Positions 1-40,232 of a stretch of 40,232 nucleotides of DNA are shown piece after piece. This stretch comes from an uncultured Bacteroidales bacterium (GTDB lineage: Bacteria > Bacteroidota > Bacteroidia > Bacteroidales > UBA932): assembly GCA_946549475.1 (NCBI GenBank), contig CAMNQO010000002.1, positions 1 through 40,232 on the forward strand, given 5' to 3'. The notes beneath the pieces are model-generated. The model ran no database searches. It saw only the letters and a list, made by a program, of their open reading frames with translations, and had not been told where the DNA came from. The first letter of the stretch is position 1. Each line of letters opens with the position of its first letter. The translations under genes and the position numbers were made by a program.

Positions 1-2
1 CC

Positions 3-2537
3 GCCATCTACGGCAGCCGCGCCAATGCGGGCGTCATCATCATCCCCACCAAGTCCGGCAAGGCCGGCAAGACCAAGGTGGATGTGGACGCCCATTACGG
101 CCTGGCCCAGGTCGCACACGACATCCCGATGGCCAATACGCAGCAGTACATCGATGTGATGCAGGCTGCCGTGGACAACTGGAATGTGTATGTGGCCGAG
201 AACGGTTCCGGTACGCCCAAGGACTTCTATATCCCCCAGGATGCCGCCGATTTTGACTGGGTAGGTGCCATTTCCCGCAAATGGGCGCAGCGCGGCAGCG
301 TGACGGCCAGCGTCAGCGGCGGCAGCGACAAGACGACCTTCTACATCTCGGCGGGCTACGACGGCCAGCAGGGCTATCTCAACAAGACGGCCTTCAACAA
401 GTACACCGTCCGTACCCGCGTGGGACACAGGATGGCCGACTGGATTGCGCTCAATGTCAACCTCGCCGGCTCCTATGCCCGCTACGACATGACCGAAGAG
501 ACCGACGGCTCCCTCAAGGTCCTGCGGGCCGCCCGTGAGGAACAGCCCTGGTACACGCCGTACTGCACCCGCACCGAACAACTGGGACGCGAGACGCGTG
601 CCAACGCCCTCTCGGGGGACTACCGGACGATGAGCGTGGACGGTCTGGTGCGTCATAACCCCGTGATGTGTATCAACGAGGAGGACTACTACAACGACAA
701 GTACCAGTTGTCCGGCACTTTCTCCCTCGACATCACGCCCGTCAAGGGGCTCAAGTACACGCCCTCCATCAGCGCTTACACCATCTACGACCATAGCATC
801 AAGAAACTCACGGAACGCAATACCGAGCGCGGCTACAAAGATGGCTGGCACGCCCTCTCCGAGCAGAAGAACAATTCCCTGCGCTGGGTCTTCGACAATG
901 TCGTCAGTTGGAATCAGGAGGTGGGCAAACTCACCTATAATATCATGGCGGGCCACTCTTTCGAGAAGTATGAGTACAATACTTTCGGCGCGGCTTCCGA
1001 CAACTATGCCAATGCGGCCTATCCTTCGTCCAGTTTCAACCTGATTACTTCCGGCAACACCATCTATCCCGGCAGCATCGGTTACAACGCCTACGCCCTC
1101 GAATCCTATTTCTCCCGGGCGGCCTTCAACTGGGACAACCGCTACATCCTCAACCTGTCCTTCCGCGCGGACGGATCGTCCCGATTCCCGAAGAACAACC
1201 GTTTCGGTTTCTTCCCGGCCGGCTCGCTTGCCTGGATTGTGACCAACGAGCCCTTCTTCCCCAAGAACAAGGTCATCGACGAGTTCAAACTCCGCCTGTC
1301 CGCCGGTCAGACCGGTTCGATGGCGGGCATCGGCAACTGGGCGGCGATGAACCTGGTCAGCGCCGGCAGTTCCTACAACGGCGTTTCCGGCCTGGCGTTC
1401 AGCACTCCCGCGCAGGACCTCAAATGGGAGAAATCCACCAAATACAACCTCGGTTTCGATTCCACCTGGCTCGAAGACCGGCTGTATGTCAACTTTGACG
1501 CTTACTATTCCCGTACGGATGACCTGCTCTATTCCAAGCCTGTCATCGGCACTTCCGGCTATACCTCCCTGTCCTCCAACATCGGCGTGATGGAGAATGT
1601 CGGCATCGAACTGACCATCGGCGGTACGGTGGTCAAGGCCGGGGACTTCCTCTGGAATCTCTCGGGCAATCTCTCCTGGGCCCGCAACCGGCTCGTCAGG
1701 CTGCTGGACGACCAGGATATCATCTATGTCAACAGCAGCACCCTCTACGGCGGCAACAAGCACGCCATCATCACCGGCCAGCCCATCTCCACCTGGTATA
1801 TGCTGCAGGCGGTCGGTATCTATCAGAATGATGAAGAAGTGCCTTACGCCCTCTATGAGAAGGGAGTGCGTGCCGGCGACATCAAATACCGCGATGTCAA
1901 CAAGGACGGCGACATCGACTACAACAACGACCGCGTGATGGTCGGCAAGGCGACGCCGGATGTCTTCGGCGGCATCAACTCCTCGATGAGTTGGAACGGA
2001 CTCGAACTCAACATCTTCTGCCAGTACAGCATCGGCGGCAAGATTTTCGCCGCCTGGAAGGGCGCCGGCCAGGAGGGTACCGAGCACCTCGGTCTCTCCT
2101 CGGGTACCGTCACCGGTGACGACGGAAAGACCTATACCCAGTTCTTCAATGTGAGCCGGACTGCAGCCGAGGGCTATTGGCGCGGTCCCGGCACTTCCAA
2201 CACCCTTCCCCGTCCGACCCTCTCCGGCATGCACACGGGCTGGGATGTGGACTACAACATCCTGACCTCCTCCCGTTATCTGGAAGACGCTTCCTATTTC
2301 AAGATCAAGACCATCACCCTGGCCTACAATCTCCCTAAGAAATGGATGGAGCGCATCAAGATGGACGGCATCAAAGTCTTCTTTACCGTGGACAACGCAT
2401 TCTGCTTTACCAAGTATGACGGCTACGACCCCGAAGTGTCCATCGCCAGCGGTCCTGCAGACGGCAATTACGGCGTGGACTTCGGCTATCAGCCTTCGCT
2501 GCGCAGTTTCCTGATTGGTGCATCGTTCAAATTCTAA
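3..2537 (+). CDS. SusC/RagA-family TonB-dependent outer-membrane transporter, 5'-truncated by the window edge
   Basis: Frame is open from nt 3 (AIYGSRANAGVIIIPTKSGKAGKTKVDVDAHYG, the SusC plug signature). Barrel motifs include GVYQNDEE-like IYQNDEEVPYALYEKGVRAGDIKYRDVNKDGDID and LNLSFRADGSSRFPKNNRFGFFPAGSLAW. Stop at 2535-2537. The listed 78 start is an internal GTG. Confidence 0.95.
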   Translation, partial: AIYGSRANAGVIIIPTKSGKAGKTKVDVDAHYGLAQVAHDIPMANTQQYIDVMQAAVDNWNVYVAENGSGTPKDFYIPQDAADFDWVGAISRKWAQRGSVTASVSGGSDKTTFYISAGYDGQQGYLNKTAFNKYTVRTRVGHRMADWIALNVNLAGSYARYDMTEETDGSLKVLRAAREEQPWYTPYCTRTEQLGRETRANALSGDYRTMSVDGLVRHNPVMCINEEDYYNDKYQLSGTFSLDITPVKGLKYTPSISAYTIYDHSIKKLTERNTERGYKDGWHALSEQKNNSLRWVFDNVVSWNQEVGKLTYNIMAGHSFEKYEYNTFGAASDNYANAAYPSSSFNLITSGNTIYPGSIGYNAYALESYFSRAAFNWDNRYILNLSFRADGSSRFPKNNRFGFFPAGSLAWIVTNEPFFPKNKVIDEFKLRLSAGQTGSMAGIGNWAAMNLVSAGSSYNGVSGLAFSTPAQDLKWEKSTKYNLGFDSTWLEDRLYVNFDAYYSRTDDLLYSKPVIGTSGYTSLSSNIGVMENVGIELTIGGTVVKAGDFLWNLSGNLSWARNRLVRLLDDQDIIYVNSSTLYGGNKHAIITGQPISTWYMLQAVGIYQNDEEVPYALYEKGVRAGDIKYRDVNKDGDIDYNNDRVMVGKATPDVFGGINSSMSWNGLELNIFCQYSIGGKIFAAWKGAGQEGTEHLGLSSGTVTGDDGKTYTQFFNVSRTAAEGYWRGPGTSNTLPRPTLSGMHTGWDVDYNILTSSRYLEDASYFKIKTITLAYNLPKKWMERIKMDGIKVFFTVDNAFCFTKYDGYDPEVSIASGPADGNYGVDFGYQPSLRSFLIGASFKF

Positions 2538-2550
2538 ACAGGCAGGCCTT

Positions 2551-4008
2551 ATGAGAAAGTTCAACCATCTATTCTTTGCAGGCGCAGTCCTGCTGATGAC
2601 GGTCTCTTGCGGCAAGATGCTCGACGAGATCGCCCCGAAAGGCTCCATCTCCACCGACAAGGTGACCGATTCCGACATCACCCTGCTCTCCAACGGCGTG
2701 ATGCACCAGTTTGAAGCCGTCGTGAGCAACCTGTGGTTTGAAGGGGACTATATCGCCGAAAACTTCCGGGGCGGCCCCGGCTTCTCCTTTACGGACACCC
2801 ACGCCGAGACCCAGTCCGCCTCCTCGGACATCGCCCTTTCCCGCTGGAACTATTGTTACGGCAAACTCCAATATGCCAACCTGCTGCTCCAGACGGCGGG
2901 AGACAAGGAGTCCGCCCCGGCCAACGAGGCCAAGGCGACGGGCTATTTCTTCCGGGCCTGGATTTACTACAATCTGGTGACCCGCTATGGCGGCGTGCCC
3001 CTCATCGATACGCCGACCAATCTGGACGCTTCCGTGCAGCGTGCTTCGGAAGCGGAAATCTGGGCCTTCATCCTGGCCGACCTGGACCGGGCAGATGCCT
3101 GTCTGAATGCGGCGGAAGTGTCCTTCACCTCCTTTGCCTATGTCTCGCCCGAGTCGGTCAACATGCTGCGGGCCAAGGCCAGACTCTGGACGGGAGACTA
3201 CGCCGGCGCCATTGCGGCGGCGGATGCCGTCATCGCATCGCCGGCCGGCTTCCAACTCTCCCAGACCTCCGAGGACTGGGCCCGGATGTTCGTTAACGGC
3301 ACCGCTTCCCGCGAATTGATTTTCGCACCCGTCAACATCCGTTCGACGGACTATATCCGTCTTTTTGAGCGGGTCAACGATACGGACGGTTCCTTCAATT
3401 ATTCTCCGACGACCCGCCTCTTCGACAATCTTTTTGCGGACGGCGGTTACAAGACCGGGGACAAGCGCAAGGCGGCCACCTTCTCCGCCAGCGACAACAC
3501 GCGCGTCATCAAGTTCCCCAACGGGCAGAACGGACAGTTTATCAACAATCCCGCTCCCTCCGAGTCGCCGCTTCCGGTGTACCGGTTGGCCGACGCCTAT
3601 CTCGTCAAGGCGGAGGCCCAGTGGCTCAATGCCCGCCTGAACGACGCCAAGGAGACAATCCTGTTCCTGATGCGCTCCCGCTATGTCTCCGTCTCCCTCA
3701 CCACGGTGACGACGGATGACGATTTCGAGAAACTCCTGTTGGACGAGAACCAGCGCGAGTTTTACAGCGAAGGCCGCAGGTGGTTCGACATCAAGCGCCT
3801 GGCCATCCGCCGCCACGGTTATGTGAGTTACACCGACTACAGCAGCAAGGATTTCCCGGCCTGGATCCGGACGGTCTATCCCGGCAACGACAGTTATACC
3901 ATCGATGGCTGGAACGACCGTCACCAACTGATGTACTGGCCCGTTCCCCAGTCTGAGCGGGACAAGTCCGGCGGAGCCCTTGCGCAGAATCCCGGATATG
4001 AACAATAA
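2551..4008 (+). CDS. SusD/RagB-family nutrient-binding lipoprotein
   Basis: MRKFNHLFFAGAVLLMTVSC lipobox; RAWIYYNLVTRYGGVPLID; C-terminal ENQREFYSEGRRWFDIKRL and NPGYEQ. ATG at 2551 preferred over the 2515 ORF start, 13 nt after the SusC stop. Confidence 0.95.
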   Translation: MRKFNHLFFAGAVLLMTVSCGKMLDEIAPKGSISTDKVTDSDITLLSNGVMHQFEAVVSNLWFEGDYIAENFRGGPGFSFTDTHAETQSASSDIALSRWNYCYGKLQYANLLLQTAGDKESAPANEAKATGYFFRAWIYYNLVTRYGGVPLIDTPTNLDASVQRASEAEIWAFILADLDRADACLNAAEVSFTSFAYVSPESVNMLRAKARLWTGDYAGAIAAADAVIASPAGFQLSQTSEDWARMFVNGTASRELIFAPVNIRSTDYIRLFERVNDTDGSFNYSPTTRLFDNLFADGGYKTGDKRKAATFSASDNTRVIKFPNGQNGQFINNPAPSESPLPVYRLADAYLVKAEAQWLNARLNDAKETILFLMRSRYVSVSLTTVTTDDDFEKLLLDENQREFYSEGRRWFDIKRLAIRRHGYVSYTDYSSKDFPAWIRTVYPGNDSYTIDGWNDRHQLMYWPVPQSERDKSGGALAQNPGYEQ

Positions 4009-4023
4009 AAGAAAATGCGTCGT

Positions 4024-5721
4024 ATGAAAAAGATATTGCTTTTGTCGGGTGTCCTTCTCTGGATGACGGCCTGTCAGACCAAGGAAAAACTCAATGTCAA
4101 TTTTACCGTCTCTCCCACCAGTATCTACGCGGGCATGTCCGTCAATTTTCAGGCTGTGGCCACCGGCGGCACCGGCAGGTACATCTACCAGTGGACGGTC
4201 GGCGACGAGATTCAGGAAGGCAACGGCAGTCACCTGGATTATCAGTTCTACAACAATGGCGTCGTCCTGGTCACGCTCTATGCGATGGACTCCGACGGCG
4301 ATGTCGTCCGCCGGATCAAGGCCGTCGAGATCAAGCCGGCCAAAGACCCGGAGTATGGCACCCTGAAGATAGAATGGGTGGCCCGGATGAACGGCTACAA
4401 CTCCATTTCCACCGCTGCGGTGGCGGATGACGGCAGCGTCTATACCACCTGTCGTGACAACTATCTCTACAAGTGGTCCTCCACCGGAGCGAACCTGTGG
4501 GCCAGGCAGATTTTCAAGCCCAAGGCCAATCAGAGCAGCACCACCCTCGGTACGCCCTCCATCGATAGTGACGGGACAGTGTATATCGGTGCGGGCAGCG
4601 GCAATGAGGGTGCGGCCGGAAACGCCGGAGACGGCACCTTCAAGGCCTTCAATCCCAACGGTTCCGAGAAATGGAGTTTCAGCGGCTGGTGGCGTGCCTC
4701 CGGTACGCCCGCGCCGACCTGTACGGGTACGATTGCGGCCATCGATGACGAGAATGTCTATTTCGGCTGTACCGGCCAGAACGGCATCGTCACTTCCGTC
4801 AAGAAAACCACCGGCGCGCGCAACGGGTTTGCCGCCCCGGTCGGCGGTGTCCGTACCGGCCTGGCCCTGACCAAAAGCGGAATGGTCGTCGGCGGTGCCG
4901 GTCAGTATGGCATTTTCGGCATCGGGAAAACCACGCTCGACCAGGGGGGCAATGACTTGAAAGAGGTTGCCTGGATGCGTTTCAGAAACGACGGCGACGA
5001 GAATTTCCCTACGCAGATGAACGCCCATCTGGCCTGCCTGAATGTGGATGGCGTCGATTGCGTGGCGGGTGTGGCTTTCGACTTCATCTCCACCAAGGTC
5101 TATTGCCTCAATGCGGCGACCGGCGCACCGGTCTCCGTCTGCCGCATCGATGATACCGGCGACCAGGAGCAGGGCGGTGTCGTCGTGGATGCGGCCGGCA
5201 ATCTGGTCGCTTCGCTCAGTTGCGCGTTCGGCGACCCGAACGGCGGTATCGTCGTCGTCAATCCGGCCAACGGCGAAGTGGTCTCCCGTTTCAAGACCTA
5301 TGAAAAGGTGTCCGGCTCTCCCGCCGTGGATGATGCCGGCAACATCCATTTCGGTACGGAAGGCGAGGATGACAAAGCCGACGGAATGGGCGGTTCCTAC
5401 TATATCATCAAGCCCAAGTCCGGTACGACCGACTGCGACCTGCTCGTCAAGCGCGACCTGGCCGACCTGATTCGGGAGGACGGCCGTTTCTCCGATTTTG
5501 TCAATATGAGCCGGGCGAAAATCTGGTCTTCTCCCGTCATCGGCGACGACGGCCGGATTTATGTCTGTTTCACGGAAGGTTACAATCACGACTACAGCGG
5601 CGTCGTCTGTATGAGATTTGATGACGAGCCCGACAAGGGCATCGTGGGCTGCCACGCTCCGGCCGACTCCCAGTGGCCGATGCTGGGCGGCAACCGTCGT
5701 CACACCTATAAACAAAAGTAA
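4024..5721 (+). CDS. Lipoprotein with N-terminal PKD/Ig-like domain and PQQ-type beta-propeller
   Basis: MKKILLLSGVLLWMTAC lipobox; PKD-like SPTSIYAGMSVNFQAVATGGTGRYIYQWTVGD; propeller blades (AAVADDGSVYTTCRDNYLYKWSSTGANLW; SSPVIGDDGRIYVCF); C-terminal WPMLGGNRRHT. Confidence 0.85.
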   Translation: MKKILLLSGVLLWMTACQTKEKLNVNFTVSPTSIYAGMSVNFQAVATGGTGRYIYQWTVGDEIQEGNGSHLDYQFYNNGVVLVTLYAMDSDGDVVRRIKAVEIKPAKDPEYGTLKIEWVARMNGYNSISTAAVADDGSVYTTCRDNYLYKWSSTGANLWARQIFKPKANQSSTTLGTPSIDSDGTVYIGAGSGNEGAAGNAGDGTFKAFNPNGSEKWSFSGWWRASGTPAPTCTGTIAAIDDENVYFGCTGQNGIVTSVKKTTGARNGFAAPVGGVRTGLALTKSGMVVGGAGQYGIFGIGKTTLDQGGNDLKEVAWMRFRNDGDENFPTQMNAHLACLNVDGVDCVAGVAFDFISTKVYCLNAATGAPVSVCRIDDTGDQEQGGVVVDAAGNLVASLSCAFGDPNGGIVVVNPANGEVVSRFKTYEKVSGSPAVDDAGNIHFGTEGEDDKADGMGGSYYIIKPKSGTTDCDLLVKRDLADLIREDGRFSDFVNMSRAKIWSSPVIGDDGRIYVCFTEGYNHDYSGVVCMRFDDEPDKGIVGCHAPADSQWPMLGGNRRHTYKQK

Positions 5722-5725
5722 AGTT

Positions 5726-6796
5726 ATGGCAAACAAAATCTATCGCATATTGACAGGACTGTTGGCGGCGCTCCTTCTGCTGTCAGCCTGCACCAAGGCC
5801 AAAGAGCCCTTCAGCGGCACGTTCCCGGTCCGTCACTCTTCTTCATCCAGTTCCGTCGTCCCGGCGGATCCCATTCCCGACGATGATCCCGAGCCGGAGC
5901 CGGATCCGGGTACTTATCCTTCCCTTCTTTCCGTACTGGACAGGAAGATTGCGGAATACAACCGGGACGCGACCATTCCGACCAACCATATCTTTATCTG
6001 TGCGCACCGGGCCAATACGGCCTATGCCAAAGCCCACGATATTCCGGAAAATTCGGTCTGGGCCATCGAGACGGCCATCGAGAAAGGGGCTGATATGGTC
6101 GAACTGGATGTGCGGATGACCAGCGACGGCGTGCTGATGATCATGCACGACGATGTCGTCAGCACGACCACCAACGGGGGCGGAAGCATCGCTTCCAAGA
6201 CCTATGCGGAAGTCAAGGCTTTGCGCATGCACCCCCGGGACAAAAGCACTTATCCCCAGTACAACGGAGATTATGTCCGCGTGCCGACCCTCAAGGAAGC
6301 GCTGGATGCCTGCAAGGACAAGATTTATGTCAATCTGGACATGAAGGAGTCCAACGCTCCGGTCGCGGATGTACTCGATGCCATCGACAAGTCCGGCACC
6401 GTCGGTCAGGTGATGATTTTCGGGGCCGACCACAAGGCCTATGTCAACGGGGCATACAACAACCTCAACCACAGCAAACTGGCCGTGCATCCGTACATTT
6501 CCTCGCCGGATGATGTCCCCAAATACCTGATCAAAGGCTACAACGGCTGCGCCAAGTTGTTCCAGTACGGCTACAATATCTTTTACGACCGGACCATCGA
6601 GGGTTTCGGATACGCCTGTCACGCCAAAGGCGGCCTTTCCTATTCCAACAGCCTGAATTACGACTCGCAGATTTCTTCCTGGAGCAGCGGCGCCTGCACG
6701 GTGCTGGACCGTTTTATCGAGTCCGGTTCCGATTTTGTCCAGACCGATTACTGCGAGAAAGCGGATCAGTATCTTAAGACCAAAGGTTTACGTTAA
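5726..6796 (+). CDS. Glycerophosphodiester phosphodiesterase (GDPD)-family lipoprotein
   Basis: MANKIYRILTGLLAALLLLSAC lipobox; Asp/Pro-rich tether; GDPD core AHRAN...IPENSVWAIETAIEKGADMVELDVRMTSDGVLMIMHDD..TTNGGG. Confidence 0.9.
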   Translation: MANKIYRILTGLLAALLLLSACTKAKEPFSGTFPVRHSSSSSSVVPADPIPDDDPEPEPDPGTYPSLLSVLDRKIAEYNRDATIPTNHIFICAHRANTAYAKAHDIPENSVWAIETAIEKGADMVELDVRMTSDGVLMIMHDDVVSTTTNGGGSIASKTYAEVKALRMHPRDKSTYPQYNGDYVRVPTLKEALDACKDKIYVNLDMKESNAPVADVLDAIDKSGTVGQVMIFGADHKAYVNGAYNNLNHSKLAVHPYISSPDDVPKYLIKGYNGCAKLFQYGYNIFYDRTIEGFGYACHAKGGLSYSNSLNYDSQISSWSSGACTVLDRFIESGSDFVQTDYCEKADQYLKTKGLR

Positions 6797-6820
6797 AATC
6801 TTTCACTTATGTTTTGTGAA

Positions 6821-9061
6821 ATGAAGCAATATCTTATCCCGGGCCTGGCTTTGCTGCTGGCGCTGACCGCCTGCAGCAAAGAGGCTGACTATGAGGATGA
6901 CGGTGTCATCTACGGCAAGCGCAAGATGAATTACTGGCTGCGCTCTCCCAAGGGGACCAAATGGCAGCAGAGCGATGTCGTCGGCGTTTTCAGTGTGGAT
7001 GACGCCAACAGCAAATTCACCATTTCCAACCTTCCCGAGGGAAAAGAGCAGTTGGGCTGGTTTTCCGGTCCGCTGACCGCCGCCACCGAGGTGCGCGGAG
7101 CCTACTATCCCTACAGCGCCGCAGCCGGTCAGGACCCTGCCCGGATTGCCGTTTCCGTCTCTGCGAATGCCGTCAACGGGACCTCGCCGGCCCGCTTCGA
7201 CATGGCTGCCTTCCAGAAGGGAAAAGATGTCCCCCTGGTCTTCCAGAAGAAACTCTCCACGCTCAAAATCAGTTTCTCCAATGTGGATGATGCCTGGAGC
7301 AAGGACGAGCCGCTCTCATCCATCGTCGTCACGGGCCAGCGGGAGATGACGGGACGCTTTACCGCCGACCTGACCCGCGCGGATGCCGCGCTTGAGCCGG
7401 TGCAGGCTGCCAGGGGACTCACCATCGACATGCGAAACGCCAAACTGACTTCGGATCTGACGGCCCGGGCGGCGATGGCGGCTACCTGGAAAAAGGGCGA
7501 TGTCATCGAAGTCGCCGTCAAGCGCTCCCGCGTGGAGGGTGATGAAATCGATGATTTCAAAAAGGTCAGCCTGACGCTTGAGGCGGATGCCGTCGAGGGC
7601 GAAGAACTGGCCCTGACGGTCAACGCGCCGGACCTCGATCCCGTTTTGCCTTCGCTGAGCCTGGAATGGGCGAGTCCCGTGCTGGGCTTGGAAGACGGGG
7701 CTGCAACCTCTGAAATCAGGGGCAACTATCCCGCCGTGGACCAGAGCGGCAATGTCTATGTCCAACTGGCCCGGGGGACGGACAAACTGTACAAACTCAA
7801 TGCGGCCGACGGGTCCATCGCCTGGAGCCGCCCGCTGGGCTATACCCTCGACAACAATGCCTCTCCTTCCTGCGAGCCGGACGGCAGCGTCATCTATGCG
7901 GCGGGAGGCAGCAGCGGCAGCGGCCGCGTCGTGGCCGTAGGCGGCAGCAACGGCAGTGTCAAATGGACCTTCACTTCGGACAAGTTCTTCGGGAACGGCA
8001 ATACGCCGGCTCCGAATTTCAACCAGACGGCTCCGGCCATCGGCGACAACAACCTCTATGTCGGCAATGCCGGTACGACGGGCAGCGTCCTCGCCATCAA
8101 CAAGAATACCGGCAACCGGGTGGCCTATGTCAGTGATGCGGCGGACGGCACCGGCGGTCCAGTCGGCGGCGTGACATCCGGTCTGGCGATGACCTCCGGC
8201 GGTCAGGTGGCCTGGCTGTGCAATTATGGGATGTTTACGGCGGAGCGTTCCAAGTTGGACAATCCGTCCAAGACACACACGACCTACGGCGCCTATACGA
8301 CCTGGGCGGAGCGTTTCTCGCACGGCTGGACTTACAATTCTTCCCGCAGCGGCGTGGCGTGCAGCAAGATTGACGGTCAGGATGCCGTCTGGGCGGCCGT
8401 GATGGAACGGACCACAGGCGGGCAGTTCAACATGCATGTGATCGTCTCCAAGGTGACGGCCGGCCGGGAATTGTCCTATACCGCCAAAGCCTTCACGAAG
8501 GACTATGTGAGACGGGATGTTACCAATCAGGACCAGGGCGGTATCGTCATCGGCCCCCAGGGCGAGGCCATCGTGAGTCTCAAAGGGACGCCGGGCGGCA
8601 TTTTTGCCGTCAGTCCGGCCGGTCAGGAGGTGTATGCCTATACCCTGCCCGGCGAGGCCAAGGATGTCTGCGGCTCCTGCGCGGTGGACAACGCCGGCCG
8701 CATCCATGTGGTGGCGGACTATGCTTCGTCCAGCGATGCCAACTATTATATCCTCCGTCCCGATTATGCCACCGGTCAGTGCAAACTCATCGTTTCCGCC
8801 AATCTGACCCGGCTGATGAAGGATGCCGGAGTCAATATGGGCACGGACACCAATGTCCGTTGCTGGTCTTCCGTGGTCATCGGCGCGGACGGCCGTGTCT
8901 ATCTGGCCGTCACGCAGTTCAAGGAGAGCGACACCGGTGCCTGGTCTGACCATAAAGCCCGTGTCCTTTGCCTGAAATATACCGGTGTCACCGGCCCCAG
9001 CAGCGTCTCGCCCTGGCCGCAGAAAGGGGCCGACGCGAGTCATACGGGCCGTCAGAAATAA
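6821..9061 (+). CDS. Lipoprotein with N-terminal fimbrillin-like (Mfa-like) domain fused to a PQQ-type beta-propeller
   Basis: MKQYLIPGLALLLALTAC lipobox; WQQSDVVGVFSVDD...YYPYSAAAG...KLSTLKISFSN is fimbrillin-like; then propeller blades (NYPAVDQSGNVYVQLARGTDKLYKLNAADGSIAWSRPLG; NQDQGGIVIGPQGEAIVSL) and SPWPQKGADASHTG terminus. Confidence 0.82.
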   Translation: MKQYLIPGLALLLALTACSKEADYEDDGVIYGKRKMNYWLRSPKGTKWQQSDVVGVFSVDDANSKFTISNLPEGKEQLGWFSGPLTAATEVRGAYYPYSAAAGQDPARIAVSVSANAVNGTSPARFDMAAFQKGKDVPLVFQKKLSTLKISFSNVDDAWSKDEPLSSIVVTGQREMTGRFTADLTRADAALEPVQAARGLTIDMRNAKLTSDLTARAAMAATWKKGDVIEVAVKRSRVEGDEIDDFKKVSLTLEADAVEGEELALTVNAPDLDPVLPSLSLEWASPVLGLEDGAATSEIRGNYPAVDQSGNVYVQLARGTDKLYKLNAADGSIAWSRPLGYTLDNNASPSCEPDGSVIYAAGGSSGSGRVVAVGGSNGSVKWTFTSDKFFGNGNTPAPNFNQTAPAIGDNNLYVGNAGTTGSVLAINKNTGNRVAYVSDAADGTGGPVGGVTSGLAMTSGGQVAWLCNYGMFTAERSKLDNPSKTHTTYGAYTTWAERFSHGWTYNSSRSGVACSKIDGQDAVWAAVMERTTGGQFNMHVIVSKVTAGRELSYTAKAFTKDYVRRDVTNQDQGGIVIGPQGEAIVSLKGTPGGIFAVSPAGQEVYAYTLPGEAKDVCGSCAVDNAGRIHVVADYASSSDANYYILRPDYATGQCKLIVSANLTRLMKDAGVNMGTDTNVRCWSSVVIGADGRVYLAVTQFKESDTGAWSDHKARVLCLKYTGVTGPSSVSPWPQKGADASHTGRQK

Positions 9062-9089
9062 TGGAAAAAGTCCTTTTAATACGCAGAAT

Positions 9090-9245
9090 ATGAAGTTGAG
9101 AGAAACAGGAATATCCCATAGGGGGGGGTATCTTAGCCCCGAGATAGAAGTCTTGCTATGTTCAGAGAGCGCTCCGCTGCTGGACTCGCCGGGCGGCGGT
9201 TTCAGCGGAGACGAAGGCGGTCTTGAAGAAGAATATCTGGACTGA
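9090..9245 (+). CDS. 51-aa small protein of unknown function (MKLRETGISHRGGYLSPEIEVLLCSESAPLLDSPGGGFSGDEGGLEEEYLD)
   Basis: ATG at 9090, stop TGA 9243-9245, 28 nt after the previous CDS and 14 nt before the next. Resembles short YxSPxxEVL... peptides often encoded beside Bacteroidales surface-protein genes. Confidence 0.6.
   Translation: MKLRETGISHRGGYLSPEIEVLLCSESAPLLDSPGGGFSGDEGGLEEEYLD
9121..9128 (+). repeat. G8 homopolymer inside the 51-aa ORF
   Basis: CATA-GGGGGGGG-TATCTT read directly; encodes R-G-G. Confidence 0.95.
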
Positions 9246-9259
9246 GAGAGGACCGTCGT

Positions 9260-12200
9260 ATGAAAAAGGATCTTTTTGCATGCAGTTTGCGCGTGCTTGT
9301 GGCCCTGGCTGTCAGTTGCCAGTTTTTTTCCTGCGCGACGAAAGACGCGCTGTCCGATGATGTGATTGCGTCCGGCCCTTCGTCCGTTTCCGGTACTTCC
9401 GGGCAGGATGGCGCATCCTCCGGCGACCCCTTGTCCGAAGACCCGTCCGCTGACGGCCCTTCCGGGGGCTCCTCCGATCAGCCGGCCCTGCCGGACGACC
9501 CCTATCCCCACATTCCGCTGGAAAGCCTGGATATGGTGACGGTTTCCTGTCAGGGCGAAAGCAACGGCGAGGCTTCGCAGCCCCAGTCCAAAGCGACTTC
9601 CACGGGAGAGCAGCCGGACGAACTCGACCCGTCTTTCGTCCCCGTGCAATGGGATGCCGAATCCACCAAGACCTATCTGGATGCCTCCAACAACATCTTC
9701 TGGAGCGAAGGCGACCGGCTGAAAATCTATTATGCCGACGGAGCCTCCAACTATACCGTCTCGACCATCAAGCACGGCGATGTCCAGAAATCGACCTTCG
9801 ATGCCCTTGTGGACAAGTCGGCAGACTATTACTATGCTTTCTATCCGGAGGGACTCACGGCGACGATGACCGATATCGCGGCCAAGGGCGCTTTTGAAAT
9901 CGTCATCCCCTCCGAGCAGGACGGACGCTTTGAGAACTGCCACCTGGCCGTCGGCAAGGCCTCGGCGGAGGGACGGCATTTCGCCTTCAAGAATGTCGGC
10001 AGTTATATGAAAATCACCGTGGCCAGCACGAGTGCGACGGCCATCACCCTGCAGGCGACCAACTCCGAAGACAAGATTGTCGGTACGCTCGTCGCGCCTT
10101 TTACCGATGATGCCGGGACATTGGGCGAACTGACCCTGAAGGAGGGGACGGGCGCTTCCAGCGTGACGGTCAACCTGCCCGAAGGCCGTACCGGGGCGAC
10201 GACGGTGTATATCGCCCTGCTGCCGGGCGTCAATTTCAGCAAGGGTTTCCGCCTGCGTTACGAATACGCCGACGGGCAGACCCGTCCGGGCTACGCCTAT
10301 TCCAAGTCCGACGGCCGCAGCATCGCCCGGCGCGGCATCCTCAATGTCAAGACGCTGGACGACCGTATCAAGACCGACTGGTTTGTCAAGACAAGCGGTA
10401 CTTACAGCGATGCGGACGCATCCGGCGCCGGCTCCAGTTGGGACAAGGCTCTCAATGTGACAGGGCTGGCCGACCTGCTGGCCCAGCCGCTCGACGGCAG
10501 CGGCAATCAGGACGACTATGCCGCTTTCGACCGGGCCTGGATGCTCGACGGAGCCCATATCCACATCGCGGCGGGGGAATACACCCTCGACAAGGTCAAA
10601 ATGGAGTGTACCAATTATGACCATCCCTTTTCCGTCCATATCCTCGGCGGCTATCCGACTTCCTTGAGCGATACCGCCACCTCCGCAGTTCGTGATACCA
10701 CGGCCAACCGGACGACTTTCGTCGGAGCGGGTGACCGCATCCTCCTGTTGGGCAATCAGGTCTCCCTGACGATGGATAAAGTCTGGATGACCGGCGGTCG
10801 CAGCCGCGGGAACAGTGAGAGCGGTGTCGCCCTGCAAGTCCATCCGGGAACGACAGGACAGGCGAGGGCGGTGCTGACCGCCTGCGGTTTCAAGGACAAT
10901 GTCACCTCCGGCACCGATTCCAACGGCGGCGCCGTTTCTGTCCATGGGAACAAGGCCTATGCCCGTCTGGACGGCTGCCATTTCTATGGCAATGCCACCG
11001 GGCCCGGGCAGGCCGCCGGAGCCATCTATGTCTGGAGCGACGATGCCGGAGCGGAAGTCCATGTCAACGGCTGTACTTTCATCGCCAATGCCGCCGGTAC
11101 CTGGGGCGGTGCCATCGGTTGTTCCAAGGGGAAGGTTTTCATCAATCAGGAAGTCAACACGACGGCCACCGTGTTCCGAAACAACTGTACGAAAAACAGC
11201 GATTCGCACGGCGGTGCCGTCTATTGCGCCACGGGGGCGCTGTGTGCCCGCAACTGCCGTTTTGTCGGCAACTGGTGTCCTTCGGGGGCCAACCTTGGTG
11301 CAGGAGGCGGATTGAGCCTGGCCGATGACTGCACCACCTCCCTGTCCGACCTGCATTTTTCGGCGGATGAAAGCGGCCGCTATATGGCCCGCAACGGGGG
11401 GTTCCTCAGAATCAATACCGACATCCTTCATCCCGTCACCTTCTCTAACTGCACCTTTGAAAACGGGAAGCCCAGCAATGTGGGCGGTGTCGTCGTGCTC
11501 ACGACCGGTGCCGAGAGCGACCTTCGTTTTGAAAAATGTCGTTTTACGGACAATATCTCCAATTATGCCGGCGGCGTCTGCCATCTGAATACGACGACGC
11601 ACAAAGCCAGTTTTACTTCCTGTACCTTTACCGGCAATCAGGTTACAGGCAGCGGGGGAGGCGGCGTGCTGTCCATGGAAGCCGGTACGGCGACCCTGAC
11701 TTCCTGTACCTTCACCGGCAACCGGCAGACGGCGGCATCTGCCCGTGGCGGCGGCGTATTCTGGCTCCACTCCAGCAAAAATCCCCGCCTGACCGTCCGG
11801 GGCTGCACTTTCGAGGACAATACGGCTTCGGTGACAACGGCCGGAGATGCGGCCGGCAACCAGACTTGCGGCGGCGGCATCCTCTATGCCGACAATGGTA
11901 CGGTGACTTTCACTTCTTCCGACGAGATGGCTTCGGGCACCCGCAACAGCGTCAGCGGAAGTGCCTCCGCGACGGCCGGCGGAGCGATACTGGCCGTCAA
12001 GGGCAGCAATGCGATGAGTCTTTCCTTCGCCTATACGGATTTCTCTTCCAACGCTTCCGCCAACTATGGCGGAGGTGTCTATACGGACACGGATGTGACG
12101 CTGACCGACTGCATCCTCGACGGCAACACGGCATCGACCGGAGCGGCGGCCCTGTATGCCGGAGGCAATATTACGGTGGCCGGCAGCGATACGCTCAAAT

Positions 12201-14716
12201 GCGCCATCCGGAACCACAGCAATACGGGCAACTCGCCCATTATGTATGCGGCGGCCGGCAGCATCAGCCTGACCGGCTGTAAAATCCAGGGAAACAGCGT
12301 AGTCAGCCCGTCTTCCCGAGGCGGTCTCTTCCCCCTGACGAACAATGCCTTCACGGCGACGGATTGTGTGTTCCGCAGCAATTCGGTCTCGGGTGGGGGC
12401 AGCCGTTACGGTGTTGTCGCCGGCTTGCTTGCCGGAGGCAGCGGCACCCTGACCTTGAACAATACGGACATTTATTTCTGTAACGGTACGCAAAACGCGG
12501 GAGCCATTTATGTCGAAGGTGGCGTCAAAGCGGCTTCCGGTACGGCCGTGACGGTCACGGGCGGCCGTTTCAAAGGCAATGTGACGGACGGTTATGGCGG
12601 TGTTTTCCATTTCGAAGAAACGGCCGCCAATGCGGTCAGGGCCGTCTTCTCCGGAGCCGTATTCGAAGCCAACGAGGCTTCGACCCGGGGCGGAGCATTC
12701 CATCTGAACAATGAGGCCATTGGCAGGAATGTGTCCATCACCGATTGTACATTTACCCGCAATGTCCAGACTTCGACGGACAGCGGGCGGGGCGGCGGGG
12801 CCATTAATCTTGAAGCCGGTGCCCTGACCCTCAGCGGCTGTAATTTTACCGCCAATGAGTCCAAGTCCGTTCCTGCCGCCGATAATAACTGGTCTGGCGG
12901 CGGTGTCATCATGACTTCCGGGTTGGCAACGCTTACGCTGACCATTCAGGCTTCCGAAGCCAATGGGCGTCCGGTCTTATCGGGCAATAAGAGTGCCGGG
13001 TACGGAGGGGCGATATCCCACACCAACGGGTCTGATAAGTCCGTTTGTTCCATCCGCGACACCAAGTTTACTTCCAATACCAGCGTCTTTTCCGGCGGCG
13101 CCTTGTATTATAAGACCTCGAACGCTTTGTCCTTGACCGATGTCGGATTCGTACGGAACAGCGTGACGGGCTCCGGTGCCTCGTTCGATGCGGCTCACGC
13201 GGGCGATGCCATCGCCTATATCAACGGCAAAAGCCTGACGATGACGGGCAGCAAGATGTCTCTCAATTATATTGAAGGACATACCGCGACGGTTCCCATT
13301 CATTCGCCTGCCGTGACGACTTATACCTTCGATAAGATAGAATTTAAAAGCAACACGACCACCCTGCGCAACGGCAGTATGCTCAATCTGAACACCAAAG
13401 CCACCTTTGCCATCAGCAATTCCAGCATCCACGACAACAGCGCTCCCCACGGCGGCGCCATCTTCGCCGATTTGCCGCGTTATACGGACATTACGACAGG
13501 GACCGGCAACTGCACGATTTCCAATACGAGCCTTGAAAACAACACGGCAACAGCCGCCGACGGCAAAGGCGGTGCCATCTATTGGAACTGCGTTTCCTGG
13601 ACCAACAATGTCGAATCAGGTACTCCGATGCTCAAAATCAACAAAAGTTCCAGGCTCAACGGCAACAAGGCGACTATGGCCGGATCCGCCATCTGGCTGG
13701 GGGTAGGACGCGTGTATTTGGACGCTTGTACGGTTTCCGGCAATACCTTTGCTTCTCTTACATCCAGCGAAGCCAATGACCATGGTGGTACGCTCTATAT
13801 GGAAAGTCTCTATTCCAAACTGGACATTACCAACTGTACCCTTTCCGGCAACAGCGTTGACGGCAAGGGCGGGGTGCTGAATGTACAGGCCGGGCGGGTC
13901 TTTATGACCAATTGTACTTGCAACGGCAACAGTGCCTATTCCCGGGGCGGCGCCATCTTCCACAGCAGTGGTGGTTTCATCCTTGTCCGTCGCAGTACTT
14001 TTGTCGGCAACTATGTGACAAAAAACAACGCCTGGGGCAGTTTCCTGCATGTCAATAACGGTGGGTCCTACTCGATGTTCCTCAACTGCACCATCGATGA
14101 CGGCCCGACTGCCCGCACGACGGCGACCGTCAACGGTTCGGTCAATCTCATGCTGGTCAACAGCACCGTCATCGGCAACACCAGCGGTCCGGTCCTGCGG
14201 GTGGAAAACAACAAGAACGGCCTCCTGCTCAACAACATCATCCTCAACAGGGGGAGCGGGAAGGCAGTTTTCCACTACGGCGGCTACAACTGGTCCTCTT
14301 ATGGCGGCTACAATATCCTCGGATCGGTCGAACGGAACGGACAGACCGTCACCAATATTCCCGGCGAGTGTACGGGCGACAAGACCGGCAAGACGGAGGC
14401 GAGCCTGGGTTCCTGGTTATGGAACGACGCCGGCTATTATACCTGGGACGGAAAGGTGGGTGGAGTCGCGACAGCGACGCCTGCCATCAACCCGTCCGGC
14501 AAAGACGATTATGTATCCAGCGGTATGAAAAGCGGCTTCAACTATAGTTTGACCATTAATGATGAGAAAGATTTGAACGCTATTGTCAACAATCTCGGCA
14601 ATCAGGTCGTGACGGGATGGGCTTCCGGGGAATACTATTTCGACCGGCGGGGCAACTCCAGTGCGGGCGACCGCAGAGTGGCCGGCCACAACTATCCCGG
14701 CTCCTATGCACTTTGA
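9260..14716 (+). CDS. Giant (1818 aa) lipoprotein: fimbrillin-like N-terminal domain plus Pmp-like right-handed parallel beta-helix repeats
   Basis: LVALAVSCQFFSC lipobox; FWSEGDRLKIYYADGASNY...YYAFYPEG fimbrillin-like; SSWDKALN..LDGAHIHIAAGEYTL beta-helix entry; repeated C.FxxN ... GGA(I/V/F) units (CTFTGN, CRFTDN, GGAIYW, GGAISH). Confidence 0.88.
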   Translation: MKKDLFACSLRVLVALAVSCQFFSCATKDALSDDVIASGPSSVSGTSGQDGASSGDPLSEDPSADGPSGGSSDQPALPDDPYPHIPLESLDMVTVSCQGESNGEASQPQSKATSTGEQPDELDPSFVPVQWDAESTKTYLDASNNIFWSEGDRLKIYYADGASNYTVSTIKHGDVQKSTFDALVDKSADYYYAFYPEGLTATMTDIAAKGAFEIVIPSEQDGRFENCHLAVGKASAEGRHFAFKNVGSYMKITVASTSATAITLQATNSEDKIVGTLVAPFTDDAGTLGELTLKEGTGASSVTVNLPEGRTGATTVYIALLPGVNFSKGFRLRYEYADGQTRPGYAYSKSDGRSIARRGILNVKTLDDRIKTDWFVKTSGTYSDADASGAGSSWDKALNVTGLADLLAQPLDGSGNQDDYAAFDRAWMLDGAHIHIAAGEYTLDKVKMECTNYDHPFSVHILGGYPTSLSDTATSAVRDTTANRTTFVGAGDRILLLGNQVSLTMDKVWMTGGRSRGNSESGVALQVHPGTTGQARAVLTACGFKDNVTSGTDSNGGAVSVHGNKAYARLDGCHFYGNATGPGQAAGAIYVWSDDAGAEVHVNGCTFIANAAGTWGGAIGCSKGKVFINQEVNTTATVFRNNCTKNSDSHGGAVYCATGALCARNCRFVGNWCPSGANLGAGGGLSLADDCTTSLSDLHFSADESGRYMARNGGFLRINTDILHPVTFSNCTFENGKPSNVGGVVVLTTGAESDLRFEKCRFTDNISNYAGGVCHLNTTTHKASFTSCTFTGNQVTGSGGGGVLSMEAGTATLTSCTFTGNRQTAASARGGGVFWLHSSKNPRLTVRGCTFEDNTASVTTAGDAAGNQTCGGGILYADNGTVTFTSSDEMASGTRNSVSGSASATAGGAILAVKGSNAMSLSFAYTDFSSNASANYGGGVYTDTDVTLTDCILDGNTASTGAAALYAGGNITVAGSDTLKCAIRNHSNTGNSPIMYAAAGSISLTGCKIQGNSVVSPSSRGGLFPLTNNAFTATDCVFRSNSVSGGGSRYGVVAGLLAGGSGTLTLNNTDIYFCNGTQNAGAIYVEGGVKAASGTAVTVTGGRFKGNVTDGYGGVFHFEETAANAVRAVFSGAVFEANEASTRGGAFHLNNEAIGRNVSITDCTFTRNVQTSTDSGRGGGAINLEAGALTLSGCNFTANESKSVPAADNNWSGGGVIMTSGLATLTLTIQASEANGRPVLSGNKSAGYGGAISHTNGSDKSVCSIRDTKFTSNTSVFSGGALYYKTSNALSLTDVGFVRNSVTGSGASFDAAHAGDAIAYINGKSLTMTGSKMSLNYIEGHTATVPIHSPAVTTYTFDKIEFKSNTTTLRNGSMLNLNTKATFAISNSSIHDNSAPHGGAIFADLPRYTDITTGTGNCTISNTSLENNTATAADGKGGAIYWNCVSWTNNVESGTPMLKINKSSRLNGNKATMAGSAIWLGVGRVYLDACTVSGNTFASLTSSEANDHGGTLYMESLYSKLDITNCTLSGNSVDGKGGVLNVQAGRVFMTNCTCNGNSAYSRGGAIFHSSGGFILVRRSTFVGNYVTKNNAWGSFLHVNNGGSYSMFLNCTIDDGPTARTTATVNGSVNLMLVNSTVIGNTSGPVLRVENNKNGLLLNNIILNRGSGKAVFHYGGYNWSSYGGYNILGSVERNGQTVTNIPGECTGDKTGKTEASLGSWLWNDAGYYTWDGKVGGVATATPAINPSGKDDYVSSGMKSGFNYSLTINDEKDLNAIVNNLGNQVVTGWASGEYYFDRRGNSSAGDRRVAGHNYPGSYAL
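9301..9345 (+). repeat. 45-bp perfect direct repeat, copy 1 (signal-peptide/lipobox coding)
   Basis: ggccctggctgtcagttgccagtttttttcctgcgcgacgaaaga, identical to 14786-14830; includes a T7 run at 9323-9329. Confidence 0.95.
10870..14020 (+). repeat. Degenerate protein-level repeat region (C-x-FxxN / GGA motifs) in the first giant beta-helix gene
   Basis: About twenty FxxN tetrapeptides (FKDN, FYGN, FIAN, FRNN, FVGN, FTDN, FTGN, FEDN, FSSN...) alternating with GG[AGV][ILVF]. Boundaries approximate. Confidence 0.8.
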
Positions 14717-14729
14717 TAAAAATGTGACT

Positions 14730-17700
14730 ATGCACAACACTTATCATCAGAAAAAACGAGTGGAACCCTGTCTGCGCATGCTGGCGGCCCTGGCTGTCAG
14801 TTGCCAGTTTTTTTCCTGCGCGACGAAAGAAGCGCTCTCCGAGACGCAGCCGTCTTCAGAAGCCCCGGCCGCCGTCGGGGGTGATTCGGAAACACAGCAA
14901 CCCGGCCCGCTTGAGCCGGGCGGCGACTATATCTCTCCCGACCATTTCCATCTGGTGCGGGTGGAACTGGAGGCCTGCTCCGATGCGGATGCGGTTCCTG
15001 ACGCTTCGCCGGCCTATTTGCCCGGAAGCAAGGTCTCCCTCGCGGCCCGGGAGGAGGCGTTGGACGAGACGGTCGCACTTTCCGGCGCGGACCCTCTTAC
15101 GGGCGGTGCGGATGACACCAAAACGGCCCTGGACGGAAGCAACAACATCCTCTGGAATGCCGGGGATCGCATCAAGATTTACTATACTTCCGGCGCTTCC
15201 AACTGGACGCAGGGTACGGTCAAGCATGGCGGCAGTGCCGATTCGACCATCGACGGCTGGGTCAATGAAGAGGATGCGTATTATTATGCGTTCTATCCGG
15301 TCGGAATCACGACCTCCGTCACCTATGACGGCGATGCGACCTATCCGCACGGGGCTTTTACCGTGACTGTCCCGACCGAGCAGGACGGCGCTTTTGCCAA
15401 CTGTCATATCGCCGTCGGCAAGGCGTCGAAATCGGGCCGGCAGTTTGCCTTTTCCAATGTGGGCAGTTATCTGAAAATGGAGGTGGCGGACCTTGAAGCG
15501 ACTTCCATCACCGTCCGCTCCCTGGTCACGACCGACCGTATTGCCGGCACCTTCACCGCCGCCTTTGCCGATGCGGCCGGGACCCTCGGCGACATCAGCG
15601 TCGATGAATCCTCGTGCAGCGGTGAAATCACCGTCACCCTGCCGTCCGGACGGACGCAGACGACGACGGTGTATGTGGCCGTGCTGCCCGGTGCGACCTT
15701 CAGCAAGGGTTTTCTGCTCCGCTACAACTACTCCGACGGCATCACCCGTCCCTCCTATGTGTATGAAAACACCTCCGGGCGGACGGTGGCACGCCGCAAA
15801 ATCCTCAACTGCGGCTCGCTCGACAGCCGCATCGTGACCGACTGGTTTTTCAGGAGCGACGGCACGAAGACCGACCCCAAGACCAAGGGAAACGGCGCGA
15901 CCTGGGAAAACGCCCTCAATGCGACGGGACTGGCCAACTTGCTGGAGCCCGAGACCGACCCCGACCTGCTGCTCGCCCAGGCGGCCCGGCTTGACGGCGC
16001 CTCCCTGCATTTTGCCAAAGGGACTTTCGTGACACCCTCGCAGATTACCTTCGAAGCCGCCGCTTACGCCGAGCCGGTCAATCTGAGGCTGCTGGGCGGC
16101 TATCCGACCACCCTGACGGGCACTTCCACTTCCGGCCGGGGGACCGGCGATCATGAGACCGTCCTCTCGGGCGCCGGCACGCACCGTATTTTCAAACTCG
16201 GCAGCCAGACGGCCTGGAGCCTCGACAACTTCAAGATGACCGGTGCCTATGTCACCGAAGGTGATGGCGGCTGTTTCATGCTGGACGGCACATCCCCGGC
16301 AGACTGTTCGCTGTCGCTCACCGAAGTCTGGTTCTATGAAAACGAGACGGTCAATCAGCAGAGCACCCGTTTGGGGAGCGGGGCCGCCGTCTGTCTCGGC
16401 AAAGGGACACTTACGGCTGCCGGCTGCACCTTCGAGAAAGGGTCGGGGCGCAACGGCGGCGGAATCATGGTTTATGACCAGACGGGAGCCAACAACGCCG
16501 TCGCCTACATCCGCGATTGCCTGTTTACGGACAATGCGGCCGTTTCCAACTGCGGCGGCGGTTTTTCCGCCAACGGCGGACGGGTTTCGCTGGACCGCTG
16601 CACCTTTACCGGCAACCGTTCCACCGTATTCGGCGGTGCCGTCCACTGGGATGCGGACAGGTCCGTCAATTCTTCCCTGACCATCCGGGACTGCATCTTC
16701 ACCTCCAATGTTTCGGACAATGGAAATGGAACGGACGGTCAGGGCGGCGCTCTCTCTGTCCAGACCGGGACCGTGACCCTGACGGGATCGACTTTCACCG
16801 GCAACCGGGCCGGAGACGACGGAGCGCTGGTCGGCGGGGCTGTCTGGGTCCAGGGGACGCTGGATGCATCGGACGTGACATTCACCGGCAACCATGCCTG
16901 CGGCGACGGCGGGGCCATCTGTGTCAGTGCGGCTGGCTCCCTGACACTGAGCGGAACCAACCGTTTCGAGGGGAACTATTGCACCTCTTCCGTCAATGCG
17001 CAAGGCAATACCGTCCATGCCTGGGGCGGTGCCATCTGCACCCGAGGGACGACGCAGATTACCGGCGCGACGACCTTTTACAACAATTATACATTCAAGC
17101 AGGCCGGTGCCATCTCCTTTGCCTCCGGTACGCTTACCATACAGAACGACGGGACCGCCCGCCCGCTTTTCGACCGCAACCATACGGCCATTTCCTGGTC
17201 CTCGGGAGACGGTATCGCGGGAGTCAACGGCGGAGCCGTCGGCATCTATGCCACCAGCGGGACCGCCATCCTGACCGGTTGCGATTTCGATGCCAATTAC
17301 CATCCTTCCGACTTTATCAACATTACCAGCGAGGGCGGGGCGATGGCCGTCGTACAGAACTCCGCCACCGACCTCAACCTGACGGTGACGGACTGTAACT
17401 TTACCAACACTTATTCCGGCACTTCGACGCTCAACAACTATGCCAGCGCGACGGCCCGCAACGGCGGAGCATTGGTGCTGGAGGTCGCCGCCACCAATGC
17501 CGGCAGCATTTCTTTCTCCTCCTGCCGCTTTACGGACAACCGGGCGAACAATGTGGGCGGCGTGACGACGCACAAGCGGGGAACCGTCTCTTTTTCGGAC
17601 TGCACTTTTACCGGCAACAAGGCTCCCGGCTATTCCGCCGTCCACCACATCAACAATGCGGCGGCCTCGGCCTCGTTCAGCAATTGTCCGATGACAGGCA

Positions 17701-19610
17701 ACCAATTGACCGGTACGGTGGGCTGGCAGGGAGAGGGCATCGTCTCCCGCATCGAGAACGGCAGCGTGACGATGACTTCCTGTACGCTGAGCGGCAACAG
17801 TGCTGCCGGAGGCTCTTACGGAGTCATCCGCCTGACGGGTGACAAAGCCGCCCTGACCCTGCGGGGCTGTACCGTCGAGGGCAATTCTTCCGCCAGTGCG
17901 ACGGCCGACGGCGGAGCCTTGTATTTCGGAGCGGGCAGCCTCACCGTCACATCCTCGGACGGCACGCCTTCCGGTACGAAGAGTCTCATCCGTGCCAATA
18001 CCGGCGGCAGCGGCCGGGGGTACGGCCTGTATGTCGCGTCCGAACTGACACCGTCCTTGTCCTATTGCACCTTCGATGCACAGAACGCTGCCGGTGTGGT
18101 GTCTCCGACGAGCGGGTCCGCCATCTATTATGCGGGCGAGACCGGCAGCGAATCGCTTTCCATGACCGGCTGCGAGGTCAAAAATTTCAACCGCGCCACC
18201 AACAGCAGCCTGTGGTGGACCAACCTGCTGGATGCGGACAGCCATACGGCGGCTTCCACCCTGTCTTTCTCCGGCTGTACATTCAGCGGGCATACGGTCT
18301 CGGGCAACGGCGGCGTGTTCAACTATCCCTATGGAACACCCTTCACCCTCTCGTCCCTTGACGGCTGTACCTTTACCGGCAACAGCGCCACGGGCAACGG
18401 CGGGGCCATCTACACCGAACAGGATATCGACGCGACGGGCTGTACCTTCTCTTCCAACACGGCCTCCGGCAACGGCGGTGCCCTCTATATGGATATGGAT
18501 GTAAGCGACTATGGCAGCGGGCACGAAGGGTTTGCGAAGCATTCCGTCACATCGGACGATGCCACCTTCTCGGGCAACGGCGCCGTGTGCGGCGGAGCCG
18601 TCTATGTCGCGTCCGGCCGCTATTTCGCGAATGGGGCGACTTATACCTCCAATACGGCTTCGCACGCGGAAGATTCCGGCGGTGCCGTGCTTGTCTCGGG
18701 CAGTGCCTCGCAGGCGACCTTTGACGCTTGTACTTTCACGGGCAACCGGGCGGACTCCGGCAAAGGCGGAGCCTTGCGGCAGAATGAGGGTGTCGTCAAG
18801 ATCAACGCCTGCACCTTCAGCGGAAATTATGCCGCAGCCCGTGGCTCGTGCTTCTATGGTACAGGCTGGGGCTTTGCCTATATGAACAACAGCAAGTTTG
18901 TCGGCAACTCCCTGGGAAGCGGATTCGGCAGTGCCATCTTCTTCTCGGGTTTCGGCTGGATTTTCGGCCACAGCCTGCTGGTGGCGGACAATACGGCGAC
19001 CGTCAACGACTCTCCCGTTTCCGGCTCGGGCCGCCTGCTGCTGGTCAACTGCACCTTCCTGAGCAAACTGCGAAATGCCGCCAGCGGCATCCTGCGTTTT
19101 GAAAACAGTTATGGCAAGATCTATCATTCCATCCTGCTGCCGACCGATGACGCTTCGTGCCGTTATTCGCTGAATCTGGTAAACAAGAGAACCGGCGATT
19201 ATCTGCAGACCTATTATTCCGTGCTGGATGATGTGAGCGACACGCCCTCGATGTATTCGGGCGGCAGCAACGATGTGAGCGGAAAGCGCCCTTCCGACCT
19301 GGACGGCTGGTCGTGGAACGCCACGGACAAGATGTATGCCTGGAACGGCAGCGTGAGCGGCTATACCAATTATGCGTCGCTGGATGCCCTGTGGTCGGCT
19401 GTCGCCGCTTCTTTCGCACATTATGAAGCGATTCCGTCGCCGACCGGCAGCCCCGATTATTATTTCTTCCAGTCGGCGGCGGCTCAAGACGGCGGGATGG
19501 CGAAGACCTTTCTCGACTGGCTGGACAACGATTGCGGCGGGCGCAATAAGGACATTCTGGGACAGATGCGCCAGGATGGCAAGAACTATCCCGGCTGCCG
19601 CGCATTTTGA
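14730..19610 (+). CDS. Giant (about 1626 aa) paralogous lipoprotein: fimbrillin-like domain plus Pmp-like beta-helix repeats
   Basis: MLAALAVSCQFFSCATKEALSE lipobox; ILWNAGDRIKIYYTSGASNW...YYYAFYPVG; ATWENALNATGLANLL..LDGASLHFAKGTF; many CTFTGN, GGAI, GGAV repeats. ATG 14730 preferred over the ORF-track 14661 start. Confidence 0.88.
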   Translation: MHNTYHQKKRVEPCLRMLAALAVSCQFFSCATKEALSETQPSSEAPAAVGGDSETQQPGPLEPGGDYISPDHFHLVRVELEACSDADAVPDASPAYLPGSKVSLAAREEALDETVALSGADPLTGGADDTKTALDGSNNILWNAGDRIKIYYTSGASNWTQGTVKHGGSADSTIDGWVNEEDAYYYAFYPVGITTSVTYDGDATYPHGAFTVTVPTEQDGAFANCHIAVGKASKSGRQFAFSNVGSYLKMEVADLEATSITVRSLVTTDRIAGTFTAAFADAAGTLGDISVDESSCSGEITVTLPSGRTQTTTVYVAVLPGATFSKGFLLRYNYSDGITRPSYVYENTSGRTVARRKILNCGSLDSRIVTDWFFRSDGTKTDPKTKGNGATWENALNATGLANLLEPETDPDLLLAQAARLDGASLHFAKGTFVTPSQITFEAAAYAEPVNLRLLGGYPTTLTGTSTSGRGTGDHETVLSGAGTHRIFKLGSQTAWSLDNFKMTGAYVTEGDGGCFMLDGTSPADCSLSLTEVWFYENETVNQQSTRLGSGAAVCLGKGTLTAAGCTFEKGSGRNGGGIMVYDQTGANNAVAYIRDCLFTDNAAVSNCGGGFSANGGRVSLDRCTFTGNRSTVFGGAVHWDADRSVNSSLTIRDCIFTSNVSDNGNGTDGQGGALSVQTGTVTLTGSTFTGNRAGDDGALVGGAVWVQGTLDASDVTFTGNHACGDGGAICVSAAGSLTLSGTNRFEGNYCTSSVNAQGNTVHAWGGAICTRGTTQITGATTFYNNYTFKQAGAISFASGTLTIQNDGTARPLFDRNHTAISWSSGDGIAGVNGGAVGIYATSGTAILTGCDFDANYHPSDFINITSEGGAMAVVQNSATDLNLTVTDCNFTNTYSGTSTLNNYASATARNGGALVLEVAATNAGSISFSSCRFTDNRANNVGGVTTHKRGTVSFSDCTFTGNKAPGYSAVHHINNAAASASFSNCPMTGNQLTGTVGWQGEGIVSRIENGSVTMTSCTLSGNSAAGGSYGVIRLTGDKAALTLRGCTVEGNSSASATADGGALYFGAGSLTVTSSDGTPSGTKSLIRANTGGSGRGYGLYVASELTPSLSYCTFDAQNAAGVVSPTSGSAIYYAGETGSESLSMTGCEVKNFNRATNSSLWWTNLLDADSHTAASTLSFSGCTFSGHTVSGNGGVFNYPYGTPFTLSSLDGCTFTGNSATGNGGAIYTEQDIDATGCTFSSNTASGNGGALYMDMDVSDYGSGHEGFAKHSVTSDDATFSGNGAVCGGAVYVASGRYFANGATYTSNTASHAEDSGGAVLVSGSASQATFDACTFTGNRADSGKGGALRQNEGVVKINACTFSGNYAAARGSCFYGTGWGFAYMNNSKFVGNSLGSGFGSAIFFSGFGWIFGHSLLVADNTATVNDSPVSGSGRLLLVNCTFLSKLRNAASGILRFENSYGKIYHSILLPTDDASCRYSLNLVNKRTGDYLQTYYSVLDDVSDTPSMYSGGSNDVSGKRPSDLDGWSWNATDKMYAWNGSVSGYTNYASLDALWSAVAASFAHYEAIPSPTGSPDYYFFQSAAAQDGGMAKTFLDWLDNDCGGRNKDILGQMRQDGKNYPGCRAF
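14786..14830 (+). repeat. 45-bp perfect direct repeat, copy 2
   Basis: Identical to 9301-9345 and in the same reading phase; T7 run at 14808-14814. Confidence 0.95.
16500..18910 (+). repeat. Degenerate protein-level repeat region (CTFTGN / GGA motifs) in the second giant beta-helix gene
   Basis: Recurrent CLFTDN, CTFTGN, CIFTSN, CRFTDN, CTFSSN with intervening GGA(I/V/L). Boundaries approximate. Confidence 0.8.
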
Positions 19611-19636
19611 TGTTTCAGGCCTTTTGTGTAACTTTA
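19606..19636 (+). promoter_or_regulatory. Candidate internal promoter, TTTG-N19-TAACTTTA
   Basis: TTTG 19606-19609, 19-nt spacer, TAACTTTA 19629-19636; one mismatch to the Bacteroidetes TTTG/TAnnTTTG consensus; lies in the longest spacer of the locus. Confidence 0.45.
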
Positions 19637-19660
19637 TGAACTCCAAAATTGACTAACGAT

Positions 19661-20872
19661 ATGAAAAAACGATTTTTCATCGCGCTGGCGGCCGTGACAG
19701 GGCTTTGCTCCCTGCTTTCCTGCCAGAAGGAAGACGACCTCGACCTGAGTCCGAGAGTGGTCTGTCTGGCCGGTACGGCAGGCTCGGCGATGCTCGGTGA
19801 GAGCATTACCGTCAGCGCTGCCAACATTTCCCCCTCGACGGTCATGACCGTCAAGTTCGGCAAGGAGAAAGTGCTGACGCGGACCGGTCCCGGCTCCGTT
19901 TCCTACACTTTTACAGGCAGCGGACTGAAGTCCATCCGCGTGACGACGAGTCCCGAAGAGGTGCAGAAGACCGTCTGGCTGGTGGAAGTCAAGGCGCTGG
20001 AGTCCATCCAGATGCTGGCCAAAAGGCTCAAGGCCGACCCCGACCTCTGTCTGGTGATGTGCCACCGGGCCAATTCTTCCGACTGGTCCATTCCGGAAAA
20101 TTCCCTTTCGGCCATCAACAAATGCATCGAGGACAAGGTGGACATCGTGGAGAACGACCTCTACACGACCAAGGACGGCGTGCTGGTGGTCTCCCACGAC
20201 GCCAACATCAACCGTGAGACCAACGGCTCGGGCGAAATCAAGAATCTGACCCTCGCCCAGATCAAGTCCTATTTCCTCAAGGACCGCAACGGCCGGGTGA
20301 CGACCGAGAAGATGCTGACCTTCGACGAGTATCTGGATGCCTGCAACGGCAAGATATACATCGATGTGGACCTCGGCGACCGGGATGCCAGCGTGACGGC
20401 CGTGGTCAATGCCATCACCCGCAAGGGCATGATCCAGCAATGCCTGGTCTATTGCAACAGTGTGGACAAGATCAAGGAAGCCTATGCGGCCAATCCCGAG
20501 TGCAATGTCTATTGCTGGACCAATGCGACCAATCGCAACGCCATGCTCGAAGGCGGCATCGCGGGCAATACCTATTTCACACAGTGCTCCTACTTCCCCC
20601 AGAAGGCTTCCACTTCCGCCAACGGAGCGCCCAGCACGAGTTCCTGCACCAATTCGTCCTGGGTGGCCGAATCGGCGGCCGCCGGCACCATCACGACGGT
20701 CAACGCCATCTATACGATGGATCCCAACACATTCTGGCCAAAAGACTTCAAGGTGGCGCAGGTCGAGGAGATTTTCAGTTACTTCCCGTCCTGCCAGTGC
20801 ATCCATGTCGATACCGGAGCCGAAGCCCGGGCCGCGCTCCAGGCTTATGGCAAGCATGTGACCGACCGATAA
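19661..20872 (+). CDS. GDPD-family lipoprotein with N-terminal Ig/IPT-like domain
   Basis: MKKRFFIALAAVTGLCSLLSCQKEDD lipobox; CHRANSSDWSIPENSLSAINKCIEDKVDIVENDLYTTKDGVLVVSHDANINRETNGSG. Confidence 0.88.
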   Translation: MKKRFFIALAAVTGLCSLLSCQKEDDLDLSPRVVCLAGTAGSAMLGESITVSAANISPSTVMTVKFGKEKVLTRTGPGSVSYTFTGSGLKSIRVTTSPEEVQKTVWLVEVKALESIQMLAKRLKADPDLCLVMCHRANSSDWSIPENSLSAINKCIEDKVDIVENDLYTTKDGVLVVSHDANINRETNGSGEIKNLTLAQIKSYFLKDRNGRVTTEKMLTFDEYLDACNGKIYIDVDLGDRDASVTAVVNAITRKGMIQQCLVYCNSVDKIKEAYAANPECNVYCWTNATNRNAMLEGGIAGNTYFTQCSYFPQKASTSANGAPSTSSCTNSSWVAESAAAGTITTVNAIYTMDPNTFWPKDFKVAQVEEIFSYFPSCQCIHVDTGAEARAALQAYGKHVTDR

Positions 20873-20894
20873 ATACCCAAAACAACCGTTGAAT

Positions 20895-23861
20895 ATGAAA
20901 TACTGTTCCAAGTTTTTCCTCGTTTTCCTTTTCCTGCTGGCCGGGGGTGCGCTGTCGGCGCAGACGGCCGGCGAGTTTACGGGGACGGTGGTGGACCAGG
21001 GCGGAGAGCCTGTCATCGGGGCTTCCGTCTTCATCCAGGGGACCCAGTCCGGTGCCATTACCGACCTCGACGGAAAATTCGCCCTCCGCATCGAACGCGG
21101 AAAGAATGTCGTCATCTCCTATATCGGCTTTGAGGACAAAGTCATCAATTTCCAGGGTCAGAAGGACCTGCGCATCGTCTTGGCCAGTTCTACCACCGCG
21201 CTGGACGAAGTGGTGGTCGTGGGTTACGGCTCGATGAAGAAGAAGGAGATGACCTCCGCCATTTCCCATGTCTCCTCCAAAGACCTCAATCAGGTATCCT
21301 CCCTCGATTCGCGCATGCTCCTGCAAGGCAAGGTCTCCGGCGTGAGCGTGGACAACAGCCAGATGGCCGACCCCAACCAGCAGGGCAGCATCCAGATCCG
21401 CGGCGTGGCCTCCCGTCAGGCCGGAACGGGCCCCCTGTATGTGATTGACGGTGTCCCCGGCGGTGATATGACCAACATCAATCCGGCGGATATCGAGTCC
21501 ATCGATGTGCTCAAGGACGGTGCGGCCTCCGCCATCTACGGTACGCGCGGCGGCAACGGCGTCATCCTCGTCAATCTCAAGAAGGGCTCCCGGGACGGTT
21601 CCGTCCATACCCAGTACAGCGGCTCCTTCACCCTCAACCAGCCCAAACGGGAATTGCAGATGCTCTCGGCCAGGCAGTACCGGGCCTACCGCTGCATCGA
21701 CAATCCCCTCGCTGATTTCGGCGCGAGTACGGACTGGTTCAAGGAATCGACCCGTACCGGTATGGCACACATGCACACCCTGACCGTGTCGGGCGGCAAT
21801 GCCAAGACCAACTACCGCGTGACGGCGGACTACCGCTATGCTACCGGTATCGACCTGCGTTCGGACCGCCGTGAATACGGCGCCCGCGCCATGGCGGGCC
21901 ATACTACCAAGAGCGGCCTCTTCTCCTTTACGGCCAGCATCACGCCCCGTATCATCAAGAAGAACAATTCGGTCGGCTTCGGCGCCATTCTTGAGAACAA
22001 CCCGACCTACCCCGTCCGTGACGATTCCTCGGCCAACGGCTATTATCTCTTTGCTTCCGGCGTGACGGGCTCCAATCTCGTGGAAAGGGCCACCCAGGTC
22101 ATCGATTTCGACCAGGTCCGCCTGCTGGAAATGAGCGGCAGCGCCAAAATCAACCTCCTGCCCCTCTTTACCCCGGACCATCCGGACTTTGAACTCAATT
22201 CCCTGCTGACGGTCTCCGACCACATCACGGACAAGTTCAACAACCAGTATGCCCCGTCCACCTATTCCGGCCAGATCAACGGCGGTACGACAGGCTACGC
22301 CTACAAATCTTCGTCCGCCTCCCAGTTGGTCAACCTGGAGTGGGTGACCAATTTCTCGATGAAACTGGCTGACCACCGCATGCGCCTGATGGCGGGCTAT
22401 TCCTACGCCTATGAGGTCTCGGAAGGATTTTCCGCCAACAATACCAATTTTACCACGGACGCCACCCTCTACAACAATATCGGTGAGGGAGCCCTCGCCG
22501 GCGAAGACGGCAAGGTGCTGATGTCCTCCTCCAAGTCGGACAACACCCTCATCTCTTTCTTCGCCCGTGTCAACTACGACTGGAAGGAGCGTTACCTGCT
22601 TTCGCTCTCCATCCGCCACGAGGGGTCTTCGCGCTTCGGCGCCAACCACAAATGGGGCAATTTCCCCGCCGTGTCCGTGGGCTGGCGTCTGTCCGACGAG
22701 CCTTTCTTCGCCTTTGCCTCCGGCGTGGTGGACGACCTGAAACTGCGGTATGACTTCGGCGTCACGGGCAACCAGGACATCGGCAACTATCTCTCCCTGT
22801 CCACCTACCGTTCTTTCGGTTATTGGCAGTATGAGGGACAGCGTTTCCATGTCTGGGGCCCCTCCGGCAATGTCAATCCCGACCTCCGCTGGGAAAAGGG
22901 CTACAACCAGAATGTGGGTATCGATTTCAGTTTCTGGCAGTACCGCATCACGGGCAGCCTCAACTATTTCAACCGTCATCAGGTGGATCTGCTCGGGACC
23001 TATGACGTGGCCGTTCCGCCCAACATCTCCTCGACCATCACGGCCAATGTGGGCTCGATGCGCAACCAGGGCGTGGAACTGGACCTGACGGTCAATCCTG
23101 TCCGGACGGATGATTTCAACTGGTCCTTCACCCTCATTGGTGCGACCTCCGACAACAAGTTCGAGAGTTTCTCCAACGATGTATTCAAAGGGCAGAGTTA
23201 TGTCTCCCTCTGTTCGATGTCCAACCCCAACAACCCGGGCTATCTGCAGCGGCTGGAGGAAGGGCAGCGCGTGGGCAATTACTATACCTACCGCTATGCC
23301 GGCGTGGATACGCACGGAGACTGGCTCATCTATTCCGCCGACGGCCACATCATCCCCATCGCAAAGGGGACGGATGCCGACAAGGCGGTCACGGGAAACG
23401 GTCTGCCCTGGTTTACCGGCTCGCTGACCAACAATCTCCGCTACAAGGAGTTCGACTTGAGCATTTCCCTGCGGACGGCCCTCGGCTTCGAGATTTTCAA
23501 TGTCCACGATTTTTATTACGGCCTCCAGAGCATGACGACCAATGTGATGCGTTCCGCCTATGCCAGGAATGCAAAGGTGACGACGGGCCGCAATGTCCTG
23601 ACGGACTATTTCATCGAGCCGGGCGACTACCTCAAACTCGACCAGATCAGTCTCGGATGGACGCACAATTTCGATATGAAGTTTATCGAGAAACTCCGCG
23701 TGTTCGTCACGGCCTCCAATATCTATACGCTGACGAAGTTCACGGGCATCGACCCTTCGGTCTATCCGGTCAACGGGATGACGCCGGGCACCTTCGGCGG
23801 CAGCATTTCGTATTATCCTTCCGCCTTCCAGTTTGTGTTTGGCGTACAGGTCGGTTTCTAA
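20895..23861 (+). CDS. SusC/RagA-family TonB-dependent transporter (complete)
   Basis: Signal peptide; carboxypeptidase-regulatory-like GTVVDQGGEPVIGASVFIQGTQSGAITDLDGKFAL; TTALDEVVVVGYGSMKKKEMTSAIS; plug IQIRGVAS..YVIDGVPGG..ESIDVLKDGAASAIYGTRGGNGVILVNLKKG. Confidence 0.96.
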   Translation: MKYCSKFFLVFLFLLAGGALSAQTAGEFTGTVVDQGGEPVIGASVFIQGTQSGAITDLDGKFALRIERGKNVVISYIGFEDKVINFQGQKDLRIVLASSTTALDEVVVVGYGSMKKKEMTSAISHVSSKDLNQVSSLDSRMLLQGKVSGVSVDNSQMADPNQQGSIQIRGVASRQAGTGPLYVIDGVPGGDMTNINPADIESIDVLKDGAASAIYGTRGGNGVILVNLKKGSRDGSVHTQYSGSFTLNQPKRELQMLSARQYRAYRCIDNPLADFGASTDWFKESTRTGMAHMHTLTVSGGNAKTNYRVTADYRYATGIDLRSDRREYGARAMAGHTTKSGLFSFTASITPRIIKKNNSVGFGAILENNPTYPVRDDSSANGYYLFASGVTGSNLVERATQVIDFDQVRLLEMSGSAKINLLPLFTPDHPDFELNSLLTVSDHITDKFNNQYAPSTYSGQINGGTTGYAYKSSSASQLVNLEWVTNFSMKLADHRMRLMAGYSYAYEVSEGFSANNTNFTTDATLYNNIGEGALAGEDGKVLMSSSKSDNTLISFFARVNYDWKERYLLSLSIRHEGSSRFGANHKWGNFPAVSVGWRLSDEPFFAFASGVVDDLKLRYDFGVTGNQDIGNYLSLSTYRSFGYWQYEGQRFHVWGPSGNVNPDLRWEKGYNQNVGIDFSFWQYRITGSLNYFNRHQVDLLGTYDVAVPPNISSTITANVGSMRNQGVELDLTVNPVRTDDFNWSFTLIGATSDNKFESFSNDVFKGQSYVSLCSMSNPNNPGYLQRLEEGQRVGNYYTYRYAGVDTHGDWLIYSADGHIIPIAKGTDADKAVTGNGLPWFTGSLTNNLRYKEFDLSISLRTALGFEIFNVHDFYYGLQSMTTNVMRSAYARNAKVTTGRNVLTDYFIEPGDYLKLDQISLGWTHNFDMKFIEKLRVFVTASNIYTLTKFTGIDPSVYPVNGMTPGTFGGSISYYPSAFQFVFGVQVGF

Positions 23862-23878
23862 AAAAGGAGGATTATTCT

Positions 23879-25672
23879 ATGAAAAAGACATACAAAGCAT
23901 TTGTTGCGGGCATCCTGTCGCTGGCGGGCGTGTTTTCCTGTACCAATCTGGACGAGAATGTCTATTCGTCCCTGATGTCCGCCAACTATTATCAGAAGCG
24001 CACCGATGTCATCAAGGCGGTCTTCCGTCCTTTCGAGCATTTCTTTGAGTCCGTGCAGCGCTATATGCCGATGCAGGAATATCCCGCCGATGTCTTCATG
24101 ACACCGCAGATGGATTCCTTCGGCTGGTGGGACGGCGGCAAGTGGTCCGACTGGCACACCCACAGTTGGCAGGATATTTCCGGCGACCTCGTGGAAAACC
24201 ACATCGGAGATGTCTGGACCAATACCTATCAGGGTATCGCCCAGTGCAACCTGGTGCTGGACGACATCCTGAGTCTGGACCACGCTAAATTTCCCGAGAT
24301 TTCAGACACGGAATGGGCGGCATTCGAGGCCCAGTTGCGCACGATGCGGGCCTACGCCTATTGGAAACTGCTGAACTTGTTCCGCAACTGCCAACTCATC
24401 ACTTCGTCTTCCACCGAGGAGAATGAGAAAGTGGAGCGCCGCAAGCAGGTATCGCCGCAAGTGCTGTATGATTTCATCGAGAGCGAATTGCTGGACTGCC
24501 TGAACCTTCTTCCGAACAAAGTAGGCAGCGGCGGTCCCGGCATCTGGCAGGGCCAGTTTACCAAGGCGGCGGCCGCCACCATCCTGGTCCGTCTGTATCT
24601 CAATACGGAAGCCTGGATGGGCTATCCGGCCTGGGACAAGTGCGAGACGATGTGCGACCGCATCCTGGGTGGCGAATTTGGGACTTATACCCTCGCCGAG
24701 AATTGGTATGCGCCCTATGACTGGAACAACGAGGAGTGTACGGAAGTCATCTTCGGTTACCCGGCCTCCTACGGTACCTCCTCCTGGCACATGCAGAATA
24801 ACTACCGTACCATCTACGGCCGCGGGTTGCCTTACAATTCCCAGGCCTATCTGGAAATCACGCAGGATGGTGCCCGCAACCCCAAGTGGCATCTGTCTCC
24901 CTCCTATGACAACAATGCCAGCCGCCGCCTGTTCAGCGGTCCTCCCTACAACTACAGACTCGGCTGTCCGACGCAGAAGTTCCTGAAATATCCGGGCGAT
25001 GTGCGCTACAAGCAGTACAAGAATCTTTCTTTCAATACCCGCGAGGGGATGTTCTTCCTCGAGGGTCCTGTCATCGACAAGGACGGCAACCGGGCCAAGG
25101 CGCACGCGGGCTATGATCTCTATCTGCTCGACCAGTGCGGCGGTTTTATGGCCGGTGCGCCGACGGGGACCATCACGGATGCTTCCCGTGCGGAATCCAC
25201 CCTCTTCAACGGGGATATGAACTCCGGCCTGTATTGTGTCAAATATCCGTTCTATCCTTATTCGGGCGACTATTTCAACGAGTCGGACTACACCGATATG
25301 CGGCTGACGGAGATTGTCTATTCCAAGGCCGAGTGCCGCTATCGTGCCGGGGATGTCAACGGGGCGGGTGCCCTGCTCAACTCCGTGCGCAAGCGCAACT
25401 ATGCTTCTTTTACCTCGAACATTGCCTATGCCGGCTCTGACGGGGGGACGGTCATTCTCGATGATCAGGAGTTCATCGACGAGTGGATGCGGGAATTTAT
25501 CTTCGAGGGACGCCGGCGCGACGACCTCATCCGCTGGGACCGTTTTGAAGAGGCCTGGTGGGACAAGCCGGCTGATGCCGACAAGCACAAGCGCATCTAT
25601 CCCTTGAGCAAGTCCATCCTGGAACTCAACCCCTATCTGGTACAGAATCCCGGTTATCCTTCCGCTCGATAA
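23879..25672 (+). CDS. SusD/RagB-family lipoprotein
   Basis: MKKTYKAFVAGILSLAGVFSC lipobox; C-terminal DDQEFIDEWMREFIFEGRRRDDLIRWDRFEE, YPLSKSILELNPYLVQNPGY. ATG 23879 preferred over the 23657 ORF start, which overlaps SusC. Confidence 0.93.
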   Translation: MKKTYKAFVAGILSLAGVFSCTNLDENVYSSLMSANYYQKRTDVIKAVFRPFEHFFESVQRYMPMQEYPADVFMTPQMDSFGWWDGGKWSDWHTHSWQDISGDLVENHIGDVWTNTYQGIAQCNLVLDDILSLDHAKFPEISDTEWAAFEAQLRTMRAYAYWKLLNLFRNCQLITSSSTEENEKVERRKQVSPQVLYDFIESELLDCLNLLPNKVGSGGPGIWQGQFTKAAAATILVRLYLNTEAWMGYPAWDKCETMCDRILGGEFGTYTLAENWYAPYDWNNEECTEVIFGYPASYGTSSWHMQNNYRTIYGRGLPYNSQAYLEITQDGARNPKWHLSPSYDNNASRRLFSGPPYNYRLGCPTQKFLKYPGDVRYKQYKNLSFNTREGMFFLEGPVIDKDGNRAKAHAGYDLYLLDQCGGFMAGAPTGTITDASRAESTLFNGDMNSGLYCVKYPFYPYSGDYFNESDYTDMRLTEIVYSKAECRYRAGDVNGAGALLNSVRKRNYASFTSNIAYAGSDGGTVILDDQEFIDEWMREFIFEGRRRDDLIRWDRFEEAWWDKPADADKHKRIYPLSKSILELNPYLVQNPGYPSAR

Positions 25673-25684
25673 AATTTGTGAAGT

Positions 25685-27115
25685 ATGAAAAGAATCAGTC
25701 TATATTTGTTTGTGGGCCTGATGGTGGCTGCGGCTTGCCAGCCTCAGTTCGAGATGGTGCCTCCCGGTTCGGGCAACCATGCGTCAGAGTTTTCCGAGAA
25801 CTGGTATGTCACCCGCAACGGTGCCGGTCTCAAGAGCGGTGCCGACTGGACGAATGCCATCTCGTTCGCCACTTTTCTCAAGATGATCACCGACCCTTCC
25901 TACGCGCTCTCCAGTGCGGCTTTCCATATCCAGGAGGGGACTTACCAGGTGACGCGCAAGGACGGTTACAACGCCCTTTCCAGCGATGTCCTCTGCATCC
26001 GGGGCGGTTATAGCGCGGCCTTGGAATATGCCGACCTGAGCCTGTGCAATCCGGACCTCTATCCGACGGTGTTTACCGGAGATGCGGACGGCAACGGCAC
26101 GGTCGGTGAAGGGGACGGCGCCTTTGCCTATGTCTCAAGCGGGAACATCCGTTTCGACAACATCACCTTCAAGGATTTTTATCTCTCGAAGAGCGGAGCC
26201 AACGCGCTGGGCGGGAAAGGGTCCGCCGTCTTCGGCATCAACGGCCCTTATCTGAGTACTTCGGTAGAGTGCCGCAATTGTATCTTCGAGGGTAATGTCA
26301 ATGCGGTCAACGACAATGCGGGCCGCGAGGGCGGTCCCTGCGCTTTTGTCTCGCAGGGCTATTTCAAGGCGTACAATTGCGTGTTCCGCAACAATTCGGC
26401 CAACAGCCGGGGCGGGGCCGTCCGGACCAACGAGCGTCTGGGCGTATTGTTCCTGGACCGCTGCCTCTTTACGGGCAATACGCTGACCGGCGGCTCTTTC
26501 GGCTCGGCTATCCAGTGTTCCGCCGGGGAAGTCTGCATGAACAACTGCACGCTGGTGGGCAACAGCGGAACGGGCTCCACGCTCAATGGCGGCGGCGCTT
26601 TCCTCGTCGTCAATTCCACCATCATCGATGATGCGGAGCCGACCGAATACAATGCGGCGTTCCGTTGCGAGTCCTCCGCCGATGCCGGTTCCATCGTCAT
26701 CAACAGCGTTTTCTCCAGTTCCAAGGCTGGCGGGACGGGACTGATTCTCAACAATGGCGTCCTCCGCAGCGGCGGTTTCAACCTGTTCAAGAATGTCGTC
26801 CTTTCCGGTACCGGCACCGACCCCCTGACTTCCGATGATACGGTCAAGGATGCCGTGCTGGCCGGTACGCTGGAATCCCGCTGGTGGAAGTGGGATGTGG
26901 CCCAGGTCCTCTCCGACATCCGCAGTTTCGCCATCGTGGATGACATCTATGATACGGCCGTATCTTTCAATCCGGTGGCTTACTGCAACATTTCGGTGCT
27001 CGGGCGTGCTTATGCCAACTGGGTGACCCCGTACGCTTTTGCCAAGGATGCGCGGGGCGAAGTCCGGGGAGACGACCGCTATCAGCCCGGCTCTTATGAC
27101 CCGAATATAGACTGA
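25685..27115 (+). CDS. Right-handed beta-helix lipoprotein without fimbrillin-like domain
   Basis: MKRISLYLFVGLMVAAAC lipobox; NWYVTRNGAGLKSGADWTNAI..FHIQEGTYQV; NCIFEGN, CVFRNNSANSRGGAV, CLFTGN; C-terminal DARGEVRGDDRYQPGSYDP. Confidence 0.82.
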   Translation: MKRISLYLFVGLMVAAACQPQFEMVPPGSGNHASEFSENWYVTRNGAGLKSGADWTNAISFATFLKMITDPSYALSSAAFHIQEGTYQVTRKDGYNALSSDVLCIRGGYSAALEYADLSLCNPDLYPTVFTGDADGNGTVGEGDGAFAYVSSGNIRFDNITFKDFYLSKSGANALGGKGSAVFGINGPYLSTSVECRNCIFEGNVNAVNDNAGREGGPCAFVSQGYFKAYNCVFRNNSANSRGGAVRTNERLGVLFLDRCLFTGNTLTGGSFGSAIQCSAGEVCMNNCTLVGNSGTGSTLNGGGAFLVVNSTIIDDAEPTEYNAAFRCESSADAGSIVINSVFSSSKAGGTGLILNNGVLRSGGFNLFKNVVLSGTGTDPLTSDDTVKDAVLAGTLESRWWKWDVAQVLSDIRSFAIVDDIYDTAVSFNPVAYCNISVLGRAYANWVTPYAFAKDARGEVRGDDRYQPGSYDPNID

Positions 27116-27125
27116 TCTACCTTTG
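27095..27125 (+). promoter_or_regulatory. Candidate internal promoter, TATG-N19-TACCTTTG
   Basis: TACCTTTG at 27118-27125 matches TAnnTTTG exactly; TATG 27095-27098 at 19-nt spacing is a one-mismatch -33 element. Confidence 0.4.
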
Positions 27126-27151
27126 TTCAACCCATCACAGATGCTTCAAAA

Positions 27152-29326
27152 ATGAGAATACCTGCTTTCCTCCCGTCCTTTTGGACACTGTTTGTCCTGC
27201 TGTTTGTCCTGGCCGGATGTTCCAAGGCGGAAATCCGTCAGGCACAGGTGATGACCCAGGCGCAGATTGACGCCCACAACCGTGGCGTGGACGGCAAGAC
27301 CGACCCGGCGGGGCCGGATGAACCTTCCGATCCCACGGACCCGGACGATCCCCTTCCTCCCGACCCGGTGAATCCGGATGAGCCCGCGCCCAGCGACGAC
27401 CGCATTCCGGACGGCAGCGTCTATTTCATCCGTCCGACCGCCCTCGGCCTCAAGGACGGCTCTTCCTGGAACAATGCGATGGATGCCGCCGGTCTGCGGG
27501 AACTCATCGCCCAGAAACTCGGCGACGACGGGACCCAGGACGATGCGGCCGCCTATGCCCAGGCAGACAAACTCAACGGCGTGAAATTTTATTTCTGTTC
27601 GGGCAAGTATCTCCTTGCCAATGCGGCGGAAAAAGTGGTCAAACTGGAATGGACCAAGTATGCCAGTCCGGTGAAACTGTCTTTCTACGGCGGTTACAGC
27701 CCGGCTTCGTCCGGTGTTGACCTGACGCAGCGGAACACGGCTTCCCATGTGTCGATGCTGACGGGAGACGCCAACGGCAACGGTGGCGCGGATGCCTCCG
27801 ATTACCGGATTTTCATCCTGGGCAACCAGACGGACATCCTTTTTGACGGTGTTACCTTCGCTTATGCGTACAGCGCCGCCAACGGCGGAGTCTTCCAATG
27901 TTCCGCAGGAGGCAGCGGCGACTGCACCCTGACTTTGCAGGATTGCATATTCCGCAGCAATACGGCCGTAACGGAGTCTTACAGCGGAGCGGCGATTTGC
28001 GCCCAGAAGTGTACGATTGCGGCCAACTCCTGCACCTTCTCTTCCAATGCGGCCCGCAACGGGGCGGCGCTGTCCGTGGACAATGTCAATTCCCGCGTGA
28101 CGATGACATCCTGCACTTTCTCGAAAAATACGGCCGGCAACTGCGGCGGCGCCATCAATTTCTCACGCGGCAGCCTGACGCTCGACCGCTGCACTTTCCG
28201 TGAAAATGTCTCGCAGGGCTATGCCGGCGGTGCGATACACGCCAACGGGGCGGGAGCGACGCTGACCTGCAACGGCTGTACTTTCACCGGCAATGAGGCT
28301 GTCTCCCGAGGCAGTGCCGTCTCGATGGAAGAAGGGATGGTCACGCTGGGCAGTTGTACCTTCTCGTCCAACCGCTCCGCTACGGCCAATGTGGGCAACG
28401 GCTCCGTCGGCGGTACGGTCGCCCTGCTCAAGGCCAACGGCATCCTGAAACTCAATGCCTGCGCTTTCCGCAACAATACGACTTCGGGAACGGGTGCCGC
28501 CGTCCTTCAGACGGATGGCCGGCTGTATATCGACGGCTGCAAGTTTGACGGCAACATCGCCAACAACCGGGCCTGCCTGCGTCTGAACAACGGCCTCTGC
28601 TATATGAACCGCAGCGCCATCACCAATACCACCGTTTCCGGAGACTGGGGCGTGGCCATCCAGACGACCAGCCTGGGCGCCCTCTGTATGAACAATGTCA
28701 CCATCGCGCTCAACAAAGCCAAGGGCAGCGGCAATGATCCTGTCGTCAACGGTACGGCCAACAGCCTGATAATCAATTCTACGATAGCGGACCGTTCCGC
28801 CATGGGCTTGTTCCGCATCGAGGGCGGAAAGACGGCGGCCCTGCTCAACAGCATCCTGGTCAACGGCAATTCGGCCAAGCCCTCCGTACTGTTTTCGGGA
28901 GCGGCGACGGTCAAGTCGCTCGGCAGTTGCATCGTTGGCAGCGTTTCCGGAACAAACGGCTCGGACCAGATCTATACCCCCGGCACCGGCGACAAGTCCA
29001 ATGCCAATTTCGCCACGCTCGACATGAACTGGGATGCTTCCGGCTATGTATACAAGTGGAGCGGCGTGATGGAAGGACATACCCGTATGAACGCCGCATC
29101 CATCGCCGGCCTTGCCAGGACGGCCCTGCCGGTCAGCGTCCGCGGGGTGGTGAAAGTGAAAGACTCGTCCGGAACGGAGACGGAGACGGAAGTCTTCAAA
29201 GTTGAGGACGCCGGTGCCGATTTCTGCGACTGGGTGGCCGGTATCGCAGCCGACAGTTTCACGGTTGACGCACTGGGCATCGCCCGGGGCTCCGCTACGA
29301 CTTGCGGCGCCTGGCAGGCCCGATAG
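27152..29326 (+). CDS. Right-handed beta-helix (Pmp-like repeat) lipoprotein with Asp/Pro-rich tether
   Basis: LFVLAGCSKAEI lipobox; DPAGPDEPSDPTDPDDPLPPDPVNPDEPAPSDD linker; GSSWNNAMDAAGL..VKFYFCSGKYLL; CIFRSN, CTFSSN, CTFSKN, CTFTGN with GGAI. Confidence 0.85.
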   Translation: MRIPAFLPSFWTLFVLLFVLAGCSKAEIRQAQVMTQAQIDAHNRGVDGKTDPAGPDEPSDPTDPDDPLPPDPVNPDEPAPSDDRIPDGSVYFIRPTALGLKDGSSWNNAMDAAGLRELIAQKLGDDGTQDDAAAYAQADKLNGVKFYFCSGKYLLANAAEKVVKLEWTKYASPVKLSFYGGYSPASSGVDLTQRNTASHVSMLTGDANGNGGADASDYRIFILGNQTDILFDGVTFAYAYSAANGGVFQCSAGGSGDCTLTLQDCIFRSNTAVTESYSGAAICAQKCTIAANSCTFSSNAARNGAALSVDNVNSRVTMTSCTFSKNTAGNCGGAINFSRGSLTLDRCTFRENVSQGYAGGAIHANGAGATLTCNGCTFTGNEAVSRGSAVSMEEGMVTLGSCTFSSNRSATANVGNGSVGGTVALLKANGILKLNACAFRNNTTSGTGAAVLQTDGRLYIDGCKFDGNIANNRACLRLNNGLCYMNRSAITNTTVSGDWGVAIQTTSLGALCMNNVTIALNKAKGSGNDPVVNGTANSLIINSTIADRSAMGLFRIEGGKTAALLNSILVNGNSAKPSVLFSGAATVKSLGSCIVGSVSGTNGSDQIYTPGTGDKSNANFATLDMNWDASGYVYKWSGVMEGHTRMNAASIAGLARTALPVSVRGVVKVKDSSGTETETEVFKVEDAGADFCDWVAGIAADSFTVDALGIARGSATTCGAWQAR

Positions 29327-29331
29327 TTCCG

Positions 29332-29365
29332 ACAGGCCCGGCGTTTTTGCCGGGCCTGTTTTTAT
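29332..29365 (+). terminator. Intrinsic terminator closing the lipoprotein locus
   Basis: ACAGGCCCGGC-GTTTTT-GCCGGGCCTGT, a perfect 11-bp stem followed by a T-rich tail. Confidence 0.9.
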
Positions 29366-29910
29366 TTCGTCTTGTAGGCGGTGGAGACTTTGCCGTCGGA
29401 GATGTTGCGGAGTTTCTTCTCGATCATTTTGCGGCGGATGGGGGCGAGGTTGTCCGTGAAGACATGGCCGCTGAGGTGTTCCAATTCGTGTTGGATCATG
29501 CGGGCGGCGAATTTGTCGAAAGTCTCTTCCTGCCGCTCGAAATTTTCATCGTAGTATTCGACCGTCAGGGAGGAGGGGCGGCGGACATCGGAGTAGATGC
29601 CCGGTATGCTCAGGCAGCCTTCCGAGTAGGTGCAGGTCTCCGTGCTGGCATCTTTGACGACGGGATTGATCATCGTGCGGCGGAAGCCTTTGAGGTAGTC
29701 GTAGGTCTCGGCGACCACGTCGCCGTCCACGATGAGCACGCGCAGGGATTCCCCGACCTGCGGGGCGGCCAGTCCGCAGCCGTCCGCCTTGGCCAGGGTG
29801 TCCCACATGTCCCGGACGAGGGTCTTGAGGGCTTCTTTTTGTGTCAGATCGGCTTCCTCGGCTACTTTGCGCAGGACGCCTTGCCCGTACAGGTAAATCG
29901 GTCGTATCAT
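29362..29910 (-). CDS. def: Peptide deformylase
   Basis: GCGLAAPQVG, EGCLSIPG and QHELEHLSG motifs; start MIRPIYLYGQGVLRK at 29910. The ORF-track extension to 30531 overlaps ruvX and is not the gene. Confidence 0.96.
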   Translation of the reverse strand: MIRPIYLYGQGVLRKVAEEADLTQKEALKTLVRDMWDTLAKADGCGLAAPQVGESLRVLIVDGDVVAETYDYLKGFRRTMINPVVKDASTETCTYSEGCLSIPGIYSDVRRPSSLTVEYYDENFERQEETFDKFAARMIQHELEHLSGHVFTDNLAPIRRKMIEKKLRNISDGKVSTAYKTK

Positions 29911-30359
29911 GGTGTTTTTTCGTTTTCTTCGTTGGCGGGCCGCTGTGCATTGCGCCGGTCCAGCCACCCTTGCAGGATGATGGCGGCGCTGATTTTGTCC
30001 ACATTGGCCTTGTCCCGCCGGTCGCTGTATTTCATGCCTCCGTCGATCATGGCGCGGTGGGCCAGGACGGAGGTGAAGCGCTCGTCTTCCATCTCGACGG
30101 GAATCCCGGGAAAAAATTTCCCCAGAAGGGGCAGAAAGGCGCGTATGTCCTTCATCGCTTCGCTTTCCCGGCCGTCCAAATTGCGCGGTGCGCCGACAAT
30201 GAATGATTGTATCGTCTCTTTTTCTGCCAATTTTTTGAGATAATCTATTAACTTTGCAGGATGGACGGTGTCCAGGGGAGATGCAAAGAGTCCCAGGGGG
30301 TCGCTGATGGCCAATCCCGTGCGTTTTCTTCCGTAATCGATACCGATGAACCTGTCCAT
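29907..30359 (-). CDS. ruvX: Putative pre-16S rRNA nuclease RuvX/YqgF family
   Basis: MDRFIGIDYGRKRTGLAISDPLG; FIVGAPRNLDGRES; EDERFTSVLAHRAM; DKISAAIILQGWLD. ATGA overlap with def. Confidence 0.93.
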   Translation of the reverse strand: MDRFIGIDYGRKRTGLAISDPLGLFASPLDTVHPAKLIDYLKKLAEKETIQSFIVGAPRNLDGRESEAMKDIRAFLPLLGKFFPGIPVEMEDERFTSVLAHRAMIDGGMKYSDRRDKANVDKISAAIILQGWLDRRNAQRPANEENEKTP

Positions 30360-30368
30360 AACAAAGTG

Positions 30369-30399
30369 CAAAGTTAGCAAATATGTCCGATAAAAAAAC
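30369..30399 (-). promoter_or_regulatory. Candidate promoter for ruvX-def (-7 box TAACTTTG)
   Basis: CAAAGTTA on + at 30369-30376 reads TAACTTTG on the minus strand about 10 nt from the ruvX ATG; the -33 element is poor. Confidence 0.4.
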
Positions 30400-31201
30400 A
30401 CGATTGCCGAAAGGGAAGATCCGCTTCACCATCAACGAAGACGAGACGCACCGGATACTGTGGAGGCGCAAGGCCTCGCTCCGCCAGTTGATTCTCATCC
30501 TGGTGGCCGCCCTTTTGCTGCTGGGAGTCATCTTCTGGTTTACGGTGGCCTATACGCCGCTGCGCACGCTGGTGCCGGGCTATCCCGATGCGCGTTCGCG
30601 TCAGGCCGCCATCGAGAATGCCTTGCGCATCGACTCGCTGGAGCAGGCCATCGCCCGCTGGTATCTCTATACGGAGGACCTGCGCCGGGTGCTGGAAGGG
30701 GAGCCTGCGATGGGCATCGACAGCATCGGCCGCCTGGCTGCCCGGCCGGTCTCCCCGAGGGCTGCGATGCAGGATTCGCTCCTGCGGGCCGAAGTGACGG
30801 AGCAGGAGCAGTTCACCCTTTCCGCCCGCCGGGGTCAGACGGGCATCGACGGCCAGCATTTCTTTCCCCCGGTCAAAGGCGTGCTGACCTTTCCTTTCGA
30901 CCGCATCACCCACCCGTATGTGGACATCGCCCTGCCGGAGGATTCGCCGGTCAAGGCGACCCTGGACGGGACGGTCATCTCGAGTATTTTCAGCGAGTTC
31001 GACGGCTATGGCATCATTTTGCAGCATGCCGACAACATCATCAGCGTGTACCGCCATTGCGACCGTCTGCTCTGCAAGACAGGCGAAAAGGTCCCGGCCG
31101 GCAGTGCCATCGCATTCCTGGGCAAGTCCAGCGACCACCTGCATTTCGAACTCTGGTATGACGGGCAGCCCGTCGATCCATCCATCTATATTCATTTCTG
31201 A
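30383..31201 (+). CDS. M23 family metallopeptidase with N-terminal membrane anchor
   Basis: TM segment LILILVAALLLLGVIFWF; HPYVDIALPEDSPVKATLDGTVIS...GYGIILQHADNIISVYRHC..GSAIAFLGKS..DHLHFELWYDGQPVDP. Confidence 0.93.
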   Translation: MSDKKTRLPKGKIRFTINEDETHRILWRRKASLRQLILILVAALLLLGVIFWFTVAYTPLRTLVPGYPDARSRQAAIENALRIDSLEQAIARWYLYTEDLRRVLEGEPAMGIDSIGRLAARPVSPRAAMQDSLLRAEVTEQEQFTLSARRGQTGIDGQHFFPPVKGVLTFPFDRITHPYVDIALPEDSPVKATLDGTVISSIFSEFDGYGIILQHADNIISVYRHCDRLLCKTGEKVPAGSAIAFLGKSSDHLHFELWYDGQPVDPSIYIHF

Positions 31202-31205
31202 TCCG

Positions 31206-32363
31206 ATGGCAAAGAGGAGAGTAGCGTTGCTGGGCTCGACCGGCTCGATCGGCACCCAGGCCCTGGATGTCATCCGTCAGCATCCCGACCTTTTCGAGGC
31301 GGCGTTGCTGGTGGCCAACAATTCGGTGCAAAAATTGATAGAACAGGCGCAAGAGTTCCGTCCTGCGGCCGTGGTGATCGGCAATCAGGACAAATATCAG
31401 GAAGTAGCGGCTGCATTGTGCGGGACGGGTATCGCCGTGCTGGCCGGCATGGACGCCGTCTGCGAGCGGGTGTGCGCGCCCGATGTGGATGTCGTGCTGG
31501 CCGCGATGGTCGGATTCAGCGGCCTGCGGCCTACGCTCGCGGCCATTGAAGCCGGCAAGACGATTGCCCTGGCCAACAAGGAGACGCTGGTGGCGGCCGG
31601 TTCCCTGGTGATGAAAGCCGCCCGGCAGCACCGGGTGCCTGTCCTGCCCGTGGATTCGGAACATTCGGCCATCTTTCAGTGTCTGCAAGGTGCGGGGGAC
31701 AACCGTCTCTGCAAAATCCATCTCACCGCGTCCGGCGGCCCTTTCCGGACCTGGAGCCGCGAGCGCATAGCCGCCGCGCGGGCTTCCGATGCCCTGAAGC
31801 ATCCCAACTGGGATATGGGCGCCAAGATTACCATCGACTCGGCAACGATGATGAACAAGGGGCTGGAGGTCATCGAGGCGACCTGGCTCTTCGATGCGGC
31901 GCCCGGCGATATCCGCGTGGTGGTGCATCCGCAGTCCATCATCCATTCGATGGTGGAGTTTGCGGACGGTGCCGTCATCGCGCAGATGGGGCATCCCGAC
32001 ATGCGCCAGCCCATCCAGTACGCCCTGGGCTATCCCGCCCGGCTGACGCTCAACAACAGGAAACTGGATTTCGCCTCCCTCGGCACTTTGACTTTCGAGG
32101 AGCCGGATGTGCAGCGTTTCCCCTGTCTGGAACTGGCGTTCAAGGCCATTTCGCGGGGAGGCAACCTGCCTTGCATCCTCAATGCCGCCAACGAGGCGGC
32201 CGTCGCCGCCTACCTGCGCTCTGCCATCCGCTTTTATGACATCCCTGACATAATTGCAGCCTGTATGGCGCAGGTCCCGTTTTTGCAGTCCCCGGCGGTG
32301 GAAGATATTTTTGAAACGCATGCGGCTGCCTTGCAGGCTGCCTCCCAAATCCTTAACCGCTGA
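31206..32363 (+). CDS. dxr: 1-deoxy-D-xylulose 5-phosphate reductoisomerase
   Basis: MAKRRVALLGSTGSIGTQALDVI; ANKETLVAAG; PVDSEHSAIFQCL; LTASGGPFR; HPNWDMGAKITIDSATMMNKGLEVIEA. Confidence 0.98.
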   Translation: MAKRRVALLGSTGSIGTQALDVIRQHPDLFEAALLVANNSVQKLIEQAQEFRPAAVVIGNQDKYQEVAAALCGTGIAVLAGMDAVCERVCAPDVDVVLAAMVGFSGLRPTLAAIEAGKTIALANKETLVAAGSLVMKAARQHRVPVLPVDSEHSAIFQCLQGAGDNRLCKIHLTASGGPFRTWSRERIAAARASDALKHPNWDMGAKITIDSATMMNKGLEVIEATWLFDAAPGDIRVVVHPQSIIHSMVEFADGAVIAQMGHPDMRQPIQYALGYPARLTLNNRKLDFASLGTLTFEEPDVQRFPCLELAFKAISRGGNLPCILNAANEAAVAAYLRSAIRFYDIPDIIAACMAQVPFLQSPAVEDIFETHAAALQAASQILNR

Positions 32364-33724
32364 TGGTCGTATTGCTGAAAACCTTGCAGGTCATCCTGGC
32401 CCTGTCCATCCTGATTGTCGTCCACGAATTCGGGCACTTTTTCTTTGCCCGTCTTTTCGGCATCCGGGTCGATAAATTCTATCTGTTCTTCGATGTGGGC
32501 GGGAAAGCCCTTTTTTCTACGAAGAAGAGCCGTTTCGTCGCCCGGCATTTCCCGCGGCTGGCTGCATCCGAGACGGATTACGGCATCGGCTGGCTGCCGC
32601 TCGGCGGCTATTGCAAGATTGCCGGCATGGTGGACGAGTCGATGGACACCGAGTACATGAAGACTCCTCCCCAGTCCTGGGAGTTCCGGACCAAACCGGC
32701 CTGGCAGCGTCTCCTGGTGATGGCGGGCGGCGTACTCTTCAATTTCATCCTGGCCATCGTCCTGTATGTCGTCATCCTCGCCGCATGGGGCAGCAGTTAT
32801 CTGGGCAACGGCGACGACACCCGGATCTGGGCCGGAGAACTGGCGGAAGACATGGGATTCCGGACCGGCGACCATATCATCGGATTCGACGGTGCCCGGA
32901 CGGCCGATTTCGACCGGCTTCAACTGGACATGGCCCGGGGACGGGCGCGGACGGCCGAGGTGGTGCGCGGTGCGGACACGCTGACCCTCTATCTGGACCA
33001 GTCGCGGCTGCCCGAGGTGCTCCAGACCCCCGGCATGTTCGGTCTGGCCCTGCCTTTCGTGGTCGATACCATTCCGCCCGTTTCGCCCAATTATGGCTGC
33101 GACCTTCAACGCGGAGACCGGATTATCTCGCTGGACGGACAGCCCATCCGCTATGTCCAGGATTCCAGAAACCTGCTCCGGCAGTACAAAGGCGGGCGTG
33201 TCGAGGCCCGTTACCTGCGTCCGCGCAACGCTACGGATGCCTTTGATACCCTCAGCGTGATGTTGCAGGTGGATTCGACGGGCCTGCTGGGCATTTACAG
33301 CCTCATGCCGCCTTTCGAGACCCGGGAATACGGTTTCTGGGAAGCGATTCCGGCCGGTTTCAAACTGACCTTTTCCACCATCGGCGGCTATATTGAAGAC
33401 TTGAAACTGGTCTTCAACCCCTCTACGAAGGCCTACAAGTCCGTCGGCAGTTTCATTTCCATCGGGCAGGTATTCCCCTCCGCCTGGGACTGGCTGCGTT
33501 TTGTCAACATCCTCGCCCTGCTTTCCATCATGCTGGGCGTGATGAACTTGCTGCCGATTCCCGGTCTGGACGGCGGACACATCCTCTTCGTCCTGTATGA
33601 AATCCTGACCGGCCGCAAGCCCGGCGACAAATTCCTGTATGTGGCGCAGATGGTGGGCATGGTCCTCCTGCTGGCCCTGATGGTGCTCGCATTCGGCAAT
33701 GACATCGGCCGCCTGATCCACTGA
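32363..33724 (+). CDS. rseP: RIP site-2 metalloprotease RseP
   Basis: VVHEFGHFFFARLFGI (HExxH), PDZ region, MNLLPIPGLDGGHI; TGATG overlap with dxr. Confidence 0.95.
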   Translation: MVVLLKTLQVILALSILIVVHEFGHFFFARLFGIRVDKFYLFFDVGGKALFSTKKSRFVARHFPRLAASETDYGIGWLPLGGYCKIAGMVDESMDTEYMKTPPQSWEFRTKPAWQRLLVMAGGVLFNFILAIVLYVVILAAWGSSYLGNGDDTRIWAGELAEDMGFRTGDHIIGFDGARTADFDRLQLDMARGRARTAEVVRGADTLTLYLDQSRLPEVLQTPGMFGLALPFVVDTIPPVSPNYGCDLQRGDRIISLDGQPIRYVQDSRNLLRQYKGGRVEARYLRPRNATDAFDTLSVMLQVDSTGLLGIYSLMPPFETREYGFWEAIPAGFKLTFSTIGGYIEDLKLVFNPSTKAYKSVGSFISIGQVFPSAWDWLRFVNILALLSIMLGVMNLLPIPGLDGGHILFVLYEILTGRKPGDKFLYVAQMVGMVLLLALMVLAFGNDIGRLIH

Positions 33725-33738
33725 TACTATTATATATT

Positions 33739-34794
33739 ATGAGTCGTTTTTCTTTACCTTTCCGTCACGGCCCTTCCCGCTTCGCTTTCTCCCGTCCCGG
33801 CGCTTTCCGCCCTCTCTTCTTGCTTGCCGGCGCCCTGGTGCTGACGCTCCTGTTCCCTTCCTGCGGAGGCCGCAGCAAATCCCTGCTGCCCAATGTCAGC
33901 GGCAAGGCCGGTGAACTCATTATCGTGATTGATAAAGAATATTGGAACGGACCCCTCGGGCAGATTTTGCGCGATTCGCTGGCGGCGGACTGTCCCTTCC
34001 TGCCCCAGAAGGAGCCCCTTTACAGTCTGGCGGATGTCCCCCCGGCCGCTTTTTCCAAACTCTTCCAACTCCACCGCAACCTCATCCTTTGCGATGTATC
34101 GTCGAAAATCGACCATCCCGCCGTCCGCTTCGGAAACGATGTCTGGGCGACGCCGCAGTGCGTGGTCCGCATCGATGCGCCCGACGAGGAGTCGGCCGTA
34201 CAGTTGTGCAAGGACAACATGACGCACATCATCAATTACATCGAGACCGCCGAGCGCAACCGTGTCATCAACAACACCCGGAAATACCAGGAGTTCGCCC
34301 TCCGCTCTCCCGTCAAGGAGATATTCGGCGGCAGCCCGTATTTTCCTTCCGGCTATGTCCTCAAGAAGAAGACGGACAACTTTGTCTGGATTGCCTATGA
34401 GACGACCTATGTCAACCAGGCGATTCTGATCTACCAGTTTCCGGCGGCGGGCGATGCGTCGGATTTTGACTTGCAGACCCTGGTCGCGCATCGCAATGAG
34501 ATGATGAAGGAAGAAGTGCCCGGCATGTTTGAAAATACCTATATGACCACCAGCACCTTTGCCACGCCGCAGCGCCGTTTCGTCAAGTACGAAGGCCGGC
34601 ACTTTGCCGAATTGCGGGGTTACTGGGAGGTCTATAACGATTTCATGGGCGGCCCCTTCGTCTCCCATTCCTTCTATTCGGCCGACGGCGCCTCCGTCAT
34701 TACGGCCGAAGCGTTCGTCTATGCCCCCAAGTTCAACAAGCGTCACTACCTGCGCCAGGTCGAGTCCCTGCTCTACTCCTGGTCGGAAGAATAA
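33739..34794 (+). CDS. DUF4837-like lipoprotein
   Basis: Lipobox LLFPSC; GKAGELIIVIDKEYWNGPLGQILRDSLAADCPFLPQKEPLYSLADVPPAAFSKLFQLHRNLILCDVS; usual position next to rseP. Confidence 0.8.
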   Translation: MSRFSLPFRHGPSRFAFSRPGAFRPLFLLAGALVLTLLFPSCGGRSKSLLPNVSGKAGELIIVIDKEYWNGPLGQILRDSLAADCPFLPQKEPLYSLADVPPAAFSKLFQLHRNLILCDVSSKIDHPAVRFGNDVWATPQCVVRIDAPDEESAVQLCKDNMTHIINYIETAERNRVINNTRKYQEFALRSPVKEIFGGSPYFPSGYVLKKKTDNFVWIAYETTYVNQAILIYQFPAAGDASDFDLQTLVAHRNEMMKEEVPGMFENTYMTTSTFATPQRRFVKYEGRHFAELRGYWEVYNDFMGGPFVSHSFYSADGASVITAEAFVYAPKFNKRHYLRQVESLLYSWSEE

Positions 34795-34812
34795 AAGAAC
34801 TTGTCAATTTTT

Positions 34813-34843
34813 TTTGCATGTTCAAAAATATTGGCTACCTTTG
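34813..34843 (+). promoter_or_regulatory. Promoter TTTG-N19-TACCTTTG upstream of tRNA-Glu
   Basis: Exact match to the Bacteroidetes -33/-7 consensus with 19-nt spacing. Confidence 0.75.
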
Positions 34844-34884
34844 CAGTCCCAAATTTGGCAACATGCCGAGGCTGGCTATTGTGC

Positions 34885-34959
34885 GGCGGGTTCGTATAAC
34901 GGTTAGTACGCGAGATTTTCATTCTCGAAACAGGAGTTCGATTCTCCTACCCGCTACCA
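34885..34959 (+). tRNA. tRNA-Glu (anticodon TTC), CCA encoded
   Basis: Acceptor GGCGGGT/ACCCGCT, anticodon stem CGAGA/TCTCG with loop TTTTCAT, T arm AGGAG-TTCGATT-CTCCT, 3' ACCA. Confidence 0.94.
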
Positions 34960-34978
34960 AAATATAAAAAACGAAAAA

Positions 34979-35233
34979 ATGGCACATCACGCATCTGCAA
35001 AGAAGCGCATCCGTCAGAACGAGAGGCGCAGGTTGCATAACAAGTATTATGCAAAGACGACCAGGAACGCGATCCGCGACCTGAGAAATACGACAGACAA
35101 AGCTGCGGCGGCCGCCAACGCCCCCAAGGTCTATTCCATGATTGACAAACTCGCCAAGATCGGTGTCATCCACAAGAACAAGGCGGCGAACCTCAAGAGC
35201 GGTCTCGCAGTTTACATCAATAAACTTGCATAA
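34979..35233 (+). CDS. rpsT: 30S ribosomal protein S20
   Basis: [35 protein letters not shown]...[23 protein letters not shown]. Confidence 0.97.
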
Positions 35234-35248
35234 GTTTCACAACTGAGA

Positions 35249-35276
35249 AGGCCGCCCGCCACGGCGGTCTTTTTGT
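35249..35276 (+). terminator. Intrinsic terminator after rpsT
   Basis: GGCCGCC-cgccac-GGCGGTC followed by TTTTTG; one G-T pair in the stem. Confidence 0.75.
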
Positions 35277-35301
35277 TTGGCAGTCCGGGATTTCCGGACA
35301 A

Positions 35302-35377
35302 CGGGAAGTAGCGCAGTTGGCAGCGCACCACGTTCGGGACGTGGGGGTCGGGCGTTCGAGTCGCCTCTTCCCGACCA
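35302..35377 (+). tRNA. tRNA-Pro (anticodon CGG), CCA encoded
   Basis: Acceptor CGGGAAG/CTTCCCG with bacterial tRNA-Pro C1-G72, D stem GCGC/GCGC, anticodon stem CCACG/CGTGG with loop TTCGGGA, T loop TTCGAGT, 3' ACCA. Confidence 0.95.
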
Positions 35378-35378
35378 G

Positions 35379-35427
35379 AATCGGGCAAATCGTTATAAGG
35401 ATAATGATTTGCCCGATTTGTTTTTAT
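35379..35427 (+). terminator. Intrinsic terminator after tRNA-Pro
   Basis: AATCGGGCAAATC ... GATTTGCCCGATT, perfect 13-bp inverted repeat with a 14-nt loop, then TGTTTTTATT. Confidence 0.85.
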
Positions 35428-35438
35428 TATTAACTTTG
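35408..35438 (+). promoter_or_regulatory. Promoter TTTG-N19-TAACTTTG for the ECF sigma gene
   Basis: TTTG 35408-35411, 19-nt spacer, TAACTTTG 35431-35438; ATG at 35459. Confidence 0.75.
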
Positions 35439-35458
35439 CAAATCCTAAAAACTCGGAT

Positions 35459-36031
35459 ATGCGACAAGATCCCGCTTGCTTGACCCGTTTATATGAGGAC
35501 CTCCACGATCCGCTCGTCAGGATAGCCCGGCTTTATGTGCGGGACAGGATGGTTGCCGAAGATATAGTAGCCGACAGTTTTGTCCGTCTTCACAGAGCGA
35601 TGCCGTCCTTGCCGGAAGATACGAATCTGGAAGGCTATCTGGTCACCATTGTCAAGAACCTGTCGCTGAACTATCTCAAATCGGTCGCCATTCACAAGCG
35701 GGCGGAAGAGGAAATGTCCAATCACCAGGTCCGGCTCATCCGGGAAGGAATCCGGAGCCTTTCGTCTCTCAATCCGGAAGAACTTTTTGCTTCGGATGTC
35801 CAGCGGCTGGTCAACGAGGCTATGGACCGGATGGATGACCTTACCCGCGCTGTGTTCATGGAGAGCCGCTACTCTGATAAGACTTACGCAGAAATTGCCC
35901 GGGACCTGGGCATCTCCGTCCGAAGGGTCCATACGGAGATGCAAAAGTCTCTCAATCTGTTGCGGGCAGCCCTGCAGGACTACCTTCCCGCCTGGTTGCT
36001 CACGCTCTACCTGGATCATATTTTTCGATAA
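35459..36031 (+). CDS. ECF RNA polymerase sigma-70 factor
   Basis: Region 2 LVRIARLYVRDRMVAEDIVADSFVRLHR; region 4 MDDLTRAVFMESRYSDKTYAEIARDLGISVRRVHTEMQKSLNLLR. Confidence 0.94.
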   Translation: MRQDPACLTRLYEDLHDPLVRIARLYVRDRMVAEDIVADSFVRLHRAMPSLPEDTNLEGYLVTIVKNLSLNYLKSVAIHKRAEEEMSNHQVRLIREGIRSLSSLNPEELFASDVQRLVNEAMDRMDDLTRAVFMESRYSDKTYAEIARDLGISVRRVHTEMQKSLNLLRAALQDYLPAWLLTLYLDHIFR

Positions 36032-36106
36032 TTTCCATTTTTTCGCGTCCAGTCTGCCTGCTGAGTTGTTAATATATCCGTAAGGGATTGTCCCTACGAT
36101 GAAACG

Positions 36107-37006
36107 ATGGCAGATATAGACAGCAACCTGATCCTGAAATATCAGCGATGTGAGACTTCCCCGCAGGAGGAGGCCGTGTTGTTGGACTATCTGGATGAAA
36201 GCAAAGAACATCGCCGGAGGATGGATCGGGCCAATTTCCTGTATTGTGCGGCGATGCTGAATGGCGGCCGTCATAGGGAGAAAATCAGACACAGGCGTCT
36301 CCGGAATGCCGTCTGGATGTCCGTCGCTGCAGTCGCGGCTTTTCTTGTCGCTGGCATCCTCTGGCATGTTCTGCACAGACCATCAGCACCGTCGCAGCAG
36401 GCGGTCGTGGTGGAAAACTCATCAGCATCCTGGACCCGGATTACGCTGCCGGACGGGTCCCATGTCCATATCAATGACGGTTCGGTCATTACTTATCCGC
36501 AGCAGTTCGAGCGTTTCGTTACCCTGGAAGGGGAGGCGTGTTTTTATGTCGTATCTGATCCGGAAGTCCCGTTTTTCGTACAGATCAACGGAGTCCGGAT
36601 TCAGGTGACAGGCACAATTTTTAATATCCGTCAAGAGCCGGACGGGCGTATTGAAACGATGCTGGCTTCTGGAAAAGTCAGTCTGACTGATGCTGAAGGC
36701 CATCTTCTGTATCAGTTGCGTCCGGGTGAAAAAGTTTCCTGCGATAGCGATGGAACGGATATCCGGTCGTCTGAAGTGGATGTGTGGAGTGCTCTGCTCG
36801 ACATCTATGGAAGCGTGACCGTCCCGAATGTCTCTCTGGCGGAATTATGCTCCATATTGGGGCGGATTTATGGAGTAAAACTCAAAGCGGTTGCCGATGA
36901 CGGTTCTCTTTTGACCTTCAGTTTTTCCCAATCCATGCCCATCGAAGAAATCGTTTCTCGTCTGGAGACTGTCTCATCGAGAAAATTTGAAATCATACAG
37001 GAATGA
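36107..37006 (+). CDS. FecR-family anti-sigma factor (DUF4974-type C-terminus)
   Basis: Single TM segment VWMSVAAVAAFLVAGILWHVL; RITLPDGSHVHINDGSVITYPQQF..VTLEGEACFYV; C-terminal FSQSMPIEEIVSRLETVSSRKFEI. Confidence 0.93.
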   Translation: MADIDSNLILKYQRCETSPQEEAVLLDYLDESKEHRRRMDRANFLYCAAMLNGGRHREKIRHRRLRNAVWMSVAAVAAFLVAGILWHVLHRPSAPSQQAVVVENSSASWTRITLPDGSHVHINDGSVITYPQQFERFVTLEGEACFYVVSDPEVPFFVQINGVRIQVTGTIFNIRQEPDGRIETMLASGKVSLTDAEGHLLYQLRPGEKVSCDSDGTDIRSSEVDVWSALLDIYGSVTVPNVSLAELCSILGRIYGVKLKAVADDGSLLTFSFSQSMPIEEIVSRLETVSSRKFEIIQE

Positions 37007-40000
37007 GAACTCTCATGAAAAAACTAATTTTGTTTTTGGCACTCTTGCTGCCGCACGCACTTTCTGCGTATGACCTGCATTTGTCGTTGCCCCCAACCCG
37101 TGCCAATGATGTGGCGGAGGCGATTACCCGTCAGATCGGCATCTTGTTTTCCATGCGTGAAAGTGTGGGGCAAATGTCCATGCCCGCCTTGGACGTAAAT
37201 CTCAAAGATGCCACGGTGGATGAAATCTGTGCGGCGGTATTTCAAGGGACTGGACTCCAGTGGAAGGTCAGCGGGAACATGGTGGATTTGATTGCTTCTG
37301 CCCAGACCGATGCCGTACCGTCTCCGGGTCCGGCCGCGAAGGCAAAAAAGAAGGTGCGTATTACCGGTACAGTCACCGATGCCGGAGACGGTGAAGTCCT
37401 GATCGGGGTGTCGGTCATGCCCAAGAAAAACCTCTCTTCGGGAAGTGCCACGGACCTCAACGGCCTGTATGTCGTGGAGGCGGAAGTAGGGGATATCCTG
37501 ATTTTCGACTATGTGGGATACAAACGCAAGGAAGTAGTCGTTACGGCCGATCCGCTGCTGGATGTCGTGCTGGCCGTGGACAACGAAGTTCTCCAGGAGG
37601 CAACCGTCGTAGGTTATGGTACGCAGAAGAAAATCTCCGTCATCGGCGCCCAGCAGAACATCACCACCGAAGACCTCAAGGCGCCGGTCGCCAACCTCAC
37701 GCAGTCCATCGCGGGCCGTGTGGCGGGTGTAGTTTCGATGCAGCGCAGCGGCGAGCCGGGCTTTGACGATGCGACCATCTACATCCGCGGTATCAGCACC
37801 CTGACCGCCAGCATGAGCGCCCCGCTGACCATCGTGGACGGCGTGCCCCGCAGCATTTCCAACATCGACCCCGAAGACATCGAGAGTTTCACGGTCCTCA
37901 AGGACGCTTCCGCGACGGCCATCTACGGCGTGCGCGGTGCCAACGGTGTCATCATCATCAACACCAAGGGCGGCAAGACGGGCAAGCCCAAGTTCGACAT
38001 CCGCTACACCGAAGGCATCACGCAGTTTATCCAACTGCCTTCTTTCGTGGATGCACCGACCTATATGCAACTTTCCAACGAGGCCCTCGAGACCCGTGGT
38101 GAAGTGCGCAAATACTCCGACATCGAGATCCAGAAGACGGCGACGGGCGCGGATCCGCTCCTCTATCCCAATGTGGACTGGATGAAACTCCTGTTCAAGC
38201 CTTTCGGCCACAACCGCAACGCGACGGCCAACATCTCGGGCGGTACGGACATGGCGACTTATTATATCGGTTTGGCTTACTTCAGCGAAGACGGAATGTA
38301 CAACAACGATTCGCAGATGCATGACTACAACGCCAATACCTATTTCAACCGCTATTCCGTCACCTCCAACTTCAACCTCAAGCCCTTCAAGACCACCGAC
38401 ATCAAACTCGGCATCCAGGGCTATCTGGCCAACGCCAACTATCCCGCCTCCTCCAACCAGGCCATCTTCTCCTCCGCGTTCAATGCGGCGGCCAACTACA
38501 TCGCTCCGTTCTATCCCGACGGCAAGATCGGAGATAAGCCTGCCGGCTCCCGTCAGAACCCGTATGCGGTCCTCAACGAGATGGGTTATGCCAACCAGTG
38601 GCGAAGCCAGTTGTACTCCAACCTCAAACTGACGCAGGACCTGCCTTGGATTACGGAGGGGCTTTCCATCTCGGCGACGGTCTCTTTCGACTCCTATAAC
38701 TACACGTCCAACCGTTTTACCCGCAGCCCGGACTGCTATATGCCCATCGGCCGCGATACGGAAGGGAAGATTATCTGGCAGCAGACCTTCACGGGCAGCG
38801 AGTCGCTTTCCTACAGCAACTCCTCCAGCGGCAACATGAGCATCTATTTCGAGGCGGGCATCAACTACAAACGCACTTTCGGCAAGCACGATGTGAGCGC
38901 GATGCTCCTGTACAACCAGAGTGACGAGAAGAACACCAAGGCTTCTTCCGTGGAAACGGCGCTCCCGTACCGTTTCAACGGTCTGGCCGGCCGTGCAACC
39001 TATTCCTACAACGACCGCTACTTCGTCGAGTTCAACTTCGGCTACAACGGCTCCGAGAACTTCGCGCCGGCCAACCGCTACGGTTTCTTCCCCTCCGCCG
39101 GTCTGGGCTGGGTGATTTCCAACGAGAAATTCTTCGAGAAGGCCAAGAATGTGATTTCCTTCCTGAAATTGAGAGGGACCTACGGCCTCGTGGGCAACTC
39201 CAACATCACCGGACGCCGCTTCGCCTATCTTTCTACCATCACGGCGACCTCCTCCGTCCCTTACATCTTCGGCAAGAGTTACGAGTCGAGTTACAAGACC
39301 AAACGCGTGGGTGAGGAAGGAGTGAATGTGAGTTGGGAGACGGCCAACAAACTCAATGTCGGTCTCGATATCAATTTCCTCAACAACAACCTGTCCGTCC
39401 ATGCCGACTACTTCAACGACAAGCGCAAGGGCATCTTCCTCTCGCGCGGCGACATTCCGGCCTATGTCGGTCTGACCAGCGCCCCGCTGGGCAACCTCGG
39501 CAAGGTCAATAACCACGGTTTCGAGGTGGCGGTGGACTACCACCAGCAACTGAACGAAGACTGGTTCCTGTCGTTCATGGGCAACTTCTCCTATAGCCAC
39601 AATACGGTCATCGAGAACGACATCACCTATGCCTATCCCTGGCTGGACGTCCGCGGACAACGGGTGGGACAGCGCTTCGGCTTTATCGCCGAGAAACTCT
39701 TCGACTCGGACGAGGAAGTGACCGCTTCGCCTTACCAGACGGGCGATACCCGTGCCGGTGACATCAAGTACAAAGACATCAACGGCGACGGCAAGATTGA
39801 CAACTACGACAAGGTGCCCATCGGTTACGGTTCCACCCCGGAAATTATGTACGGCTTCGGCTTCAACCTCGCGTGGCGCAATCTCTCCCTCTCGGCGATG
39901 TTCCAGGGAACGGCTTGCGTGGATGCCCTCATTTCCGGACAGGGCGTGACGCCTTTCCAGCAGGGTATGTCCAGCGGCAACATCATGACCTATGTCCTCG

Positions 40001-40232
40001 ACCGCTGGACGACGGCCAATCCTTCCCAGAACGTGCAGGTTCCCCGCCTGTCTCCGAGTGCCTCCTACAACATGAACTACGAGAGCAGCACCTGGTGGCT
40101 CAAGGATACCTCCTACCTGCGCCTCAAAAATGTGCAGATATCCTACTCTCTGCCCAAGAAATGGATGCAGGCCATCCGGTTCAGCGGCGCTTCGATTTTC
40201 CTGCAGGGTGTCAACTTGCTGACCTTTACCAA
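37003..40232 (+). CDS. SusC-family TonB-dependent transporter with N-terminal STN domain, 3'-truncated by the window edge
   Basis: ATG 37003 (overlapping the FecR TGA) or 37015 in the same frame: MKKLILFLALLLPHALSAYDLHLSL; STN-like VAEAITRQIGILFSMRESVGQMSMPALDVNLKDATVDEICAAVF; IYIRGISTL, ESFTVLKDASATAIYGVRGANGVIIINTKGG. Absent from the ORF track because no stop lies in the window. Confidence 0.95.
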   Translation, partial: MRTLMKKLILFLALLLPHALSAYDLHLSLPPTRANDVAEAITRQIGILFSMRESVGQMSMPALDVNLKDATVDEICAAVFQGTGLQWKVSGNMVDLIASAQTDAVPSPGPAAKAKKKVRITGTVTDAGDGEVLIGVSVMPKKNLSSGSATDLNGLYVVEAEVGDILIFDYVGYKRKEVVVTADPLLDVVLAVDNEVLQEATVVGYGTQKKISVIGAQQNITTEDLKAPVANLTQSIAGRVAGVVSMQRSGEPGFDDATIYIRGISTLTASMSAPLTIVDGVPRSISNIDPEDIESFTVLKDASATAIYGVRGANGVIIINTKGGKTGKPKFDIRYTEGITQFIQLPSFVDAPTYMQLSNEALETRGEVRKYSDIEIQKTATGADPLLYPNVDWMKLLFKPFGHNRNATANISGGTDMATYYIGLAYFSEDGMYNNDSQMHDYNANTYFNRYSVTSNFNLKPFKTTDIKLGIQGYLANANYPASSNQAIFSSAFNAAANYIAPFYPDGKIGDKPAGSRQNPYAVLNEMGYANQWRSQLYSNLKLTQDLPWITEGLSISATVSFDSYNYTSNRFTRSPDCYMPIGRDTEGKIIWQQTFTGSESLSYSNSSSGNMSIYFEAGINYKRTFGKHDVSAMLLYNQSDEKNTKASSVETALPYRFNGLAGRATYSYNDRYFVEFNFGYNGSENFAPANRYGFFPSAGLGWVISNEKFFEKAKNVISFLKLRGTYGLVGNSNITGRRFAYLSTITATSSVPYIFGKSYESSYKTKRVGEEGVNVSWETANKLNVGLDINFLNNNLSVHADYFNDKRKGIFLSRGDIPAYVGLTSAPLGNLGKVNNHGFEVAVDYHQQLNEDWFLSFMGNFSYSHNTVIENDITYAYPWLDVRGQRVGQRFGFIAEKLFDSDEEVTASPYQTGDTRAGDIKYKDINGDGKIDNYDKVPIGYGSTPEIMYGFGFNLAWRNLSLSAMFQGTACVDALISGQGVTPFQQGMSSGNIMTYVLDRWTTANPSQNVQVPRLSPSASYNMNYESSTWWLKDTSYLRLKNVQISYSLPKKWMQAIRFSGASIFLQGVNLLTFT

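Follow-up and report, generated by a model that had tools for sequence, protein, structure and literature searches.

Whether a run of eight guanines inside a very small open reading frame (ORF) can act as an ON/OFF switch for the large surface-protein genes that follow it is the question raised by the locus described here. In Neisseria, Campylobacter, and Helicobacter, translational phase variation by poly-G and poly-C tracts is well documented, for example in hmbR and nalP (PMC3786947, PMC3723659, PMC8355987), and phase variation in Bacteroidales has been described as DNA inversion (PMC12632263). The word 'slipped' does not occur in the latter, a 2025 review on Bacteroidales, and open-access full text yielded no report of homopolymer phase variation for this order; subscription papers lay outside the search, and absence of a report is no proof.

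The window, meaning the whole stretch of 40,232 nucleotides analysed, is contig C2 of an incomplete MAG (G000; 1.77 Mb, 242 contigs, 64% complete). We consider it very probable that its G8 tract is a simple-sequence (poly-G) contingency locus and one of a genome-wide set, with slippage and reversibility inferred in the absence of reads or a second strain.

Results and discussion

The G8 tract and its reading frame

The features concerned, all on the forward strand, are as follows.
6821 to 9061, +: upstream lipoprotein with a PQQ_2 beta-propeller match
9090 to 9245, +: small ORF of 51 codons, of the 'Y..P' family, with no Pfam or NCBIfam family
9121 to 9128, +: G8 tract, proposed slipped-strand switch (frame modelling, and an orthologous G9 at G054:C45:8332-8340)
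9246 to 9259, +: gap of 14 nt from the small-ORF stop to the next ATG, GAGAGGACCGTCGT
9260 to 14716, +: lipoprotein of 1818 aa with right-handed beta-helix repeats, proposed target of the switch
14706 to 19610, +: paralogous giant lipoprotein of 1634 aa with Chlam_PMP repeats, next in the operon

The tract is the sole G or C run of at least 7 within the window. The original prediction placed it inside a 51-aa ORF between a PQQ-type gene and two giant adhesin-like genes, and this arrangement is correct: the translation of 9090-9245 is MKLRETGISHRGGYLSPEIEVLLCSESAPLLDSPGGGFSGDEGGLEEEYLD followed by a stop, codons 11–13 hold the tract, which with the preceding A encodes R-G-G as had been stated, and the flanking genes are the PQQ/beta-propeller lipoprotein gene ending at 9061 and the two giant lipoprotein genes listed above. 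The further claim that a slip of one base in either direction truncates the peptide agrees with frame modelling, in which seven Gs give a product of 18 aa, eight give 51 aa, nine give 15 aa, ten give 19 aa, and eleven restore the open frame.

An orthologous locus with a different tract length

The nearest relative among the genomes searched is G054, an uncultured Bacteroidia MAG (RUG13253, the prefix of which denotes rumen genomes). In it the small ORF has a clear orthologue (E 2.6e-15), with G9 at the equivalent place; in the assembly this copy is OFF, both upstream ATGs, the only ones available, being out of frame and giving peptides of 12–17 aa; at a modelled tract length of 8 the same frame yields a 53-aa peptide. 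The frame past the G9 is still open, and over the 38 codons after the tract the two copies have a dN of 0.15 and a dS of 0.91 (dN/dS about 0.16), from which purifying selection on the frame beyond the tract is inferred. Such conservation beyond an OFF tract would be expected of a gene that is off only some of the time, and not of a dead one. The partner protein downstream is also kept in G054 (31% identity over the N-terminal 192 aa, E 1e-17), and the gene upstream of the small ORF appears to be different. A genus-wide search gave no clear orthologue of the small ORF except that in G054, and in a search of 85k named genomes the sole match was the same contig (CADAFY010000045.1). It had been stated at the outset that the switch would be refuted if orthologous loci did not conserve the tract; the only orthologue found retains it, as G9, which puts its ORF out of frame. 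This is a comparison between species only, in which tract length differs (G8 and G9) between related genomes and the codons past the tract are conserved; the assemblies of both are incomplete, and length variation within a population remains an inference.

Since homopolymers are error-prone, the difference between G8 and G9 could instead be an error of assembly or the decay of a pseudogene. Such errors might be suspected from the position of the tracts in the assemblies, where 5 of the 20 runs of at least 8 in G000 lie within 200 nt of a contig end (5.5% expected; 7 of 35 when G000 and G054 are pooled, p 0.003), and real polymorphism is an equally possible cause; the excess may reflect populations that were polymorphic when sampled, or simply repeats. 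We find this explanation most unlikely, given that the giant ORFs of 1634–1818 codons are intact, which implies that indel errors are rare, that past OFF tracts the frames run on without a stop for as many as 499 codons, and that the purifying selection described above lies beyond an OFF tract.

Long G/C runs across the genome

Run lengths were counted in a 388-kb sample of G000, and whole-genome counts come from pattern searches. In the sample, G/C runs of exactly 5 occur 408 times and those of exactly 6 occur 42 times; none of 7 is present, and the single run of 8 is the window tract. Over the whole incomplete genome, runs of exactly 7 number 4 and those of at least 8 number 20, as compared to about 20 and about 2, respectively, from geometric extrapolation to 1.77 Mb, and the distribution of run lengths is therefore bimodal rather than a mere tail. 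The longest internal tract in G000 and G054 is 9. Long runs are also unevenly placed: 15 of the 20 in G000 lie at most 150 nt from a called gene start, versus 83 of 450 runs of 5–7 (Fisher 1.5e-7), and pooling G000 with G054 gives 24 of 35 runs of at least 8 within that distance (Fisher 1e-9).

These figures bear on the simplest alternative, that the G8 is an ordinary chance run in a GC-rich genome, in a small ORF that may be real or spurious, with no switching at all. Rarity by itself does not decide against it, as simple Markov models (order 1 to order 4) expect a few runs of at least 8 per 388 kb and make one G8 in that length unremarkable, and some long runs are plainly incidental, such as the one inside dnaA of G054. 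The weight of the evidence rests rather on the scarcity of runs of 7 relative to runs of 8, on the clustering of tracts at gene starts, on the related small ORFs, 9 of 12 of which have a tract (see below), and on the orthologous tract of another length with its effect on the frame; with these, chance is a very unlikely explanation. Eight Gs are, it should be said, short for fast slippage.

A family of small ORFs with tracts

A profile search recovered 11 relatives of the small ORF in G000, which with a truncated copy on contig C204 makes 12. The 'Y..P' small ORFs are 40–55 aa in length, have no model in Pfam or NCBIfam, and in an alignment of 14 members share invariant Y14 and P17 and an acidic C-terminal part. 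Nine of the 12 carry a run of at least 8. In five, accounting for 5 of the 20 such runs in the genome, it falls in the first codons (C2, which is the window, C6, C17, C128, and C204; three C runs and two G runs, all five in frame), and in four it is in or near the promoter, namely in the promoter spacer on C49, C146, and C222 and 68 nt upstream of the small ORF on C40. No tract is found in the three relatives on C9, C82, and C79. The proportion is biased upward, the profile having been built partly from tract-bearing copies, but there is no doubt about the enrichment despite this bias, because the chance of a tract per small-ORF unit is only about 0.0015. The candidate switch of the original prediction is thus supported both by the orthologous G9 with conserved codons beyond it and by the repetition of the design in eight further small ORFs of the same genome, without slippage itself having been observed.

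Among the other long runs of G000, those on C73, C140, C206, and C35 are in or just before lipoprotein signal peptides, one on C66 lies in a promoter spacer (see below), and the remainder look incidental or are without readable context. We also note that the flanks of the tract are alike (ATA-G8-TA) on C2, C6, C40, C128, and C204 despite differences in coding sense and in the genes concerned. Contig C4 of G000 starts with G12 (positions 1-12), with a predicted gene start 91 nt further on, and the contig break falls at the tract. Contig C194 (L094) has a cyclase-like gene in an odd context around its G8, and contamination of the MAG is possible there. In 40 other congeners, TAG8 sites number only 0–3 per genome and are mostly of another type, which counts against the proposal.

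Poly-G promoter cassettes

Four loci of G000 (C49:6768-6800, C66:4462-4494, C146:2263-2296, and C222:150-182) have a near-identical promoter cassette, TTTGGAAATGTGG(T/C)A-G8/9-NGTATNTTTG, in which G8 or G9 separates a -33 TTTG from a -7 TAnnTTTG. The TTTG/TAnnTTTG consensus is that of the Bacteroidetes sigma-ABfr promoter (PMC7366714). The cassette on C66 drives a lipoprotein gene that has no small ORF. In a genus-wide search of 400 genomes the cassette was found in G000 only and was absent from the 399 other congeners. The spacing x in TTTG-Nx-TAnnTTTG peaks at 19–20 in 436 kb of G000 (10 and 14 cases), and in the poly-G cassettes it is 21 with G8 and 22 with G9. Since a tract shorter by one or two Gs would restore the common spacing, the G8 and G9 copies may be low-expression states, expression here being inferred.

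ON and OFF states at other surface genes

Tract-bearing genes of both genomes are found in either state. A second pair of orthologous small ORFs has a run of 8 C, ON, on C6 of G000 and a run of 9 C, OFF, on C28 of G054. A lipoprotein gene on C206 of G000 is OFF with G8 and 499 codons open past the tract, and its counterpart on C3 of G054 is ON with G8. In G054, a SusC/TonB-dependent receptor-like gene (so identified by sequence) has G9 just past the signal peptide and is OFF with 499 codons open beyond (C30:496-504, L110), another such gene has its tract in the signal peptide and is ON (C252:810-817, L121), and a gene for an outer-membrane-like protein on C11, also with the tract in the signal peptide, is ON. 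Such a mixture of ON and OFF states among intact genes agrees with the prediction from switching. In another congener a G8 lies in an apparent type I restriction specificity (HsdS) gene, identified by eye only (G016:C95:63081, L129); HsdS is a classic phase-variable target.

Operon context and the proposed target of switching

The small ORF is in the middle of an operon, because no TAnnTTTG -7 element was found on the forward strand between positions 1 and 13743; a promoter immediately before the small ORF is ruled out on the same grounds. An invertible promoter was also considered and rejected, as the only inverted-repeat pair is imperfect (18 nt at 78%), has both arms in coding sequence, and has no -7 element between them. 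A stem followed by T7 at 9305-9329, in the signal-peptide codons of the adhesin, resembles an intrinsic terminator and was likewise set aside, being a weak fold (z -0.3) not seen in G054. No Rfam element was found at the locus and no phage relation of it.

The 1818-aa lipoprotein has the N-terminal domain common to most of the lipoproteins that follow other small ORFs; the 1634-aa lipoprotein has no small ORF or tract of its own. The T[KR]T..W..GD signature of this domain resembles, in our judgement, that of fimbrillins, and it is the point of likeness between lipoproteins downstream of the small ORFs and the fimbrillin-like (Mfa_like) lipoproteins of Bacteroidales. Support from other methods is weak: Pfam Mfa_like_1 got no further than E 0.24, in one of 9 downstream lipoproteins, a PDB profile search gave no match, and the structure predicted for the adhesin N-terminal domain was unusable (pLDDT 35). 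As a separate matter, the signal-peptide regions of the two giant genes (9286-9358 and 14770-14842, including the short stem with T7) are 92% identical in DNA, which suggests a recent duplication or gene conversion, as read from sequence.

A lipoprotein signal peptide lies closely downstream of every small ORF with readable 3' DNA, at a gap of 11–14 nt at loci other than the window; on C146 the nearest ATG instead overlaps the stop (TAATG), the lipoprotein frame there beginning a few codons past that ATG. Slippage is the accepted mechanism for contingency loci in other bacteria. At the window tract, replication slippage would add or remove one G, with G8 as the ON state (51-aa peptide) and neighbouring lengths as OFF states (peptides of 15–18 aa). 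The most likely action would be in cis: ribosomes that translate the whole small ORF would reach the adhesin start and re-initiate there, and with a truncated small ORF about 110 nt would be left untranslated and adhesin expression would drop through lost coupling and possibly Rho polarity. More weakly inferred is the step that makes the adhesin, and not the small peptide, the output of the switch; it rests on spacing alone without expression data, and gaps near 14 nt are common in operons.

It is possible, if somewhat doubtful, that the tract varies in length and that the small peptide is itself the switched product, for example as a regulator that acts on the lipoprotein or as its partner in the cytoplasm, with adhesin expression unaffected. 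This alternative remains possible in view of the purifying selection on the peptide and of the Y..P motif kept across distant loci, for which a leader serving coupling alone would have no need. It does not account as readily for the position of the small ORF, always in cis with a lipoprotein gene, for the C66 cassette, or for the tracts that hit lipoprotein genes directly.

Comparison with known systems

A reading of the window tract as a contingency locus is consistent with what defines such loci, since the homopolymer is in an ORF, a change of one unit shuts the frame and other lengths restore it, and tracts are over-represented at particular genes. The locus shares with the systems of Neisseria, Campylobacter, and Helicobacter a G/C homopolymer early in an ORF at a surface-protein locus, a frame that shifts on a change of one base, and many loci per genome, but here the tract occupies a small ORF of its own that precedes the surface gene, the organism belongs to the Bacteroidales, and switching is inferred. 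The four G000 promoter cassettes are similar to the promoter-spacer phase variation of Neisseria porA and fetA (PMC5320596), except that they use a sigma-ABfr promoter with a usual spacing of 19–20; the window G8 is outside this class. Within the same order, the invertible promoters and SusC/SusD inversions of Bacteroides (PMC12632263) also produce stochastic ON/OFF expression of surface lipoproteins and SusC-like proteins, but those inversions are driven by recombinases, whereas the window tract has no strong inverted repeat on its flanks and the variable element is a homopolymer.

Conclusions

We put forward a broader hypothesis, which could equally well prove right or wrong: that this uncultured gut Bacteroidales lineage runs a genome-wide poly-G programme, in which a conserved family of tiny leader ORFs, each paired with a lipoprotein, forms the switching module, the tract being in the first codons of the leader or in the promoter spacer, and in which adhesins are toggled via translation of the leader or via transcription. 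Each tract is a length genotype that can be read from a single sequencing read, which makes the hypothesis testable on public metagenome reads. If it is true, it would suggest a possible role for this unannotated small-ORF family, and a slippage set extending over leader ORFs, lipoproteins, SusC-like receptors, and promoters would constitute a second, recombinase-free route of surface diversification in dominant gut bacteria.
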